From the IMG/VR virus record IMGVR_UViG_3300036851_000400, positions 1 through 64,000 of that record: DNA of 64,000 bases. One strand, 5' to 3'. Source of the DNA: a virus. The notes beneath the pieces were generated by a model, which was given only the letters and a program-made list of their open reading frames with translations, was not told the DNA's origin and made no database searches. Shown piece by piece: positions 1 to 64,000 of this stretch (the stretch's first letter is position 1; the number at the start of each line of letters is the position of its first letter). The position numbers and the translations under genes were made by a program.

Positions 1-108
1 CATCCGAGGTTGCTGGAGCGCATTACCATTCGATCCTACGCTGACGGCGACTGTCCAGCGGGAGGCCGCCCGTTAAAGGCCAGCGTGGTGGTGGGAGGTG
101 GACGGTGA
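1..108 (+). CDS. 3' end of an unidentified CDS, truncated by the window edge
   Basis: Frame 1 is open from the first base to a TGA at 106-108, which overlaps the GTG of the next gene as GTGA, the junction used between most genes here. The 35 visible residues are Gly/Arg-rich near the end and show no domain. The start lies outside the window, so function cannot be judged. Confidence 0.4.
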   Translation, partial: HPRLLERITIRSYADGDCPAGGRPLKASVVVGGGR

Positions 109-281
109 ACCTCACGCAGCGAGACATCGAAATCCTGGAAGAGGCTACCCAACACTCGGGCGACTGCCGCTGTGAGATGTGCCTGGAATGGTGGCGCCTT
201 TGCGGAGAGGATGACGGCAAGCCGGGAAACTTCGGGCCGTTTACCAAGGAAGAAATCGAGGCGGCGGGAGGTCTACGATGA
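105..281 (+). CDS. Small Cys-rich phage protein, 58 aa
   Basis: GTG start with GGGAGG about 8 bases upstream, in a GTGA overlap with the gene before it. The protein has a C-x-C-x-x-C cluster (CRCEMC) and a later Cys near a Trp-Trp pair, which suggests a metal site. Its TGA overlaps the ATG of the next gene (ATGA), so it belongs to the same early operon. Function unknown. Confidence 0.55.
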   Translation: MNLTQRDIEILEEATQHSGDCRCEMCLEWWRLCGEDDGKPGNFGPFTKEEIEAAGGLR

Positions 282-1012
282 TCGCCCAGCGCCCCGCCCG
301 CAAGGTCTTCGCCCCCGGCTCCTACCGATGGGACCCTGAGAAGGGCCTTCTCTCCTCCGATGCGGAGCTGTTCGGCAAGGCTAAGGCCCAGGCTCCCCCG
401 CCGACTTTACCGCCCATAGCTTTCGGCCCTTTGCGCGTGGAGTGCTTTGGCCGTCAGCTCTACGTCTGCGGAGAGGGTCACTACTTTGAAGTAGAGAGCC
501 GGTCGAAGGCAGCCCAGGAGATCCGAGAGCTCCAGGCGCCGCCCGTGCTCGACTGCTACGGTCTGATGCGCCTGGGATGTGGCGGCGCCCGCCATGATCC
601 CGAGCTTCAAAATCCTCACGCTGAGGACTCCTGCCCCTGTGTGAAACCGGGCCGCGCCCTGTTCCAGGAGTTCGGGACGATCGCTTATCCAGCGAGCGAG
701 GACGACCCGAGACCCTGCCATTCCATCGAGGAGACCGTGATCGAAGGCGTCCGCGTCCGGCTGTGCTGCCGGTGCGCGGGACTGATCTCGACGCCTGATC
801 TTATCGAAGCCGCCCGGGCCTTTGCAGGGACTCAATCGAACGCACCCGCCCTTGCAGCACCCCCTGGAGGGGTAACCGGCTTTGAGGCGGAGCACCGCGC
901 ACCATCGGTTGAGCCCCTGGAGGGGCCGCACGGACCCTCCACGGACAGTCTCCTTACCCGCCCTGGAATCGCTGGGGCGGCCTTTTTGTCCGCTGTCAGG
1001 GAAGAGCGATGA
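278..1012 (+). CDS. Cys-rich hypothetical protein, 244 aa
   Basis: ATG start in an ATGA overlap with the upstream gene. The N-terminal third looks ordered. The middle (about residues 85-170) has repeated Cys and His residues (LGCGGARH, DSCPCV, RPCH, RLCCRCAG) that could bind zinc. The C-terminal 60 residues are Ala/Pro/Gly-rich and probably disordered. No family was recognised; it is early-operon accessory DNA. Confidence 0.55.
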   Translation: MIAQRPARKVFAPGSYRWDPEKGLLSSDAELFGKAKAQAPPPTLPPIAFGPLRVECFGRQLYVCGEGHYFEVESRSKAAQEIRELQAPPVLDCYGLMRLGCGGARHDPELQNPHAEDSCPCVKPGRALFQEFGTIAYPASEDDPRPCHSIEETVIEGVRVRLCCRCAGLISTPDLIEAARAFAGTQSNAPALAAPPGGVTGFEAEHRAPSVEPLEGPHGPSTDSLLTRPGIAGAAFLSAVREER

Positions 1013-1566
1013 TGATCTCCAACCTACAACCCCCGTTCGACCCCTCTGTGGATGCCTTGCTCCCCCTGAGAGAGGGCCTATTCGGCGTCGTATCTCAGGT
1101 CGATTTGACTCCCGAGTTGCTCGAATGTGTGTGGTACATCCTGCGCACGCCTTCCGGGTTGCAGTACATCCAGTCGCGCGCCGGCCTTTTACACCGTCGC
1201 CTCCTCAAATCCACCCGCAAACAGTTGGTTGACCACCGGAACCATAACGGCCTCGACAACCGTCGCTGCAACATCCGGCCCTCAACCTACAGCCTCAATG
1301 CGGCGAATGCCCGCCCCCCTCGGCAAGGGGCATCGCGATTTAAGGGCGTGACGTTTGACCGCTCTCGGAATCTCTGGCTGGCGAGGCTCTATCAGGGCAA
1401 GAAAAGGACGCTCTTTCGGCAACGGTTCGCCTCGGAGGTCGAAGCGGCCCGGGCGTACGACTTTGCGGCCCTCGAACACTTCGGTGAGCACACCTTGCTG
1501 AATCTCCCCGATTCTGCCCTCTTGTTCGCTAAGGCTCGGCCTGAGCTGGTGGAGGTGGAGAGTTGA
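1009..1566 (+). CDS. AP2-domain HNH homing endonuclease
   Basis: The middle carries a His-containing VDHRNHNGLDNRRCNIR stretch followed by STYSLNAANA, the usual core of phage HNH endonucleases that carry an AP2 DNA-binding domain. The AP2 part follows as FKGVTFDRSRNLWLARL, then EAARAYDFAALEHFGE. Such free-standing enzymes cut DNA lacking the gene and spread by repair; they do not normally serve phage growth. ATG start in an ATGA overlap with the previous gene. It sits between unrelated small genes, as expected of an inserted element. Family assignment is firm; activity is not shown. Confidence 0.88.
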   Translation: MMISNLQPPFDPSVDALLPLREGLFGVVSQVDLTPELLECVWYILRTPSGLQYIQSRAGLLHRRLLKSTRKQLVDHRNHNGLDNRRCNIRPSTYSLNAANARPPRQGASRFKGVTFDRSRNLWLARLYQGKKRTLFRQRFASEVEAARAYDFAALEHFGEHTLLNLPDSALLFAKARPELVEVES

Positions 1567-1814
1567 GCATCTACGCCCGCATTCGAATTGCCGTCGCCGT
1601 CAACAACCTGGGCGAGTGGAGCGCAGCGGGGTGGAAGCTCGGTTCGGAGCCGTTCGATCCGACCATGGCGAGGGAGACCGCATGGGTCGGACTTGAAGAG
1701 CATCCCGGCGATTGCGCTCACCTCGTCTGGATCACCGCCGAAATTCCCGTGCCCAAGGTCAACGAAGTGGACGCCCTAGCGGTTGAAGTGTCGGCTCCCG
1801 AGGTGGAGACGTGA
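1563..1814 (+). CDS. Hypothetical protein, 83 aa
   Basis: TTG start overlapping the stop of the AP2-HNH gene; GTGGAGGTGGAG just upstream can act as a Shine-Dalgarno. Predicted to be a small alpha/beta protein (IRIAVAVNN, AHLVWITAEI) with an acidic Val-rich tail. No motif recognised. It ends in a GTGA overlap with the next gene. Confidence 0.5.
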   Translation: MSIYARIRIAVAVNNLGEWSAAGWKLGSEPFDPTMARETAWVGLEEHPGDCAHLVWITAEIPVPKVNEVDALAVEVSAPEVET

Positions 1815-2188
1815 GCATCCGCACCGTCTACTTCGTGGACTGCAACGGCAAGGGTTGCCGGCGCCCTCCTCTCCAATTCAAGGCCATCGACTTGACGGAC
1901 GCCGCGGTCCGCGCTCTCGGTTGGGTGCAAGCCCGCGAGCCCGGGTCAGGCCGCGTCCTCCACTTCTGCCCTGATTGCAAGCCGGCATCCGCCTCTGCGG
2001 GCGCTTCTGAGCGAGCCCTCCTTCCCCGGACCTCACCGTCCGGCGTCGCAGTCGCTCCCGCTCAGGCGCGCCCGGAGAGACGGAATCCTCTCCAGAAAGG
2101 AGAGAGACGGACCGACTACGACGCCCGCCCCGGGCATGAGACGCCTGGGGCGGATTCCTCTTTGCCTCTCCTGGAGGGCGCGGCGTGA
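1811..2188 (+). CDS. Zinc-ribbon-like hypothetical protein, 125 aa
   Basis: GTG start in a GTGA overlap. Residues 1-58 look folded and contain CNGKGC near the start and CPDC near residue 55, a spacing compatible with one zinc site. The remaining half is Arg/Pro/Ala-rich and probably disordered. Function unknown. Confidence 0.5.
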   Translation: MSIRTVYFVDCNGKGCRRPPLQFKAIDLTDAAVRALGWVQAREPGSGRVLHFCPDCKPASASAGASERALLPRTSPSGVAVAPAQARPERRNPLQKGERRTDYDARPGHETPGADSSLPLLEGAA

Positions 2189-2316
2189 AGATCTTCCTGG
2201 AGATTCTCGGGATAGTGGCCGTCACCTTGGGTCCGGTCTGGATCGTAGCCGGCCTCTGGATAGCGGCGCTCTCACGGCCAGACCAGGAGCCGCAATCGAA
2301 GCAGGAGGTGAACTGA
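2185..2316 (+). CDS. Small single-pass membrane protein, 43 aa
   Basis: GTG start in a GTGA overlap with the previous gene; the stop is two bases before the next ATG. Residues 4-29 form one hydrophobic segment with two Trp residues (LGPVWIVAGLWIAAL), followed by a short polar tail. A single membrane helix is predicted. Its position in the early operon argues against a holin, but no role can be given. Confidence 0.5.
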   Translation: MKIFLEILGIVAVTLGPVWIVAGLWIAALSRPDQEPQSKQEVN

Positions 2317-2317
2317 G

Positions 2318-2530
2318 ATGTTGACCTACACACAGGACGGACGGCCGGCCGATCGGGCCACGGCTGTCTATGAAGCCCGCGTGGCGAAGTGCGGTCCAAG
2401 ACGCGGGGAGGATCGGAATTGCAACCCCTCCGAGGCGCTGATTCAGGCGTCATTCGGAGGCCGCGAAGCCCAGGCGGCAGTGCTTCGCGGTGAGCAAGCG
2501 CAATCAGACAAGAAATCGAAGCGGGCCTAG
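2318..2530 (+). CDS. Hypothetical protein, 70 aa
   Basis: ATG start one base after the previous stop, with GGAGGTGAACTGAG as ribosome-binding site. Basic, Ala/Arg-rich and without a recognisable domain. It is the last gene before a strong stem-loop at 2539-2561. Confidence 0.45.
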   Translation: MLTYTQDGRPADRATAVYEARVAKCGPRRGEDRNCNPSEALIQASFGGREAQAAVLRGEQAQSDKKSKRA

Positions 2531-2538
2531 AAAACTGC

Positions 2539-2561
2539 GGCCCCGGCGGGTACCCGGGGCC
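2539..2561 (+). terminator. GC-only stem-loop between two early genes
   Basis: GGCCCCGG pairs perfectly with CCGGGGCC across a 7-base loop. No T-run follows, so it is a weak intrinsic terminator at best; it could be an attenuator or an mRNA-stabilising hairpin. It ends 26 bases before the strongly initiated gene at 2588. Confidence 0.35.
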
Positions 2562-2587
2562 ATTGACCAGACAGGAGGAGATAGCTC

Positions 2588-3055
2588 ATGTCCGATCCGA
2601 TCAAAGATCTTAACACGGCCCCCGATGCACGCCGTCCGCGCCTGACCGAAGTGGGTCGGGACTTCATCGCCGCTGGCATGCTGGATGACGCCTCGGAGTT
2701 GATCGCCCTTGCGGCCTGCTCCATCCATGAATCGGTAGCGCAGTACATCGAAGCCCTGAGCACGGCGTCCCTTGGAAGAGAGATCCAGGCGTCGCCCCCC
2801 AATGAATTCGCCGAGGTGCTGGCCGACATGCTGCGCGGCCGGGAAGTAATCAGCGGTAAGCCGTCCGACCCCGCCGTCTCCGATCTCCCCGACGAAGGAC
2901 TTCCTCCAAGAGTCCGCAACCTCTTAGACCAGGAGCTTCAAAGGATGGCGGAAGCGGCCGAGGACGCCGGGATGGTTCCCGAAGAAGAGCAAGCCCTTGA
3001 AGCCGGCCTATCGCTTCTCGACGACGCGATGCGCGAGGAACCGGAGGCGTCATGA
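2588..3055 (+). CDS. Acidic hypothetical protein upstream of the recombination genes, 155 aa
   Basis: ATG preceded by a near-perfect Shine-Dalgarno (AGGAGGAG, 7-base spacing). Predicted mostly alpha-helical and acidic, with helices such as SELIALAACSIHESVAQYI and an EEEQALEAGLSLLDDAM C-terminus. It overlaps the exonuclease gene by ATGA, so it may be a partner of the recombination module; this rests on position only. Confidence 0.5.
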   Translation: MSDPIKDLNTAPDARRPRLTEVGRDFIAAGMLDDASELIALAACSIHESVAQYIEALSTASLGREIQASPPNEFAEVLADMLRGREVISGKPSDPAVSDLPDEGLPPRVRNLLDQELQRMAEAAEDAGMVPEEEQALEAGLSLLDDAMREEPEAS

Positions 3056-4164
3056 TCGCGCCGAGCCTTACGCCGCCTGTGGTCGCCACGACGGAGCTTC
3101 AGTTCGTCCGGTATCCCGACCGGGAGTCGTGGCTCGAGGCTCGCCGATTCTCAATCGGCTCTTCGGACGCCGCAGCCCTGATGGGCGAGTCGAATTGGGC
3201 CTCTCCGCTGACGCTCAACTATTCAAAGCGCGGTCTCTCGCCAGTCATGAGCGAGGACCTCGACCGAGCCGAAGAGCTGGAATGGCACCGGCGCCGTGAA
3301 GACGAGATCGCCTGCTGGTGGTGGGAGCGTCTCCAGGTCAAGGAGGAGAACCTCTACTGGAAGCGGGTGCTAGGAGTCAATGCTGAAGTAGAAATGGTGG
3401 ACCCCGGCGACTACACCGTCGCGCTTCGGATGGTGGATGGAGTGCCGCTGTCGGCAACCTTTGACCGCATCCTTCTTCGCAGCCGACTCAGGGATCGCAG
3501 TTGGGTGCATTTCCCAGCGGGGCTCTTCCGTGATTCCAAAGCGCCAGGCCCGATGTTTTCCGATGCAGGCAATGACCTAATCCAGGATGCGCTCGTCGGT
3601 CCCGTCGAGTTGAAGAACGCCGCCCCCTGGATGGCGAAGCACTGGCGGGAAGAGCCGCCGCTCATCTACTCGTTGCAGTTGCAGCACCAGCTCCTCGTCG
3701 CCGGCGTCCGCCCCGGCTACATGGTGGCATCCCTCGGAGGGCAGCCGCCAGTCTGGGCCGAACAGCTCGCCGACGGCGAGGTCCGCCACGTCCTCATGGC
3801 CACCTATCGGCGGTTCTGGCGCTCGGTCCTGGACAATGAGGACATCCCGGCCGATTACAAGGACGTGACCTCCAAAGCGATCCTCGCCCGCTACGCCAAG
3901 GACGACGGCAAGACGGTGACTCTCGGCGACGACGGAATCCTCTGGTGGAAGCAGTACCGGAATGCGCGCGAGTCCGCGAAGTCCCACTCGCAACTCAAAG
4001 AGGAAGCGAAGAACCAACTAGCCCAGATGATCGGCGAGGCCACCTTCGCGCTGCTTCCGGACGGCACGCAGCTTTCCTACAAGGCTGACAAAGCGGGGCA
4101 TCGGCGTCTCCGGCAGATCGGCGAGGAAGAGACCGCCGTTGACTCCGAATGGAAGGCCTTCTGA
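3052..4164 (+). CDS. YqaJ-type viral recombinase exonuclease
   Basis: Lambda-exonuclease fold enzyme that resects DNA ends to give single strands for annealing. Motifs in order: IGSSDAAALMG (residues 35-45); an Asp in SATFDRIL (D138); the catalytic pair in GPVELKNA (E186, K188); and the Gln-containing helix YSLQLQHQLLVAG (about 206-218). This is the D...ExK plus Q layout of the YqaJ family. Length 370 aa is normal for the family. It overlaps the RecT-like gene by one base (TGATG), so the two are probably translationally coupled, as in Red-type pairs. Confidence 0.88.
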   Translation: MIAPSLTPPVVATTELQFVRYPDRESWLEARRFSIGSSDAAALMGESNWASPLTLNYSKRGLSPVMSEDLDRAEELEWHRRREDEIACWWWERLQVKEENLYWKRVLGVNAEVEMVDPGDYTVALRMVDGVPLSATFDRILLRSRLRDRSWVHFPAGLFRDSKAPGPMFSDAGNDLIQDALVGPVELKNAAPWMAKHWREEPPLIYSLQLQHQLLVAGVRPGYMVASLGGQPPVWAEQLADGEVRHVLMATYRRFWRSVLDNEDIPADYKDVTSKAILARYAKDDGKTVTLGDDGILWWKQYRNARESAKSHSQLKEEAKNQLAQMIGEATFALLPDGTQLSYKADKAGHRRLRQIGEEETAVDSEWKAF

Positions 4165-5312
4165 TGGCTACCACCGACGCCAATCAGATCGCCCCCGTGG
4201 ACCGCGCCCTCCTAGACGTGCGAAAGATGCTGGCGCACGGTCCAAACATGGCTCGGCTGGAGTCGCTCCTCGGCCGCTACATGCCGATCGAAAGATTCTG
4301 CGGCTCCATCCTGGTGCTCTGCCGGCAGAACCCCGACCTGCTTGACACGCAGAAGACGACTCGGGCCTCCCTGTTGCTCGGCGTCATGCGGATCGCGCAG
4401 TGGCAACTGTCTCCCGATCCGGCTCTCGGGCAAGCTTGGCTGATTCCCCGGAAAGGCGTGGCCTGTGTGCAGTTGGGATGGAAAGGCTGTCTCGCCCTGG
4501 CCTACCGGCATCCGCTCATGGGGGCGGTGCGGTACAACGTGGTTGCGAAACAAGATCGATTCGTTTGGGAGGATGGTCGTAATTGGCGTCTTGAGCACGA
4601 GCCGAGCCCGGAGGGATGGCCGGCTTCCCTAAATGACATCGTGGCCTGCTGGACGATTCTTGAGCTTCGGACCGGCTTCTCCATACCGATGGTGAAGTAT
4701 CTCCCGGACATCTTGCGGCACAAGGCTCGCGGGCAGGGCCCGCAGGTTGCGTGGGCTACGGACCCGGCCGCGATGGCTCTGAAGACCACCATCGCCGACG
4801 CTTGCCGGCGCGGACCGTTTGAGGGCGAAGCGGCGCGCCCGTTCGCCTTGGACGCCCAGGGTGAGGCCGGCAAGGGCCAGCCCGACGACGGCTCGATTGA
4901 CATCGATTACAGCGTCACCGGAGAGAACGGGGACGAACCGAAGGGGCCGCTGGCGAAGTTCAAGGACGCGCACCGAGAGCCGAGCGCTGCCCCGCGCCCT
5001 GAGCCGCTCGATGATGAGTCGGCTGACGATGAGCCGGACGTCTCCGACCCCATCAACGGCTCACCAGAGCACTTTGACGAGCTGCTGGACGAAGCCCTGC
5101 ATGGCGAAGGTGCGCCGCCAGCAACCTCCCGCTTGAGCCCTGAAGCGAAGCGCCGCATCCGCGACGCAGCCGACCGACAGAAGCTCGATTCCGCCCAGCT
5201 CGAGGCCCTCGCTGGCGGGTCTCTGGATCTGACCTCCAAACCAGAAACCGAGATCCTAGCAGCCATCCGGGACTACAAGGCTCCGAAATCGCCGGGGAGG
5301 AAGAGGTCGTGA
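4164..5312 (+). CDS. recT: RecT-family single-strand annealing protein
   Basis: Beta-type recombinase that coats single strands made by the adjacent exonuclease and anneals them to homologous DNA. Recognised from the RecT core: LRASLLLGVMRIAQ-like helix (here TTRASLLLGVMRIAQWQL), the LIPRKGVACVQLGWKGCLALA strand-turn region, and a later ATDPAAMALKTTIADAC-type helix. ATG at 4164 overlaps the exonuclease stop (TGATG) with GGAAGG upstream; an in-frame ATG at 4149 is less likely. The C-terminal 150 residues are acidic and disordered and end in a Lys/Arg-rich tail. Product 382 aa. Confidence 0.87.
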   Translation: MATTDANQIAPVDRALLDVRKMLAHGPNMARLESLLGRYMPIERFCGSILVLCRQNPDLLDTQKTTRASLLLGVMRIAQWQLSPDPALGQAWLIPRKGVACVQLGWKGCLALAYRHPLMGAVRYNVVAKQDRFVWEDGRNWRLEHEPSPEGWPASLNDIVACWTILELRTGFSIPMVKYLPDILRHKARGQGPQVAWATDPAAMALKTTIADACRRGPFEGEAARPFALDAQGEAGKGQPDDGSIDIDYSVTGENGDEPKGPLAKFKDAHREPSAAPRPEPLDDESADDEPDVSDPINGSPEHFDELLDEALHGEGAPPATSRLSPEAKRRIRDAADRQKLDSAQLEALAGGSLDLTSKPETEILAAIRDYKAPKSPGRKRS

Positions 5313-5572
5313 ACCGCTTCCGTATCGTCTGCCCTCGATGCCCCGATCAAAATGATCCTGGCGCGCACCTTGAGCTTGACCAGCTCGGGCCGTTGGTTCT
5401 CCATGAAGCCGTGGCGTCAGCGCTTAGACAGCTAGAGCCCGAAGAAGACCTTGAGCAGATCGCCGCCGCAGACGAGATCAGGGTGCGAGACATTGCGGAG
5501 TTCGTCACCGACCAAGGATATCCGAGCCTTGCGAGAAAAATCCTCTCTTTCTTTGCGGGAGTGGAGCCGTGA
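5309..5572 (+). CDS. Hypothetical protein of the recombination operon, 87 aa
   Basis: GTG start in a GTGA overlap with the RecT gene. An N-terminal CPRC is followed by an acidic helical part (EPEEDLEQIAAADEIRVRDI). One Cys pair is not enough for a complete zinc site. It overlaps the next gene by GTGA. Role unknown. Confidence 0.5.
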   Translation: MNRFRIVCPRCPDQNDPGAHLELDQLGPLVLHEAVASALRQLEPEEDLEQIAAADEIRVRDIAEFVTDQGYPSLARKILSFFAGVEP

Positions 5573-6021
5573 GCCGCGCCATCGGAGAGATCGGCGAGTA
5601 CCTGGAGAAGCCCGTCTCCTTGAAGAAGGGTCCCCTCCCGATGAAAAAGGTCAACGAGGAGCGGCGGGCCAAGCTGGAGGAACGCAACTTCGGCCAGCAC
5701 GGCGCCTGGATTCGGACCCGCCGCTGCGTCGTCGAGGAGCACGCCCATCCCACCCTGAAGATCCCCTGCATGGGGCGAATCGTGGCCTGTCACTTGATCC
5801 CAAGAGGCATGGGCGGCTGCAATGGCGACAGGTTCAGCTTGTTCCCGGCCTGCGAGCTTCACCACTCCGAACAGGAGGGCAGGACGGCAGAGTTCCAGGG
5901 GCTCTATGCGCTGGATCTCGCATTGCTCGTTGAAGACTACAACCTGCTCGATCCCTCGCTGACAGACGACGAGCGCGAGGCTGCGAGGCGGCGGCGAGCG
6001 CTGCTCAAGGAGCCCCGATGA
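5569..6021 (+). CDS. HNH-like nuclease (DUF968/Ref-like), 150 aa
   Basis: The central region CMGRIVACHLIPRGMGG followed by ACELHHSEQEGRTAEF matches the Cys/His layout of phage DUF968/Ref-type HNH proteins (His-x-Ile, Gly-Gly, then Cys-x-x-His-His). These proteins occur in phage recombination operons next to RusA-type resolvases, as here. GTG start in a GTGA overlap; an ATGA overlap links it to the resolvase gene. The exact subfamily is uncertain. Confidence 0.6.
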   Translation: MSRAIGEIGEYLEKPVSLKKGPLPMKKVNEERRAKLEERNFGQHGAWIRTRRCVVEEHAHPTLKIPCMGRIVACHLIPRGMGGCNGDRFSLFPACELHHSEQEGRTAEFQGLYALDLALLVEDYNLLDPSLTDDEREAARRRRALLKEPR

Positions 6022-6512
6022 GCGGCGAGGTTTGGATCCGCATTCCAGGGGAGCCCTGCGCTCAGGGGCGTACGAAATTCCGCATCTGGCGCGCAGGCGA
6101 CGGGCGCCAGGGTGTTGCGGCCTACGATCCCGCCAAGAGCCGGAACTGGAAGGCCGCTGCGCAAGAGCATATGCGCACGACTCTGGCCCGGTACGAGTTG
6201 ACATCTCCTCTGGTTCCCGACGGCCCGGTCGAGCTCGCTGTCTTCGCCTACTTCACCTGCCCGAAGACGGACTGGCGGAAGCGAGATTCCCGCCCCCGCC
6301 GCTGGCACACGAAGAAGCCCGACGGCGACAACATCCTAAAGGCCATCAAGGACGCCGCGAAGGGGGTCCTCTGGCTTGATGACTCACAAGTAGCGCGGGC
6401 TACCGTCGAAAAGATCATCGCTGCGCAGGGAGAGGCGCCGAGCGTCCAGGTTAGGGTGAGAAGGCTTGAGCCCCTGGCGGCATTGAGAGAGGAGGGGGCA
6501 TGCCCGAGCTGA
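6018..6512 (+). CDS. rusA: RusA-type Holliday junction resolvase
   Basis: Cuts four-way junctions made during phage recombination and replication. The N-terminus IRIPGEPCAQGRTKF is the typical RusA opening. The KKPDGDNILKAIKDA segment (D102, D104, K108) and WLDDSQV (D121, D122) provide the acidic metal-binding residues and the conserved Lys. Length (164 aa) is slightly above E. coli RusA. It lies in operon with the exonuclease and annealing protein and overlaps the preceding gene by ATGA. Confidence 0.9.
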   Translation: MSGEVWIRIPGEPCAQGRTKFRIWRAGDGRQGVAAYDPAKSRNWKAAAQEHMRTTLARYELTSPLVPDGPVELAVFAYFTCPKTDWRKRDSRPRRWHTKKPDGDNILKAIKDAAKGVLWLDDSQVARATVEKIIAAQGEAPSVQVRVRRLEPLAALREEGACPS

Positions 6513-6646
6513 AGACGGCCTCCGCCATCCTCTCTCCAAGCGTTGCGGCTCGGCTAGTGAGGTCCTTCATTCGCAACGAGATCCCGGTGAGCGTGACGCT
6601 CTGCGGGGCGAAGGTGTGCGTCACCCGGGAGGCTCCCCGTGGCTGA
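6500..6646 (+). CDS. Small hypothetical protein, 48 aa
   Basis: ATG with GGAGGGGG directly upstream (GAGAGGAGGGGGC), overlapping the end of the resolvase gene by 13 bases and the next GTG by 8. It has two Cys residues five apart (TLCGAKVCVT) and a predicted helix plus beta-hairpin. Function unknown. Confidence 0.5.
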   Translation: MPELKTASAILSPSVAARLVRSFIRNEIPVSVTLCGAKVCVTREAPRG

Positions 6647-7154
6647 GCGACCGATCATCTTCAGCGGAGGAGGGGTGCTAATGCCTGCTCGTGATCCAGA
6701 GAAGCTACGTGCGACGCAGCATCGCTACAAAGAGCGCAACCGAGCCTCGATCAACGCGCGGCGCCGAGCTACCTACGCCTCTGCCGCTGAGCTTCACCGA
6801 GATCGCCAGCGTCAGTACCGGCGAGCCAACGCGGAACACGTGAATCGGTACAACGCGGGTTGGTCGGCTCAGTATCGAGCCGCGCTGCGGGCCGAGTTCC
6901 TGGCCGTCTATGGTGGGCGTTGCTTCTGTTGCGGAGAATCTGAGCCACTCTTTCTGCAACTCGACCACACCGAAAACGACGGGGCTGCGCACAGGAGAGA
7001 GCACAAGACCGGAGCGAAATTACTGGCGGCCTTGAAGCGGCTTGGGTGGCCGAAAGAGAAATACCGAATCCTCTGCGCCAACTGCAATCACGGTAGGGCT
7101 CTGAATGGAGGCGTATGCCCGCATCAGCAGCGGCACCTGTCGAACGCCCAGTGA
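6639..7154 (+). CDS. HNH endonuclease with an N-terminal relic of the downstream ASCH gene
   Basis: C-terminal zinc-ribbon HNH nuclease: CFCCG (about residue 97), LQLDHTENDGAAHRRE, then ILCANCNHGRALNGGVCPH, as in many phage HNH endonucleases. The N-terminal half is rich in Arg/Tyr/Ala helices (RQRQYRRANAEHVNRY) and probably binds DNA. GTG start at 6639. The first residues AERPIIFSGGGVL closely resemble VERPVIFSGPMV near the start of the following ASCH protein; an internal ATG at 6681 begins the unrelated part. This suggests that the endonuclease inserted just inside an ASCH-type gene. Confidence 0.82.
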   Translation: MAERPIIFSGGGVLMPARDPEKLRATQHRYKERNRASINARRRATYASAAELHRDRQRQYRRANAEHVNRYNAGWSAQYRAALRAEFLAVYGGRCFCCGESEPLFLQLDHTENDGAAHRREHKTGAKLLAALKRLGWPKEKYRILCANCNHGRALNGGVCPHQQRHLSNAQ

Positions 7155-7909
7155 TCTTTTCCGGCCCCATGGTGCGGGCGATCTTGGCGGGTGAGAAGAC
7201 GCAGACGCGGAGGATCGTCAAGCCTCAGCCGGTAGAGATGCCGGAAGAGAAAACAGGCGGGGTCACCATTATGCCGGCGCTCATGTGGGACAAGGGTGGC
7301 GCCTATGCGCGAGCGGTCGCCAAATACGCGGCGGCGCATCCCGGAGAACACGTAAACCCGCCGCCCTATGGAGTGAATATTGCCATTCCTTTCGGGGTTC
7401 ATTACGACAACCCCTATGGGCGGCCTGGAGATCGCCTCTGGGTGCGCGAGACATGGCGGGTCGCGAGCATCAACCACGGGCTGAAGAATGCTCAGTTTTG
7501 GACGATTCAGTTTCGTGAAGGCTTCGGTGTCTTGCCGCATCCGCAACCCCCCCGCCATCTGTTTGGGCCGCTCACCAGCCGCACGGTCCTCCACGATGGT
7601 GAAACGGGGAATTCGTTCGGCCCGTGGCGCACCCCGATTCACCTACCCCGCTGGGCCTCGCGCCTCACCCTGGAGGTGACCGGCGTCAGAGTCCAGAGGC
7701 TTCAGGAGATCCGCTGCTACGATATTCGGGCGGAAGGCGTCTCTTGCCCGGAGCACGACTTTCCCGGTGGCTTCTGCACGAGCGAGTGCGCCTACCTGCG
7801 GCAGGCGTGGGCTGAAGCCTGGAATCGGATCAACGGCAATCGCGCTCCCTTTGAATCAAACCCTTGGGTCTGGGGGATCGAGTTCAAGGTGGCGGAGGCT
7901 CGCTCATGA
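7115..7909 (+). CDS. ASCH-domain (PUA-like fold) phage protein
   Basis: Begins with IFSGPMVRAILAGEKTQTRR, the hallmark of phage ASCH proteins, and continues with GRPGDRLWVRETW and a C-terminal AWAEAWNRINGNRAPF plus NPWVWGIEF block. ASCH domains have a PUA-like RNA-binding fold; the phage versions have no settled function. ATG at 7115 lies inside the upstream HNH gene (40-base overlap), so the present start appears to have been supplied by that gene. Length 264 aa is normal for the family. Confidence 0.8.
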   Translation: MPASAAAPVERPVIFSGPMVRAILAGEKTQTRRIVKPQPVEMPEEKTGGVTIMPALMWDKGGAYARAVAKYAAAHPGEHVNPPPYGVNIAIPFGVHYDNPYGRPGDRLWVRETWRVASINHGLKNAQFWTIQFREGFGVLPHPQPPRHLFGPLTSRTVLHDGETGNSFGPWRTPIHLPRWASRLTLEVTGVRVQRLQEIRCYDIRAEGVSCPEHDFPGGFCTSECAYLRQAWAEAWNRINGNRAPFESNPWVWGIEFKVAEARS

Positions 7910-8184
7910 TCCGCCGCCTGCTCCACTTCTTCGAGCCCGAGGAGGCGAGCCTGGAGGAGATCCAGGCCCGCTTGCGGACCTCGCCGGTCTCTCGGGAGTT
8001 CGTTCGCTGCTCCGGCTGCCAGAGCTTGGTGCGCGGAGCCCACGACTGCCCCACAACACCCGAGAAGCTGGCGCTCTTGCGGTTCCTTTTCGTGCGGCTC
8101 TCCCTTCGCAAGGAGAAGCGGCAGGCGCGCGAGCTGCGAAATGTCGTGCAACTTCAAACCGTCCGCCGGAAGGCAGGACGCTGA
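7906..8184 (+). CDS. Zinc-finger-like small protein, 92 aa
   Basis: ATG at 7906 overlaps the ASCH stop (ATGA). Contains C-x-x-C followed by H-x-x-C (RCSGCQSLVRGAHDC), a compact candidate metal site. The C-terminal half is basic and helical (RLSLRKEKRQARELRN), suggesting contact with nucleic acid. Function unknown. Confidence 0.55.
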   Translation: MIRRLLHFFEPEEASLEEIQARLRTSPVSREFVRCSGCQSLVRGAHDCPTTPEKLALLRFLFVRLSLRKEKRQARELRNVVQLQTVRRKAGR

Positions 8185-8202
8185 AAGGAGAGGAGATCAC
8201 CG

Positions 8203-8535
8203 ATGGCAAGAAACAAAGGATTGCCAAGGCCCGAGGGAGCCGCCAGCGCTGCGGCTTCTCAGCCCGCTGACAAGAAGCGCCGCCGTCCCAGCTTCGCCAA
8301 GCTCTTCAGCTTGAGCGCCAGCGACTTGGTGGCGCTCTACCTCATCACCTCCACGGCTAACGTGGAGACCGAGGACATCGAACGCATCGCCAAGGAGGTC
8401 AAGGCGGAAGCGATCGCGTCCTTCCGGGCGAAGCTGGTGGATGCCGCCCTGGGCGGCCTGGATGGTACGCGCGAGAAGCTGCTGGCTCTCAAGGAGTCAC
8501 AGCCGGATGCTGTCGATTCTCCGGCGCAGGGATGA
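8203..8535 (+). CDS. Hypothetical protein, 110 aa
   Basis: ATG with AAAGGAGAGGAG upstream. A basic Ala-rich N-terminus (residues 1-35) precedes a predicted helical domain (SASDLVALYLITSTANVETEDI; EVKAEAIASFRAKLVDAALGGL). No known family recognised. It lies just before the replication gene. Confidence 0.5.
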   Translation: MARNKGLPRPEGAASAAASQPADKKRRRPSFAKLFSLSASDLVALYLITSTANVETEDIERIAKEVKAEAIASFRAKLVDAALGGLDGTREKLLALKESQPDAVDSPAQG

Positions 8536-8576
8536 CCCCTCACCGGTTCTTACACGAACGAAAGGAGAGCCCCCGC

Positions 8577-8678
8577 ATGAATGAACAGACAACTACGACA
8601 CCAGCCGCCGAATCCGAGGAGCCGAAGGAGCCCGAGTCCGGCAGCGGCAGCGAGGCTGGCCAGGAGTTCCTGATCTGA
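8577..8678 (+). CDS. Very small acidic protein, 33 aa
   Basis: ATG preceded by GAAAGGAGAG. The product is almost entirely Glu, Ser, Pro, Thr and Gly, so it is disordered and strongly acidic. Support is the ribosome-binding site and its position between two spaced genes; it may not be a real protein. Confidence 0.4.
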   Translation: MNEQTTTTPAAESEEPKEPESGSGSEAGQEFLI

Positions 8679-8686
8679 AGCCGAGC

Positions 8687-8720
8687 GCCGGAGGGAGGTC
8701 TTCCGCGGGTCCCCTCCGGC
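8687..8720 (+). terminator. Stem-loop before the replication gene
   Basis: GCCGGAGG pairs with CCTCCGGC across an 18-base loop, and TCTCCCTT follows. The short pyrimidine tail makes it a possible weak intrinsic terminator or attenuator upstream of the replication gene. Confidence 0.35.
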
Positions 8721-8762
8721 TCTCCCTTGAGAGCAGGAGCGACGTTTTGGAGGATCTTGATT

Positions 8763-10028
8763 TTGGGTGACCGCGAACATGGATGGATCGCGATCTCACG
8801 AAAGGTGTACGACAGCGATGACCCATTCTGGAAGGAAGCCCGAACGTTTTCCCGTCATGAAGCGAGGGAGGATCTGATTCAGATGGCCGCCTACTCTCGC
8901 CGGCGCAAAATGGTCGGCTCGACAGTTATCGAGCTCGAGCGCGGAGAGCTGCTCGCCTCCCACCGATATCTGTCCGCTCGCTGGGGGTGGAGCACAAAGA
9001 AGGTCCGAGCCTTTCTCTTGCTGCTGCTCGAAATGGGCACACTGAGGACCCAGCGCGAGACCGTGGAAGGAATCATCTATCTCCTTGTTAACTATAGGCG
9101 TTACCAGCGCGAAGGAATCAGCGAGGAATCACCTCCGGCTGTGGAAAGGGCGCAGCCAGGAATCACCGAGGAATCACCGAGGAATCACCGAGGAATCAAA
9201 GGAGAAGAAGGTAAAGAAGGTAAAGAAGGAGAAGAACCCCCACCCACCCAAGACGCGGGCGCGCGCGAGGAGCTCCGGGGTGACCCCGCTGTCTGGATGC
9301 AGGAAGCCTACGACCGCATTCTGGCGATATACCCGCCCCACTCGGTGGAGACGCTAGAGGGGGAGCGAGCGTCGTTTGCAGCCATGCGCAGAAGCGAGAT
9401 GCCCCAAGCGCAGCGTTTCGGCTTGCCGTCGATCCGGCGGGACGGCACAGACGATGCGGACCCTAAGAGCCTGACGGTCTCGGAGTTCTGCTCGGGCATC
9501 GTCGCCTGGTCGCTCTCGGGCCGCTGGCAGCGAGGCGTCATCCCCAATCTCGTCAACTACATCGAGAAGGGAAAGTGTCTGGATCCCGCTCCCCCGCCGG
9601 AGATCGGATCGCGCGAGCTGCAATTGCGCCGGGAAGTCCAAGCACCAGGAGCCCGCGCGGAAGCAGAGGCTTTCGACGTAGACGCCCGGCTCGCCGCCTT
9701 GGTCGAGTTGCTGCCTCCCGGCCTTCCGGGACGCGAGGCTGTAGCGGACCGCATTCGATCTCTCGGTGGCGAGCCCCAGGACGCGGAGGGAGTAGAAGCC
9801 GCGCTGGCCGATCTCGACAGCGAGACGCTCACCGGTTTGCTTGCCGGCCTCGAGGCGTCCGAAAGAGCAGACATCGACGCCCGCATCGAAAGGACCTTGT
9901 CGGCGATGAACGGGAGGCTCCCAAGAGCGGAGTTGGAGGCATCACGAGACCGGCTGACTCGGCAGATCCTTCGGGATCGCTTGAAGCTGCCGGTGCTGTC
10001 GCTGTTCACCCACCCGGAGGGCTCATGA
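8763..10028 (+). CDS. Replication initiator, lambda-O-like layout
   Basis: Residues 1-110 contain a winged-helix-type domain (GWIAISRKVYDSDDPFW, ELLASHRYLSARWGWSTKKVRAFL, GIIYLLVNYRRYQ) like phage replisome organisers. A low-complexity Glu/Gly/Lys linker follows (about 117-160), encoded by DNA that carries tandem repeats. The C-terminal part is helical. TTG at 8763 is chosen because GGAGG lies 9 bases upstream; TTG at 8757 and 8727 are alternatives. The layout of a DNA-binding N-terminus, an iteron-bearing linker and a C-terminal part that could recruit helicase matches lambda O. No helicase or loader was recognised nearby, so host replication proteins are probably used. Confidence 0.7.
   Translation: MGDREHGWIAISRKVYDSDDPFWKEARTFSRHEAREDLIQMAAYSRRRKMVGSTVIELERGELLASHRYLSARWGWSTKKVRAFLLLLLEMGTLRTQRETVEGIIYLLVNYRRYQREGISEESPPAVERAQPGITEESPRNHRGIKGEEGKEGKEGEEPPPTQDAGAREELRGDPAVWMQEAYDRILAIYPPHSVETLEGERASFAAMRRSEMPQAQRFGLPSIRRDGTDDADPKSLTVSEFCSGIVAWSLSGRWQRGVIPNLVNYIEKGKCLDPAPPPEIGSRELQLRREVQAPGARAEAEAFDVDARLAALVELLPPGLPGREAVADRIRSLGGEPQDAEGVEAALADLDSETLTGLLAGLEASERADIDARIERTLSAMNGRLPRAELEASRDRLTRQILRDRLKLPVLSLFTHPEGS
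9114..9236. repeat. 11-bp iterons, candidate replication origin inside the initiator gene
   Basis: GGAATCA occurs at 9114, 9125, 9159, 9170, 9181 and 9192, with an outlier at 9069. The last four are spaced exactly 11 bases apart as tandem GGAATCACCGA units, and 9114/9125 have the same spacing. Because 11 is not a multiple of three, each copy is read in a different frame, so the repeat is kept as DNA and not as peptide. An A-rich purine tract (9199-9236, AAGGTAAAG repeated) follows and could be the unwinding element. This is the organisation of ori-lambda. Confidence 0.65.
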
Positions 10029-10366
10029 GAAAGCGAGAAGTCACATTGCACGAAGTCGTCATTCGCTTCCTAGTGCCGGAATACGAGATCGCGGGCGCCA
10101 TCGAAAACGCGACCCCCCCGGAGATCCAGAAGGCTGTTGAGACGGGAACGATGTCCGAGCTGGACGCGCTCGCCTGGATGTTCGACGACGCGCTGAGCGG
10201 CAACGAGGTCGGCTCTCTGGCTCGGGAGGATCTTACCGTTGAGATCGACGGCGCGATCCTCTATGACGACAACAATCCGCGGTTTCGGATCGTGTACGGG
10301 AGCAAGACTGAGAACCCAGCCGAAGACGACGTGGACCGCCGAGAGATCGGCGGGAAGGAGGAGTGA
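10025..10366 (+). CDS. Hypothetical protein, 113 aa
   Basis: ATG overlaps the initiator stop (ATGA). Acidic alpha/beta protein (HEVVIRFLVPEYEIAGAIE; TVEIDGAILYDDNNPRFRIVY). No family recognised. Its place after the initiator could fit a replication accessory role; this is inference from position. Confidence 0.5.
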   Translation: MRKREVTLHEVVIRFLVPEYEIAGAIENATPPEIQKAVETGTMSELDALAWMFDDALSGNEVGSLAREDLTVEIDGAILYDDNNPRFRIVYGSKTENPAEDDVDRREIGGKEE

Positions 10367-10370
10367 GCCG

Positions 10371-10802
10371 ATGGGATACGCCCTAGCCTACGAGCAAACA
10401 CTGGTGACTGAATCCTGCGGAGGGTGCGGCATCGAGTTCGCCCTTCCCGCGTCGCTCGCCAAGCGGTTTCAGACCGAGGGTGCGTCAATCCGCTGCCCTA
10501 ACCCTAACTGCCCCTGGCCCTCGATGTCCATCAAGGAGACGGAGGCTGCGCGCCTGAAGAAGGAGCTTGAGGCGGAGCGGAAGCGCCTGGAGTTCGCCCG
10601 CAACGCGGAACGCGTGCAGCGGGAGGAAGCGGAGCGCCTGGGCCACCAGTTGATCGCGGCCCGCGGGCAAATGACGAAGCTCCGCAATCGAGTCGGCAAG
10701 GGCGTCTGCCCCTGCTGCAACCGATCCTTCGAGAACCTGAAACGCCACATGGTGAGCAAGCACCCCGACTACGCGGCCGGCGAGCTGCCGGCGGAGGGCT
10801 GA
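10371..10802 (+). CDS. Zinc-finger and coiled-coil protein, 143 aa
   Basis: Three parts: an N-terminal zinc ribbon (CGGCG near residue 16, then CPNPNC near 42), a charged coiled coil (about 55-105, EAARLKKELEAERKRLEFA), and a C-terminal C2H2-like finger (CPCCNRSFENLKRHMVSKHP, about 110-130). ATG at 10371 has GGAAGGAGGAG upstream. Such phage proteins usually bind DNA or scaffold other proteins; the target is unknown. Confidence 0.65.
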   Translation: MGYALAYEQTLVTESCGGCGIEFALPASLAKRFQTEGASIRCPNPNCPWPSMSIKETEAARLKKELEAERKRLEFARNAERVQREEAERLGHQLIAARGQMTKLRNRVGKGVCPCCNRSFENLKRHMVSKHPDYAAGELPAEG

Positions 10803-10814
10803 AGAGAAACGCTC

Positions 10815-11432
10815 ATGGGTATCCTGACGAAGGTCGCAGACCTGAATCACCCGGCCGCGGTAGGCGAACGCTATTTGGTGCTCGCGGTCTACACCCGAGA
10901 CCTGTGCATGCATCACCTTCGCCGCCCATCGTGGCTCCCGCTGCTTGGCGATCCTCACACGGACGCCGAGCTGCTGCCCGGGGCGGACCCTCATTGGCAC
11001 ATCGACATGCGCTTTGTGACGGACGCTCAGCTTGCCGCGCTCCGGCACGGCCATCACTACACGACAGTGGGACCGCCTCGGCCGGGGATCGAGTACTCAA
11101 TGGTTTTCTATCACGGCGGCCGCGGATTCACGAGCCCCAGACAGCCGACGATCTTACGAGGTCCCGAACTCCGCCCCATGATCTGCCGGCGCCAGTTCGA
11201 TTTTCCCGAGTTCGGGAGCCGGTCCCTGACGCCCAAGCTGGCGCGCTATCTCCGCCCGCTGGGAAGCTGCTGGACCTGCCCGCACCGAGGCTTCAATCTG
11301 AAGCAAGTCCCGCCGAACGCCGAGGGCGTGATCGTCTGTCCAGGACACGGACTGAGGTTCCATCTCGACGGAACCCCGGCGCCGGCGCCCGCCGGAGTCC
11401 GGGAGATGCCCCGCCTGGAGGTTCCCCAGTGA
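10815..11432 (+). CDS. Protein with a C-terminal Rieske-type [2Fe-2S] motif
   Basis: The last 60 residues hold CPHRGFNL, then 17 residues after the first His, CPGHGLRFHLDG. This is the C-x-H ... C-x-x-H ligand pattern of Rieske iron-sulfur domains, including the Gly after the second His and the aromatic that follows. The first 140 residues have a separate His-rich part (PHWHIDMRFV, ALRHGHHYTTVG) with no recognised fold. ATG start with GAGAAACG upstream. Ligand motif seen; redox function is inferred. Confidence 0.65.
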   Translation: MGILTKVADLNHPAAVGERYLVLAVYTRDLCMHHLRRPSWLPLLGDPHTDAELLPGADPHWHIDMRFVTDAQLAALRHGHHYTTVGPPRPGIEYSMVFYHGGRGFTSPRQPTILRGPELRPMICRRQFDFPEFGSRSLTPKLARYLRPLGSCWTCPHRGFNLKQVPPNAEGVIVCPGHGLRFHLDGTPAPAPAGVREMPRLEVPQ

Positions 11433-11683
11433 GTGGCTTGACCTACATTCAGCAGCAAGTCATCCAACAGCTTTTCGAGGCCGGCTCGGAAGCGACCGTT
11501 TTGCGCAACGCCGCCTTCGGACGATTCAGGATCGCTCGCGGGAAGGGAGAGTTCGTTTGGGCCACGGTCCTGTCGCTCTGGCGCAAGCAACTCCTGATCG
11601 AGATCGTTCCGTTTCGCTTGTACCGGCTCTCTGAGGCGGGATGCCGCGAAGGGCTGCGGCTGACGGAGGCTCGGCATGCCTGA
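11429..11683 (+). CDS. Hypothetical protein, 84 aa
   Basis: GTG start in a GTGA overlap with the Rieske-motif gene. Predicted helical and basic (TYIQQQVIQQLFEAG; ATVLSLWRKQLLIEIV), perhaps a small winged-helix protein. It overlaps the next gene by 8 bases. Function unknown. Confidence 0.5.
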   Translation: MSGLTYIQQQVIQQLFEAGSEATVLRNAAFGRFRIARGKGEFVWATVLSLWRKQLLIEIVPFRLYRLSEAGCREGLRLTEARHA

Positions 11684-12065
11684 CCGGCGCTGTGCCACCT
11701 GCGCCTTCCGTCCTGGGACGGAGGCCTCCAGGTCAGAGCTGACCCTGGTCAAGGCGCAGCTCTGCCTCATCTCGGGGACGGTCTTCCACTGCCACGAAGC
11801 TCCAGGATGGGAGCCCTGCGCTGGATATCTGGCCGCCCTTCCTGCGCACCAGAATGAGCCCGAATGGCGCCAAGACTTCGCGCTCGAGATGTTGGATCTG
11901 ATCGAAGAGGCGGAGCGAGCTGGAAGCGGCTGGACGGAGCAGCGAACCATCGAATTTATCCGGGCTGCGGTCGATCGCGTAGACGTTCGCCACGGGGGCG
12001 CCGCCGGCTCTCTGTCTACAGGGGGAGGGGAGCGTGGCTTACAGGGAGGAGGGCGCCATGGCTGA
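11676..12065 (+). CDS. DUF6283-like Cys-rich phage protein, 129 aa
   Basis: N-terminal CATCAFRPGTEAS, then FHCHEAPGWEPCAGYLA gives the C-x-x-C-x-F-R ... C-H ... C spacing of the phage DUF6283 group; a second member lies at 15853. These are probably metal-binding, with no known activity. The C-terminal 25 residues are Gly-rich, perhaps altered by the endonuclease gene that follows and overlaps. Confidence 0.55.
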   Translation: MPDRRCATCAFRPGTEASRSELTLVKAQLCLISGTVFHCHEAPGWEPCAGYLAALPAHQNEPEWRQDFALEMLDLIEEAERAGSGWTEQRTIEFIRAAVDRVDVRHGGAAGSLSTGGGERGLQGGGRHG

Positions 12066-12582
12066 GCCCATTCTATCCGAAGAGACGCTCGCGAGATTCT
12101 GGGCCAAGGTAGACAAAGTTCCGGGCGGTTGCTGGCTCTGGACAGCGTCCGTCCGCAACAAGGGATACGGCGCTTTCGCCTACGTTTCCAACGGTCGCAC
12201 CGTACAAGAGCGAGCCCACCGCATCTCTTGGAAACTCCGGTTCGGGTTCATCCCGCAGGGCCTCTGCGTCCTGCATGACTGCCCAGGTGGCGATAACCCC
12301 CGTTGCGTCAACCCGGAGCATTTGTTCCTTGGAACCAAAGCCGACAACAACCGCGATATGCACCGCAAGGGCCGAAGCGTTCCGGGTGGGACCTACGGGC
12401 GGGCGGGATATGAGCGCGGCGATCGGCACCACGCTGCCAAGCTGACGGCAGAGGGCGTGCGTTCGATCCGGGCTGCCCACTCTGCCGGCGAATCACTGGG
12501 AAGCATTTCGCGGCGCCTCAACCTGGCCATCGGCCACGTTCACCGAATCGTCCACCGGAAGGCATGGAAACATGTCGACTGA
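12058..12582 (+). CDS. HNH homing endonuclease (HNH_3 type)
   Basis: Typical order: GGCWLWTASVRNKGYGAF, AHRISWKLRFGFIPQG, VLHDCPGGDNPRCVNPEH, LFLGTKADNNRDMHRKGR, with the catalytic His in LHDC and the Asn/His of CVNPEH. A C-terminal HTH-like tail (KLTAEGVRSIRAAHSAGES ... ISRRLNLAIGHVHRIV) supplies DNA recognition. ATG at 12058 has GGAGGAGGG upstream. It sits directly upstream of the intein-bearing methyltransferase, so the two mobile endonucleases may have the same target region. Confidence 0.88.
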   Translation: MAEPILSEETLARFWAKVDKVPGGCWLWTASVRNKGYGAFAYVSNGRTVQERAHRISWKLRFGFIPQGLCVLHDCPGGDNPRCVNPEHLFLGTKADNNRDMHRKGRSVPGGTYGRAGYERGDRHHAAKLTAEGVRSIRAAHSAGESLGSISRRLNLAIGHVHRIVHRKAWKHVD

Positions 12583-12597
12583 TCTCAGAAAGGAGGT

Positions 12598-12655
12598 GTC
12601 AGAACCATGGTAACGAAATCGCAAGCTCTACGCGCTCCGTTTCCATGGTTCTGAC
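12598..12655. repeat. 13-bp perfect inverted repeat over the methyltransferase start and shift site
   Basis: GTCAGAACCATGG (12598-12610) and CCATGGTTCTGAC (12643-12655) are perfect reverse complements with 32 bases between them. In the mRNA the left arm contains the ATG start (12607) and the right arm contains the UUC-UGA-C at which the reading frame breaks. A hairpin here would hide the start codon next to the AGAAAGGAGGTG ribosome-binding site, so it may control translation or stimulate frameshifting. Confidence 0.7.
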
Positions 12656-15352
12656 GGGCTCGGCGGTAAGTCCAGAGTCGCGCATCTCGTCTGGGAGCGG
12701 TTCGGGCCGGTCCGGAATTTCGTTGAGCCGTTCTTCGGGAGCGGGGCAGTCCTCCTGGGGCGGCCGGGCGAGCCGTCGATCGAGACGGTCAACGATGCGG
12801 ACGCCTACTTAAGTTGCTTCTGGCGGTCTGTAGCTGCGGATCCCGATGCAGTTGCTCACTACGCTGACTGGCCAGTAAACGAGTGCATTCCGGCCGGAAC
12901 GCTGATAGCAACGCCGTCCGGCTCAGTGCCGGTAGAGGACATCCGGGCCGGCATGACGGTTTTCGGATGGAGTGCCGGAGAAGGAATCGTTCCGACCAGC
13001 GTTGTCGAGATCCGCCAAAGCGTCGCCACCGACTTCGTTCGGATAGGCTCGTTGCGGCTGACGGCGAACCACCCCGTGTGGACCACGGAGAGCGGCTATA
13101 TAGAGGCTGGAAGCCTTTCGGGAGGAATGCATGTTGCGACCCTGGGAAATCTACAGTCTGTCCGATCCGCGCACAGGGGAGATCCGATATATCGGGATCA
13201 CATTCCGGGGCAGGCAGCGTTACAACGAGCATTTGTCGCGCGCCGCAACCGGCGGGCGAACGCATCGGGATTGCTGGGTTCGCTCGCTAGCCTCAGAGGG
13301 TTTGCGTCCGGCGTATTCGGTTCTCGAGGTTGGCAACGGCGAGGGATGGCAGGAGCGGGAGCGATCCTGGATTGCCAAGCACCGCGAGGATGGTCGACTC
13401 ACGAACCGCACGGACGGCGGGGAAGGCCTGCCTGGTTACGTTCCATCGCCAGAGCTGCGGCGCAAATGGTCGAAAGCGCGCCGCGGCGTGCCGTACCGGC
13501 CCTGGCGAAAGCCGCCAATGCTCGGCAGGCGGCAATCGCCAGAGGCGCGGGAGAAGATTCGCCAAGCTGGCACCGGGCGAACGCACAGCGAAGCGACCAG
13601 AGCGAGGTTGTCAGCTCGCCGCAAAGGGCGACCGCTTCCGACATGGCAACGCGAGATGCTGGCCGCCTCACACCGCGGGAAACCCCTAACAGAGGCGCAC
13701 CGTCAGAAGATCGCGGCCACGACGACCAACAGGAAGCCAGTTCGCTGCGTCGAGAGCGGGCAGATCTTTCCATCCATCACCGCCGCCTCGCGAGCCCTGG
13801 GTGTGACGGAGGCCTCAGTGAGTCAGGCGATCAGGAAGGGTTGCCGCTGCAAAGGGAATCACCTACAACTCCAGTAGCCGTATTCAATTTCCAGACGCTG
13901 AGCGGGAACTACTTCGCGGGCGGGATTTTGGTCCACAACTGCGACCTCCATGCCCGCCATCGCTGGCTCGTTGAGACAGCCCGAGAGCGCGTACAGCAGT
14001 GCAAGACAGACCCGGACTTCTACGACGCCAAGGTCGCGGGCTGGTGGGTGTGGGGGCAGTGCTTGTGGATCGGGTCGGGGTGGTGCGCGAGGCCGGAGTG
14101 GACCGGCCGGATGCCGGCGATTGCAGGCCGGGATGGCGGGAGAGGGGCCCACGCGAAATCCCGCAACGTCAACCCCCGAGCCGGCGACACGCTCAACAAC
14201 GAGCACCGGCGCCTTGACCTCGGAAGCGATGGCGACGGGAACGGGATCATCCGGACGCAGCGCAAGAGCGACCCGGATTGGGAGCAGCGCCCCCATCTCG
14301 GGAGCGATGGCCAGGGACAGGGGATCATCCGCAAGCGCCCGATGCTCACGCACCACGGCGGCAACGTGGGCGTCCACAAGCCGAGCCTCGCCATGGCCAT
14401 AAAGCGGCCAGTACTGGCGCACAGCGAGGGAGGCCGCGGCGTCATGCGGCAGGCGCACCAAGTACCGAGCTTGCGCGGAGATTCTGGCGCAGCCGGGCAG
14501 GGAATCCACGCCCCTGGCTTCCAGAGGCGGTCGCAGCAGATCCCCGTCCTTGGCTGTGCGCACGGGAGTGGGCAAGGCGTATCGGCGCACGCAATTCATC
14601 GATCCTCTGGCGGCCTGCAGGCGTACATGCGCGCCCTCTCGGATCGGCTCCGCAGAGTGCGGGTCTGCTGCGGAGACTTCGAACGCATCCTCGGGCCCGC
14701 GGTCACGACCTGCATCGGAATGACGGGCGTCTTCCTGGACCCGCCTTACGACACCGATGCTCGAGCCATCTGCTACTCCCATGATGGCGAGGAAGCCGAC
14801 ACGGGCAAGTCGGTCTGGTGGCGAGCTTACCGCTGGGCCGTCGAGCATGGCGAGGACCCGCTCCTCCGGATCGCTCTCTGTGGATACGAGCACCCGGACG
14901 CCATCTTCCCTGAATCCTGGGAATGCATCCCCTGGAAGGCGTCTGGCGGCTACGGACGGAGCGCGAGAGGGAAGGCCAACGCTCGCAGGGAGAGGATTTG
15001 GTTCTCCCCGGGATGCTTGAAGCCCGCCCGCTTGCCTCTGTTCGATGAGTCTGCCCTCCCTCTTACCTCAGCAGTACAGGGGGGAGGCACAGGCGTCTCG
15101 GCGGCCGGGTCCGCGAGATCTCGATTGCGGGGGCCGCCGGCACCGTCTCCAAACGATGATTTGAAGCAGGCGGCCCACGAGGCTGCGGAGCTTCTGGCCG
15201 ATCCCGAGGCCGGCGAAGTTGAGCGGCTGAATGCGGCGGACGCGCTGCGCCGAGCGGCCGGCCTGCCGGCGGAGCGAGAAGACGACGATGATGAGCCCTA
15301 CGACGACGGCGAACCGGACTTCACCGCGGACCCTCTGGATGAAGAGTTCTGA
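12607..15352 (+). CDS. dam: D12-class DNA N6-adenine methyltransferase, split by a frame break and an intein
   Basis: ATG 12607 (AGAAAGGAGGTG upstream) encodes 15 residues ending in APFPWF and then TGA (12652-12654). The expected GGKSRVAHLVWERFG continues in the +1 frame, which has no upstream start of its own, so a +1 shift at TTC-TGA-C is needed to make a full protein. Motif I is VEPFFGSGAVLL; the catalytic DPPY motif is FLDPPYDTDAR (near 14739). Between them lie the intein (12884-13939) and a long region of repeated GxGI/H-type units typical of this phage family. The extein rejoins as PVNE-CDLHARHRW. The C-terminus is acidic. The enzyme methylates adenine, probably to evade restriction. 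The frame break could be programmed, a mutation or a sequencing error. Confidence 0.75.
12884..13939 (+). mobile_element. Intein in the adenine methyltransferase, 352 residues
   Basis: Starts at Cys1 (CIPAGTLIATPSGSVPVEDI, block A). Block B is LRLTANHPVW (Thr60, His63) followed by GYIEAGSLSGGMHV. The C-terminal block F/G is FNFQTLSGNYFAGG, then ILVHN, with His351-Asn352 and Cys+1 of the extein (CDLHARHR). All expected splicing residues are present, so it should splice. The stretch between blocks B and F, where an endonuclease domain normally sits, is open in the intein frame but reads as featureless Arg/Ala/Ser-rich sequence. In another frame the same DNA encodes a GIY-YIG enzyme. Confidence 0.87.
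13131..13877 (+). CDS. GIY-YIG homing endonuclease nested out of frame inside the intein
   Basis: Frame differs from the intein frame. It has its own GGGAGG five bases before ATG 13131 and its own TAG at 13875-13877, just where intein block F begins. GIY-YIG core: EIYSL (Ile7-Tyr8) and RYIGIT (Tyr20-Ile21-Gly22), then RQRYNEHL, and NRTDGGEGLPGYVPS as in many phage GIY-YIG enzymes. NUMOD3-like repeats follow (SPEAREKIRQAGTGRTHSEA; SHRGKPLTEAHRQKIA). The end is an IENR1/NUMOD1-like HTH (GQIFPSITAASRALGVTEAS). 248 aa. It would spread the intein if it cuts intein-free methyltransferase genes. Confidence 0.88.
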   Translation: MLRPWEIYSLSDPRTGEIRYIGITFRGRQRYNEHLSRAATGGRTHRDCWVRSLASEGLRPAYSVLEVGNGEGWQERERSWIAKHREDGRLTNRTDGGEGLPGYVPSPELRRKWSKARRGVPYRPWRKPPMLGRRQSPEAREKIRQAGTGRTHSEATRARLSARRKGRPLPTWQREMLAASHRGKPLTEAHRQKIAATTTNRKPVRCVESGQIFPSITAASRALGVTEASVSQAIRKGCRCKGNHLQLQ

Positions 15353-15361
15353 GGAGCCACC

Positions 15362-15856
15362 GTGACCGAGCAGCTCTCCATGCCCTCCCAGGACCTCCGT
15401 TCCCTCTGGCCCTCCCTCTCTTCAAGGGAGAAGGATGCGCGAGTAGCGGAAGTACTCGGATGGCGGATTCGGAAAATACCGACCTTGGATAGCGAGTGGT
15501 GGGACTGCCATGCGCCGCCCCCGGAGCCGCCCGCGTTTCGCGTGACGCTTCGATTCGACCGGGAACGCACGCGCCTGATTTCGGAAGTGAGGCCCGATGG
15601 CCTTCTGCTGCCTCACTACTCCACGTCCTGGGAGCACGCCGGACCCCTCCTGGAAGCCCTCTCGGCCGAAGGCTGGGGTTGGACCCTCTGCGCGAAGGCC
15701 GACGGCCTCCAGCCTGACGTAGCGCTCTTCTCGCCAGGACCGGAGCAGGACGATCATCCGTGGGTCTTTGAAGACGCCTCGGTCCTTTCGGCGGTCTGCC
15801 TTGCGTTCGTGGTAGCAAAGACAGAGGGGCTGTCTCTGAATGGAGGGGAGGCGTGA
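15362..15856 (+). CDS. Phage ABA-sandwich-like protein, 164 aa
   Basis: GTG start 9 bases after the methyltransferase stop. The order LLPHYSTSWEHAGPLLEAL, EGWGWTLCA and ASVLSAVCLAFVVAK corresponds to the YST-x-x ... W ... AICLA-AL pattern of phage ABA-sandwich proteins. These are small alpha-beta-alpha proteins of unknown role, common in accessory regions. Ends in a GTGA overlap. Confidence 0.55.
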   Translation: MTEQLSMPSQDLRSLWPSLSSREKDARVAEVLGWRIRKIPTLDSEWWDCHAPPPEPPAFRVTLRFDRERTRLISEVRPDGLLLPHYSTSWEHAGPLLEALSAEGWGWTLCAKADGLQPDVALFSPGPEQDDHPWVFEDASVLSAVCLAFVVAKTEGLSLNGGEA

Positions 15857-16146
15857 AGTACACCCTCACCACCCCCTGCGACCAATGCCCGTTCCTACGC
15901 AAGATGGCGCACGGCTTCACCCTGCGCAGGCTTGAGGAGTTCGCCTCGGGCGAGTTTCACTGCCACAGGACCGGGAGACAAGACGACGAAGATGGCGACT
16001 TCGTCCCGACCGAGGATAGCCTCCACTGCGCCGGAGCGCTGATCTTTCTGGAGAAGCGCCAGCGCTCGCATCAGATGATGCGGATCTGCGAGCGCCTTGG
16101 CTTCTACGACCGGACGAAGCTACACATGGAGGCGGACGTCCGGTGA
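15853..16146 (+). CDS. DUF6283-family phage protein, 97 aa
   Basis: TPCDQCPFLRKMAHGF, then GEFHCHRTG and LHCAGALIFLEKRQ match the phage DUF6283 pattern (C-x-x-C-P-F ... F-x-C-H ... C-x-G). Probably binds metal through the Cys/His set. GTG start in a GTGA overlap with the upstream gene; GTGA overlap also with the next. Second member of the group in this window (see 11676). Confidence 0.7.
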   Translation: MKYTLTTPCDQCPFLRKMAHGFTLRRLEEFASGEFHCHRTGRQDDEDGDFVPTEDSLHCAGALIFLEKRQRSHQMMRICERLGFYDRTKLHMEADVR

Positions 16147-16682
16147 GCGTCTCCCTCATCTCCAGAGTCTTCGTAGGCGGTCTCTGGGACCGCCGAGAGC
16201 TCCACGCCAGCGAAATCAGGCCAGAGCGCTATCGAGGCCCTGTCCCCGCCTGCCTGCGCCACGACTATGAGCCGCCGCCGGTCGTGCGCTACGTCGAATC
16301 CCTCAAGGTCAAGCCTCGCGTCCGGCTCACCCCGGAACAGCGCCGCGAGGTCGTAGATCGCTGGCTGGAGGGTAACCGTAAGTTCGCCGCCGGCGAGCGC
16401 CCTGAGACCATGGCGGACATCGGAAGCTCCTACGGTATCACCATGCAGGCGGTCAACTGGATCCTCCGCCGGGAGTTGGGGGACTGCGAGCGGCGACCAG
16501 GTCGGAAGCGCTACGGCAAATGCGCGGAGGATGGCTGCGACCGCAAAGCCCAGGTGCGCGGACGCTGCCGGCGGCATGAGGAGCTCAGACTTTGGAAAAC
16601 CGACCCGGCCTGGAAGGCCCGGCGACTCGCCGAGCAGCGGGCCTATCGAAGGCGAAAGGCTTCGGAAAGGAATTCGAGATGA
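16143..16682 (+). CDS. HTH and zinc-motif DNA-binding-type protein, 179 aa
   Basis: Residues 60-115 look like a helix-turn-helix (TPEQRREVVDRWLEGN ... MADIGSSYGITMQAVNWIL). A C/H cluster follows (CAEDGCDRKAQVRGRCRRH), then a basic KTDPAWKARRLAEQRAYRRRK tail like those of HNH-associated phage proteins. GTG start in a GTGA overlap. Regulator or endonuclease relative; no nuclease residues are visible. Confidence 0.55.
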   Translation: MSVSLISRVFVGGLWDRRELHASEIRPERYRGPVPACLRHDYEPPPVVRYVESLKVKPRVRLTPEQRREVVDRWLEGNRKFAAGERPETMADIGSSYGITMQAVNWILRRELGDCERRPGRKRYGKCAEDGCDRKAQVRGRCRRHEELRLWKTDPAWKARRLAEQRAYRRRKASERNSR

Positions 16683-18619
16683 ACGAACCCATAGAGCCCG
16701 AGGTCCTGCATGGACCTTGGACCGGAAGGCGCCACGACTATCGCGTGACGCGACGAGCCGGGGAGCCGACGCTTGAGCTTTCCTATCCCGGCGAGGAGGA
16801 TCCCAGGCAGTGGATTCCCCAGGTTCTGGTACCTGAGCCCTTGCTGGAGGAGCTGCTGCGCGTCGTAGCCGAGAGGGACCGACTTAAGGCGCGACTCGGG
16901 GCCTCGTTCCCGACAGTTCCATTCTTCGTCTGGCTCGCCGAGTTGCCCGAGGAAGGCTCTGTGGTGATAGAAGCGCTCAATGAGGCCGACGCGCGAGAGA
17001 GGGCCGATTTTCTGCTCGGTGATGAGAGAGAAGAAGATGATCCGCCCGCATCCGAAGCCTTGATAGCTAAGGCGGTTACGGCGACGGACGTAATCGATTT
17101 ACAGGAGGCCGCCGAGAAAGCCAAATGGTTGGAAGCCGAGAGGGACCGCCTACGAGCCCTCTCCGGGATGCAGCACAAGATGCTCTACCGCCTCGTGCGG
17201 GAGCGCGGGCACGTCGGGAACTGTAAGAGCATCTTCCTGGAATCTGATCCTCCTGAGGGCTGGGCGAGTCGCTGCACCTGCGGACTGAATGACGCCGCAA
17301 CCCTCCTCCTCAATCCCGACGGCCAACAAGCCGCCGCGGAGCTGGAGGAGCTGCACCGCCGAGAGACGGTAGGCCGGGAACAGATCAAGGAGGAGCTGCG
17401 GGAACACATCGGCACCCTGAACCGGCTGATGGCCGCGGAGGCCCGCCAGCACGCAATGGTGGAGAAGGTGCGAACGCTAGAGGGGCAATTCGATCCCGAC
17501 GGACATCAGCTTAGGGCGACAACGGCACGGTGGATTGCTCGCGCTCTGGAGTCCATGCTCGGAGAGCCCGCCCCTGCCGACGATACCTGCACCTGGCCCG
17601 GCTGCTCGAGCCCCGCCCTCTGCCAGAGCGGCAACTTCGGGAATCAGCTCGTCTGTGGCGAGCACTTCCTGATTACGAACGGGCCTTTCCTCTCCAGAGA
17701 AGACGCCGAGCGGCTCCTCCAGAAGGCGCACAAGGGCATGGCATACGAAGGCTATCCCGGCCGCGGAGACTGGCACCTGGACGACTCGGACGCCGCCTTC
17801 CTCTCCCGCGCCCGAGCCGCCCTCCTACCAGAGGGAGAGCCCCACCGGCGCCACGGGGAGCCCAAGGAAGTACCCGCCAGCCCTCCAGGCGATCCACTTA
17901 AAGGCGCAGTCGAGAACTGGCGCCGGGAGATGGCGAACAATCGAGGCGACTTCCGGGAGGAGGAACCGGATCAATCGCCGCCCGCCAGCGGCTTCCGCGA
18001 GGTCTGCTTAGCCTGCAACGTCCCTTCTCCCTTGGGCTTCCAAGTCCCTGACTCGATATGGGCGGTCTCTATACCGGAGCGGCTTCAGGAGAAGAGCCTG
18101 TGCATCTGCTGCTTCGCCCGCTTCGCCGATGAAGCCGGAGTTGAGTGGGACCGTGAGATCCAGTTCTTCCCGGTGTCGTTGAGGACGCACCTTGGAGCCG
18201 CCCTTGCCGCTCCCCTCCGGGACGGAGAGGAGGCCCGAGATCCGCACGATGAGATTAAGGCGGCTGGAATTCCCGACCCAGAACTCTATAACCCTGTCTC
18301 TCAAGTCTACTTCCGCGCCGGTTTGCTGGCCTGCCGCGAGTACATGGCGCGATTCGTGGAGGCCGAGAGCCCAACCATTGCCAAGTCCATCAGGGCCAAT
18401 TGGTGGCCGCATCTAGGGCAGGACTTCGGCGCGCCGCGCAAGTTGCGGTTTGACGAATTGACGGACGGCGAATACGGCGCCCCGGACTTCCGGTGTAAGG
18501 CAGCGACGGAGATTTCGCCGACGCTTGAAGCTCTGCCGATCGCGCTCGGCTTCCTGGAAATGATCGCAGCCGGACTGCCCATCCCGCCCGCAGGGGCAGG
18601 AGAAGGGAGCAAGCCGTGA
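16679..18619 (+). CDS. Large mosaic Cys-rich accessory protein, 646 aa
   Basis: ATG in an ATGA overlap with the preceding gene. It appears to be several small phage domains joined: an N-terminal YRVTRRAGEPTLELSY part; coiled coils (LLEELLRVVAERDRLKARL; AEKAKWLEAERDRLRAL); a C-x-C site (SRCTCGLND); a C-x4-C ... C-x-x-H zinc part (CTWPGCSSPALC, CGEH) near residues 300-325; and a CLACN ... CICCF site near 445-485. The C-terminus repeats a helix-rich theme. It is much larger than its neighbours. No enzyme motif found; function unknown. Confidence 0.6.
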   Translation: MNEPIEPEVLHGPWTGRRHDYRVTRRAGEPTLELSYPGEEDPRQWIPQVLVPEPLLEELLRVVAERDRLKARLGASFPTVPFFVWLAELPEEGSVVIEALNEADARERADFLLGDEREEDDPPASEALIAKAVTATDVIDLQEAAEKAKWLEAERDRLRALSGMQHKMLYRLVRERGHVGNCKSIFLESDPPEGWASRCTCGLNDAATLLLNPDGQQAAAELEELHRRETVGREQIKEELREHIGTLNRLMAAEARQHAMVEKVRTLEGQFDPDGHQLRATTARWIARALESMLGEPAPADDTCTWPGCSSPALCQSGNFGNQLVCGEHFLITNGPFLSREDAERLLQKAHKGMAYEGYPGRGDWHLDDSDAAFLSRARAALLPEGEPHRRHGEPKEVPASPPGDPLKGAVENWRREMANNRGDFREEEPDQSPPASGFREVCLACNVPSPLGFQVPDSIWAVSIPERLQEKSLCICCFARFADEAGVEWDREIQFFPVSLRTHLGAALAAPLRDGEEARDPHDEIKAAGIPDPELYNPVSQVYFRAGLLACREYMARFVEAESPTIAKSIRANWWPHLGQDFGAPRKLRFDELTDGEYGAPDFRCKAATEISPTLEALPIALGFLEMIAAGLPIPPAGAGEGSKP

Positions 18620-19071
18620 GCAACGCCCTTATCGTCCTCGCCGAGTTCGATGAAGAGGTGATTCCTTTCGAGTCTTGGGCGGGGCGGCACCGGATCATCG
18701 CCTGGCGAGATTCCAACGGAGCCGAGAGGCTTTCGGTGCAGCTCTGGCGAGAGGAAACCGGCGAGTGGAGGATCGAAGGGCTCGGCAGCTCAAGCGCGCA
18801 GGCCGTCCTCTACGCGTTCGGCCGCGTGCTCGGCTACCGCTTCGGCAAGGGCGAGCCCGAGGGGGCGCTTCCGCGAATTACGGCCCGCCCGCTTGCGGAA
18901 TGGCACGAGGATGATGGCCCGGTCCTTTGGTGGAAGCTCCCGGTCGATGAGCCGCCTTGGGTGGGGACGCCTCTCGATGACGATTGGCCGATGCCGGGCG
19001 GTCCCTATTACACCCACTGGACTCCGCTCCCGATGCTGCCCGTTGCCCGCGGGGACTCCCCCGGAGCGTAG
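18616..19071 (+). CDS. Hypothetical protein, 151 aa
   Basis: GTG start in a GTGA overlap. A Trp-rich alpha/beta protein (ESWAGRHRIIAWRDSNGAER; VLWWKLPVDEPPWVG). The FDEEVIPFESWAGRHRII opening suggests a compact beta domain. No known family recognised. Confidence 0.5.
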   Translation: MSNALIVLAEFDEEVIPFESWAGRHRIIAWRDSNGAERLSVQLWREETGEWRIEGLGSSSAQAVLYAFGRVLGYRFGKGEPEGALPRITARPLAEWHEDDGPVLWWKLPVDEPPWVGTPLDDDWPMPGGPYYTHWTPLPMLPVARGDSPGA

Positions 19072-19075
19072 AGCC

Positions 19076-19291
19076 ATGGAGCAACAGGTCTACAGCCTCC
19101 CTCAGTTCGCCAAGGCGCACGGCATGTCCTTGCGGCGGCTCTACGATCTCCTCGAGCTGGACTGCGGCCCGGTGGTGACGCGCAACGGCCGCCGTCCGAT
19201 CATCTTCCGGCGGGACGCCGAGAAATGGTGCGAAGAGTGGAGCGGCAAGGAGCTGCCGTCGCGGCCGAAGCGGCCGGAGGAGGCGGCGTGA
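19076..19291 (+). CDS. Excisionase-like HTH protein, 71 aa
   Basis: Short winged-helix (HTH_17/AlpA-like) protein: YSLPQFAKAHGMSLRRLYDL, then GPVVTRNGRRPIIFRRDAEKW. This size and pattern is usual for phage excisionases or small regulators that bind next to att sites. ATG at 19076. It lies 1.1 kb from the attP region and on the same strand as the integrase, which supports an excisionase role but does not prove it. Confidence 0.62.
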   Translation: MEQQVYSLPQFAKAHGMSLRRLYDLLELDCGPVVTRNGRRPIIFRRDAEKWCEEWSGKELPSRPKRPEEAA

Positions 19292-19500
19292 CGAAGCCCA
19301 GGCCCGATCATCTGCGCGCGATGCCGATGATAGAGGAGGATGTTCTCAGGCGCACGGCGCGCATCCTCGGAGACTTCTCTGCGGCCGGCAAGGCGCTGGA
19401 GGACATTCAGCGCCGCCGCAACTTGGGCGAAGACCCGGTGTGCGTTTCGTACGGAGATTCGTTGCTCGTATTCAACGCGGCGGATCTAGGCGACGCCTGA
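19288..19500 (+). CDS. Hypothetical protein, 70 aa
   Basis: GTG start in a GTGA overlap with the excisionase-like gene. A helical protein (RTARILGDFSAAGKALEDIQ) with no recognised motif. It is in operon with the HTH protein and could be its partner; unproven. Confidence 0.45.
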   Translation: MTKPRPDHLRAMPMIEEDVLRRTARILGDFSAAGKALEDIQRRRNLGEDPVCVSYGDSLLVFNAADLGDA

Positions 19501-19527
19501 TCCGCCCTGTTCGGAAAGGAGGAGGAG

Positions 19528-19773
19528 ATGTTGGTCTACGACAATGAAACCTGCAACCAGTTCGTCGAGGACATGGAGGCGTACGGCTACGAGGTAGAGC
19601 ACTACCGGGGTCGCAACTTCTGGGAGGGGCCAAGCGTCGTAGCCTCTGATCCTGGAGAAGTAGCTGCTCAAACGAGCGTCACGCTTCAACACGACGGCAT
19701 GGGAAAGGATTACGTGATCTACCCGCGCAGGAGCGGGAAGTTGATCGAGACGGCCGGAGGTAGGTCTTCATAG
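19528..19773 (+). CDS. Hypothetical protein, 81 aa
   Basis: ATG with a strong AAGGAGGAGGAG upstream. Acidic, Tyr-rich alpha/beta protein (ETCNQFVEDMEAYGYEVEHY). The stop directly abuts the ATG of the following HNH gene. Function unknown. Confidence 0.5.
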   Translation: MLVYDNETCNQFVEDMEAYGYEVEHYRGRNFWEGPSVVASDPGEVAAQTSVTLQHDGMGKDYVIYPRRSGKLIETAGGRSS

Positions 19774-20220
19774 ATGAGCTACGGCTACAAGAAGATCAAG
19801 CTGAAGGATGGCACCACCAGGGACGAGCACCGGCTCGTCATGGAACAGCACCTAGGCCGACGCCTGGAGCGCTGGGAGCATGTCCACCATAAGAACGAGG
19901 ACAAGCGCGACAACCGGCTGGAGAACCTGGAGCTGACCTCGCTGTCCGATCACAGCCGCCACCACGGCAAGAAGCGCCCACCACCGCGGCCAGAGCCGAA
20001 GCTGACCGAGGAAGACTGCCGCGCCATCGTTGAGCGGGCCAGGGCCGGCGAGGTGAAGAGGAGGCTCGCCGAGGCCTTCGGGGTGTGGCCCCAGACCATC
20101 AGCAAGATAACCCTGGGGCGGTACCGGGGAGCTACGACAGAGCAGCCAAAGCGGATGAGCGGTTTTCGGTGCGGATTCGGTGCGCGGGGCTCCGAGACTC
20201 CAGGCGGTGGCTCTAAATGA
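19774..20220 (+). CDS. HNH endonuclease, 148 aa
   Basis: HNH core: [38 protein letters not shown], then SDHSRHH, the form common to phage HNH endonucleases. The C-terminal [20 protein letters not shown] and [12 protein letters not shown] is an HTH-type DNA-recognition tail. ATG immediately follows the previous stop. The last codons run through one copy of the att-arm direct repeat (20165-20184) and end 10 bases from the attP core. Confidence 0.83.
20165..20184 (+). repeat. Att-arm direct repeat, copy 1
   Basis: The 20-base sequence TTCGGTGCGGATTCGGTGCG is present here and again, identical and in the same orientation, at 20385-20404. Each copy is two near-identical 10-base units. The pair flanks the attP core, as arm-type integrase sites do. 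Confidence 0.65.
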
Positions 20221-20230
20221 CTGATCTGAT

Positions 20231-20279
20231 TGGCGTCCCCAGAGGAATTCGAATCCTCGTTGCTGCCTTGAAAGGGCAG
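20231..20279 (-). other. attP: attP core: 3' half of a tRNA-Glu(UUC) gene
   Basis: Read on the minus strand: an anticodon arm CTGCC-CTTTCAA-GGCAG (anticodon TTC), a T-arm GAGGA-TTCGAAT-TCCTC, then TGGGGAC, a G discriminator and CCA. This is the 3' part of a tRNA-Glu from the anticodon stem to the CCA end. No matching GTCCCCA 5' acceptor strand exists, so it is not a complete gene. Tyrosine-recombinase phages carry exactly this piece so that the host tRNA stays intact after integration. It lies 1.2 kb upstream of the integrase gene. Confidence 0.82.
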
Positions 20280-20303
20280 AGTACAGTTGCGCAGCCTTGC
20301 GCA

Positions 20304-20347
20304 GGGCGTAAGTTTGCCCCTATGCGCAGGCGCGAAAACTTACGCCC
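20304..20347. repeat. 12-bp inverted repeat in the attP region
   Basis: GGGCGTAAGTTT (20304-20315) and AAACTTACGCCC (20336-20347) are perfect reverse complements 20 bases apart. TGCGCAG recurs around it (near 20288, 20298, 20323 and 20362). The DNA from 20221 to 20431 encodes no protein; it holds the att core, these repeats and the second arm repeat. Binding of integrase, excisionase or a host factor is likely. Confidence 0.55.
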
Positions 20348-20384
20348 GCTTGCGCTGTTGTGCGCAGCGTTAAGCCGGGTTATA

Positions 20385-20404
20385 TTCGGTGCGGATTCGG
20401 TGCG
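20385..20404 (+). repeat. Att-arm direct repeat, copy 2
   Basis: Identical to 20165-20184, 220 bases downstream, on the other side of the attP core. The two copies thus form P and P' arm candidates around the crossover region. Confidence 0.65.
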
Positions 20405-20440
20405 GGCCTTCCTCTTCAGGGCGGCCTCGGCGTGACTGTC

Positions 20441-21442
20441 ATGGAATCTGATAGCGCAGGACGGCGGCGAGCCTGGGTGCCGCGGCACCCGGAAGAGGCC
20501 CGGGAAATCGTCATGCAAGCGGTCGGGCGATTGCGGCGGCTCGCCTACAGAAGCGACGCGCAACTACGGTCGCACACGAGTCGCGGGTACTTGATCCTCG
20601 CCGCGCAAATTGAGGCCATCGCCCTGGAAGACTGCCACGATATCAAGTTGGCGGCGCCTGGCGCAGACGGCGGTTCCGACTTGTTGCCGCTCCAGGAGCC
20701 GAAGCGTCCACGCGGACCCAGCCCGCGGCGAGATACTGACCTGGAAACAGTGCTCATCTACGGCCGGGAAGAGTTGAAGATGACGAATGTCGCCATGGCC
20801 CGGGAGATCGGGTTGTCCGCCGAGCGCATACGACAGATCCTCGCGAGGGCGGGCCATACCGGCCTCCTCTGCGCGTGCGGCAGGCGGCGTGCGGCCAACC
20901 GCGAGAGTTGCGGGAATTGTCTTCCGAAGTCGCCTCCACCCCCTCGGGGCACCCTGTGCGCCAAGGGCTGCGGCCGGAAGTCGCTGAAGGGCGATGTGTG
21001 CTTCAAATGCCGCCAGAAGACGCGCTATCGGGACGATCCGGAGTGGCGGCGCGTCCGGGATCTTTGGACAAAGCGATGGAAGGATAAAGCGAGCCGCGAC
21101 CCTGAAAAACTGAAACGTCTCCGGGCCTCGGCGCAACGCGCGCATAAGAAGTGGGCCGCGAAGCAGCCGAAGAGGCCCCACCGCTTTCCTCGTCGAGGGC
21201 ATTACGAGATCCTGCGGAAGACAGCGCGGGATTGGCCGGTGGGTACCGAAATCACGACTCAGGCCCTCATTCAGGCCTGCCGGGAAAAGCGTCCGGATCT
21301 GGCCAGCCGCTTCAGTACGGCAGCGGCGTCCAGCGCCATCGGGCGGGAAAAGGCGGCGGGGCGCGTCGTCTTCGCACGGCGGCTTACGTCCGTCGGGACG
21401 CCAATAGTGTGGAAGCGGGTAGAGGATTCGTGGCAGCCATGA
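20441..21442 (+). CDS. HTH and zinc-cluster protein between attP and integrase, 333 aa
   Basis: ATG at 20441; an in-frame GTG at 20432 is possible. A sigma-factor-like HTH lies near residues 107-133 (MTNVAMAREIGLSAERIRQI). Two Cys clusters follow (CACGRRRAANRESCGNC, CAKGCGRKSLKGDVCFKC), then a basic region like those of phage HNH proteins (YRDDPEWRRVRDLWTKRW). The C-terminus may be another winged helix (WPVGTEITTQALIQAC). It probably binds DNA. Its location makes a role in the integration/lysogeny switch possible. Confidence 0.55.
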   Translation: MESDSAGRRRAWVPRHPEEAREIVMQAVGRLRRLAYRSDAQLRSHTSRGYLILAAQIEAIALEDCHDIKLAAPGADGGSDLLPLQEPKRPRGPSPRRDTDLETVLIYGREELKMTNVAMAREIGLSAERIRQILARAGHTGLLCACGRRRAANRESCGNCLPKSPPPPRGTLCAKGCGRKSLKGDVCFKCRQKTRYRDDPEWRRVRDLWTKRWKDKASRDPEKLKRLRASAQRAHKKWAAKQPKRPHRFPRRGHYEILRKTARDWPVGTEITTQALIQACREKRPDLASRFSTAAASSAIGREKAAGRVVFARRLTSVGTPIVWKRVEDSWQP

Positions 21443-22731
21443 GCCCCCGCACACCCAAGGACTCCGACCTTTCCTCTCCCACGGCCCGCCGTCGGTTGAA
21501 GCCGAAGGCGAACCGCACCCCCTACTGGAGGAACATCGGGGGCGGTCGCTTCCTGGGATACCGGCCGGCGGCCTCAGGGGCCGGCGCCTGGATCGGCCGC
21601 GTCTACCGGGACGGGCGGTACATCGAGAGCCGACTCGCCGAGGCCGATGATGTGACGCCAGCAGACGGCCGCTCCGTCCTGGACTTCCGCCAGGCGGTGG
21701 ACGCTGGAATCGCTTGGTGCGAGAAGGCCCTGAAACCGAAGCGGGAGGGCGGACCCTACACCGTGGCTGATGCCGTCTCCGAATACCTCGCCTGGTACAG
21801 AGGTCACCGGAAGGCCATCGGAGACGCCGAGCTCCGGGCGCGGACCTATCTGCTGCCGGCGCTCGGCGCGCTCGAGGTCGAGGCCTTGACGGCCGCTCAC
21901 CTCAGACGCTGGCACCAGGCCCTCGCTGCGGCGCCGGCGCGATTCCGGCCAGGCAAGGAGCGCCAGATGATCCGCGAGGCCTCCGATGCCGATTCCAAGC
22001 GTCGGCGCAAGGCCTCGGCGAACCGGGTGCTCAGCTTCCTGCGAGCGGTGCTCAACTTCGCCGTAGCCGAGGGGCGGGTTAATCCGTCCGTTGCTGGCGT
22101 CCTCAAAGCGGTGCGGCCCTTTCGGCGAGTCGAGAAGCCGCGCATCCGCTACTTTGATGCGCTGGAGACCGCGCGGCTGTTGAACGCCTGCGAGCCGGAC
22201 TTTCGCCGGCTGGTCACGGGAGCCCTGTTGACCGGCGCCCGCTACGGCGAGCTGATCTCCATCCAGGTCGCAGACTACGCCGCTGACTCCCACCTCCGCA
22301 TCTCCGACAGTAAGAGCGGCGAGCCCCGGCTGATCTATCTGAACGCCGAGGGGTTCGCGTTCTTCGACCGGATCGCTGCCGGCCGCGCTCCCGAGGAGCC
22401 CATTTTCCTCCGCGCAGACGGCGGACGGTGGGCTCGGTCCCACCAGATCCGGCGCATGGCCGAAGCCGCGAAGATCGCGCAGCTCCCGGCTCCCAACAAC
22501 TTCCACGTCCTGCGCCATACTTACGCGAGCCTCTATCTGATGAACGGCGGCTCGCTCGAAGGCTTGTCGGAACAGCTCGGCCACGCCGATACCAGGATGA
22601 CCAAACGGAGCTATGCCCACCTCGCCGAAGCGTGGCGAGCGAAGGAAGCGCAACAGCACGCGCCTTCCTTTGGGCTGGCGAAAGAGGAAGGCGGCGAGGT
22701 CGTGCGGTTCAAGAACGGCGGAACCCCGTGA
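21439..22731 (+). CDS. int: Tyrosine site-specific integrase
   Basis: Catalytic set: R268 in TGARYGELISI, K292 in ISDSKSGEPRL, H356 and R359 in HVLRHTYASL, H382 in QLGHADTRM, and nucleophile Y392 in KRSYAHL. A SAM-like core-binding domain lies at about 107-215 (VADAVSEYLAWY ... LRRWHQAL). The N-terminal 100 residues probably bind the arm sites. 430 aa is normal. ATG overlaps the upstream stop (ATGA). It integrates the phage at a host tRNA-Glu gene through the attP core at 20231-20279. Confidence 0.93.
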   Translation: MSPRTPKDSDLSSPTARRRLKPKANRTPYWRNIGGGRFLGYRPAASGAGAWIGRVYRDGRYIESRLAEADDVTPADGRSVLDFRQAVDAGIAWCEKALKPKREGGPYTVADAVSEYLAWYRGHRKAIGDAELRARTYLLPALGALEVEALTAAHLRRWHQALAAAPARFRPGKERQMIREASDADSKRRRKASANRVLSFLRAVLNFAVAEGRVNPSVAGVLKAVRPFRRVEKPRIRYFDALETARLLNACEPDFRRLVTGALLTGARYGELISIQVADYAADSHLRISDSKSGEPRLIYLNAEGFAFFDRIAAGRAPEEPIFLRADGGRWARSHQIRRMAEAAKIAQLPAPNNFHVLRHTYASLYLMNGGSLEGLSEQLGHADTRMTKRSYAHLAEAWRAKEAQQHAPSFGLAKEEGGEVVRFKNGGTP

Positions 22732-22759
22732 GGCCCGAGAAAGGAGATCCCCCGCAGCC

Positions 22760-23035
22760 ATGAGCGAGAAATCGAAGGCCTTCCAGGACGCGCCGCACTT
22801 CTGTCAGAACGGGCATCCACCGATCCGGCATTGGGATTCAGAACACGAGAGTTGCCCTCTTTGCGTGGGTCTAGGAGAGGCCGAAATGGCCTTACGCGAG
22901 TCCATCGCCAAGGGCATCGAGAAGCTTGCCATGGTGAAGGAAGAGGCCGCCCGAAAGCGCGGTCGCGGCTGGTCGGACCTCGCAATAACCCATCGGGATA
23001 TTGCCCGCCGGATTCGAGAGGGAGAGTGGGGATGA
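22760..23035 (+). CDS. Zinc-motif small protein, 91 aa
   Basis: ATG with AAAGGAGAT upstream. The N-terminal part has HFCQNGHPPIRHW and SCPLCVGLG, a Cys/His set typical of small phage zinc ribbons that recur in accessory regions. A helix-rich remainder ends in a possible HTH (SDLAITHRDIARRIREG). Function unknown. Confidence 0.55.
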   Translation: MSEKSKAFQDAPHFCQNGHPPIRHWDSEHESCPLCVGLGEAEMALRESIAKGIEKLAMVKEEAARKRGRGWSDLAITHRDIARRIREGEWG

Positions 23036-23182
23036 GCCCCGGGCGAGGTAGAATAGGGGAGCCATGGCAACCGCGAGGACGAGAGGGCGCCGAGGGGATC
23101 TTCACGCAGAATTGACAGATCTTCTGTGCAAGCTTCGACTCAACCCAATGATTACAAGCATCCGAGGAGAAGGGAGCCTGAG

Positions 23183-23545
23183 ATGCGCTACTCCCCCGGC
23201 ACCGTCAAACTGGAGAAGCTCTCACTGGAGGATGCCCCGAGCAGCGTGCGAACCGTCTATCGCGTGCTGTGGAAAGGGTTGGACTTGGGCTACGTCTGGT
23301 CGCGGCGCGGATTCTCCTACCGGGGGGCCCAAGGGTGGAACGCGGGAGTCAGGCTTCGCGACTTCCGCCCCATTGAATGGCGGTATGGCGTGGATCTGCT
23401 GATGGGAGGCGCCTATTGCTCAAGCCGGCGGGTCGGAATCGCAAGACTGATCGAGGCCCGCTTGGCTTTGGCAGCCGCAATTGGCGCAACGCCGGAGGAT
23501 CTGAGTAGCCAGATCCAGGCTCACCGCCCCGTAACCGCTCTGTAG
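23183..23545 (+). CDS. Hypothetical protein, last gene of the left plus-strand block, 120 aa
   Basis: ATG at 23183 with GAAGGGAGCC upstream. Looks like a compact beta-rich fold (VYRVLWKGLDLGYVWSRRGF; WNAGVRLRDFRPIEW) with an Ala-rich C-terminal helix. Its 3' end overlaps the convergent minus-strand gene by 25 bases. The 147 bases before it hold a TTGACA at 23112 but no clear -10 element. Confidence 0.5.
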   Translation: MRYSPGTVKLEKLSLEDAPSSVRTVYRVLWKGLDLGYVWSRRGFSYRGAQGWNAGVRLRDFRPIEWRYGVDLLMGGAYCSSRRVGIARLIEARLALAAAIGATPEDLSSQIQAHRPVTAL

Positions 23546-23637
23546 AGATCCCTCGCCCCGAGCACCACGACGGTCAGGCCAGCCGCCAGCCCCAGAATGA
23601 TCGCCAGCGGCTGTCCCCACCAGGGCACCCGGATCAA
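23521..23637 (-). CDS. Small single-pass membrane protein, 38 aa, lysis cassette
   Basis: TTG start with GGGGGAGGGAG upstream on the minus strand. One strongly hydrophobic helix (LAIILGLAAGLTVVVLGA) is followed by a short basic tail. As the last gene after the endolysin it could be a holin, antiholin or spanin part. Ends converge with and overlap the plus-strand gene at 23183. Confidence 0.5.
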   Translation of the reverse strand: MIRVPWWGQPLAIILGLAAGLTVVVLGARDLYRAVTGR

Positions 23638-24062
23638 GGCTCCCTCCCCCAGCCGTGCGTCAGCAGAGGAAGATCATGGCCTCCGAGGTAGCCCTGCATC
23701 GACACCTCGTTCTTCCGTCCAGGGACCGGGTAGAGGGTGACGCTCCATCCGGAGGCTCGATCGACCTGGCGGCCGTCGACGCGGATCGTCCACCTTGGCT
23801 TCATCTTGGAGGCGTCGAGTCCCTGGCTCTCGCAGTGGAGGGAGAGGTCCGGCCAGGTCCTGCAAGAGAAACCGTAGAAGCGCTCGCCGGCGCCTGCAAC
23901 CGTAGCCAGGAGGAGCAGCACCAGTGGCAAGCACCGCCGCGGCGCTCTCCACCGGCAGGACCGCTCAGCTCGAGCCTTCCGCTCGCGCCGCATCGGTCGC
24001 TTACGGAGTTGGCGGTAGCGGACGGCCAGGGCGCTCCACAGCGGATCCCGGAGCTTGAGCAT
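23634..24062 (-). CDS. Signal-anchored protein next to the endolysin, 142 aa
   Basis: ATG overlaps the endolysin stop (ATGA). A very basic N-terminus is followed by a hydrophobic segment (CLPLVLLLLATVAGAG, about residues 44-59), then a domain that would face the periplasm or exterior, with two Cys (FSCRTWPDLSLHCESQ) and beta-type sequence. The layout fits a membrane-anchored lysis accessory protein; no catalytic motif. Confidence 0.5.
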   Translation of the reverse strand: MLKLRDPLWSALAVRYRQLRKRPMRRERKARAERSCRWRAPRRCLPLVLLLLATVAGAGERFYGFSCRTWPDLSLHCESQGLDASKMKPRWTIRVDGRQVDRASGWSVTLYPVPGRKNEVSMQGYLGGHDLPLLTHGWGREP

Positions 24063-24673
24063 CAGGCCACCTGGAGCTCCAGCTCGCCGGTCTCGAAGCG
24101 TCGACGCAGCTCCGAGATCGCAAGCCCCGTCGCAAGCTGGTAGTGCGGCCGATCTTTGAGCGATCGCCAGGAGCCGCCCCATTCGAGGCCTTTGACTCCT
24201 ACAGAGATCTCGCCGGCGCGGTCGTAGAGCGGCGATTCCGAGAGGTACCTTCCACCCTGGAAGACGCCGAGGTCCACGGCCAGGCCGAAGTTGTGGAGGC
24301 TCTGCCCTGGGCGGGCGTTCGTGACGCGGGGTCCTGGACGGCCATCCCGTCCCTGTCGGTAGAGGGCGTCCTGCTCGGCATAGGAGCGGGTTCCAGAGAT
24401 GACCCTTGCGTCGATGCCGGCGGCGTCCAGCCGCTCGAGCAGCTCGCGTACCAGCTCCTGCAGCCTGGGCACGACACCGTAGAGGAGGCGCTCGGTGCGG
24501 CCGTCGAGCTGGCCGTACCGGGATCTCGCAGCGCTGTATGCGGCCTCCCAATCCCTGGAGGCCCTCTCGGTTCGCGGTCCCCATATACCATCGAGCTTGC
24601 CGGCGTAGAACCCGGCGCACCGGTAGAGGCGCTGCCAGTGGAGGATCTCGGCTTGCGTGAGGGGAGCGCTCAC
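24062..24673 (-). CDS. Endolysin: peptidoglycan-binding domain plus M15 (VanY-type) peptidase
   Basis: Degrades cell-wall peptides at lysis. The N-terminal part resembles a peptidoglycan-binding repeat (YRCAGFYAGKLDGIWGPRTE). The peptidase has the M15 zinc motifs: SGTRSYAEQDALYRQG, the SLHNFGLAVDLGVF block (first His and Asp ligands) and RPHYQL (last His). GTG at 24673 is chosen because GGAGG precedes it; a TTG at 24760 would add a Gly/Pro-rich leader. 203 aa is usual for phage M15 endolysins. No signal peptide, so release depends on a holin. Confidence 0.85.
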   Translation of the reverse strand: MSAPLTQAEILHWQRLYRCAGFYAGKLDGIWGPRTERASRDWEAAYSAARSRYGQLDGRTERLLYGVVPRLQELVRELLERLDAAGIDARVISGTRSYAEQDALYRQGRDGRPGPRVTNARPGQSLHNFGLAVDLGVFQGGRYLSESPLYDRAGEISVGVKGLEWGGSWRSLKDRPHYQLATGLAISELRRRFETGELELQVA

Positions 24674-24740
24674 CGATCCTCCGCCCACTCCGGGATTGGC
24701 ACCGTCTGACCCGCCAGGGCGTGGGCGGCCGTCAGCTCCA

Positions 24741-24869
24741 TCATTCGTATCGCTCTTCAACGCCGTCGAGCTTCTTTACCCGCGCCTGCAACTCCCGCAG
24801 GAGGCTGAACAGACGTGCGACCTGTTCCTCCAAAACCGCAAGGCGCTTTTCCGTCATTTCCTTCGCCAC
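24741..24869 (-). CDS. Short coiled-coil protein, 42 aa
   Basis: GTG start with GAGGGAGG upstream. Almost the whole protein is one amphipathic coiled coil (RLAVLEEQVARLFSLLREL). A second ATG lies four codons in. It sits directly upstream of the endolysin gene; role unknown. Confidence 0.45.
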   Translation of the reverse strand: MAKEMTEKRLAVLEEQVARLFSLLRELQARVKKLDGVEERYE

Positions 24870-24882
24870 GGTCGGCCTCCCT

Positions 24883-25188
24883 CTACGAGCTGGTGAACCA
24901 CTTCGGAATGCGCGGCGGCGGATACCGGCCGTCCAGCACCTTACGGCATGTACGCGAGCAAGCGAAGATGTGATCCGTGCGCCTCGGTAGCTCATTCGTG
25001 GGAACGATGTCCCGGCAAGTCCAACCCTTGGGCATCGCGTGATGCGATCGCCAGCGGACGGAGACCGTTTCGCTCCCCCCGCACGATGTGCAGTAGTAGG
25101 TGATATCAACGCGGCCTACGGCCGGCACTTCAAGGCTCGCATTGCGCTCGTCTCCACATCCCTGCGGCAGAAAATTAGGCTCTACCAT
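24883..25188 (-). CDS. Zinc-binding-type hypothetical protein, 101 aa
   Basis: ATG start. Two paired Cys sites, YYCTSCGG near residue 32 and FACSRTCRKV near 77, with a Cys-x-x-Cys and a Cys-x3-Cys suggest one bound zinc. No catalytic residues are evident. A lone Cys lies near the N-terminus. Confidence 0.5.
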   Translation of the reverse strand: MVEPNFLPQGCGDERNASLEVPAVGRVDITYYCTSCGGSETVSVRWRSHHAMPKGWTCRDIVPTNELPRRTDHIFACSRTCRKVLDGRYPPPRIPKWFTSS

Positions 25189-25238
25189 TGCGCGACCTCC
25201 GTTTCCTGTTCACTGCTGTTCAAGCCTCCTCCGATCCC

Positions 25239-26204
25239 TCACCCCTCTGCCCTCGCAAAGCTCTCTTTGAGGGCCGGCAGATCCACCCGCACGGCGGTCT
25301 CATGGTCGGCCGCCAGCGGCGCCTCTCCCCAGAGAATCTTGCCCCCTCTGAAGCCTGCTAGGAGCGCTGGCTGGTTCTGTTCCCGGAGACCATCGGGCAC
25401 GTCATACCAGGCCACATGTCCATCCTGGAACCTCCGGACGTGGAGGGGATAGGGAAGTGGGGGCGTCCAGTCTGAGGGGGGGCGGAGCGCCTGCACCTCG
25501 GCCGGCTCGAGCTCCCGGAGCAGCAATGCCCCGAGGTAGTAGCGGTCCTGCCAGAGGCTCTTCCCGGCCGGGGGCGCCGGCTCTCCGAAGATCAGCCGGG
25601 CGCATACGTCCCGGCAAGCATTGGAGAGAACCGGAGGATCGCCCTTGCTTTTCGCCTTGGCCGACTCCCAGGCCCTCCAGCCCGGCATGATGGCGTAGGG
25701 GGTCCACCACTGGCCCCCCTGCCCCTGTCGCGTCTCAGAGGGCGGCAGACGGCAGAGCTCGGCCAGTCTCGTCTCGCTCCACCACCAGCGTTGTAGCACC
25801 GGATAGAGCCGGTCGTACCACGGCCCGGACACGGACCTGCGGCCGCTCAGCAACGCCCAGAGCGCGAGTGCTGCCCAAGCGACATGCAGTTGGCCGTGCG
25901 TTCCGCTGCCGGTCTCTATGGCGCCGCCGCGTTGGCAGCAGTGACCGACCGCCTCCTGCTCCTCTAGGAAATCGAGAAGATCGGCGGCCGCTCCTGTGAT
26001 GCCGACTGCATCAAACAACAGGGCGGCCGCGAACCGGATGCTCAGCTTCAGCCCCCGCTTGTTGGGGGTATTGCCGCCGTCGGGCGCGTCCAGGCGGAAG
26101 GAGATCGCCGGCAGGGACTTCCTCGGCGACCGCCAGGCGCTGGCCACGGCGGCAGCATCCTGCATGAGGCGATGGGCTTCGCGCTGGTCAGGCGGATCAG
26201 TCAT
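25239..26204 (-). CDS. Helical protein, possibly an alpha/alpha toroid, 321 aa
   Basis: ATG overlaps the end of the upstream gene (8 bases). Repeated hydrophobic helices with aromatic and Gly turns (IRFAAALLFDAVGITGAAADL; HVAWAALALWALLSG; LYPVLQRWWWSETRL) recall alpha/alpha-barrel glycan-active proteins, but no catalytic signature is visible. A beta-rich C-terminus follows (LHVRRFQDGHVAWYDVP). It lies among lysis genes, so a cell-wall or capsule role is possible. Unproven. Confidence 0.5.
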   Translation of the reverse strand: MTDPPDQREAHRLMQDAAAVASAWRSPRKSLPAISFRLDAPDGGNTPNKRGLKLSIRFAAALLFDAVGITGAAADLLDFLEEQEAVGHCCQRGGAIETGSGTHGQLHVAWAALALWALLSGRRSVSGPWYDRLYPVLQRWWWSETRLAELCRLPPSETRQGQGGQWWTPYAIMPGWRAWESAKAKSKGDPPVLSNACRDVCARLIFGEPAPPAGKSLWQDRYYLGALLLRELEPAEVQALRPPSDWTPPLPYPLHVRRFQDGHVAWYDVPDGLREQNQPALLAGFRGGKILWGEAPLAADHETAVRVDLPALKESFARAEG

Positions 26205-26589
26205 TGCGGTTCTCCTCCGGTTTGGCGAAGGTGGTGTTCGGCCGGATCGTTTCGAGGTAGCGGACGAGCTCGCCGTCGCGCCTCAGCTCGGCCAAGCTGA
26301 GGGCCTGCGCATGAAGGACCGGATACATCCGATCGTGCAGGTGGCGCCGACTCTCCCGGGCCTCGTGCAAGTCCGCCTCTACGGCGGCTTTCAACTCCAC
26401 GAATTGCGGCTCCAGATCTTTGCCGCTCCCGTTGCCGCGGAGCGAGGCGATGATGGCCGGCAGATACTTGAGCGTTATGGCTAAGAAGGAAAGGAAGGCG
26501 ATCCCCATGATGACGGAGGGCGTCTCCACCTTGCCGACCGCCGGCAGTTGCAGGACCCAGGTGAGCGACCGGATGACGGCTTCGTGCAT
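26197..26589 (-). CDS. Membrane protein with cytoplasmic coiled coil, 130 aa
   Basis: One hydrophobic helix at about residues 26-48 (VIMGIAFLSFLAITLKYLPAI) with a short N-terminus, then charged helices (ELKAAVEADLHEARESRRHL). This resembles small phage lysis-module membrane proteins; a holin or spanin component is possible. ATG start. Confidence 0.5.
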   Translation of the reverse strand: MHEAVIRSLTWVLQLPAVGKVETPSVIMGIAFLSFLAITLKYLPAIIASLRGNGSGKDLEPQFVELKAAVEADLHEARESRRHLHDRMYPVLHAQALSLAELRRDGELVRYLETIRPNTTFAKPEENRND

Positions 26590-26619
26590 GAACGCCTTGT
26601 CCCCTCTCTTCCAACGCCC

Positions 26620-27027
26620 TCAGCCTCCGAATTTCATCGCCAGCGCGATGAGCCCGGCTATCAGGCCATCTGCTCCGATGAGGTATCCCCATCCGGCGTT
26701 GAGCCCGGAGCCGCGACCTTCCTGCCGGTCAATCCTCGAAGCGAGTTCCTTGATCTGTTCCGTCAGGGCGGAGATCCTGCTGTCCGCCTCGGCTCGCGGC
26801 ATCAACAGCCGCGCCTGGTCAGCCAGGGAACCCCGGAACTCATTCATCCCCTCAAGGCGCTTCTCGACGGCGGTCTCTGCCTTCTCCACCGCTCGCTGGG
26901 CGCCGTTCAGGGCCGTCTGAGTTGCCTTCTCCATGGCCGTAAAACGGACCTCGTTCTTGTCGCGCTCGGCATCCATGAGCGCGGTAAGGTGTAGCCGCAG
27001 GGTCTCTAGGGTCCATTCGTCAGCCAT
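26620..27027 (-). CDS. Coiled-coil protein with C-terminal membrane helix, 135 aa
   Basis: ATG at 27027. A long coiled coil (residues 10-105, AVEKAETAVEKRLEGMNEF) ends in a Gly/Ala membrane segment (GADGLIAGLIALAMKFGG). The topology recalls XhlA-type or class III holin-associated proteins. It is the first gene after two tandem terminators, so it may depend on readthrough or a promoter in 27028-27246. Confidence 0.5.
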   Translation of the reverse strand: MADEWTLETLRLHLTALMDAERDKNEVRFTAMEKATQTALNGAQRAVEKAETAVEKRLEGMNEFRGSLADQARLLMPRAEADSRISALTEQIKELASRIDRQEGRGSGLNAGWGYLIGADGLIAGLIALAMKFGG

Positions 27028-27060
27028 GAGGCCACCCCTTGGGAACGCCCCCCCCAGATG

Positions 27061-27098
27061 AAAAAGGCGGCGGCCGAGGGGCAGGCCTCGGCGCCGCC
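27061..27098 (-). terminator. Rho-independent terminator on the minus strand (second of two)
   Basis: On the minus strand a GC stem made by GGCGGCGCCGAGG and CCTCGGCCGCCGCC (one base bulged) is followed at once by TTTTT (27065-27061). A standard intrinsic terminator. Confidence 0.72.
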
Positions 27099-27181
27099 AG
27101 CCGACCGAACAGGCCAAGAAGGAGCAAGACCCCGCCGGCCGGCTCCAGGATCGTTCATCGTTCCTTCCAAAGTTTCCCGAG

Positions 27182-27217
27182 AAAAAGGAGCGGTGGCCTG
27201 GGGTGCGCCACCGCTGC
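27182..27217 (-). terminator. Rho-independent terminator on the minus strand (first of two)
   Basis: On the minus strand AGCGGTGG pairs with CCACCGCT around an 11-base loop, followed by CCTTTTTC. With the hairpin at 27061 it makes a double stop for leftward transcripts coming from the virion genes. The DNA 27099-27181 between them holds one weak 50-codon open frame (ATG at 27158, GGAAGG upstream) that is not called as a gene. Confidence 0.7.
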
Positions 27218-27246
27218 CAGAAAGGAGGCTGGGTGCGGCCACAGAT

Positions 27247-27546
27247 CTACCCCCCGCCCTTCCGGCTCCGGCGTGGCCGCGGAACCGGCTCCGGCAATCT
27301 CAGGCGTTTCTGATCATGCCGCTGCGCCGCTTTCGTCCCTTCCAGTGGCTCCCCCGTCGCCATCCGCAGGCCGACATTGCCCACTCCCAAGCCTGCCAGG
27401 ACCGCCAAGAGGATCTTCACCAGTACGGGATTGAGTCCCGCCGTGATGTCTGGATCGGTGAGGACGGCCAGCAGCACTCCGCCGGCGAGCGTCGCCAGGG
27501 ATCCATTGAGCCAGAGCGTCCGGGAGCGGGCCTTGCGCTTCGGCAT
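27247..27546 (-). CDS. Holin-like two-helix membrane protein, 99 aa
   Basis: Two hydrophobic segments (TLWLNGSLATLAGGVLLAVL and VKILLAVLAGLGVGNVGL) joined by a short Asp/Pro turn, a basic N-terminus and a long basic C-terminal tail. Size and topology fit a class II holin. It is followed by two terminators. ATG start two bases after the previous stop. Confidence 0.55.
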   Translation of the reverse strand: MPKRKARSRTLWLNGSLATLAGGVLLAVLTDPDITAGLNPVLVKILLAVLAGLGVGNVGLRMATGEPLEGTKAAQRHDQKRLRLPEPVPRPRRSRKGGG

Positions 27547-27548
27547 CT

Positions 27549-27818
27549 TCAGCTCCCGGTGCGAACGTACTCTTCGATCTCGCTGGCGACGGCGGCAAGC
27601 GACTCCGCATGCTGCTCAAAGGCTGTACCGAGCGCTCCCGTCAGTTTGAGGAACCGGTCCCGCTGCTCGTAGGTCGGCTGCTCGTTCTGCAAGTACACGT
27701 TCATCGAGTTCTGCATGCAGTCGAGCGCCTTGTCTAGAGCCGCTTGAGCTTTCGCGAGCCGAGCCTTCAGCGCCGCTCGGTTGTCGTGGATCTCCTTCGC
27801 ACAGGGAAGTCCGCCCAT
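27549..27818 (-). CDS. Helical hypothetical protein, 89 aa
   Basis: ATG at 27818 with AAGGAGGAG five bases upstream. Entirely alpha-helical by appearance (LKARLAKAQAALDKALDCMQ; ALGTAFEQHAESLAAVASEI). It lies between two membrane-protein genes and may be a soluble lysis regulator; no homology recognised. Confidence 0.5.
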   Translation of the reverse strand: MGGLPCAKEIHDNRAALKARLAKAQAALDKALDCMQNSMNVYLQNEQPTYEQRDRFLKLTGALGTAFEQHAESLAAVASEIEEYVRTGS

Positions 27819-27820
27819 GG

Positions 27821-28180
27821 CTACTCCTCCTTTCGGGACCTCACGCGGAGGTATCCCCAATCGTCAAGGATTTCCCGGACCTTGGCGCGGACTTTCTCGT
27901 CAAAGCCGGTTTCGATCTTCTCGTTCTTGAGCTTCAGGACCTCGTTCTGCTGCCAGAGTTTCATGTTCTCGCCCTGGAGATAGCGGACATCGCTCTGTAG
28001 GGTGGCGGCCCACCAGATGCCGCCGGCGAGTTGACCGATGAGGTAGATGACCAGGGTGACTACGACGCCAAGCGGCACCTGCACGCGCGGTGCAGCTGGA
28101 GCCGGCAGATCATCCCACCGCCTCCGCTGAAAGCCGCCCGTCCCGTCTAGATCGCGCTCCCGCTCGCCTTCGCCGCTCAT
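27821..28180 (-). CDS. Membrane protein with periplasmic-type coiled coil (spanin-like), 119 aa
   Basis: One membrane helix near residues 38-60 (VPLGVVVTLVIYLIGQLAGG) and a following coiled coil (RYLQGENMKLWQQNEVLKLK), the shape of an i-spanin or u-spanin-like protein. No lipoprotein partner was found. ATG at 28180; an in-frame GTG upstream would add about 25 residues. Stop lies 2 bases before the next gene. Confidence 0.5.
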   Translation of the reverse strand: MSGEGERERDLDGTGGFQRRRWDDLPAPAAPRVQVPLGVVVTLVIYLIGQLAGGIWWAATLQSDVRYLQGENMKLWQQNEVLKLKNEKIETGFDEKVRAKVREILDDWGYLRVRSRKEE

Positions 28181-28289
28181 GAGGAGCCAAGACTGCGGGA
28201 GGCGATGCCACCACGGCCGGCGCGGGGCGTCCGCTACGGCCACCGGATCCCCAATGGCTGGAGAAGGATGGAGAGGGCGCGCGAGCGGG

Positions 28290-28466
28290 CTACTTCTTGG
28301 GGCGGGACTCTCGCTCGAGGAAGCGCGCCACGGCTTCGCGGTAGAGCTCGGATTCCGATGCTCGGCGCTGCGCAGCGAGGGCGGCCATGGCGTCGCGATC
28401 CTCTGGAGGGAGATAGAAGACCGTCCGCACCAGGCCTTCCGCCTTGGCCGGTTTCTTGGAGACCAT
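28290..28466 (-). CDS. Ribbon-helix-helix DNA-binding protein, 58 aa
   Basis: A CopG/Arc-type RHH fold is indicated by the single beta-strand VRTVFYLPPEDRDAMAAL, then QRRASESELYREAVARFLE: a strand, a helix, a turn and a second helix. Small dimeric repressors of this kind usually regulate their own promoter. A 12-bp palindrome lies 27 bases upstream (28493-28504). Overlooked easily because of its size. It may time expression of the lysis genes downstream. Confidence 0.68.
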   Translation of the reverse strand: MVSKKPAKAEGLVRTVFYLPPEDRDAMAALAAQRRASESELYREAVARFLERESRPKK

Positions 28467-28492
28467 GCCGGGAGTCTACCGTCAGTGAGGTG

Positions 28493-28504
28493 TGCACATG
28501 TGCA
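28493..28504. promoter_or_regulatory. Palindrome, candidate operator for the RHH protein
   Basis: TGCACATGTGCA is a perfect 12-bp palindrome 26 bases before the RHH start codon. The 134 bases from 28467 to 28600 hold no convincing gene; a promoter controlling the RHH gene and the genes downstream would fit here. No clear -35/-10 pair was recognised. Confidence 0.42.
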
Positions 28505-28600
28505 TGGTGCCTGAGAAGAGCCACCCGCACAAGGGCTGGGCGTTCCACAGCTACGCCACTCCCTCATGGTGGAGACGCTCCAAGGCCAAGCCGGTGCTCC

Positions 28601-28747
28601 TCACCTCTTACTCCTCCACTCCAGGAGATCCGAGGACAACCAAGCCACGATCATCACCGGCGCACAGAGGGCAAGGCCCAGGTACCGCAACGCCTTCTCG
28701 GGCCATCGGGCCGGCAGCCCCTCCTCAGCTACCAGACGGTCGCTCAT
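28601..28747 (-). CDS. Small membrane protein, 48 aa
   Basis: ATG overlaps the stop of the upstream secreted protein (ATGA). One hydrophobic helix (LRYLGLALCAPVMIVAWL) is preceded by a polar N-terminus and followed by a basic end. First of the series of small membrane proteins leading to the endolysin. Confidence 0.5.
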   Translation of the reverse strand: MSDRLVAEEGLPARWPEKALRYLGLALCAPVMIVAWLSSDLLEWRSKR

Positions 28748-29895
28748 AGTCCCCCGGCCGGACAGATGTAGACAGCGCACGCCGCCCGGATGGCTCGCCC
28801 TGCGCGAGCCCGTTGACCGGCACCCCGAGCCCGCGCCCGCTCTTCTCTCAGGATCGCAGCGAGCTCAGCCGGCAAGGGAGCTCTCACCTGGGGCCTACAG
28901 AGCGCCAGGCTCGCCTTGCAGCCGTCCCGCTCGACGGTGAGCGCCTTGACTTCGATGTTTCTGGCCGCCAGGGATCGGCTGGCGTTGGACAACTTGCCCT
29001 CGACCTCCCGGAGCGAGCTCAGAACGACGACGGATTCGCGGTCGCAGGCCGCCGCTCGAGCGCCACAACCGGCGAGCTCGCCCTGGATGGGAGCCATGAA
29101 TGGAGCGCACGCGGCCGCGTCGACGGCCGGGCACTGCGGAGCCGGCGGCGCTTCCGGGGCCGGGCATGGCGCCTCGCAATCCTCAGGGCATCGGCCTCCG
29201 GTGACCCTGCCTCCCTCGCAGATCTTGTCTGCGGCGTGGCAGAGGCCATCGCAGGCAGGATTCCCCGGCGTCACCGGTCGCGGACAGTCCACCGGGCACG
29301 TCTCCCAGGACTCTCCGGCCTCACAGCCTCCCTGGCCGCAGACAGGCCCCTCCCTCCCGACCTTCCTCCAGTACTCCGCCTCCAGGCTTTTAAGGAGCGT
29401 CGGATGGTACCAAGTATCCAGATGCTCGATGCTGCCGAAAACCAGCGGCCTTCCATAGACCACCTGCCAGTACATATCCGGGAAGGATTCGGCGTCCCTC
29501 CCGTGCCAGTAGTATTGCGAGAGGCCACGCCCGTACCGATGGTAGAGGTTCGCGAAGTAAGTGTGCGTAGCGTTCGCCGGATCATAAGGGACCCAGTAGT
29601 AGCCTGCGTCGCTGCCGCCGACGAACATGATCTCCCAGCAGTTGCCGCCGCCTTGACGCAGGGCTCCGGCGTCGAGAGGCTTCGGCACCGTGGCGAGCGA
29701 GGCCTCCGCGTTGCTCCTGAATTTCGGCGTGAAGGGTGTCCACGACATGCCGGGAGTCGCCACAGAGGTAGGCGGCCATAGTCCCGGGCTCGGATCTTGT
29801 GTGACGCAGGGCGCCGCGACCGCTGCGCTGCCGACGAACAGCAGGGCTGGCATGAAGAAACGGATGAGGGCAAAGGATCTTCGCTCAGTGAACAT
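28744..29895 (-). CDS. Secreted Cys-rich protein, 383 aa
   Basis: A classical Sec signal peptide opens the protein (basic start, then [17 protein letters not shown], likely cut near residue 28). The next 140 residues look globular and Tyr/Trp-rich ([20 protein letters not shown]). A Cys-rich part follows (about 190-265, [32 protein letters not shown]), then a coiled coil. It overlaps the giant virion gene by 11 bases. Export during infection is unusual for a gene in a virion operon; a surface or superinfection-exclusion role is a guess. Confidence 0.55.
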
Positions 29896-32800
29896 ATTCA
29901 GCCTGTGCCTCCTCTATGCGCTTTTGATTGAGATCCAACCAGTGCTCGAGAAGCGCTTGGTGGTCACCGTCGATGAGGCGCTGCGCTTCCTTCTTCCCGA
30001 CCTGGGCCTCGCGTAGCGCCGCCTTGATCTGGTCATCGGTAAGCCCGAGAGTCCGTGCCGCCTGAATGTCGCCGTCCATCTGCAATAGAAGTTCCTTGAT
30101 GCGGATAGTAGCTTTTTCTTCAGATCTCGCCAAATCCGAGGAGGAAACCTTTCGCTTCTTTGCAGGCGCGGCCTCCAGCTTGCGAGCGTGGTCGATGGCG
30201 TCCTTAAAGACGTATGCCTTGAAGGTAATGGCCCGATCCAGTTTGTAAGTGGAGACGCGCGGGCCAGCCACCGCCATCGCTTCCTGCCAGAGGACACGCC
30301 GCTGGCCCTCGGGAAGCTGCTCGGACTTCAGAGCATCGTAAATCTTCTGAGCGGTGAGGACAGTCCCCGGACCGCCTACTTTCCAGAGGTACTTTGCCTT
30401 GTCAATCTGGCGCGGAAGCCAGAAGTCCTGCGGATTGTAAATCTCGCTCCCGGTCGGCTTCTTGTTCTCCTTGATGTCCAGGAGGGCACCAACCAAGATC
30501 TCCTCGCCGACTGGAGTCATCAGTTCCTTCCATGCGCCGTCGGGATCGCCGCGCAGGGCCGTCAACACTGGATCCTTGATCTGGGCGAAGGTGTCCATGA
30601 ACGAGAGATCCACTACCATGATCTCGCCGTTGCCCTTGTTGCGGGCGATGATGGTGCCGTTCTTCGTCCAGGGAGGCAGGAAGTGGCGCGTCGCTTCCTC
30701 TTCCTCGTCGTCCGTATTCCACAACCAATGCCCGAGCATGGCGATGATCGTAGGGATGGAATAGGCGACGGCGAGGCCGAGAAGCTTCCGGCGACCCAGG
30801 TTCTCGAGTGCCTTGTTGCCCGTGGTGCGCCCCTCCCGCACTTCCTGGACGCCGATGATCGCCGCGTTCTTAGTGTTGCGGACGATCTCCTCGGTGAAGG
30901 ACAGGAACGGCGCGATCAGCGGGAACCGACCGGAGAGCGCCTGGACGCCACGCGGGACCTGCGAATAATTCTGCATCGTGTCACGCAGAACGGACGCGAG
31001 CTTCGCCTTGACTTCGGCCTCCGAGCGATTCGGATACGCTTTGTGGTACTCGGGAAGCAAGGACTCGAAAACGTAGGCTTTCGAAAAGTTGTCAGGTGCT
31101 TGGTAAAACTCCTGGAAGCCTCGCACGACGCGGGCGCCCGTGCGGCCGGCACCAACCATCTGACCTCGAAAGATCTGTGCCTCGCGTTCCTGCCGCTTGA
31201 GGTCGCCAAGGTCGGTTCCTTGGTCAAAAAGACCGAGGCGCTGATACTCCTCGACGCGATCCATCATCTGGCGGTCGGTATTGCCGAAGACGCGCGGGTA
31301 CGACACCCTACCGGCCTGGATGAACTGCTTCGGGTTTACGGGATTGGCCCCTTGCATGGTGACGTAGAGGAAGTTCGAAATGAAATTCCGCATCGTCGCC
31401 TGGATGCTCCCTACGGTTTTGAACGCCTTCACAGAATAGTTGGCTGCCATGTAGTACCGGAGCCACGCCGGGAAGGACTCGTGCTCGAAAATCCGCTGAA
31501 GCTCCTGATTGATCTCGGCCGTCGCGTAGAGGCCGCCGAGGGGATCGGCCTTCTTCGTGCTCTCAGTCGCCTTCGTCCGACCGTGGCTGCGCTTGACGAC
31601 GAGTCGATCCAGGCCCGGCGGCTCCCCGATCTCGGGCTGGACGCCCGTCGCTTTCTCGATCGCCTTCGCGTACATGCCGGGGTCGATCTGCTTCTTCGTC
31701 GCCTCGCCAGACGGCAGGACATCGGGGCGAGCGGTGAGGACGCCGAGCCGCCGGCCGGTCTTGGAGAACTCATCCAGGAACTTCTGCTGTTCGAGGAGCG
31801 TCGCCATTTTGGTGGCGGTGGTGAAGAAGTTCGAACCGGCCTCCCGTACCTCGCCGAGCAACAGGCGCCGGAAGTCGTCCTGGTCGGTACGCTCGCGAAG
31901 GATCGAGAGATCTTTCGCGCCCTCGGGCGTACCGCCCGGTAAGATCGCCCTTCCCGGCCCGCCGGCCCGGTCGATGTATGCCTCCAAGATGCCCCAGATC
32001 TCGGAGTCTGGCTTGTTGGGAAACTTCGCCTTGGTGAGTTCGAACGCGCGATTCCAAAGCGGCTGCCGCTTGGTTCGTTCCGCCCACTTCTCATTGCGGA
32101 CGGCCTCGTATTGGCGGTGAACATAGAGCCCAAAACTGCGCTCCAACTCGCGGGCTACGGCGTCATCGAGGAGTCCAGCGCGCCGCAGCGAACGAGTGAG
32201 GGCATCGGTATGCTGGCGCATCTCCCGGATGATCGGGATGAACTGCGGCGCCTCGCGCAGACCGGCCACCGCTTCCGGCACAACGGCACGCTCCACTTCC
32301 TGGCGCACCACCTCTTCCGAGAGCCCCCGCTGGCGAGCAATCCGCTGGATCTGCACCTCATCGAGCGCTTCTCCGCCAGTGCGCAGGTTTATGCCGCGGT
32401 AGGCATCATCCAGGTAGCGGGCGAGCTGCTCGCGAGTGAGCGGCCCGCGATAGCGCCGCATCTGATGAGCGAGGTCGCGGGCGAGGGCGTCAACGCGATT
32501 GAGCCGAGCGGCAATTCTGCCATCCCGCGCCACCTTCGTCTCGAAGAGCGCCTTGGGGAGCGCGCCAGCACTCGCGAAGTAGCGGCGCAGCCAGCGGCGC
32601 ACCGGCCCACTGCTCGGCGACGTTGGCACCGCTAGTGAGCCAGCTTCTCCCTGGCGGGCGATGATGCGGCCGGGAAGCGCTCGGTCGCTGTTTCCGAAGA
32701 GATCTCCCTGTCCGGCCTTGTCGCGCGTCTGGACGGCCTCTCGGATGAGATCGAGCCGCGATGGCGCCTCGGAAGCACCGAGCAGATTGGTCTGCCGGGG

Positions 32801-35800
32801 ATCGCCCGCGCCCTCCGCGAGGTCCACATATCGGCGCAGAATGTCCGCCACCTGCCGGCTGCTCCGAGAGTGGGTATCGAAGGCGGCGAGAAGTTCCCGA
32901 GCCTCCGGGGTAAGCTCCGCGTCGAACATGCCCTGTTGCGCCAAGTAGGTGTCGACTCGGGTGCCGGCCTCGCGCAGGGCAGACAGCTTGCGCACGGCGG
33001 CGGCGATGTCTTCCGAGATATCCAGGGGATGCAGGGCCTGCCGGGCGATATCGGCTTGGAGGCGGGCAATCCTCGGAGCGGCACGCAGCATCCCGGTCCC
33101 GATGTTGCGGACATTGTTGTCCGCGTTCTCAATCAGGCGAGCGACAGCATCAGCGTCGCCGTAGGCTTTCGCCAGGATGGCGTTGCGGAGCCGCTGCTGG
33201 CCCTCGATGGAAAGCTGGCCGCGAGCGTCGAACATCATCCCCTGTTCGTTAGGCGCGACGACGTTCCGCGAGAACGCCTGGACAAAGTCCCGGTTCTGGT
33301 TCCAGTTGATGTCGCCGATATCCGGGAAGCGAAGACCCTCCATCATCTCGGGAGTCAAGCGCTCGGCATCGGCACCGGCCCGCTCCGTAGCGCTCATGGC
33401 AGCGACGGTCCCCTCGTTGGCCTCGCGGGCAAACTCGGCACGATCCACGGGCGTGGTCCGGACGCGCACCAGTACCGGCTGCTCGATGCCGGCGATGGTC
33501 TCTGGATCAATCCCGAACTGCGCCGCGTGGTCACGAATCCATCCCGAGTACCCCTCAGCGGGCTCGCCGCCATCTCGGTAGGCGCGCCGGATGCCGATGG
33601 TTCTCGCATTCCCGGACTCGACGACGCGATCTTCTCCGACGATTGGAGCGCCATCAGCTACGCGCGGGGACGCCGCTAACAGTTCTGGGTTGAGCGATTT
33701 CTGGATGCGGGAGACTTGCGCCTCTGATGTGGCCCGCGTCCGGTCCCGCGGCTGGACATCCTGCGGGTAAGCAGGATTCGGACGCAAGGTGTCGTCGTTC
33801 GAGGCGATGAGATCGCGCGCGTCCACAACCGCGTAGGCGAAGTCGATTCGCTTGCCGCGTTCGGTTACGGCCGATCCGGAAGAGCCGAGAGCAACCGGGC
33901 TGCGAGGTGGCGGAGACGCTTTAGCCGCGCCTTCAATTCGCTGTACGGCTCCAGGAGCCCCGATCTCGGCTCCCCGCGTGGTAAGAGGCGCGCCGGGGGC
34001 CGGTTCTGCGACTGGCGGGGCAGCCTGAGCGACGGTAGGCACCTCTGGCTGAGGCTTCCAATCTTTAACCTCCCGCCAGAGCGTTCGCGCCTGCTCGTAA
34101 CTGACGCCAAGCTCCCGCTGAATCTCGGGAACCTTCGGGCGGCGACCGAGGCGTTCGGCGAGGTCCTGGACGGTTAATCGTTCTGGTGGTGGAGAAAGAG
34201 CAAGCTCCTGCGTCGCCCGTTCTTCAGCACGCCCGCGCATCCAAGCGGCCGCCCGCGGCGAGATATCGATGTTGGCCGATTTAATCTCCGCATCGGATGG
34301 GGGATGTCCAAGGCGCTCGCTCAGCCATTCCCAATTGCGCTGCTGGGGCTGAGTGACGTAGGCAGGGAACGCGGGTACCTTCGCCTCGGTGACGGGCAGG
34401 GCTTCTTCCTCTCGCGCCACCTTGAGCCATGGCGGCTCGATCAACGGCTTCAGCTCTACGCCGACAGGTGGCCCGGCATGGGTTCCTTGCTCTCGCTCGA
34501 AGGCCTCCCGCTCGATGGCGATCTCCATCGCTGGAGAGGGGTTCTGCGCCATGCGGTCCTTCAACTCTTCCAGAGACAGGTCCTTCATTTCCGCGCGGGC
34601 GGCGTCAACCTGGGCGCGAAAGGCAAGGTTGGAGCGCTTCTCCTGCGGCACCTCGCCGGGCATGGCGGGGACTGCCCCGGCTTCCGAGGCGCGCTGGGAC
34701 GCCTCTACGCTCTCCTCGATAGCGGCGATCGGCACTCCCTCTTCCGTCGACGCGCCCGCGACAGTAACTCCGGCGGCGCTCCCGAGCAGAGCTCCAGCGA
34801 TCCCCGCTTCACCAACTCGCTTGAGCACATTCTCCAGCGAGAGGCCCTGCTGCTTCGCGGAAACCAGTGCGCCAGTAAGAATCTGGTTTAGCTCCTGGAC
34901 GCTCTCGGTGCCGCCCTCTTCAGCCGCTTGCACCAGGAGCGCCCGCATCGCCCCCTTCGCGCCCTCTCTCTCAGCGCCGCCCTTGAGTGCCTTCACTGCC
35001 TTACCGGCCGGCAGATACTCCAGGAACATGTTGGTGGCGCCGACCCAACCCGAAATGGTCTGCGCTTCTTCCTCAGTGGCACCGGACTGTTTCGCTTCCT
35101 GGTAGGCGCCGCCGGTCTCCTGCGCCCAGGCCGCCGTCACGCCGAGGACCGGATCGACCGCCGAAGCGCCCATCGTCACCAGAAGGTTTGGAAGGTTCTC
35201 CGCGCCGACAACGGCCAGGGTCTTGAAGGGGTCAGATCGCATTCCCTTCCAGAAATCCTTGGCGTACTCCGGGCGGGGGTACTTGAGCGCTGCGGTGCCC
35301 ATCACTTCTTGGATCTTCTGTCCCTTGGCGATGAGCGGCTTCGCGATCGGCTCCTCGATCGCAACCCGATAGGGAGTCTCTGCGGCCTGGGCGATCGCGC
35401 CAGACGCCACGCCGGGCACTCCCACCGAGTAGAGCGACTTCAACCTCTCCATCGCCTGCTGTTCAGCGGCGGGAAGCATCTGCTCCTCGGGCGGCAATTC
35501 CAGCTTGCGGCCCTGGCGCTCAGCGAGGGCGCCAAGGGCGCCAGCGGTGTTGGCGGCGCCGCGAACGAGGCTTCTGCCAACATCGCCGATGCCGCGTGCC
35601 ACCTCCCCGCCCATCTCCAGGCCAGCGGCGACCGGTAGGGGGGGGCGATACGGAGCCTCGCCGATGTCCCCGGCCTGGCGGATGTTTTCCAGCTCGGCAC
35701 GCTTGGCGAGGAGCCGCTCTTGATCGGCGTGAAGCTTCTCCGCGTAGGTGGTGGCGGCCTCTGGAGTCTTGAAGATGCCGAGGTGCTTGCCGGTGCGGCG

Positions 35801-36088
35801 GAACGTTGCGATCGCTTCTACTTCCGGCATGATCCTGCCATCGTCACTAACGGTCGGGATCAAGACTTCGCCGCGGTCGGTGCCGACGGAGATGGAACGG
35901 ACTGTGGATACCGAGCCCTCCTGATTCTTCACCATCGGCCGATGCTTGAGGTCGATGTTGCCCGGCTCGATCGGCTTCTCGTCGTCTTCTTCCCACGGAG
36001 GCTTGACGAGAGGTGAGAGGCTCGATGGCGGCGGAGCGGCGCCCGCTTCCCACGGAGGCCGCACGAAGGGTCGCAGCGGTTCCGTCAT
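29885..36088 (-). CDS. Giant polyvalent internal virion protein with DdrB-like ParB domain, 2067 aa
   Basis: ATG at 36088 (ATGA overlap). Parts: two N-terminal PPWE motifs ([17 protein letters not shown]); a phage virion domain at about 43-125 ([41 protein letters not shown]); a Gly-zipper near 430 ([17 protein letters not shown]); a third motif (LIEPPWLK, about 550); an HTH-like stretch at 640-676; a DdrB-like ParB domain from about 745 ([44 protein letters not shown]); and a long helical LPD38-like C-terminal region from about 1160 with one membrane helix near 1771. Such polyvalent proteins are carried in podoviral heads and ejected with DNA. ParB-like activity is not shown. Confidence 0.75.
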
Positions 36089-37581
36089 CAGCGCTTTCCG
36101 TACTTCTTCAGGAGGGCATCCACGGCGGCCTTGGCTTCGTCCGGCGCAGCACCGGCAGCAATGCGAGCGGCATACTCCGCGCTCGCCCACTGCCGGGCCT
36201 GCTGATCCTTGACCTCGGAGAAGAGCTGCTGCGGCTTCTCACCACCAGGAGGAGGCGGCTTGACCTGCGGCTGCGGCACCGTGCCGACAGCCTTCTTGAT
36301 GGCGGCGGCATCAGGCGTTCCCTTGGCACGCTCCACCATGTAGGCACTAGACATTGAGACGATTGCCTCGTCGGCGTCGGCTCCGGTGAGCTTGCGCTCC
36401 CGAACTGTGCGGGCGATACGGCGCGCTGCGACTTCCCCAATGGCCGTTGGACGCCTGCCGTTGGCTTTCAAGAAGGCGTCTTCGGCCTTCTTCCTCTCGC
36501 TACCCTCCAGGCCGCTTAGCGCGGTCTTGTGGCGCTCATCCCAATCATCGACCGCTGCTTTGCTGTCGGAAACGACGGCCTTCCAGGGAACGCCGGCATC
36601 TTCCTTGTCGCGCGTTGGCCTTTTTGAGGTTCGGTAGTCGATCAACTCTTTCTGGCCGGCGAGGTTCCTGCGATCAGCCGCAGCGCGTAGATCATCGGCA
36701 AATCGGAGCCGCTCTTTCGCCAACCGGTCGATCTCCTCGCGCTGCGTCTTTTGGGCGGCCTCTCTGCCCATCCTCTCCTGGACTTCAAAGTCTTGCTTCG
36801 CCTTCTCCTCTGGCGTCAGCTCGAGTCCGCCTTCGCCGCGGATGATCTGCGCCGTCTTGGACTCGGCAGGAATCAAGCCCTCCTCGACGGCGAGCATGCC
36901 GCGCGACTTCTCCGAAAGATGGCCGAATGGATCGAATAGCGTCTGCTCGGGCAGCTGATACCCCTTGTTTTTCAGGTAAGGGAGGGCCGCGAGCCGCTCG
37001 TGTGGCGTCAGGCCCTGCCAGGCGTCGCGAGGAAACAGCTCCGGGCGGACCTGTGAAAGTGCGCGCTGAGCTGCGGCCTTATCCGGGTTTGGAAGCTGAA
37101 TCGTCGGATTGGCAGCGCCAAGCAGGGGCGCGTGCTGTGGGGCTTGCAGAAGCGGCCCGATCGCGAAAGGATCGAAGGGTGCCGGCGCCTCGAGGGTATC
37201 CGGCATGCGGGCCACGCGCTCGTTCTGCGCGGCGTAGTCGGCTTCCTTTTGGCCCCAGAGATCCTCGAAACGCTTGCCTGCCGCGGGCACCTCCTGTTGC
37301 AATCGGTAGCGATCCCGGATCGCGGCGAGAATCGGCCCGATTTCGGGATGCTTCTGGCCATGCCTCCTAGCGAGATCCGCGCCGAGCGTATCGGCCAGCT
37401 CCGGCATCGACTGGATCGCCTCGAAAGCGCTCGCGATCTCTTGCTGGTCGCGCGCCTCTTTCTCGGCGCGCCGCTGGTGCAGCGAGTCCACGAACATGCG
37501 GAGCGCCTGACCGGCCTGCTCTGCCTTCCGGCCATAGAAGTCGCTCCCGCCGCCATAGCTCGAGCCGAGATACGTAGGCAT
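36088..37581 (-). CDS. Helical internal virion-type protein, 497 aa
   Basis: Long charged helices dominate ([40 protein letters not shown]), with Pro-rich linkers and a Lys-rich C-terminus. Its place directly before the giant ejected protein is usual for podoviral internal core proteins. No enzymatic motif. ATG start. Confidence 0.5.
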
Positions 37582-37585
37582 CGCC

Positions 37586-38554
37586 TCAGATCAGTCCCCC
37601 GAGGCCACCGAACAGCCCCAACCAGTCTGCGAGGCCCGGCTTGCCGGGATCGCTCTGCGTCTGATAGATCTGGCCAGGAGTCCCGCTGCCCTGGCTCATG
37701 GCGAGTTGCATCATCATCGGGAACCAACCGAGCTTGTCTTGGTTCCAAGCGTCATAATTCTGGCGGGCCATCTGATCGCCTCGCCCCTGCTCCCATGCGC
37801 CCATCTGGAACGGCAGCTTCAGTCGGTCTTGCATCATTTGGTCGAGCGAATTTCCGGCCTGCAAGCCGAGGCCGGTGGCGGCCAAGGCGCGATCCTCCGC
37901 GCGGTTCGCGTAGTCGCCGAGCGTGCTCAGCAGGAGCTGGTTTTGGGCCAGCGCGTTCTGACCGCCGATCTCAGCAGCCTTCCCCGCCGCAAAGCTCCCG
38001 AAACGGTTCCCGCCGAACCCGGCTGTCGCCATCGCGTCGCTGATCTGCTGGTCGCGATTGAGGTTCATCAGAGGCACAGCAGACAGGAACGCCTGGAAGG
38101 GATCGTTGTAGGCGTAGGGCTGCGGCACCTCGCCGGCGCCGCCGCCACCGAACGGGCCTGGAGGCGGCACGGCCGGCATTGACCATCCGCCGCTCGGCGT
38201 AGGAGGGGGCGCAGGCGAAGTCGGAGTTGGCGGAGCAACGGGTCCGGGAGCGGGTGGCTGCACCGCAGGCTTGGGCGGTGCCAGAGCATTCCAGCGGGCG
38301 AGAGCGTTCGGTCCCAAGTTGCCAACAAGAGCCGGATTGCCGCGAAGCTGCTCCTCGGTATACCCGCCGTAGAGGGTGCCGGTGGGAAGTGCGGCACGGC
38401 TCTGGCGGGGCTTCGTCGAAGCGGCGGGTGGCGCACCGCCGATTCCTGGCTTAGAGCCAGGAGGGGCTAGAGTGAGGCCGCCGGAGGGTGGCGGCGGAGT
38501 GCGCGGCACGAAGTTGCCGAACCTCCCACCAAGTGATTCAAAATCCAATGGCAT
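37586..38554 (-). CDS. Pro/Gly-rich virion-type protein with GGYT repeat motif, 322 aa
   Basis: The first 150 residues are Pro/Gly-rich and disordered. They contain LYGGYTEEQLRGNPALVGNL and GPNALARWNALAP, which closely match a segment in the protein at 40254. A helical part follows (QALAQNQLL-type region, NALAQNQLLLSTLGDYANRA), then a Met/Gln-rich end. Probably a minor virion component. Confidence 0.5.
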   Translation of the reverse strand: MPLDFESLGGRFGNFVPRTPPPPSGGLTLAPPGSKPGIGGAPPAASTKPRQSRAALPTGTLYGGYTEEQLRGNPALVGNLGPNALARWNALAPPKPAVQPPAPGPVAPPTPTSPAPPPTPSGGWSMPAVPPPGPFGGGGAGEVPQPYAYNDPFQAFLSAVPLMNLNRDQQISDAMATAGFGGNRFGSFAAGKAAEIGGQNALAQNQLLLSTLGDYANRAEDRALAATGLGLQAGNSLDQMMQDRLKLPFQMGAWEQGRGDQMARQNYDAWNQDKLGWFPMMMQLAMSQGSGTPGQIYQTQSDPGKPGLADWLGLFGGLGGLI

Positions 38555-38563
38555 CGCTCACCT

Positions 38564-39934
38564 CTACATGTATGGACTGTGATACCAGTCGGCCGCCGAG
38601 GCGAGATCAGTTGCGCCACGGGCGCCGCCACCGCTTCGGCCTTCGCTTGATCCCGGCCCACTAGCGCCGAGCTGTCGCCCGCTGAAGTCTCGAGCGAAGC
38701 CGTACGCGCCGGTGACTGGATCACGCATCACCGGGCCAGTGCCCCATCCCCACTGCCAATTGCCCTGATCGTCCTGGCGGTAACCATACGGCCCCAAGAG
38801 CGAGAGAATGTCCTCGGAGTTGTAGCCGGCGTCGTGGAGGGCCGTCGCGTAGTCGTCGAAGTTCTGACCCGGAATCAACTGGCCCATGCTCGTGCGGTAG
38901 CCTCCGCTTGTCGGCGCAAACGGCGTCGCGTTCGGGAAGCCGCTCGTGTTCATGATCCCGGTCGTCGGATCCCGAAGCCATCCCGGCGTCCGGTGGTCGA
39001 GATTGTTGGTGTCCACGCCACCGAAAATGTTCTCCCGCATCGTCGTCCCGAGATTAATCTGTGCGCCGCGCGGAACTGATCCATCGCCACTCCCAGGCAC
39101 CTGGCCGAGGGGGACCGGAGTCCCACCGCCACCGGGACGGGCGCCAGCGATCGGCTTCGTGCCCGCGCCGGCGCCAGTTCGGCTGCCACCGTCCCCGCCG
39201 CCTGCGCCAGCCCTGCCCGCCCTTGGCTGTTTCCCGCGCCCTGCAGCGGCTGGTGCCGACGCCTGGGTCTGGATCGGCGTGGACGAGCCAAGCCCAGGAA
39301 TGAAGCGCGTCGCCTCGGTCGAGGTCGTTCCTGGCGTGATCGGCTGCCAGTCCACGAACTGACTCTGGTGCTGGATGCCGTTGACGGGCGTGAACGTGTA
39401 ATGGCCTTTGCCGCCCCCATTGCCCTTTTTCTTGGCGGGGGAGTTCACTTCGATCTCGCCAGGAGGCCGATGTTCCGGGGAATCCCACGCAGTATCGGGA
39501 GGACGTCCGAGATCAAAGAGCCCGCGAGTCGGAGAATTGCCGCCAGGCCCATATGCGGCGCCTGGTCCTGATGCGCCTTGCCAAGGATAACCGCCCGGTA
39601 GCGTAGGCGCTTGCCCCGGCCCGCCGGCCTGATTCGCGATGTGGCCCCTCATCAACATGCCGAGTAGGCTGTGGCGGCCGGAAAGCCACTCCTGGGCGCG
39701 GTTGGGATCGTAGTTCGGATCGCCGCCGGCGGTACCGTTGGCCAGCGCCGCCTGGTATTCCCGCCAGAAGTACTCATCGCCGGGAAAGCGCCCGCCAGGG
39801 GCAAGAGCCCAGGCGTATGAGGGATCCGTTCCAGGACCCGACATGTCGATCGGTGCGCCAGGCGTAAAGCCACCAAAAGGGTCGAAGCCGGTCTCAGGCA
39901 CCAGCAACCCTCCACTGCTTGATGTCGGGCCCAT
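38564..39934 (-). CDS. Gly-rich virion-type protein, 456 aa
   Basis: Mostly low-complexity Gly/Pro/Ser/Thr sequence with short ordered islands (LIPGQNFDDYATALHDAGYN, a helix-type pair). The N-terminus overlaps the upstream gene by 41 bases. It belongs to the same trio of disordered proteins as 37586 and 40254. Function unknown; a virion component by position. Confidence 0.5.
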   Translation of the reverse strand: MGPTSSSGGLLVPETGFDPFGGFTPGAPIDMSGPGTDPSYAWALAPGGRFPGDEYFWREYQAALANGTAGGDPNYDPNRAQEWLSGRHSLLGMLMRGHIANQAGGPGQAPTLPGGYPWQGASGPGAAYGPGGNSPTRGLFDLGRPPDTAWDSPEHRPPGEIEVNSPAKKKGNGGGKGHYTFTPVNGIQHQSQFVDWQPITPGTTSTEATRFIPGLGSSTPIQTQASAPAAAGRGKQPRAGRAGAGGGDGGSRTGAGAGTKPIAGARPGGGGTPVPLGQVPGSGDGSVPRGAQINLGTTMRENIFGGVDTNNLDHRTPGWLRDPTTGIMNTSGFPNATPFAPTSGGYRTSMGQLIPGQNFDDYATALHDAGYNSEDILSLLGPYGYRQDDQGNWQWGWGTGPVMRDPVTGAYGFARDFSGRQLGASGPGSSEGRSGGGARGATDLASAADWYHSPYM

Positions 39935-40250
39935 AGCGCTTTGCGCCCGTCAGCAGCACCACGTAGTCACGCTCGGCCTGAGCCGTTGCCAGATCCTTGA
40001 AGAGGGCCTGCGCCCGCTCCTCGGCTTCCTGGCGCAGATAGCGAAGCTCCCTTGCCTCCTCTTCCAGCCGCGTCGCTGCAGAAGCTTGCACGATCACTTC
40101 GGCCTCGAGGTTCTTGTAGTGCATGGCCGGCGTGACTTTGGCGTCCACCCACTGCCCGCTCGCGTCCAGAAATTGCACGAAAGGCGGACCGCTGTCCTCT
40201 TGGACGATGCGGTAATTCCCCGTCGAGAGCTTCTGGATTTCCTTCAGCAT
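39894..40250 (-). CDS. Hypothetical protein with coiled coil, 118 aa
   Basis: A short beta-rich N-terminal part (GNYRIVQEDSGPPFVQFLD) followed by a helix (ARELRYLRQEAEERAQALF). ATG start. It lies inside the virion operon between two Gly-rich proteins. Could be a chaperone or minor structural protein; no family recognised. Confidence 0.45.
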   Translation of the reverse strand: MLKEIQKLSTGNYRIVQEDSGPPFVQFLDASGQWVDAKVTPAMHYKNLEAEVIVQASAATRLEEEARELRYLRQEAEERAQALFKDLATAQAERDYVVLLTGAKRYGPDIKQWRVAGA

Positions 40251-40253
40251 GGC

Positions 40254-41447
40254 TCAGCTCGTCCAGGTGTCCCCGGTCGGCGGCGGCGGAGCGGTTGGAG
40301 GCGCCTGCCCGAGACGCCCTAGCCGGGCCTGCCAGAGCCCAGGGAGGTCCTGCGGGTTCGTTCCGCGAGCGTTATGGAGGCTGGTGAACCAATGGGGGAT
40401 GCCGGCGAGGCTTCCAGCTAGGGTGCGGTTGGCGGCGGCGCTGCCCTGGCCACCGATGCCGAGATCGTGGAGCTGCATCCAAGCAGGCGGAGCAGCCTGC
40501 GCCGAGGGGTTCTGCGCGTTCCAGCGCTCCATTGCGTGACCGCCGAGGCGTTGCACAAGGCTCGGATCAAGGCGAAGCTGGTCGCCGGTGTAACCCCCGA
40601 ACATCGTGTTGCGCAGGCCGCCTGCGATGCCGCTGGGTGGCATCTGGCCGGTCCACGGGACATCTGTTACGCCGCCCCGCGGTCTCGGTCCCTCAGGTCC
40701 GCCGGTCCAGGTGGTGGGGAGGGTGTTGGCTGTAGGATCCCAGCCATTCATCGCCGGGCCCCAGGCGCCGAGCATGTCGTTGCTGAGGTTGTTACCGGTC
40801 GCCGTCCCACCAGAGCCCCCAGGCATACCGTAGCCTCCAGGCATTCTTGGGTAGCCCCCCATGGTGGCATTCCACATCTGGTGCCCGCCCGCGGCAGGGT
40901 TATTGGGGTCGAGTGGTTGGTAGCCCGGCATCATCCCGCCCTTCGCCATTCCTGGGGGAGGCGTCGGCGGTGCACCGAACGAGCCGAAGCTGGGGGTCGA
41001 GGGACCGCCGCCGAACGGTTTCGGCGTCATGTCGGGTCCTCGTGCGCCGATCGCTCCGAAGGCGTTCCCCATGTTGTTGACCGTCTGCCCACCGAAAATC
41101 CGCTGATTCGGGTTCTGGCCCATGTAATCGGAGACGCCCATCGGGATACGCGTCTGCGGGTTCTGGAAGCTTGGGTTCATGAAGCGTCCGAGCGAGCCCT
41201 GGACGCCAGCCATGATCTCGGGAGGTCCGGCCTGCGAGTAGCCCTGCGCGTTGCGCAACAGCATCGCCATCGTCGGCGAAAGCCCCGGATCGAGCTGGCC
41301 CTGGTAGGTCGGGAACGGCGAGTTCGCCACGCCTCCGAGCGAGTTGAAGAAGTCTCGCGCCCAGGAGTAGCCGGGAGGCTTCATCGCCGGCGTCTGCATG
41401 ATCTGTGTCTGCGGCGGAGTACCAAAAACGGTATCGGTGACGCCCAT
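40254..41447 (-). CDS. Gly/Pro/Met-rich virion-type protein with GGYT repeat motif, 397 aa
   Basis: N-terminal 130 residues have ordered pieces (GYSWARDFFNSLGGVANSPF). The middle is Gly/Pro/Met-rich. Near the C-terminus FGGYTGDQLRLDPSLVQRLG and GHAMERWNAQNP match the protein at 37586. ATG start with GGAGAAG upstream. Likely a minor virion protein paired with the neighbours. Confidence 0.5.
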   Translation of the reverse strand: MGVTDTVFGTPPQTQIMQTPAMKPPGYSWARDFFNSLGGVANSPFPTYQGQLDPGLSPTMAMLLRNAQGYSQAGPPEIMAGVQGSLGRFMNPSFQNPQTRIPMGVSDYMGQNPNQRIFGGQTVNNMGNAFGAIGARGPDMTPKPFGGGPSTPSFGSFGAPPTPPPGMAKGGMMPGYQPLDPNNPAAGGHQMWNATMGGYPRMPGGYGMPGGSGGTATGNNLSNDMLGAWGPAMNGWDPTANTLPTTWTGGPEGPRPRGGVTDVPWTGQMPPSGIAGGLRNTMFGGYTGDQLRLDPSLVQRLGGHAMERWNAQNPSAQAAPPAWMQLHDLGIGGQGSAAANRTLAGSLAGIPHWFTSLHNARGTNPQDLPGLWQARLGRLGQAPPTAPPPPTGDTWTS

Positions 41448-41456
41448 AGTCTTCTC

Positions 41457-42035
41457 CTACCCTGGAACTTGGTAAGCGTTTGGCAGCTGCAGCCAGGAAA
41501 TCGTCGTGTTGCCCCGCAAGGCGAGGAAGGTAGTCGCGACATTCGTCGTCTTCGCTGCCAGCTCGACCGTGTACTGCGTCCCGGAAACTACCGGCAGGAT
41601 CCAGGACTGCGATGCCTGCCGTCGGTCATTGAGGGCCGAGCATGAACAGTTGGCGAACTGGTCACTCGTGAGAACCGCGCCGTTGACCGAGAGGTAGCCC
41701 TCGAAGTACTGATTCACCGCGCCAAAAAGATTGCACTGAATCGAGAAGCTCCCGGTAACGAGCAGAGACATGTCCACTTCCGGCGTCAGGGTGAAGGACG
41801 CGCCAGCGATGGCGGTCGGCGTGGTCGAGTTGATCGTAGTATCGGTGCCGCTGGTGGGCTCGAAGGCGATGCCGGCCAGTGGCGCTGCTGGATATTCGAC
41901 GGCACCGTGCAAGACGTTGAGTACCCGCTCGAGGTTTCGGAAAACGCGCCAGAGATACTCCCGGCTGCGCTCCCATCCCTCGCGCGGCGATGGATTTCCG
42001 AAGTACCAGCGGTCAACCAACGTCCGCAGGCTCAT
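41457..42035 (-). CDS. Fibre-type virion protein, 192 aa
   Basis: A short helical N-terminus (ERSREYLWRVFRNLERVLNV) that could anchor to the particle is followed by a Ser/Thr-rich beta domain (LLVTGSFSIQCNLFGAVNQY; YTVELAAKTTNVATTFLALR) like jelly-roll receptor-binding tips. ATG overlaps the upstream adaptor gene (ATGA). Likely trimeric fibre or head decoration; inferred. Confidence 0.5.
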   Translation of the reverse strand: MSLRTLVDRWYFGNPSPREGWERSREYLWRVFRNLERVLNVLHGAVEYPAAPLAGIAFEPTSGTDTTINSTTPTAIAGASFTLTPEVDMSLLVTGSFSIQCNLFGAVNQYFEGYLSVNGAVLTSDQFANCSCSALNDRRQASQSWILPVVSGTQYTVELAAKTTNVATTFLALRGNTTISWLQLPNAYQVPG

Positions 42036-42733
42036 CGGCGCCCCCTGGATCGCGGCGACAGCCGGTAGCCCGAGAGCCGCATCGACTCGCGGCGACCCTT
42101 ATCCTCTGCGGTCGGTGAAGCCTTTACTTGCGCAAGCCCTTCGAGCTTCGCCGACTGGAACTGCTTCGCGAAGATGAGCGCAGCCGAGCCGTCGCCTTCC
42201 TTCCTCGGGTGCAGGTTAAAGAACGTCTCGGCGGCCGAGAGGACGATCTTCATGTGGTATTGCACCGGCAGGATCGGCGATTCGTTGAGCATCGTCTCGG
42301 TCACGTCCGGTACCTGCTGGCGCACTCTGAAGCGGAGGGCGGAATCGACGCGTGGAGTATTACGCAGATAGATTCGCGTCCCGTCCCGCTGGTAGTTCGT
42401 GATGTCACCAACGACGGGCTTCCCTGTCGTATCCAGGAAGCGGTTTCGCCCCGTCATGCCGCCGGGCTCGGGGAAGATCTCATAGCCTTGCGTGACGTTA
42501 AAGCCATCGAGGATTGCGTAGGCTTCGAGGTCAAAGGTGCTCACTTCAAGGAAGTCGTTGCCAGCGGTCGCGGTGAGGTCGGCTGGGAACGCATTCAACT
42601 CTGGCACTTCGATCTCCGGACGCGAGGTCATGTCCCGGTAGCCTTCCGAAAGGCACGGGTACGTGTCGGCTCGCGCCGCCTCGGAGTCGCCCACGGCGGA
42701 CAGGAATAGCATCCGGATCTGCGCCCAGGTCAC
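42032..42733 (-). CDS. Head-tail adaptor-like protein, 233 aa
   Basis: N-terminal helix (WAQIRMLFLSAVGDSEAARA), a beta sandwich core (AILDGFNVTQGYEIFPEP, ALRFRVRQQVPDV), and a helical end (HMKIVLSAAETFFNLHPRKE). The same layout recurs in the next gene upstream (42730), as for paired podoviral adaptor/completion proteins. Start overlaps that gene. Confidence 0.5.
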   Translation of the reverse strand: MTWAQIRMLFLSAVGDSEAARADTYPCLSEGYRDMTSRPEIEVPELNAFPADLTATAGNDFLEVSTFDLEAYAILDGFNVTQGYEIFPEPGGMTGRNRFLDTTGKPVVGDITNYQRDGTRIYLRNTPRVDSALRFRVRQQVPDVTETMLNESPILPVQYHMKIVLSAAETFFNLHPRKEGDGSAALIFAKQFQSAKLEGLAQVKASPTAEDKGRRESMRLSGYRLSPRSRGRR

Positions 42734-43401
42734 TGCGCCGGCCCTCCGAGCTTGCGATCGGTCTCCATCCGCTCACGCAGCTCCAGCGGCTCATCCACGA
42801 AATGGCCGCGCACGTTGTCGGACAGCCACTCGACGAGCAACTGGCGATTCACGTCGCCAAGCTCACTCCGCCCGATGGCGGGATTCAGGTAGCGGAGCGC
42901 ACCGGAGATGATCGCCTCGTCGCAATCGACGCCGGTCTCTGGAGTCCCGGAAGAAAAGTCCGGCGCGTCGGGATATTTGTAGTAGTAGAGGTCCACCGCG
43001 TATGCAATATCCGGCTTTTTGTCTAAATAGATCGTCGCCTTGCCGCGCGTCCGGCGGGTGGGCTTACCGGACTCGGCGGTGTACGCCCCAAGCAGGGCGC
43101 TGCCGCTGTAGACGGCCACCTCTCCAGAGTAGGCCGTGCCGTTGCGCAGCGCCATCGCGATCAGAATGAAAACGCCGGTCGGCAGCGTCAAAGTGTTCGT
43201 CGAAGTGGAGAGCGTTTTCGTGGCGTCCAGAACGAACAGTTCGTGGTGATACCACTTCGTACAGATCTCCAGGTAGCTCGCCCACAGGAAATACTGGACG
43301 CGCGTCAGAAACGAGGGCGGGCCGGCGTAGTTGATGCCGCCGGCCCGCCGCTGCGTCTCGGTTGCCAGCTCAGCCCAACTGCGTCGTGCGATAGCAGCCA
43401 T
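42730..43401 (-). CDS. Head-tail adaptor-like protein, 223 aa
   Basis: Helix (SWAELATETQRRAGGINYA), core with YFLWASYLEICTKWYHHELF and beta strands, and a helical C-terminal part (DEAIISGALRYLNPAIGRSE, RERMETDRKLGG). This resembles proteins that fill the space between portal and tail in podoviruses. Weak evidence, but size, order and the tandem relative support it. Confidence 0.5.
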   Translation of the reverse strand: MAAIARRSWAELATETQRRAGGINYAGPPSFLTRVQYFLWASYLEICTKWYHHELFVLDATKTLSTSTNTLTLPTGVFILIAMALRNGTAYSGEVAVYSGSALLGAYTAESGKPTRRTRGKATIYLDKKPDIAYAVDLYYYKYPDAPDFSSGTPETGVDCDEAIISGALRYLNPAIGRSELGDVNRQLLVEWLSDNVRGHFVDEPLELRERMETDRKLGGPAQ

Positions 43402-43408
43402 GTCATGC

Positions 43409-44986
43409 TCACTTCACGAGATAGCTTCCGGTGATCCAACGGTTGACGGGCGTGGTGCCGGTCGAAATGTGGCCGTGCTCTCCGCGATCATTTGTCGGAT
43501 CGGCATAGACTGCGCCGGCGACACTGCCCTGCGAACAGCTCGTGCCTGCGAGATCGTCAATGCTCGCGAAGTTTGAAGCCACCGGTAGCGAAAACCCGAC
43601 TTGGGTAAAGGTGCTCCCGGCGGTGGGGTCAATCGTCATGCGGCCCGAGAAATCGACTCGATTTCCGCGGCGACTCCACCACCAAGTCCCGACCGTCGCC
43701 GAATCGGCATTGGTCACAAGGAATGTCGTTGGCGTGTAAGTGCCGCTGTCGCCAGCTTCAATGAGCGCCTTCGAAACAGTAGCTTTGGTCGCGTCATTGA
43801 TGGTAACAGCGCCGGCGATGTGGCATGGCACGATCACCGCATCATGCACGGTGCCGTCCACCTTCACGGCTTGCGTCGGACCGCTGAGATCGCTCCCCAT
43901 CACTCGCACTATGGTGCAAGTGTTCTTGAGGGAGAGGTCCGCGCAAGCACCGGTATTCGTGAACATCCGGCCGCCCACTACATGAATGCTCGCAACACCG
44001 TCGCATTCCAGGGCCGCCTTGGCGCTCCCGTGAGAGAGCAAGAAGCAGTTGCACAAATCGAAGATGCCGACATTCTTGAGCGTCATCGCGTTGCCACTCA
44101 ATGGGGAGCCACCATCGTCGATTTCGCAACTCGTCATGTTGACGTAGAGATTCGTGAGCGACGGAGCTTCAAAGTGAAAGCCGTCCGCGCCGGTACCGTT
44201 GAGCGTGATATTCGTAAATTTCGGGCCCGCGACGACGGCCGTGGTAGTGCGGGTGTAATCGACGATGTGCGAAGTGGCCACTGTCGAAAGAATGTAGCCA
44301 TGCGAGTAGTTGTTGTCGGAGAACAGTTCACCAATGATCTTGAGGCCTGTTACTCCGAACTGCCGGAAAAGAAAGCGCGATAAGTAGCCAAGCCGGCATT
44401 CTGAAACCGTGAGAGCGACTGAGCCACCCTGGATGATTACGTTGTAGATCTCGAATTGCTCCAGATTGCTCAAGCGGAGCACGGCCGTTGAAGTGCCGGC
44501 CTGAATGGAAAGATGGCGCAAACCGGAACCGATGTTGAGTCCCGATCCCATGGTGCTCTGTGACGAGAGGAGAATCGCCTCTGGATTGGTGATCCCACCG
44601 AGGATCAAGCGGGAGGCAAGAGGACCTGCGCCTTCCAGCACAATCGGAGCTATCACGCCGTTGGCCGGATTGTTCACGAACCCGTCGCCTTCCAGTTTGT
44701 AAGCGCCGGAAGGAAAGAAGAGCCGCCCGCCGCCGACTGCGATTGCCGCATCACGAGCCGCTTTGACGGCCGCTAGATCGTTGGCGATACCGTTGCCAAC
44801 GGCGTTGAAAGGCGAGGCCTTGACATTAAAGGACGGACTTCCCAGGAAGGTGCGAATGCCAGCGAGCGTCGTGCGCTCGTTACTGAAGCCAGTCCCCGCC
44901 GGCGTCAGGACCGGAACAGCCGTTCCGTCGACCAACGTCGCAAGCGGATCACTGGAGATCTGCGCGCCGAAAAGATCCTGGGACAA
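43409..44986 (-). CDS. Tailspike-type protein with parallel beta-helix, 525 aa
   Basis: Short particle-binding N-terminus, then FNVKASPFNAVGNGIANDL and AVKAARDAAIAVGGGRLFFP, the pectate-lyase-like opening of tailspikes. Rungs of repeated Asn/Gly/Val-rich strands run from about residue 110 to 400, and a beta-sandwich tip follows (WWWSRRGNRVDFSGRMTI). TTG start directly follows the previous stop (TGATTG) with GAGGGAGCC upstream. Probably binds or cuts host surface polysaccharide; no catalytic residues identified. Confidence 0.75.
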   Translation of the reverse strand: MSQDLFGAQISSDPLATLVDGTAVPVLTPAGTGFSNERTTLAGIRTFLGSPSFNVKASPFNAVGNGIANDLAAVKAARDAAIAVGGGRLFFPSGAYKLEGDGFVNNPANGVIAPIVLEGAGPLASRLILGGITNPEAILLSSQSTMGSGLNIGSGLRHLSIQAGTSTAVLRLSNLEQFEIYNVIIQGGSVALTVSECRLGYLSRFLFRQFGVTGLKIIGELFSDNNYSHGYILSTVATSHIVDYTRTTTAVVAGPKFTNITLNGTGADGFHFEAPSLTNLYVNMTSCEIDDGGSPLSGNAMTLKNVGIFDLCNCFLLSHGSAKAALECDGVASIHVVGGRMFTNTGACADLSLKNTCTIVRVMGSDLSGPTQAVKVDGTVHDAVIVPCHIAGAVTINDATKATVSKALIEAGDSGTYTPTTFLVTNADSATVGTWWWSRRGNRVDFSGRMTIDPTAGSTFTQVGFSLPVASNFASIDDLAGTSCSQGSVAGAVYADPTNDRGEHGHISTGTTPVNRWITGSYLVK

Positions 44987-45331
44987 TCAGGCTCCCTCCC
45001 TGAAGAAGAAGCTGCCGTCCTGGCGCAAGAGATAGCTACCGTCCTCGCGTAAGACCACGCCTACATCCTGATACCAAAGCGCTCCGCCATGCGGCTCCAA
45101 CCGCTGGCCCGCGTAGGGCGCTGAAGGAAGCCGAGAGAGCGCCCGGATATCCATGTAGCTCGGCGTCATCCGCGCCCGACGCTCGAACTGGTGCAGATCA
45201 CAGATGCGAAAGCCGCGCAGGCCTTGGACCGGCGACTCCAAAAGGTGCTGATGCCCGACGAGGTTTCCACAGAGATCGCATGTCTCTGGCTGGATATCAT
45301 CGGGGTTGCGGTGAGATGGTCGAAAGCCCAT
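44987..45331 (-). CDS. Zinc-ribbon-type protein with C-terminal peptide repeat, 114 aa
   Basis: ATG at 45331 with GGGGGAGGAAG upstream; a TTG at 45364 is a weaker start. CDLCGNLVG and RICDLHQ give a C-x-x-C ... C-x-x-H metal site. The end is a threefold repeat, LREDGSYLLRQDGSFFFREG, that would make short beta turns. Structural or assembly protein in the fibre region; unclear. Confidence 0.5.
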   Translation of the reverse strand: MGFRPSHRNPDDIQPETCDLCGNLVGHQHLLESPVQGLRGFRICDLHQFERRARMTPSYMDIRALSRLPSAPYAGQRLEPHGGALWYQDVGVVLREDGSYLLRQDGSFFFREGA

Positions 45332-45344
45332 CTTCCTCCCCCGC

Positions 45345-45473
45345 TTAGGTCTCCACCCCGCCAATTGAAATGAGCGCGATCGTCACCGGCAAGTCGCAAG
45401 TCCCGAGCGGATACTCCCGGCCGTCTGCCTTGCGGAAAAAGGGGGCGGCGGTGACAGTGATCTCGGAGGCCAA
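45345..45473 (-). CDS. Small beta-rich protein, 42 aa
   Basis: TTG start with CGGGGTGAC upstream. Sequence ASEITVTAAPFFRKADGREY, then LPVTIALISIGGVE looks like beta strands, similar in style to the neighbouring fibre proteins. It might be a separated end of the protein at 45478. Modest support. Confidence 0.4.
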   Translation of the reverse strand: MASEITVTAAPFFRKADGREYPLGTCDLPVTIALISIGGVET

Positions 45474-45477
45474 GGAG

Positions 45478-45843
45478 TCACCCCGAATAGTTGTCGGTAA
45501 ATGTTGCCGTGAGGTGCCCGATCCAGTTTGAGGTCCCGGAGATACCGGCAACGGTGAAGTCCAATGTCGCACCACCAGAGAGCGCGAGCGAACATCCTGG
45601 GAGGGTGGGCGATTCGAGCCGCCAGCCATCGCTCTCTTCGGCCGGTTGCTTCATGAGGCCAAGGCCGCCGATGCGGCGTTCCTCACCTTGATCGGAAATC
45701 GCGTAAGCCTCGAAGCGAGCTGCGCGCTCGGCCGCGGTGAGGGTCATGCGGCACAACGTCACGCTGCCGTCGCCTACCGTCTGCCCGGAGCCAATCCCCG
45801 ATGCCTCCGGAAGCCCCGCAGACGCAATCATTATCATCCCCAT
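45478..45843 (-). CDS. Beta-rich virion-type protein, 121 aa
   Basis: ATG with AGAGGGGGTAG upstream. The N-terminus (MIMIASAGLPEASGIGSGQT) and the Thr/Gly-rich end (ATLDFTVAGISGTSNWIGHL) suggest a beta-sandwich. It is in operon with the fibre genes; its precise role is unknown. Confidence 0.45.
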   Translation of the reverse strand: MGMIMIASAGLPEASGIGSGQTVGDGSVTLCRMTLTAAERAARFEAYAISDQGEERRIGGLGLMKQPAEESDGWRLESPTLPGCSLALSGGATLDFTVAGISGTSNWIGHLTATFTDNYSG

Positions 45844-45856
45844 TGGCTACCCCCTC

Positions 45857-46378
45857 TCACGTGGTTCTGTGTTGATACGTGGATGCGGTTCCAGCTTGTT
45901 CGAGTTGCGCTCCCCAGGCCCTGACCGTTGCCGGTGCGCTAGCGTTTTCGATCAGGAAACATTTCAAGAAGCCGCCGGCCCTCGAAAGGTTAAGGCGAAC
46001 CTCCTCTCCTCCCGATGCGCCGCGCAGGTAGACTGAAAAGACGTAGGAAAGTCCATCGAAGGTGCTCGTCACCTCGTAACGCACCCAAGAGGTGGTGAGA
46101 ATCACCCCGTTGTTGCCGGACACTCCAGTAGTGGCGGCGGTGCTGCTCACCTGGCTTACGAAGCCGTCCGCGAGGAATGAGATGGTGTCTGCCGTGCTGC
46201 CGCTAAGCGGATCTATCGCATTGTCCGGGGTGATCGCCGAGTCGGTTTGCCAGATGGCGTTATCGAGCTCCTCCGTCCAGAGCAGGAGGTTGGGATTGGT
46301 TGTGGGGTCTTGGCCCTCAGCCCCGCTGGAAACCGAATGCATGGCGATGACCGCGCTACTTACCGGATGACAGCTCAC
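45857..46378 (-). CDS. Carbohydrate-binding-like head/tail fibre protein, 173 aa
   Basis: The order NLLLWTEELDNAIWQ, a Ser/Thr-rich middle, YVFSVYLRGASGGEEVRLN and WGAQLEQAGTASTY is the pattern of carbohydrate-binding beta sandwiches found in phage head spikes and tail fibres. GTG start directly after the previous stop. Sugar binding inferred from family resemblance. Confidence 0.6.
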   Translation of the reverse strand: MSCHPVSSAVIAMHSVSSGAEGQDPTTNPNLLLWTEELDNAIWQTDSAITPDNAIDPLSGSTADTISFLADGFVSQVSSTAATTGVSGNNGVILTTSWVRYEVTSTFDGLSYVFSVYLRGASGGEEVRLNLSRAGGFLKCFLIENASAPATVRAWGAQLEQAGTASTYQHRTT

Positions 46379-46633
46379 CTACTTGCACCCCACGAGATCC
46401 ACGCCCCCGGTCGTACCGGTGCTCTTCGCGCGAGCCCACCGACCTCCGGAGACAAAGGAGTACTGAGCGATTGGGATGGAGACGGTGGTTCCGTCCTGCC
46501 AGATGATATTGACGACGCCGCTCGTTCCGCGATTGGCGAGATGGCGAAACGGCCGACCGTTGACGAGCAAGTTGTCGGCCGAGTCGCTCAGCGTGATGGC
46601 GACCGGAGTCCACTGGTCGAGGGTTTCGATCAC
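46379..46633 (-). CDS. Small structural-type protein, 84 aa
   Basis: GTG start. Beta-rich with alternating hydrophobics (SGVVNIIWQDGTTVSIPI). It lies between two virion proteins with almost no spacing. Likely a small head or fibre component. Confidence 0.45.
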   Translation of the reverse strand: MIETLDQWTPVAITLSDSADNLLVNGRPFRHLANRGTSGVVNIIWQDGTTVSIPIAQYSFVSGGRWARAKSTGTTGGVDLVGCK

Positions 46634-46639
46634 GGCCCG

Positions 46640-47620
46640 TTAGACCCCCAGGTAGATCCCTACGGCGTCACCCTGCGCCGCGGCTGCGGTCAGGATGGCG
46701 CCGAGGCGAAGATTCTCGCTGTCGGCGGCGCCGGTCGCGATGGTCGTGGTGCGGTTGGTTTCGAGGTCTCCTGTGTAGACCTCGGTGACGCGCTTGAACG
46801 CGCTGTTGAACGTCACCGCCGTCGTCCCATTGAGGGCTTTCGAGTCGTAGATGACGGTGCCGGCCGAGTTGGTGCCCTGGAGTCCGACCTGCTTCGTCGT
46901 GGCGCCAGAGCCGACGCCGGTCGGAGCCACGTTGTACGCCTGCTGCGAACCTGCCGCCACGGTCTCGACTCCCTTAGACAGGTTGCCGGTCGTGACGGTC
47001 GTGATCGTGGCGTCGGCGGACGCCTCGCGGAAGGTGATGGTGCCGGCGCACAAAGCCGACAGCTTCACGGCCAGGATGATGCCCCAATCCACCTTCACGG
47101 TGGCAACGGGCGTCGTGCCGTTGAGGGCCACGGTCTCGACCACCACCGTGTTGACGCCGTTGGTAGTGCCGATGATGGTCACCGTCTGTGTGGTGTCGCC
47201 GGCGTTCGATGACAGCACTTCAACACCGTCGTTGGCCGGCTGGTTGCCGAACCCCAACCCGTTGCCAGTCGTCTTGATTGTGGTGCCCGCCTGGGAGGGA
47301 CCGTTGAAGCCGATGATGCGGCCGCTGTCGCCGGCCTTGAAGCTCGTACCGGGAGTCAAGGCGTCGTCGGCGACGCCGGCCGTAAAGCCGCGAGCGAGCG
47401 GCACCCGCTTGCCCGCGACCACGTCCGGACCGTCGTTGATGCCAATGCACTTCGACTTCGAGTCGTTGGCCGCCGACACCCCGAGGGTGCCGGAGGTATC
47501 GAGGGAGCACAGGCGATGAGCCGTGATGGTGCTCGCCGCCTTGAGCTGATCGCACCCGCCCTGAAGGTGCGGCAGATAGGTAGAGCCGCGCTTGACTATG
47601 CTGAGGTCGTTGAGGGCCAT
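46640..47620 (-). CDS. Capsid decoration/head-fibre-type protein with Ig-like repeats, 326 aa
   Basis: The N-terminal domain (residues 1-110) resembles phage head decoration proteins. The remainder is Thr/Gly/Val-rich, Ig-like beta sequence (TQTVTIIGTTNGVNTVVVET; FNSAFKRVTEVYTGDLETNR). Found immediately downstream of the major capsid gene, as expected for a capsid surface protein. ATG start. Confidence 0.6.
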   Translation of the reverse strand: MALNDLSIVKRGSTYLPHLQGGCDQLKAASTITAHRLCSLDTSGTLGVSAANDSKSKCIGINDGPDVVAGKRVPLARGFTAGVADDALTPGTSFKAGDSGRIIGFNGPSQAGTTIKTTGNGLGFGNQPANDGVEVLSSNAGDTTQTVTIIGTTNGVNTVVVETVALNGTTPVATVKVDWGIILAVKLSALCAGTITFREASADATITTVTTGNLSKGVETVAAGSQQAYNVAPTGVGSGATTKQVGLQGTNSAGTVIYDSKALNGTTAVTFNSAFKRVTEVYTGDLETNRTTTIATGAADSENLRLGAILTAAAAQGDAVGIYLGV

Positions 47621-47634
47621 TAGTTAAGCACCTC

Positions 47635-48561
47635 CTACGCTCCGCTGTCGCCGAACATGCCCCGGCTCTCGCGAACCCGGATACGGCAGGACATGTAGCT
47701 GGTGAAGATCCGGTTGCGCGTGTTCGGCTCGTAATCCTTGAGCAGGTCCGGGCTGTCGCCGAGGTCCATCGTGATGTCATAGTCGTTCTTGTCGCACAGC
47801 AGGAACCAGGCCGTGGTGCTGGTGATGTACGGCGAGGCCATCACGTCGAGGTTCATGCGACGAGCATTGTTGTACTGCTGGTTGGCGTTGTCCGGGTTGG
47901 TGCTGCTCATGATGAGCGTGTTCGCCAGCCATTCGATCTCGACGGCGACGATGAGCTGCTTCGGCGTCAGATCCTGAGTGAAGATGCCCCGGTGGTTGAC
48001 GGTCTTCCGCAGCGTCGTGTTGCCGGTCTCGAGCCCGAGCATGGAAAGGCCTGTCGGCGAGGCGGGGCGGTTCGACCAGGTGCCGCCATCATGCCGAGTA
48101 TGCGTAGCGGAGAAGAGCGCTTGGTTGTAGGCGTCGGTGTAGGTGCTGTCGGTGGTGACGAAGCCCGAGTTGAAAACTCCGTAGGCGATGATGTCGTAGC
48201 GGGTGTTGGCCGTCTTCGCTAGCTCTCTGCTGATGCCAGGGAAGACTTCGTACTCGTCCCACCGCATGGCCTCGTACTGGATGACCAGAGCGGCGCCGTA
48301 CGCTTTGCCGGTGTAGGACTTCTGCGGACCGTAGTAGATACGGTCCGTCGGAAATCGGCCGCCGATCTCTTTCTCGCCCATGACGCCGAGACCGCTGGTC
48401 GCCATGTCGAACTCGATCCACCGCTTCATGTTCTTTTCGCGAAGCCACTTCTTGTAGGTGATGGGCTCTGTCTTGAGCGTGTCGGAGTAGACCTTCTCAA
48501 GTCCCAACTCGAAGAGGGCTACCTTCTCCAGAAATCGGATGACGTTGGTTGGTTCGGCCAT
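47635..48561 (-). CDS. Major capsid protein
   Basis: Forms the icosahedral shell. Recognised from the Mu-type/HK97-like capsid style: EKVYSDTLKTEPITYKKWLR, GRFPTDRIYYGPQKSYTGKA, LFSATHTRHDGGTWSNRPA, and a conserved DLTPKQLIVAVEIEWLANTL near residue 205. 308 aa is usual. It follows the decoration-type gene at 48571 and the scaffold-like gene at 49626 in the leftward operon. ATG start. Confidence 0.78.
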   Translation of the reverse strand: MAEPTNVIRFLEKVALFELGLEKVYSDTLKTEPITYKKWLREKNMKRWIEFDMATSGLGVMGEKEIGGRFPTDRIYYGPQKSYTGKAYGAALVIQYEAMRWDEYEVFPGISRELAKTANTRYDIIAYGVFNSGFVTTDSTYTDAYNQALFSATHTRHDGGTWSNRPASPTGLSMLGLETGNTTLRKTVNHRGIFTQDLTPKQLIVAVEIEWLANTLIMSSTNPDNANQQYNNARRMNLDVMASPYITSTTAWFLLCDKNDYDITMDLGDSPDLLKDYEPNTRNRIFTSYMSCRIRVRESRGMFGDSGA

Positions 48562-48570
48562 GGCGATCTC

Positions 48571-49104
48571 CTAAGTCCACCAGCTCTTGCCGGCGATGAT
48601 GCTGGCGAAGACGCGGGCGTTGGTGTCGCCCGTGGCCGGGTTGGTTTGGGTGACATTGGGAAGGACGAGATCAGCCCTGAACTGGCTGATCTGGATGGCG
48701 ACATCAGACGACGTGTCGGCGAAGTACCAACCTGGGTTGGTGGCGTTGTCCACTAGCGTCGTGCTCTTCGCGAGGTCGCGCGTCAGCCCCATGTCGGCGG
48801 CGGCGAGCACGTTGTCGGCGGCGGCGGAGCCGAGGAAGTTGGCGCACAACTCCAGCTCCGGCTTGGCGACGATGGTCTTCACGGTCGCGCCGGTCGTGTT
48901 CTGGCCGGCGGTAACGCTGATGGCGAAGATGTCCGCATCGGTGGGGTTCACCCACTCGATGAGGAGACCCGAGGAGAGCTTGAGCGGCGCTCCGGCGGGA
49001 AAGGTCTGAGATGCCCCCTCCAGATAGTCGCGCTCCAGCAGGCTCAGGTACGAGTTGCTGGGCACGATCGGCTTGAGGGGAAACTTGGGCCAGGTGTTTG
49101 CCAT
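48571..49104 (-). CDS. Capsid-associated protein, 177 aa
   Basis: A short basic/Pro-rich beginning (WPKFPLKPIVPSNSYLSLLE), then beta-rich sequence (LKLSSGLLIEWVNPTDADIF; VAIQISQFRADLVLPNV) typical of head-stabilising proteins encoded beside the capsid gene. ATG start. Function inferred from neighbours. Confidence 0.5.
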   Translation of the reverse strand: MANTWPKFPLKPIVPSNSYLSLLERDYLEGASQTFPAGAPLKLSSGLLIEWVNPTDADIFAISVTAGQNTTGATVKTIVAKPELELCANFLGSAAADNVLAAADMGLTRDLAKSTTLVDNATNPGWYFADTSSDVAIQISQFRADLVLPNVTQTNPATGDTNARVFASIIAGKSWWT

Positions 49105-49122
49105 AGTGGCTTGGTTTCCTTG

Positions 49123-49611
49123 CTAAAAGCCGCGCACGCTGTCATCAATGCGCACCCGTCCAGCGCCCGGATTCTCCCTGGCGATCTGTTCGTTCATGCG
49201 CTCGATGAACGCCTCGCGCTCGGCGTTGCTATTGTGGATATGGAATTTCTCCCAGGCGGCCGAGTCCGCCGCCTGCCAAGCCTCTTCGGACTGGCAGTAA
49301 AGCAGGCAGTCGCCGCGCAGGATGCTTCCGTCGTCAGCGATGCGCGAGCCGTACTCGCGCAGGGACTTGCGGATGGCCTCACGGACCTCCGGCTTGTCGA
49401 TGTCCGTCTCGATGTTGACCGGATACCTGAAGTCGATCGAGGCCTTGGTGACCACGGTGTCGTAGCGAGCACCCCAGGAAACCCGGAGACCCTTGCCCAG
49501 GAAGTACTCGACCACCTCGGGCGGAATGGAGGTCGTATCTCGGGGGACGGGAATCTCCGTCACCTCGATCTCTTGCTTGCGGATTGCGGCGGCGCGGCTT
49601 GGAATGGGCAT
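49123..49611 (-). CDS. Hypothetical head-region protein, 162 aa
   Basis: ATG at 49611. The helical/beta protein opens with a basic stretch, continues with IPPEVVEYFLGKGLRVSWGA and LREYGSRIADDGSILRGDC, and ends in a helix (ERMNEQIARENPGAGRV). Position between scaffold and capsid genes suggests a head role. No family recognised. Confidence 0.5.
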   Translation of the reverse strand: MPIPSRAAAIRKQEIEVTEIPVPRDTTSIPPEVVEYFLGKGLRVSWGARYDTVVTKASIDFRYPVNIETDIDKPEVREAIRKSLREYGSRIADDGSILRGDCLLYCQSEEAWQAADSAAWEKFHIHNSNAEREAFIERMNEQIARENPGAGRVRIDDSVRGF

Positions 49612-49625
49612 CGGCGTCTCTCCTC

Positions 49626-50519
49626 TCAGGCCCGCAGGGGCCGCTCTCTGGCGAGTTCCTTGGTTCGATCCTTGAGACGCGCCAGATCCTCGTCGGAGAA
49701 CTTGACGCCGAATGTCTTCTCCATCGACTCGACATCGCTTGACCGAGCCGGGACTTCGGGCGCCCGACGTCGGTCGCCTTGACCGATCGTCGGCGGCGGA
49801 GTCTGCCGCTGGACCGGAACGCCGTTGTCGCTCCGCACCATCGTGATGGCCATCGTGATGGCCTTGGGATTGAGGGTCATGAGGTCGAAAGCGGTCTTGT
49901 CGCCTCGCGCGGCAGTCCACATGGCCTGCCAGGCGGGCTCAAGGCTGCGGTCAAACTCGGCGTCGTCGAGACCGAGCGTCTGCTTCGCGTGCGTCCTGGC
50001 CCGTTCGACGGAGATTCCAGAGAGCTGCTCCAGCATCGGCTCGGACAGCGCGTTGAGGCGACCTGCCATAGCCAGCGCTCCGCCGTACCGCTTCTCGACC
50101 GCCCCGTAGGTGTAGCGGGCGGCGTAGTCGGCGACGTTGCGAGAGTAGGCTGCGACTTCCCTCATCTTGTTCCAGAGCAGGGCAGGATCGTCCAAGAGGC
50201 GCTCGCGCTCCTCCTGGGTGAGATCCGGCTCTGTCGGGGCTTCGGGAAGCTGCGGCTCGTTGTCGGGCTGCTGCGGCCGGAATCCGCTCAGTAACCGCTC
50301 TGCGGCTGCCGCCCGGATGTTGGCTTCATTGCCCCAGGCGTGCGTCTGCCTGTATCTCTCGTTGAGCGTCTCGTTTTCCTGGCGCGTCCGCTGGAGATCC
50401 GCTTCCAGGGCGGCTAGGCGCTCCTCGGCGGTCGGCTGCGGTGCAACGGGCGCCTCTTCGGAGGGAAGCCCAGCGCCGGCCTCAGGAGCTTCTACGGCGG
50501 TTTCCTCAAGTAGTGCCAT
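49626..50519 (-). CDS. Scaffolding-like protein, 297 aa
   Basis: An acidic, Ala/Glu-rich N-terminus, a coiled coil (ERLAALEADLQRTRQENETL), helical middle parts and a basic C-terminal helix (SDEDLARLKDRTKELARERP) give the profile of an internal scaffold that interacts with capsid protein through its end. Located between portal and capsid genes. ATG start. Confidence 0.58.
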   Translation of the reverse strand: MALLEETAVEAPEAGAGLPSEEAPVAPQPTAEERLAALEADLQRTRQENETLNERYRQTHAWGNEANIRAAAAERLLSGFRPQQPDNEPQLPEAPTEPDLTQEERERLLDDPALLWNKMREVAAYSRNVADYAARYTYGAVEKRYGGALAMAGRLNALSEPMLEQLSGISVERARTHAKQTLGLDDAEFDRSLEPAWQAMWTAARGDKTAFDLMTLNPKAITMAITMVRSDNGVPVQRQTPPPTIGQGDRRRAPEVPARSSDVESMEKTFGVKFSDEDLARLKDRTKELARERPLRA

Positions 50520-50570
50520 CGTGCATCCTCGCGGTATCTCCGCCCGAAGAAGCTCGGGGAAGGAGCCCTG

Positions 50571-50870
50571 CTATCCCAACGGCCGGGGAAGAAGAGGGCT
50601 TGAGAAAGTCCCGATCACCCGGCGCCATCGGCGTTTTGGTTCCTGCGCAGGCACCGGCTCCGGCGGTCTCTCGACCGTCTGCCGCAGCCATGCGTAGGCG
50701 TTCAACTCGGCTTTGATCGCCGCGACCTCGACCGGCTCAGTCACCTGCGGGTCGCGGAGTTTTTTTTCCAAGGCCTCGATCCGTTCCCGGATCGGTCCTT
50801 CGCCCCAGACCAGGAGGAAGTCCGGGTTCGCCGCGAGGCGCTGGTACAGCTCACGCCACGGCGTTTCCAT
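50571..50870 (-). CDS. Small protein after the portal, 99 aa
   Basis: ATG overlaps the portal's last codons (20 bases). Helical (RIEALEKKLRDPQVTEPVEV) with a Pro/Arg-rich tail. Such small genes after podoviral portals are common, but no family was recognised. Confidence 0.45.
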   Translation of the reverse strand: METPWRELYQRLAANPDFLLVWGEGPIRERIEALEKKLRDPQVTEPVEVAAIKAELNAYAWLRQTVERPPEPVPAQEPKRRWRRVIGTFSSPLLPRPLG

Positions 50871-53061
50871 ATCCTCCCCCTCCGTTGGGCGGCATCTGAT
50901 CCATGCTCATGCCGCCGCCCATGCCGCCCACCATGTCCATCATCCCGGCCGGTGGCTGAGTGGCCTGTTCACCGCCCGGCTGCGTCATCTGCATGCCCTG
51001 CTGCGCATAGGCGGCGAGCATCTGCTGCGCCTGCTGAAGCTGCTGCTGGAGCGTACCGTTTTCCTGGGCGAGTCGGTTGATCTGCGCATCCTGCGGCGTC
51101 ATATCGGGGATTTCGGGGACGAGCCGCGCCGCCCCCGGCAGCTCCACGAATTCGGCGATTTTCTTGGTGATGTGCGACAGGAAGACGGCGGTCTCGCGGT
51201 ACCAACGCGGTAGCGCGGCCGGGTTCTCGGCGGCGAGCACTCTTTCGACGTAAGCCGAGACGACCTTCGAGTGCTCCAGGGCGAAGTTCCACAACAGCAT
51301 GTACGCCTGCTTGCGCGCCTCGTCGCTGCTTGCGGCGGAGGGTGCCTGCGCCCGGAAGCGGAACATGCGGGAGATGTTTCCCCGCGGCGGCTGATAGAGG
51401 TAGACCTTGAGGCGAGCGGCGGTCTCTTCGTCCACCTTGCGGTAGTAGATGCCATCCTGCCCGTATTGGACGACCTGCTCCAGGATGTATTCGTAGATGG
51501 CCGTCAAGTCCACCCTGAGGTTGGAGTCGATCTGCTGGAGCTTCTTGTTGCCCTGCTCGATGAGGGCGAGCGTTGAGCCGGTACCGGCGCCCGACTTCAT
51601 GGTCGGATCGCCCTGGCCGAACATCACCGAGGAGAGCCCAGAGGCCGCCGCCGCAGAGGATCGGTTCGCCGCGCGAGAGGTGCCGATCTCGGGGGCCTCG
51701 CCGCCAAGCTTGACGGACTTGAAGTCCTTCTCGACATCGTCCACGACGATCTCGCCGCCCGGGCGCAGATCGTTCGTCTGGGTGTTGTACAGGGAGCCCG
51801 CGCGGCGCAGGATCGCCCAATAGGCGCCGGCCATGAGATTGTCGAGCTCCAGGTTCCACAGCACAGTGTCGGCGCTCTGATTCTGGAAGACTTCGTGGCC
51901 GATTCCGAGCGCCCAGGCGAAGTTGTCGCTCCACTTATAGCGGAGCGGGTGGTACGGGTGCTTCTGGGTATGATTCGCGTTGTAGCCGACCCAAATGCAT
52001 GTCCGAGTGGGGCGGTGGAAGAGGATCTGGAACTTGTCCGGTTCGATCTTGCCGGGCAGCGCCATATGGCACCACGCCTCGGCGATCGTCACCGGACGCA
52101 GAAGCTTCCTGTCGGGCAGGGATCCGGCTGCTACGCCGTGGCGCTCAGCCTCCCGGTTTTCTGGAGAATCGCTCTCAGGTGGCGTGCTCTCGATGATCCG
52201 CACCACGTCGTCACTGATCTTGTAGGTCGCTACGAGGGCGCGCCAGGCGGCTGGCGTCAGGGTCTCCTCATGGCCGACGATCTGGTAGCCGCGCTGCCAG
52301 TTGGGGATCGTCGGCGGCCACAGGAAAACGTTCTGGTTGTCGAGGAGTTTTGCCGTGACATTGCCGATCCGGTCTTCCTTGCGCACTGGCGTCGAGCTGT
52401 CGCGAGCCCACTCGTAGCGCACGCGTCGCTCCTCTTCCCAGCGGAGATAGAAAACGGCGTTCCCCACCTTGGCCGTCCGCAGGAGTGCGGTCGGCAGCAG
52501 GTGCTCGAAGTCCATCTCTTCCATCACGTATGGGTTGAGGAACGCTTGGGCGTCCTTCGCGAGCTGATCGATGCTCTGTGGCGAGATACCGTAGGAAGCG
52601 GCCACGGGGTCCACGACGATCAGCGGATCGGCGCCGAGGATATTGGTGGTGAGGCGGGCAGCGGCCTGATCAATCTGGGAGAAACTCAACTCGGAGACCT
52701 GCTCGGCCGAGCCCATGCCCGCGCCGCTTTGCTGGTTATCCGGCCGCTGTAGGTAGCTGTCGCGGATTTCCTGTTCGGTCTCGTCCTTCTCGCGAGCCGC
52801 CGAGCGATACTCCTCTACCAAGTCGCAACACTCCCTCACCAGGATCTTTTTTTCGTCGTCGGAGAGGTGGATCTCGGAGGGGCTGCCTGAGGCGGAGAGT
52901 GGCTGGCCGGGTTTGGTGCCGACTTCCGGCTGGCGATCCGCGTCGGTCAGATCCTCCAGCAGGGCGAGAACGTCTGTCTGCTCGGCGAGCGAGAGGAGGC
53001 CGTCGAAGGCGGCCTGCGGCGGGTTGGGTGCCGTGGTCAGCGGCTCTGGCACGGCACCCAA
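50851..53061 (-). CDS. Portal protein, 736 aa
   Basis: Forms the dodecameric ring through which DNA enters and leaves the head. Podoviral-type features: FSQIDQAAARLTTNILGADP, LLRTAKVGNAVFYLRWEEER, a HPYHPLRYKWSDNFAWALGI segment, NLMAGAYWAILRRAG, and a GTGSTLALIEQGNKKL stretch near residue 490, followed by a long Gln-rich coiled-coil (QQQLQQAQQMLAAYAQQG) and a Met/Gly-rich tail. TTG start without a clear Shine-Dalgarno; a GTG three codons in is possible. First gene of the leftward virion operon. Confidence 0.82.
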   Translation of the reverse strand: MGAVPEPLTTAPNPPQAAFDGLLSLAEQTDVLALLEDLTDADRQPEVGTKPGQPLSASGSPSEIHLSDDEKKILVRECCDLVEEYRSAAREKDETEQEIRDSYLQRPDNQQSGAGMGSAEQVSELSFSQIDQAAARLTTNILGADPLIVVDPVAASYGISPQSIDQLAKDAQAFLNPYVMEEMDFEHLLPTALLRTAKVGNAVFYLRWEEERRVRYEWARDSSTPVRKEDRIGNVTAKLLDNQNVFLWPPTIPNWQRGYQIVGHEETLTPAAWRALVATYKISDDVVRIIESTPPESDSPENREAERHGVAAGSLPDRKLLRPVTIAEAWCHMALPGKIEPDKFQILFHRPTRTCIWVGYNANHTQKHPYHPLRYKWSDNFAWALGIGHEVFQNQSADTVLWNLELDNLMAGAYWAILRRAGSLYNTQTNDLRPGGEIVVDDVEKDFKSVKLGGEAPEIGTSRAANRSSAAAASGLSSVMFGQGDPTMKSGAGTGSTLALIEQGNKKLQQIDSNLRVDLTAIYEYILEQVVQYGQDGIYYRKVDEETAARLKVYLYQPPRGNISRMFRFRAQAPSAASSDEARKQAYMLLWNFALEHSKVVSAYVERVLAAENPAALPRWYRETAVFLSHITKKIAEFVELPGAARLVPEIPDMTPQDAQINRLAQENGTLQQQLQQAQQMLAAYAQQGMQMTQPGGEQATQPPAGMMDMVGGMGGGMSMDQMPPNGGGGYGNAVA

Positions 53062-53124
53062 CCCAAGCGTAGAGGACTGAGAGGGACCTTCACAAGTCTT
53101 AGAGAATGGGACCGAAACCTTGAG

Positions 53125-53155
53125 ATTGCAATACTGGCAGCAGTCGTGATATGCT
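53125..53155 (+). promoter_or_regulatory. Candidate rightward promoter with overlapping operator
   Basis: TTGCAA (53126-53131) and TATGCT (53150-53155) are separated by 18 bases. The -35 lies within the 8-bp palindrome ATTGCAAT (53125-53132). Start of transcription would fall at or a few bases before ATG 53165, so the message may be leaderless. The 103 bases 53062-53164 also have to hold the leftward promoter for the portal operon; TTGTGA and TACGCT on the minus strand are a weak pair. Confidence 0.45.
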
Positions 53156-53164
53156 CAATACAAC

Positions 53165-53503
53165 ATGGCCCCCGACCTCACCGCGGACCCTGCCGTTCGG
53201 TCTGTTTCAGATCTCCTGAGGAGCCTTTGGTGCCCTACCGTCTGGGAAATCCTGCGCCTGGGGGCGGGAAAATCCTGGTATGTGTCGCAGCTTGCAAGAG
53301 AGCTGGGGATCACCCAGCCGGCGATGACTCGCCATGTCGCGAGGCTGGAATCACTCGGCCTTGGAAAGAAGAGCCAGCGTAAGGATGAGGTCCACTTCCG
53401 AACGGATGTGCCGGCCCTGGAGGAACGTCTGGGAGAGGCGCTCCAGATAGTTCATCCCTGGGGCGTGGAAGGAATAGTCTTTCTGAAGAGGCCGCCGAGG
53501 TGA
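53165..53503 (+). CDS. Winged-helix (MarR/ArsR-like) regulator, 112 aa
   Basis: HTH region: WYVSQLARELGITQPAMTRH, then VARLESLGLGKKSQRKDEVH (recognition helix and wing). It resembles small MarR/ArsR-type regulators. ATG start has no Shine-Dalgarno and lies 9 bases after the candidate -10. Being encoded between the divergent virion and packaging operons, it is placed to control the late genes or the lysis-lysogeny choice. Confidence 0.72.
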   Translation: MAPDLTADPAVRSVSDLLRSLWCPTVWEILRLGAGKSWYVSQLARELGITQPAMTRHVARLESLGLGKKSQRKDEVHFRTDVPALEERLGEALQIVHPWGVEGIVFLKRPPR

Positions 53504-53507
53504 CCGA

Positions 53508-53705
53508 GTGAGAAACGAAGGGCAGACCCCCTATCCTCCCCGCTCCGGCGGCTACTACCGCATGCCGGATGGAGCGTGGTCTAGTTTCGCTCTCAATCGC
53601 TTAGGGGGAGCACCTCGCCGCCGACAAGCCTACTCCGTTGACCGTCGGCGGCACCAAGACATGAGCCTGCGCATCCGACCAACGCGCCGGAGGATTCACG
53701 AGTGA
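53508..53705 (+). CDS. Small basic protein, 65 aa
   Basis: GTG start with GAGG nearby. Arg/Gly/Tyr-rich and probably disordered (PPRSGGYYRMPDGAWSSF). It overlaps the next start by GTGA. Weakly supported; could be spurious. Confidence 0.35.
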   Translation: MRNEGQTPYPPRSGGYYRMPDGAWSSFALNRLGGAPRRRQAYSVDRRRHQDMSLRIRPTRRRIHE

Positions 53706-53935
53706 CCGAGTCCCCGGTGATCATCCTGGGGCAGGAGCCTCAGGTCTGGGCTTGTCTCGCACACCGGGCCGGCAAGTGGATTCCCCTCACGCCTCGGCAC
53801 TTCCCGATCGCCTCTTCCCATGACGAGGTGATCGAGCGGGCGAGGATCAAGGCGAAAATCGACCCCGACTTCGCTCAGCGGTGGAGCGGCTGGCATTTGT
53901 GCGCAGCTCGCGTAGATCAGCAGGTGGACCTATGA
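53702..53935 (+). CDS. Hypothetical protein, 77 aa
   Basis: GTG start in a GTGA overlap. A compact alpha/beta sequence (SPVIILGQEPQVWACLAHRA; HDEVIERARIKAKIDPDFAQ). No known family. Ends in an ATGA overlap with the next gene. Confidence 0.48.
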   Translation: MTESPVIILGQEPQVWACLAHRAGKWIPLTPRHFPIASSHDEVIERARIKAKIDPDFAQRWSGWHLCAARVDQQVDL

Positions 53936-54132
53936 GGACGATAATTTCCGAGGAGTGGATGGTGCAACGCCGGGCTTTCATGATCCTCAGTCGTCTGGCG
54001 AGAATCGCTCTGGCACTACGGCTGCAGAGACTCCACCGGCTTTTCTGCTTTGCGGCGACCGATTGTTTCAATCGAGCGGATAGAGAGTTCGACCACTGGA
54101 GGCTACAGTGCCCACCTTTTGGGAATTCCTGA
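53932..54132 (+). CDS. Small basic protein, 66 aa
   Basis: ATG with GGTGGACC upstream, overlapping its neighbours on both sides. Arg/Leu-rich amphipathic helix (ILSRLARIALALRLQRLHRL), possibly membrane-associated. Low-information protein. Confidence 0.4.
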   Translation: MRTIISEEWMVQRRAFMILSRLARIALALRLQRLHRLFCFAATDCFNRADREFDHWRLQCPPFGNS

Positions 54133-54623
54133 CCCGCGATGAGCTCCGCCTCTGCTTCGTCATCGGCTTCCTTGAGAACGCGCAGGGCTTCGGCGGCGCG
54201 TACCCGACCGAGAAGTACGCCTCCCCCGGCGCCGAGGGCAGAACGAGCTACTGGATTGAGCTGTTCCGGAGAGCGATTCGCTACCTGGCGCTGGACTGCG
54301 GCTTCACGTTCACAGGCTTGCAGGTCCAGAGGGATGGATCGATCCTCGCCAAACCAGTTGAGCCGCGAAACCGGGTCTATCAGGTGCTCTTCGATGCTGG
54401 AGACATCCCCGACCTCGAGGGGGCGCTGCGGGACTCCATCGTCTTCGCCGAGCGTGAAATCACAGGGTTCCATGTGGAACCTCTGCGCGAGGCCCTAGCG
54501 AAGGTTGAGGCCGACATCAAGGCGCTGCCGAAGGGGATTGACCGGGAGAAGATGGCAGGCATTCGGAAACTGCGACGGGATGCGGTGCGGGAATTCATGA
54601 ACGACCGAGTAAAGGAGGTGTAA
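54108..54623 (+). CDS. Hypothetical protein, 171 aa
   Basis: GTG start with GGAGGC upstream. The first part is hydrophobic/aromatic (FWEFLTRDELRLCFVIGFLE; YWIELFRRAIRYLALDCGFT), followed by a coiled-coil-like helical end (REALAKVEADIKALPKGIDR). Precedes a group of small genes. Role unknown. Confidence 0.5.
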   Translation: MPTFWEFLTRDELRLCFVIGFLENAQGFGGAYPTEKYASPGAEGRTSYWIELFRRAIRYLALDCGFTFTGLQVQRDGSILAKPVEPRNRVYQVLFDAGDIPDLEGALRDSIVFAEREITGFHVEPLREALAKVEADIKALPKGIDREKMAGIRKLRRDAVREFMNDRVKEV

Positions 54624-54624
54624 C

Positions 54625-54777
54625 GTGCCACGTGGGAGCCGAGTCGAAAAGGTATATCAGGCCATCGTCCGTGAGACCGGCGACAAGGGCAAGGCCGCCC
54701 GGATCGCGCAATCCCAGACCCACCAATCACTACAGACCGGCAAGAAACTTCCGCCGAAGGGAGGCAAGAAAAGGTGA
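54625..54777 (+). CDS. Small KVYQAIV-type phage protein, 50 aa
   Basis: GTG start with AAAGGAGGTG upstream. KVYQAIVRETGDKGKAARIA, then SLQTGKKLPPKGGKKR is a short sequence found in many podoviruses near packaging genes. The ending KGGKKR is shared with the next protein. Function unknown. Confidence 0.6.
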   Translation: MPRGSRVEKVYQAIVRETGDKGKAARIAQSQTHQSLQTGKKLPPKGGKKR

Positions 54778-54839
54778 GCGATGTGAGGGCGCCGTGGTGC
54801 ATCTACGAACGGATCGAATGGGACAAGGGGGAGATACCA

Positions 54840-55040
54840 ATGAGCGACAGAGCAGAACGGATGAAGGAAGCCTTTGCGCACAGCTCGACCGCGACAAGCG
54901 AGCTGCGTGTTTTAGAGGTTGTTTCGGCCGAGATCGATGATCTGGAGGCCCGAATCTCTGGCAAGGGCGCCAGGATACCGACGGGGCGCACACGGGTCAT
55001 CCCCAAGCAACCGCTGAAGAAGGGAGGAAAGAAGCGATGA
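54840..55040 (+). CDS. Small helical protein, copy A of a tandem pair, 66 aa
   Basis: ATG at 54840 with AGGGGGAG upstream is preferred because the product then starts like its paralogue (MSDRAERMK); an in-frame GTG at 54774 would add 22 residues. A helix (LRVLEVVSAEIDDLEARISG) is followed by a basic tail ending KGGKKR. Clear relative of the protein at 55037. Confidence 0.5.
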   Translation: MSDRAERMKEAFAHSSTATSELRVLEVVSAEIDDLEARISGKGARIPTGRTRVIPKQPLKKGGKKR

Positions 55041-55249
55041 GCGATCGAGCCGGACGGATGAAGTACGAGTTGCTGAAGAAGACGGGCGGGGCGGTCGACG
55101 CCGAGATGCGCCTGCTTGAGGTGGTAGCCGCAGAAATGGATGATCTCGAAGCGCGCACTTCCGCCGTGCGCGCCCGCGAAGAGGACGTGGCGAAGTGGAC
55201 CGGCGGCGCTGGAATCATCGAGGAAGAGGTGAAGGGAGAGCCGGCGTGA
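55037..55249 (+). CDS. Small helical protein, copy B of a tandem pair, 70 aa
   Basis: ATG in an ATGA overlap with copy A. MSDRAGRMKYELLKK and LLEVVAAEMDDLEARTSAVR align with copy A. The charged helical protein may form oligomers. Ends in a GTGA overlap with the co-chaperonin gene. Function unknown. Confidence 0.5.
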   Translation: MSDRAGRMKYELLKKTGGAVDAEMRLLEVVAAEMDDLEARTSAVRAREEDVAKWTGGAGIIEEEVKGEPA

Positions 55250-55980
55250 GCGAGGCGGCGCGGCTGGAAAGCGAGGCGAGGGCGAGATCCATCTTCGTCC
55301 CCGCCTTCGGTTATCTTCTTGTCCACCGGGACGAGCAGTCGGAAGTCGTCGGGCGGAGCGGTTTGATTGCTCCACAGGCCAGCCTCGAAGCGATCAAGCC
55401 CAACACGGGAAAGATCATCGCCGCCGGCCCTGAGGCGCCGTCGTGCTATGCCCCTGGTGTCCGCGTTGCCTTCTCGCTCTACTCTGGTTCGAAGCTCACC
55501 CTGGCTGGCGATCCCGACTACGTGCTCCTGCCATCCTCCGAGGTCATGGCCTACGCCGTCGAGTGGAACGGATCCATGGCCGACGAAGATGCGCTGGCCT
55601 ACCTCCTGCCGCCACCGGGCCAGATGTTTGCCGAGCGCCTCCAGGATGACGAAGGGCTGATCGCGCTCACCGACAACGCCCGCACGAGCACTCGGTCTCC
55701 AGTCGCCGAGGTCCTGAAGAAATCTCCGAGTTGTGGCGGTCCGTTCGACGAGGGGGATCGCGTCCTCCTCTCGCCCGCTGTCTCGAAGGGCTTCGGGCTC
55801 GGCTTCACGGGTGAACGACCAATCCATACGATCGTGCCGGCGCAGGCTCTCGGCTGGTACAACAGCCCCGGCGCCGAGGTAGGCATGGCGCCGGATCCCC
55901 GAGAGGCTATCCGCTCCATCAGAGCAGAGACTGCGTTGGATGACCGATTCGATGAAGGGGATCGCCGGGCGCCGCGATGA
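55246..55980 (+). CDS. Tandem GroES (Cpn10)-like co-chaperonin, 244 aa
   Basis: Two Cpn10 domains in one chain. First (about 15-105): GYLLVHRDEQSEVVGRSGLI with the mobile-loop position, GKIIAAGPEA, YAPGVRVAFSLYSGSKLTL and DYVLLPSSEVMAYAVE. Second (about 120-210): FAERLQDDEGLIALTDNART, PVAEVLKKSP, FDEGDRVLLSPAVSKGFGL and HTIVPAQALGWY. GroES rings cap GroEL; phage versions help fold the capsid protein. It is fused head-to-tail like chloroplast Cpn20. GTG start in a GTGA overlap, followed by an ATGA overlap. No GroEL is seen here, so it would work with host GroEL. Confidence 0.78.
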   Translation: MSEAARLESEARARSIFVPAFGYLLVHRDEQSEVVGRSGLIAPQASLEAIKPNTGKIIAAGPEAPSCYAPGVRVAFSLYSGSKLTLAGDPDYVLLPSSEVMAYAVEWNGSMADEDALAYLLPPPGQMFAERLQDDEGLIALTDNARTSTRSPVAEVLKKSPSCGGPFDEGDRVLLSPAVSKGFGLGFTGERPIHTIVPAQALGWYNSPGAEVGMAPDPREAIRSIRAETALDDRFDEGDRRAPR

Positions 55981-56711
55981 TTGAAGATCTTACAAGCGAG
56001 CAGGCTCAGAACTGCAAGAATGTTCTAGGATCGCCAATACTAGGCTACAAAGATCGTAGATTCGCGGCGAAGCGGATCGAGGCGCATTTGGACAAGCACC
56101 CGGACATCGTAGAGAGCTGCGTGGTCTACAGACCAGGCCGCGGTGAAATCACGGCGTTCCTGGTACCGGTCTCGCCGCGAGCGGCTGCGGTAGATCGCTC
56201 CCATCGCGTGCGGAACTTGCGGCGGTATCTCCTGAAGTGTGGCCTCCCTGAATACATGGTGCCTCGCCACTACCGGATCGCGGAGAAGCTGCCGCGGCGG
56301 CGCGGCCACTTGGACCGTGCTCGCCTCGCCAAGTTCGGAGCTCCGAAGCCGGCCAAGCCGCCGAAGCAAGCGCCCCTGATCTGGTCTCCGTTGTCGGTCT
56401 TCGCCTTCGAGGGATTCTTGTGGGACAGGATCGGCTACAACGGCCATGGGACGCAGACCTTCATCGTGGCCCATTGCCGGGCGGGCGATTCTAGGACGCG
56501 GGTCCACCTACCTGTCCAGTTCCCGAAAAGATTGACCGCCGGCCTGCGGCTTGGCCTTCATGTTGCCGTCGAAGGCGAGATCAGGGGCATTCCAAGAAGG
56601 AAACCTGGCGCGCTCTTTCGCGCGACCAGTTGGACGAAAACCGAGCAGCGGACCCGGATCCCGCTCGACAGGACTGATCTGCTCATAGGAGTCCTCGGTG
56701 CCAATCCCTGA
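55977..56711 (+). CDS. Protein with a detached ANL-enzyme C-terminal subdomain, 244 aa
   Basis: Residues about 23-120 follow the AMP-binding_C pattern of ANL adenylate-forming enzymes: GYKDRRFAAKRIEAHLDKHP, SCVVY, ITAFLVPVSP, LRRYLLKCGLPEYMVPRHYR and KLPRRRGHLDRARL. The catalytic Lys of the PxxxxGKxDR signature is replaced by His (GHLDR). No large AMP-binding N-terminal domain is encoded. The second half (about 135-240) looks like an OB-type or beta domain (GLRLGLHVAVEGEIRGIPRR). It is in operon with the co-chaperonin and terminase. Probably non-enzymatic; function unknown. Confidence 0.65.
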   Translation: MIEDLTSEQAQNCKNVLGSPILGYKDRRFAAKRIEAHLDKHPDIVESCVVYRPGRGEITAFLVPVSPRAAAVDRSHRVRNLRRYLLKCGLPEYMVPRHYRIAEKLPRRRGHLDRARLAKFGAPKPAKPPKQAPLIWSPLSVFAFEGFLWDRIGYNGHGTQTFIVAHCRAGDSRTRVHLPVQFPKRLTAGLRLGLHVAVEGEIRGIPRRKPGALFRATSWTKTEQRTRIPLDRTDLLIGVLGANP

Positions 56712-57363
56712 GTCTCGGCCGCCAGCGCCGAAGAAGGCGCAACTCCCGGCGCGACGGAGAAAGGCGCCGAAACCCGGCCCGCTGGAGGATCACGAGAGCG
56801 AAAACTTCATTCTGCTGCTGGCGGAGCATTTGCGCTTTTCAGACTTCATCGGGCTTCGGCCGCCACTGACCATTCGCGTCTTTCTGGCGCTACGGAACCT
56901 CGCCATCCTGGACCGCTTCTACGGTCTCACAGATGTCGAGCTCGAGGAGCGCACCGGCAACTCTCCCGAAGAGTTGGCACGGCTTCGCGGACATCTCCAC
57001 TACACGACGATTCTTGCGGCGACAGAAGAGAAGGCAGATTATCTCGCTAGACCGCGGACATTCGATAAGTGGGCGGAGGATGTGGAAGACCGCGTGGCCG
57101 GCGAGACTCTCGCGGTGGCGCTGACAGAGGGTAGGCCCAAGGAGAAGCTCGCCGCGCTGGCGGAGTTCTCGGGGCGGAGATCGGCCAAGAAGTCCCGCGA
57201 TGATGAGACGGGGCCTGTCTTCTACTTCCCGCCCGACGCGTTGAAACTCATGGGCCTCGCGATCAAGATGCAGCCTCTCTCCGACGAGGGAGGTCCTGAC
57301 GGTACACGGCTCAACGTGCCGGCGCGGGAGGCGAAACGAATTGGAGAGGGTGGGCGGGACTGA
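56698..57363 (+). CDS. Hypothetical protein upstream of the AAA+ and terminase genes, 221 aa
   Basis: GTG start overlapping the previous gene by 14 bases. A basic Pro/Lys-rich N-terminus is followed by helical segments (HLRFSDFIGLRPPLTIRVFL; DVELEERTGNSPEELARLRG). A small-terminase role is possible by position, but no signature is visible. Confidence 0.48.
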   Translation: MPIPESRPPAPKKAQLPARRRKAPKPGPLEDHESENFILLLAEHLRFSDFIGLRPPLTIRVFLALRNLAILDRFYGLTDVELEERTGNSPEELARLRGHLHYTTILAATEEKADYLARPRTFDKWAEDVEDRVAGETLAVALTEGRPKEKLAALAEFSGRRSAKKSRDDETGPVFYFPPDALKLMGLAIKMQPLSDEGGPDGTRLNVPAREAKRIGEGGRD

Positions 57364-57395
57364 GGGGGCGATGCCCATTCATGGGAGAGGCAAGT

Positions 57396-58364
57396 ATGTC
57401 CGGCAATGATCCATTCTTCGAAACCGTCGGCACGAAACTCCGAAGAGGGGGCGGCCAGGCGGGGATTGCTCCTCAGCAACCGTTCGATTGCATTTTCCGG
57501 CCCGCCGGTACGGCCATGTCCGCCTGTTGGGCGCAAGCTGATAACGCATTTTACGGTGTAGCGAAGGCCCATGAAACGATTCCGCCGGGGCTCTACCGTT
57601 GCGAGTTAAGCGATCGGATTGGTCCGGTTTTCCTGCGGCAGTCAATCGAACTCGACGGCGTCGTGGCCCTTCCGGACTCGGCCAGCGAGGATGTCCTACT
57701 GGAAGTACGGTCCTTCCGAGCGATGAAGTCCGAGTTCGCTGCGCACGGCTTCCTCCATAAGCGTGGAGTCATGCTATGGGGGCCGGCTGGCAGCGGCAAA
57801 ACGGTGACTGTCCACCAGATCTGCCAGCTCGTCGTAATGGAGGAGCAGGGTGTGGCTATTCTAGTCGATGCGCCACACCCTGCCGCCGAATGCCTCCAGC
57901 TTCTTCGGCGCGTCGAGCCAGAGCGACCCGTAGTCGCCATCTTCGAAGATCTCGACGCCCTAGTCCAGCGCTTCGGCGAGAACGAGTATCTCGCGCTGCT
58001 CGATGGCGAGGCACAGATCAACAACATCGTCTTCGTGGCCACGACGAACTACCCAGAAGATCTCGACGCCCGTTTCGTAGATCGTCCGTCGCGCTTCGAC
58101 ACGGTGAAATACATCGGGATGCCGAACCGAGCGGCAAGGGAGATCTTCCTGCGTGCGAAGGCTCCAGCTCTGGTCAACGGCTGCCTGGAAGCCTACGTGG
58201 AGGCAAGTGAAGGCTTCAGCATTGCACACCTCAAGGAATTGGTGATTCTGACGCAGTGCTTCGGATATCCCCTTGCCGAGGCTGCGGCGCGCCTCACGAA
58301 GATGCGCGTCAAGCCGCGAAGCAGCAGGAGTCCTGCCGGAGATGCCGCAGGATTTCTCGCCTGA
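57396..58364 (+). CDS. AAA+ ATPase adjacent to the large terminase, 322 aa
   Basis: Walker A GPAGSGKT (129-136), Walker B VVAIFEDLD (180-187), sensor 1 Asn in VATTNYPEDL (N218), and an RPSRFD segment with the arginine-finger position near 233, as in AAA ATPases of the Bcs1/proteasome-ATPase type. ATG at 57396 has GGGAGAGG upstream; ATG 57381 is an alternative. It overlaps TerL by one base (TGATG), so the two are translated together. Probably remodels a protein complex in assembly or packaging; substrate unknown. Confidence 0.85.
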   Translation: MSGNDPFFETVGTKLRRGGGQAGIAPQQPFDCIFRPAGTAMSACWAQADNAFYGVAKAHETIPPGLYRCELSDRIGPVFLRQSIELDGVVALPDSASEDVLLEVRSFRAMKSEFAAHGFLHKRGVMLWGPAGSGKTVTVHQICQLVVMEEQGVAILVDAPHPAAECLQLLRRVEPERPVVAIFEDLDALVQRFGENEYLALLDGEAQINNIVFVATTNYPEDLDARFVDRPSRFDTVKYIGMPNRAAREIFLRAKAPALVNGCLEAYVEASEGFSIAHLKELVILTQCFGYPLAEAAARLTKMRVKPRSSRSPAGDAAGFLA

Positions 58365-60091
58365 TGGACATCATCCCCGCCTCGGTCCTGACCGAAGACT
58401 ATCGCCAGCAAGAGCTGGCAAAGTCCCGCCGCTCCTTGTTCTACTTCGGCGTCGGCATCTGCGGCCTCGCCGCTGAAGACGAGGATGGCAACCCGACCGT
58501 AGGCGAGATCCATCGAGATCTCTGCGCCTTTCTTGAGGGTCGAGCACCCCATCACCCCTACCTGCGCGCCCTGATCTGCATGGCCCGCGGCACAGCGAAG
58601 TCCTTTTGGGTGCGTCTCTACCTCCTATGGCGCTGCCTCAACATCGTCAATCTGGCGACGCTCATCCTCTCGAACTCGGCCGAGAACGCGAAGAACCTCC
58701 ACTTCACCAAGATCATGGACCTCCTCACCAACTCGGCGCGGTCAGAATACATCCGCTGGCTTTACCGCCACCGCTTTCCCGCCGGAATGGAGGGCAGCAA
58801 CAGCGAGCGCCTGAAACTCATCAAGACCGATCCGATGGTAGACGACGCGATCACCTACGGTGGAGTTGAAACAAAATTAGAGGGCAAGCATCCAGACATC
58901 ATAGATGTTGATGACGCCGAGGGTGCTGATGCCAAAAAATCAACACTGCCGAACCAGCAATCCTTCGAGTTGGTGCAGCGGGCGATTCCCCTTCTCCGCT
59001 ACCCCGCCCAAAGCCAGCTTATCGTGGTGGGTACACCGTGGGGGCGCAAGCCGCTCGTCTACCAGATCCGCGAGAGCTCCCGTTGGCGAACGGAGGCCGA
59101 CAACGAGAGCAGCTCGTGGAAGATTTTCTGGCGGCCAATCTGGGATAGGGAAGGCAAGTCCATATGGCCGGAGCGCTTTCCTGAGTGGTACATCTCCGAG
59201 GTCCTGTCGAAGGATCCGATCTTCGGCACGCAGTATCTGCTCCTGCGCGAGGACAACGAAAATCCACTCTTCGACATGTCGGCCGTTACTGCGGCCGCCT
59301 ATCGGTGGGCCAATCCGGCGCGCACGCTCATCAAATACAGCTCCTTCAAATTCGATCCTGACGACTTGACGGAGGATGGCTACGTTCGCCCGGTCCCGAT
59401 TGAGTCCGTGGTTCCTCTCTCCAAGTTGACGATCTACCTCCATTTCGATCCGCTCCACCGGCTGAAGGCGCATCGCCGGGCTTCAACCACGACCGAGCGC
59501 CCCACTACGGCGGCGATCGTCGTCGTCGGCGTAGCTCCAGACGGCCACGCATTCGTCCTGGACCGCTGGACCGGAGATGCAGACCTCCACGGCCAGGCGT
59601 CGGAATTACTGCGCTTGTACCGTCTCTGGCCGGCGAAGCTCATAACCTGGGAGAGCATCGGTGCGCAGCACTGGTTGCTTTCCTTCGTCGAGTCCCAGGA
59701 GCGCAATAATCCGAACTGGATGTCTCCGGTCTCCAATGGTCGGATCAGCCGCGGCGTAAAGCTGCCTCGCCTTTCTCATCGCATGCAAGAGGGCGAGAAG
59801 ACGACTGAGAGCAAGCTGTGGGTCTTCCGCGAGATCCTGAGCCCCTGGCTCAACAACGGGGCTTTGCATATCGGCCCGGAGGATCAGAGGGGCGAGCTGT
59901 TCCGTCAGCTCGAGGGCGCGATGAATGAGGACGTAGCGTGCGACCTGGCGGACGCCCTAGCGCAGGGGCCAGCCCACTGGAAGCCGTCGCTCGCCGAGGT
60001 GGCGGGGCGGGAGTTCGAGAGCCGGCGCCGGTATGTCGATGCGTTTGCGCGGAGAACCCTGGAGCGAGTGCGACCGAAGTGGCGGGGTTGA
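58364..60091 (+). CDS. terL: Terminase large subunit
   Basis: Packages DNA into the prohead. ATPase: Walker A variant ARGTAKS (74-80), Walker B DIIDVDD (178-184), and VVGTPW (221-226), the usual coupling motif. Nuclease: first Asp in YLHFDP (D362), with further acidic residues in FVLDRWTGDADL and CDLADALAQG. 575 aa is slightly above average. ATG at 58364 overlaps the AAA+ stop (TGATG). The 90 nt upstream frame extension has no start of value. Headful or cohesive mode cannot be judged. Confidence 0.9.
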   Translation: MDIIPASVLTEDYRQQELAKSRRSLFYFGVGICGLAAEDEDGNPTVGEIHRDLCAFLEGRAPHHPYLRALICMARGTAKSFWVRLYLLWRCLNIVNLATLILSNSAENAKNLHFTKIMDLLTNSARSEYIRWLYRHRFPAGMEGSNSERLKLIKTDPMVDDAITYGGVETKLEGKHPDIIDVDDAEGADAKKSTLPNQQSFELVQRAIPLLRYPAQSQLIVVGTPWGRKPLVYQIRESSRWRTEADNESSSWKIFWRPIWDREGKSIWPERFPEWYISEVLSKDPIFGTQYLLLREDNENPLFDMSAVTAAAYRWANPARTLIKYSSFKFDPDDLTEDGYVRPVPIESVVPLSKLTIYLHFDPLHRLKAHRRASTTTERPTTAAIVVVGVAPDGHAFVLDRWTGDADLHGQASELLRLYRLWPAKLITWESIGAQHWLLSFVESQERNNPNWMSPVSNGRISRGVKLPRLSHRMQEGEKTTESKLWVFREILSPWLNNGALHIGPEDQRGELFRQLEGAMNEDVACDLADALAQGPAHWKPSLAEVAGREFESRRRYVDAFARRTLERVRPKWRG

Positions 60092-60116
60092 ACGGCTGTC
60101 GTAGTACACTTTCCCC

Positions 60117-60521
60117 ATGGCAAAACCAGAAGACGAGATCCCAGCAGTCGACCGCGGAACGCCGGAACTAGATCCGCCTCCGCTTCCGCTCTCTGATGAG
60201 GCGGTCCACGCCGCTCGGAAGGGGCGCGCCGAGAAGAGCCACCCCCGCAAAGTGGACATCACGCCGGCCGTCAAGCTGGACTTCGAGAGGCTGAAACCGG
60301 GGATCGAGGGCGCGCTCGACGAGTTCCTGGCCGAGCGCAAGGCCGCAGACCTTCCCCTCCCCGACCGCCAGGAGATGCTGGACCGGGCTGAGCATCTGCT
60401 AAGCCAGGTCGACCCGACACGCCTCGTCGGTATCAACTCCCTCGGGAGGAATCGACGGCTGGTGCTTCACCACAAGAACACGCCGCCCTACTTCGGGATG
60501 GGCACAGAGGGTGAATCGTGA
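60117..60521 (+). CDS. Hypothetical protein, 134 aa
   Basis: ATG with no Shine-Dalgarno; TACACT lies 6 bases upstream and may be a -10 box, which would give a leaderless message. The protein is acidic/Pro-rich at the start and helical in the middle (DFERLKPGIEGALDEFLAER). It ends in a GTGA overlap. Function unknown. Confidence 0.5.
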   Translation: MAKPEDEIPAVDRGTPELDPPPLPLSDEAVHAARKGRAEKSHPRKVDITPAVKLDFERLKPGIEGALDEFLAERKAADLPLPDRQEMLDRAEHLLSQVDPTRLVGINSLGRNRRLVLHHKNTPPYFGMGTEGES

Positions 60522-60892
60522 ACGAGCGGATGACGGTACAACGCCTTTCGGAGATCCTCGCTGCCGAGGCCGCTGAGGGCCATGGTGACCACCTCGTGAC
60601 ATTCGGTCCGGACAAGCGCAACTGGTGCTATATTGGTTCACAGATCGGTTATTCGGGCATATCGGCCGGATACGTGCTTGAGCTTGAGCCCGAAAGCGCC
60701 TGCTCTGACCCTTGGACGAAATCCGCGTGGCGCTTCGAGCCCCTTCCGTTGCCGCAACTCCTTCTGGTCTTCGAGTCGCGCGTTGAGCTTCTGGATTTCC
60801 TGAAGTCCGACGCCTACACGGCCTGGATGCCATGGGAAGATAAGCTCACCTACTTCGGCATTCCGGCGGATTTCTTCGGCGACGAGTCCTGA
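60518..60892 (+). CDS. Hypothetical protein, 124 aa
   Basis: GTG start in a GTGA overlap. An alpha/beta protein with Trp-rich segments (GPDKRNWCYIGSQIGYSG; DAYTAWMPWEDKLTYFGIPA). Acidic at both ends. Located before a structural gene; no family recognised. Confidence 0.5.
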   Translation: MNERMTVQRLSEILAAEAAEGHGDHLVTFGPDKRNWCYIGSQIGYSGISAGYVLELEPESACSDPWTKSAWRFEPLPLPQLLLVFESRVELLDFLKSDAYTAWMPWEDKLTYFGIPADFFGDES

Positions 60893-60895
60893 CCT

Positions 60896-62806
60896 ATGCC
60901 AGCACAGATTCGCAGGTTTTACCGCAACCTCGCGCTCGGCTACCACCAGACCCTCCCCCCGCGCTCTATGGATCCGGAGGCGGGATCGCCGTACATCTTC
61001 CGAGATGCCCTGAACCTCGTTGAGCGCGACGGCGAGCTCCAGCCGCGACCGGCTTTCATTCCGCCCGGTCCCGGCCTCACGCCGGACTACAACTTCCTGC
61101 CCGGCACTGGTGACGACAGCGAGACGCCAGTTCAGGTGATCATGGTTCCCTTTGTGACTGCGGCTGGAGCGAGCGACATCTGCTTCATCTACGTCACCAA
61201 CCGGAATATCTGGGTGCGACCCGGCCTCTCAGGGGCTAAATTCCTCGCTACGCCAATCTACACCACCGGAACCATCACCGCCACCAACGGCAGCGCGAGC
61301 ATCTCGGGGGCCGGCGGCATGCTCTGGCAGACGCATGGCATCACGGCCAATGCCCTCATTCTCATCTCCGGCACATACTACAAGATCGCCTCGATCACGG
61401 GCGAGACGACGGCAACGCTCAGCTCGAATTTCACCGGCACGACCGGCGGCGGTTTGGCCTACAAGATCGTACGCGTCTTTCCAGGCGGCGGAGCAAAAGG
61501 CTCGCCGGCCGACGTGAACAACGTCTTTGGGGTAGTGGCGACAGGCCCCGGCAACGGGACTCTCTACGTCGCCGGCAGCTACTGCGGCACGTCATCTTCG
61601 GCGGCGGCGGTCCCTGCCGTCATCAAGGTCGAGAACATCTTCGGTGGACCCGGAGCCGGGGTCTATATTTTCGCGAAGAATCTCCTAGCGGCAGGCCTGG
61701 ACAACGCTTCCGAGTTCAACCGCTGCTGCGGCCTGCGGGTCTTGCAGGACGGCCGGGTGATCGTGGCCGGCCAGCAGAACTTGGTCTTCGACTCGTCGCA
61801 TCTGAACGATGCGGTCTGGACCGTCTCGCCGGGGGGGGTGTCAATCATCAACTTATCGGCGCCGCGGATCAACGCCATGGGCTCAATCGGTAACACGATC
61901 ACGCTTCATGACGACAACGGAGTGGTGCTCGGCTACCCGACCGGCCTTTCGGACCCGCCGTTGCGCTATCAGCGCTCCCTCGCCTCGATCGGCGTGCGCG
62001 CCCCCAGGACGCTCAGGGAGATGGATGGCGCCGAGTACGGAATGGCCTCGACCGGCAGTGTCATCCAATTCGACCTCAACCGCAGCGTCGTCATCAGCGA
62101 CCCCATCAAGCCGAGCCTCGAGGCCGTCTCCGCACCCGACTTCGACACCTGGCACGCATCCGTAGACGTGGCGTGGAAGTGGTACGCGCTCTACGCCCCG
62201 TCCACCGCTACGACTCTCGGGTGGTTGTACCAGACCGAAAGCGGACGCTGGTGGCCTCAGGGCTACGCAGTGCCGATCGGAGCCGTCTCCGACCACTCCT
62301 ACGCGCTTGCCATCAGCGCGAACGTCCTGCGCGGCCTGGCCGGCCTCTGGAATCTCGACGCTTCGGTAGAACAAACCGACGCCTTCAGAGTCTTTGAGTT
62401 CGATGCCGCACCGGACAGCGGGCGCTATGCAGGCGTCACCACGACGACATACCGCTTCACGACGGAGGATCTGGACTTCGGGGCTCCGGAGGTCTTCAAG
62501 TGCGCCCATCGGCTGGTTCTGTGGGGCTACCGAGCGACTACCTCGTTCGGGGGCACCGGCACGATCGCCATCACCGTCAGCGTCTCCCGCGACGGGGGCA
62601 AGAACTGGACTGCCCTGCCCGCCCAGAACTGGCCGACCACGACTGACGCTGAAGACGTTCTCCAGTTCTCCTTCGACGAACTGGCGCCGGGGGCGGGGAC
62701 GGCCCTGCGCTTCCGAGTGGAGGTGACAGACGCCAGATTGCTGCGATTCCGGCGGATGTTGATCGTGGCGCTTGAGTCGGGACCGGAAGAGCAGGTCTCG
62801 CTCTAA
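60896..62806 (+). CDS. Podoviral stabilisation/tail-hub-type structural protein, 636 aa
   Basis: Beta-rich throughout. ALGYHQTLPPRSMDPEAGSP opens the protein; the middle has Thr/Gly/Ser-rich strands (TGTITATNGSASISGAGGML); the end has repeated WYALYAPSTATTLGWLYQ and VSRDGGKNWTALPAQNW segments. This style matches P22 gp10-like packaged-DNA stabilisation/propeller proteins that close the portal. ATG start 3 bases after the previous stop. Identification rests on style, size and location, not on a unique motif. Confidence 0.58.
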   Translation: MPAQIRRFYRNLALGYHQTLPPRSMDPEAGSPYIFRDALNLVERDGELQPRPAFIPPGPGLTPDYNFLPGTGDDSETPVQVIMVPFVTAAGASDICFIYVTNRNIWVRPGLSGAKFLATPIYTTGTITATNGSASISGAGGMLWQTHGITANALILISGTYYKIASITGETTATLSSNFTGTTGGGLAYKIVRVFPGGGAKGSPADVNNVFGVVATGPGNGTLYVAGSYCGTSSSAAAVPAVIKVENIFGGPGAGVYIFAKNLLAAGLDNASEFNRCCGLRVLQDGRVIVAGQQNLVFDSSHLNDAVWTVSPGGVSIINLSAPRINAMGSIGNTITLHDDNGVVLGYPTGLSDPPLRYQRSLASIGVRAPRTLREMDGAEYGMASTGSVIQFDLNRSVVISDPIKPSLEAVSAPDFDTWHASVDVAWKWYALYAPSTATTLGWLYQTESGRWWPQGYAVPIGAVSDHSYALAISANVLRGLAGLWNLDASVEQTDAFRVFEFDAAPDSGRYAGVTTTTYRFTTEDLDFGAPEVFKCAHRLVLWGYRATTSFGGTGTIAITVSVSRDGGKNWTALPAQNWPTTTDAEDVLQFSFDELAPGAGTALRFRVEVTDARLLRFRRMLIVALESGPEEQVSL

Positions 62807-62827
62807 GGTGGCACAGGGCGAAGTGGG

Positions 62828-63208
62828 TTACGGCGCGTGGGGATCGGTCCAACATCTGGGCTCCTCCTGCCATCCCAAGCCCTCTTGCCAGCATTGCAGC
62901 ACCCCAATTGCCACGCGCTGAATTGGCAGGCCGCGCTCATCGAATGCGTAAATCCAGCCGCGCTCCATGTTCTCCAGGCGTGGCAAGAGATCCCTGAGTC
63001 GCGCGGCGGCTTCCTGCCAATTCTCCGGCTTAGCGTAAACCTCCCACGTACCGCCAAGGCCCCACAGCACGCGGAGCGGAATTCCCGGACTCTCCGTAGG
63101 GGTCGTGTTGGTGATCTCTAGGCGGAATTCTTTCGGCGCCGCTTGAAAGATCATCTCTTCGGCCTCCCGGTAAACCACGGGTGGATCACACCTATCTCCT
63201 ACTCTCAT
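62828..63208 (-). CDS. Hypothetical protein, 126 aa
   Basis: ATG start overlapping the stop of the upstream gene. Beta-rich N-terminus (FRLEITNTTPTESPGIPLRV), helix, then an exposed Trp/Cys-containing end (ERGLPIQRVAIGVLQCWQEG). Convergent with the structural gene at 60896 and separated from it by 21 bases. Function unknown. Confidence 0.5.
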   Translation of the reverse strand: MRVGDRCDPPVVYREAEEMIFQAAPKEFRLEITNTTPTESPGIPLRVLWGLGGTWEVYAKPENWQEAAARLRDLLPRLENMERGWIYAFDERGLPIQRVAIGVLQCWQEGLGWQEEPRCWTDPHAP

Positions 63209-63762
63209 CTGCCTTCAGGATAGCATGGATGTTGGGGACGGGTGGTTCCCGGAGCCCGCGGCGGTCCACCATGGTGATCCTCAAAGACGTCTGGCAGATC
63301 AGTCTGTCCGCGCCCGCGCCAGTAATTCTCGCGAGAAATGGCGTCCTCCAAGGCATAGGCCGGCCTGCAGATCAGCTTACGGTCAAGATCGAGACGCTGA
63401 GCCCAATCGTGCAGCCTTGCGGTGAGCTGCTGACCGTAATAGAAGTTGTGCCCGGCCAAGGCGACCGCGCGGCCCTGAGCCATTGCGACGAGTGCGCGGA
63501 GTAGCATTCGGGTCGTGCGGCCAGAAGCGCGGCGCCATGGACCGCCAGCCCTCCTCTCGAACTCGTCGGGGTTCATCAAGCCGCCGCTGGTCCCCTTCCT
63601 CGAAGTGGCCCAGTGCATATCATGCCCGAGGGCGTGGCACCCGGCGCGCGGGCCGAAGAGCGCCACCAGGATCCAGCGCAGAATCCGGGCGAGTCGCGTT
63701 TGGTCGAGGCGGATGTCGGACGCGCTCATTCGTGCGAACTCCTCGATAGCCGTTCCTTTCAT
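63205..63762 (-). CDS. Hypothetical protein, 185 aa
   Basis: ATG start with no strong ribosome-binding site. The middle segment AQGRAVALAGHNFYYGQQLT resembles a nucleotide-related strand-loop-helix but lacks a P-loop. Residues 15-70 are helical and basic. It is first of a two-gene leftward unit. Role unknown. Confidence 0.5.
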   Translation of the reverse strand: MKGTAIEEFARMSASDIRLDQTRLARILRWILVALFGPRAGCHALGHDMHWATSRKGTSGGLMNPDEFERRAGGPWRRASGRTTRMLLRALVAMAQGRAVALAGHNFYYGQQLTARLHDWAQRLDLDRKLICRPAYALEDAISRENYWRGRGQTDLPDVFEDHHGGPPRAPGTTRPQHPCYPEGR

Positions 63763-64000
63763 GGCCCTGATAATAGCGCAAGGTGAGGCGGCATGCTCAG
63801 GCCGGCATGAGCGAACCTAAAAGCTCTGCCCGACTGGAGAGAGGGGTAGATTTCTAGCGTGGCGCGTTCAACTTCCAACCGGGGGTGGCTTCAATCCCGA
63901 GCTCTGCAACTCCAAGCGCCGTTAGCAGACCGCAGATTCAGCGGGAGGACGGTGGATAGAGGGCAACCCTTTCGCATAGCAACGTGTTGGCGCCAAGAGC
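63763..64000. other. Right-end stretch without a recognised gene
   Basis: The 238 bases to the window edge hold no convincing open frame and no RNA gene that could be recognised. Some of it should be promoter for the leftward gene at 63205: on the minus strand TATTAT (63775-63770) lies just upstream of that start, but no good -35 accompanies it. The DNA at the left window edge does not repeat here, so no terminal repeat is seen. Confidence 0.3.

Follow-up and report, generated by a model that had tools for sequence, protein, structure and literature searches.

Can a phage intein carry its homing endonuclease as a separate gene, written in another reading frame of the same DNA? This question is raised by positions 12884–13939 of a 64,000-nucleotide stretch of viral DNA (hereafter the window; IMG/VR record IMGVR_UViG_3300036851_000400, positions 1 to 64,000), in which all the features described here lie on the + strand. 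A first reading, made from the sequence alone, had placed there a complete intein within an adenine methyltransferase and, inside it, a full GIY-YIG gene at 13131–13877 in a different frame; both pairs of coordinates held exactly. Our analysis indicates that the element is likely a mini-intein in a phage adenine methylase, with a GIY-YIG/NUMOD3 homing endonuclease overprinted in the +1 frame between the splicing blocks. The out-of-frame layout is common to dozens of phage inteins, with other families of nuclease.

The host gene is a D12 class N6-adenine methylase. Its N-extein (12662–12883; PF02086, 1e-5) runs to PVNE, and its C-extein (13940–15352), which begins with Cys+1 and DLHARH and contains the DPPY motif, is supported by 53 related loci and by a weak match to PHROG 56 (DNA methyltransferase). 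About 50 intein-free methylase homologues from IMG/VR are uninterrupted at the site and read PVNE-x-DLHARH; the window intein is located exactly between PVNE and the variable residue x, which is replaced by Cys. The whole intein frame has 352 codons, from Cys1 to Asn352, without a stop (12884–13939). The N-splicing part (blocks A and B, residues 1–88, 12884–13147) includes Cys1 and T60-A-N-H63, and the C-splicing part (blocks F and G, residues 321–352, 13844–13939), which ends in VFNFQTLSGNYFAGGILVHN, supplies His351-Asn352 and is followed by Cys+1. Across 55 aligned related inteins, C1, T60 and H63 never vary and N352 hardly does; the C-block is conserved in 92 related inteins. Pfam returned only weak Hint_2/Vint matches, under the cut-off, for the intein frame. 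The AlphaFold2 model has a pLDDT of about 95 over most of residues 1–88 (residues 1–80 in the N-splicing part) and 321–352, and below 50 over most of residues 99–293; the predicted intein matched in Foldseek the splicing domains of Mtu RecA, DnaB, gp41-1 and NrdJ-1. The model predicts a standard splicing domain flanking a long disordered linker, and this linker is what the nuclease gene encodes when read out of its own frame. A single open frame crosses the intein and both splice junctions, the sole break lying upstream, in the N-extein. The criteria for an intein of the Hint superfamily (splicing motifs, fold and insertion at a conserved host site) are met; splicing activity is inferred.

The nested gene (13131–13877) encodes 248 amino acids in the +1 frame relative to the intein and is preceded by a Shine-Dalgarno sequence, GGGAGG (13120–13125), 5 nt before its ATG. 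A TAG at 13101–13103 lies in the same frame, and the nuclease is therefore unreadable from farther upstream. Pfam identified NUMOD3 (1.6e-10) and GIY-YIG (PF01541, 6.5e-5, 23.6 bits against a cut-off of 22.6), and the PHROG match is to homing endonuclease (PHROG 314, 1.2e-19). By inspection, with I-TevI as the model, the protein has the residues that GIY-YIG catalysis would call for (Y8, Y20, R30, H34, E75/E77 and N92). The presence of a GIY-YIG domain with a NUMOD tail satisfies the criterion for a GIY-YIG homing endonuclease; cleavage and homing are inferred from the family. The AlphaFold2 model of this protein alone was poor (pLDDT 54) and was left out of the analysis. In named phages, distant relatives of the nested gene carry GIY-YIG or Seg-type homing endonuclease annotations, no close relatives of the protein were found in IMG/VR, and no second nested GIY-YIG gene was found among the inteins surveyed. 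The GIY-YIG matches in Psa21-HRN and MK21 were checked for nesting and neither lies within a larger annotated gene, that of MK21 being its own gene annotated as a homing endonuclease.

Most of the sequence-only reading was upheld by these data. The claim of a complete intein in an adenine methylase (Cys1, T60xxH63, His351-Asn352, Cys+1) held by alignment, by AlphaFold2 and by the empty site in relatives; the claim of a GIY-YIG gene in another frame with its own GGGAGG, ATG and stop also held, as did that of an intein frame open across the gene and reading as a linker, which is disordered in the AlphaFold2 model. The proposal that one DNA stretch is read in two frames, as linker and as an independently made endonuclease, is supported, the synthesis of the nuclease being inferred. 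What was missed is a 10-nt break of the methylase frame at 12652–12661, which leaves the start of the gene out of frame with the rest and is considered below.

Is the open intein frame due to chance? With the nuclease protein held fixed and its synonymous codons shuffled, 5.3–6.0 stops are expected in the window's intein frame and none is seen (P = 0.0003–0.0013), and an exact calculation gave a log10P of −2.7 to −2.9. Taken alone the stop-free frame is only suggestive, the DNA being 64% GC, and it is the relatives that make the case decisive. The closest intein found (L055) lies at the same methylase site and is 52% identical in its N-half; it nests DUF559 (1.2e-12), a nuclease unrelated to GIY-YIG, likewise in the +1 frame, at 51% GC and with the intein frame open. 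Queries with DUF559 led to helicase inteins in the Vibrio phages CP-T1, 1.194.O and K391, in Corynebacterium phage phi673 and in Pseudomonas phage MR14. In five named phages (L072, L074, L075, L076 and L077) one continuous gene is annotated and the +1 DUF559 gene in the helicase intein is unannotated; the annotation of the Vibrio lentus phage inspected likewise shows just a single continuous gene there. CP-T1, phi673 and MR14 are cultured, separately sequenced phages with an out-of-frame nuclease. In 13VV501A and K459 the same helicase site is occupied by mini-inteins that lack a nuclease, and terminase-type and other inteins contain HNH enzymes in the +2 frame.

A census combining two profile scans of IMG/VR with the earlier loci yielded 107 usable loci and 93 non-redundant inteins. 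Both scans searched for patterns of the splicing blocks, in one case tuned to the helicase site ...VHNCHH, and the C-block was required to be in the intein frame, which among the loci of one scan step only L107 failed; openness between the splicing blocks was not a criterion. DUF559 was found in 67 inteins (all +1), HNH in 16 (all +2), GIY-YIG in one (+1) and no recognised nuclease in nine, so that a nested nuclease is present in 84 of the 93 phage inteins and fused in frame in none. Not one intein-frame stop was observed across the census loci, against about 600 expected. Relatives in which the endonuclease is always fused in frame would have refuted the sequence-only reading, and the opposite was found: all 84 nuclease-bearing inteins carry it out of frame. 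That reading needs correction in one more respect, as the usual nested enzymes are DUF559 and HNH, not GIY-YIG. The intein N-half and a two-intein profile gave no match in GTDB genomes, and the nrdE intein was not present in the SP-beta region examined.

With the proteins held fixed, 562–624 intein-frame stops are expected for DUF559, 36–41 for HNH and about 6 for the window, and none is observed in any of the three. Ordinary open reading frames of the same loci have 2048 stops in their +1 frame versus 2396 expected, and therefore show no comparable avoidance. When homologous nested DUF559 genes are compared, conservation is clearly higher in the nuclease protein (56%, 44% and 34%) than in the linker (31%, 23% and 19%, respectively), and the differences are concentrated at the third codon position of the nuclease. 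The constraint on the linker appears to be mainly the absence of stops. From the genetic code we infer that in the +1 arrangement an intein-frame stop is spelled by NNT followed by AA, AG or GA; a stop-free frame is easy to keep because the change from NNT to NNC is always synonymous. In the +2 arrangement, by the same inference, stops are spelled by NTA before A or G and by NTG before A, and can be avoided except where Met precedes a codon starting with A. In many DUF559 cases the nuclease ends only 3–5 residues before the end of the intein, and its tail therefore shares codons with blocks F and G.

The nested nuclease starts follow block B. In 79 of the 84 loci the N-half of the intein contains a stop in the nuclease frame, mostly at residues 75–90 and directly before the nuclease start, and a Shine-Dalgarno run of at least 5 precedes 33% of nested starts versus 7% of control ATGs. 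The upstream in-frame stops and this enrichment therefore indicate internal initiation and not a frameshift fusion. We propose that, read in the methylase frame, the disordered linker would join the two halves of the splicing domain, and the precursor could splice. The Shine-Dalgarno sequence and ATG, which are plain in the sequence, would allow a separate endonuclease to be made, its expression being inferred. By analogy with its family, this enzyme would cut intein-free methylase alleles and so copy the intein into them, although cleavage is untested. Selection for splicing appears to hold the intein frame free of stops through synonymous choices in the nuclease, an effect shown statistically for the class.

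The rival explanation that survives best is that the methylase and its intein are dead in the window copy, the GIY-YIG gene being a passenger and the frame being open by inheritance and GC-rich composition. The methylase begins with an ATG at 12607 and reads MVTKSQALRAPFPWF, ending in RAPFPWF and a TGA (12607–12654); the first 15 codons are in a frame different from that of the remainder of the gene. Comparison with about 50 relatives, which read APFPWFGGKSRVA unbroken at the methylase start, identified a 10-nt insertion, TGACGGGCTC, at 12652–12661, after which GGKSRVA resumes in another frame. The intein frame has no ATG, GTG or TTG ahead of 12926. That the window copy is translated in this frame is unproven, and without recoding the precursor may not be made from this copy. 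An 18-nt inverted repeat (12598–12615 and 12638–12655, 94% complementary) folds over the start codon of the methylase (−34.3 kcal/mol, z −4.15). Such a hairpin could block translation, and a template switch at the palindrome is one conceivable, inferred origin of the 10-nt insertion. The frame break and the hairpin of about −34 kcal/mol favour the dead-copy explanation, as does the break in L055 at nearly the same place. Against it, the downstream frame is open for hundreds of codons, the splicing residues and the FxGxG and DPPY motifs are intact, and this openness is unlikely to result from composition. We lean against a dead copy, without great conviction, and it bears on the window copy alone and not on the class. 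The argument for function is carried by the helicase inteins, whose exteins are intact annotated genes.

The same methylase position is broken elsewhere. Three independent frame breaks at PFP(W/Y)F-GGK were seen among about 50 relatives: +10 nt in the window, +5 nt in L055 (at 2709–2722) and +1 nt in L027 and L028, which are both intein-free and are broken at PWF-GGK. The position may be a mutational hot spot, a nuclease target or a recoding site. A programmed frameshift was considered as the cause and is not favoured, as the breaks in the window, L055 and L027/L028 differ in sign and sequence.

A second rival, that the nuclease is made as a fusion to the intein N-half by ribosomal frameshifting from the intein frame, is very unlikely. 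The constant relative frame of each nuclease family would suit a programmed shift. Against it, block B is directly followed by the nuclease's own Shine-Dalgarno sequence and start codon; shortly before that start the nuclease frame is closed by a stop (13101–13103 in the window; 79 of 84 loci have one within the intein); and the frame differs between families (+1 and +2). The third rival, already raised by the sequence-only reading, is that two compensating indels, by mutation or assembly error, moved an originally fused endonuclease out of frame. A fused intein would look so after two frameshifts, and the window is a metagenomic contig without reads. Nevertheless, the nuclease has its own Shine-Dalgarno sequence, ATG and stop; within each nuclease family the relative frame is constant across 83 further inteins of varied phage and sample origin, among them those of the cultured CP-T1, phi673 and MR14, and in none is the enzyme in frame; and the closest intein nests the unrelated DUF559 in the same frame. 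These data exclude the indel explanation in practice. The weakest rival, a group I intron with a GIY-YIG gene and no intein, is suggested by GIY-YIG/NUMOD3 enzymes being typical of such introns (TIGR01453, under the cut-off) and is all but ruled out by the lack of any Rfam intron match in the window at gathering thresholds and by the full set of intein motifs and the intein fold, which fit the boundaries exactly.

Returning to the overprinted mini-intein, a tree of the splicing blocks places the window as sister to L055 (100/90), then to L059 (100/95) and L061 (99/84), all of which have DUF559 in the +1 frame; the tree was built on 126 columns and many of its forks are unresolved. The simplest reading would be that, in an intein whose nuclease was already out of frame, a DUF559 gene gave way to a free-standing Seg-like GIY-YIG gene. 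Such a replacement within one intein lineage is probable, and it rests on one sequence because only one GIY-YIG case was found. A bolder reading is that inteins whose homing endonuclease is overprinted (DUF559 +1, HNH +2, GIY-YIG +1) form a large class found across phages, kept by selection against intein-frame stops, in which unrelated nuclease superfamilies were swapped within one lineage with the frame unchanged, and from which naturally split inteins ("fractured genes") could have arisen. Taken jointly, these propositions could as easily fail as hold.

The nearest precedent in the literature accessible to us is the ShiLan domain, an HNH enzyme inserted out of frame into the methylases of mycobacteriophages (PMC11855218). 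In both cases an endonuclease is hidden in another frame of a phage methylase, the host frame is open and the distribution is patchy. The authors saw no sign of a self-splicing domain and proposed leaderless initiation for their case, which lacks a Shine-Dalgarno sequence, whereas the window nuclease lies inside a complete intein, has a plain Shine-Dalgarno sequence and is a GIY-YIG enzyme. The same paper cites a 2025 preprint by Gosselin, Arsenault and Gogarten (doi 10.1101/2025.01.02.630785) on actinobacteriophage inteins of "non-canonical architecture", and it cites this preprint and Gorbalenya 1998 for overlapping reading frames; the preprint may describe out-of-frame endonucleases. We found no paper on an intein with an out-of-frame endonuclease in the open full text searched, which does not cover most subscription papers and preprints.

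In canonical endonuclease-bearing inteins a homing endonuclease likewise interrupts the splicing domain between blocks B and F, but there the enzyme is normally fused in frame, while in the window it is a separate +1 gene with its own start and stop. Fractured genes (Dassa et al. 2009) are reported to place an independent Vsr-like homing endonuclease gene between split intein halves. DUF559 and the Vsr-like enzymes fall into one broad class of nuclease folds. The window shares with fractured genes the independent endonuclease gene between intein halves, and NrdJ-1 and gp41-1 are among the closest solved folds of its intein; in fractured genes, however, two open reading frames share the host gene and intein between them, and in the window one uninterrupted frame runs through the intein. 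We infer that fractured genes may descend from the out-of-frame layout. The free-standing Seg-type GIY-YIG endonucleases of phages resemble the window gene in their GIY-YIG domain and NUMOD3 repeats but, in the cases inspected, are not nested in inteins.

If this interpretation is correct, the textbook view, in which an intein joins splicing and homing domains in one frame, would change. The mobility enzyme would be made without splicing and each DNA base would serve two proteins, making this an unusually clear example of gene overlap, with one frame under no requirement other than to stay open. It would also suggest how fractured genes and split inteins could arise from intact ones. Annotation pipelines overlook such nested enzymes, as in CP-T1, phi673, MR14 and the Vibrio lentus phage inspected.

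Several further observations concern related loci and the surroundings of the window gene. Two mini-inteins (L128, 2578–3003; L139, 3001–3426) retain only a remnant of an out-of-frame DUF559 gene, which is consistent with decay of the nuclease after fixation. In L071 (4001–4890), a contig of 31% GC, the N- and C-halves of an intein are in different frames and several hundred bases apart, with no recognised nuclease between them; this may be a fractured gene or an intron. In the window, a free-standing HNH endonuclease gene (12034–12582; PF13392 HNH_3, 1.8e-8; PHROG HNH/endonuclease families to 4.9e-28) lies directly 5' of the methylase, separate from the intein, and might be a second homing gene at the locus. 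Finally, the C-extein contains at 14040–14560 a repeat-bearing expansion (LGSDGxGxGIIR) that is seemingly missing from most relatives.
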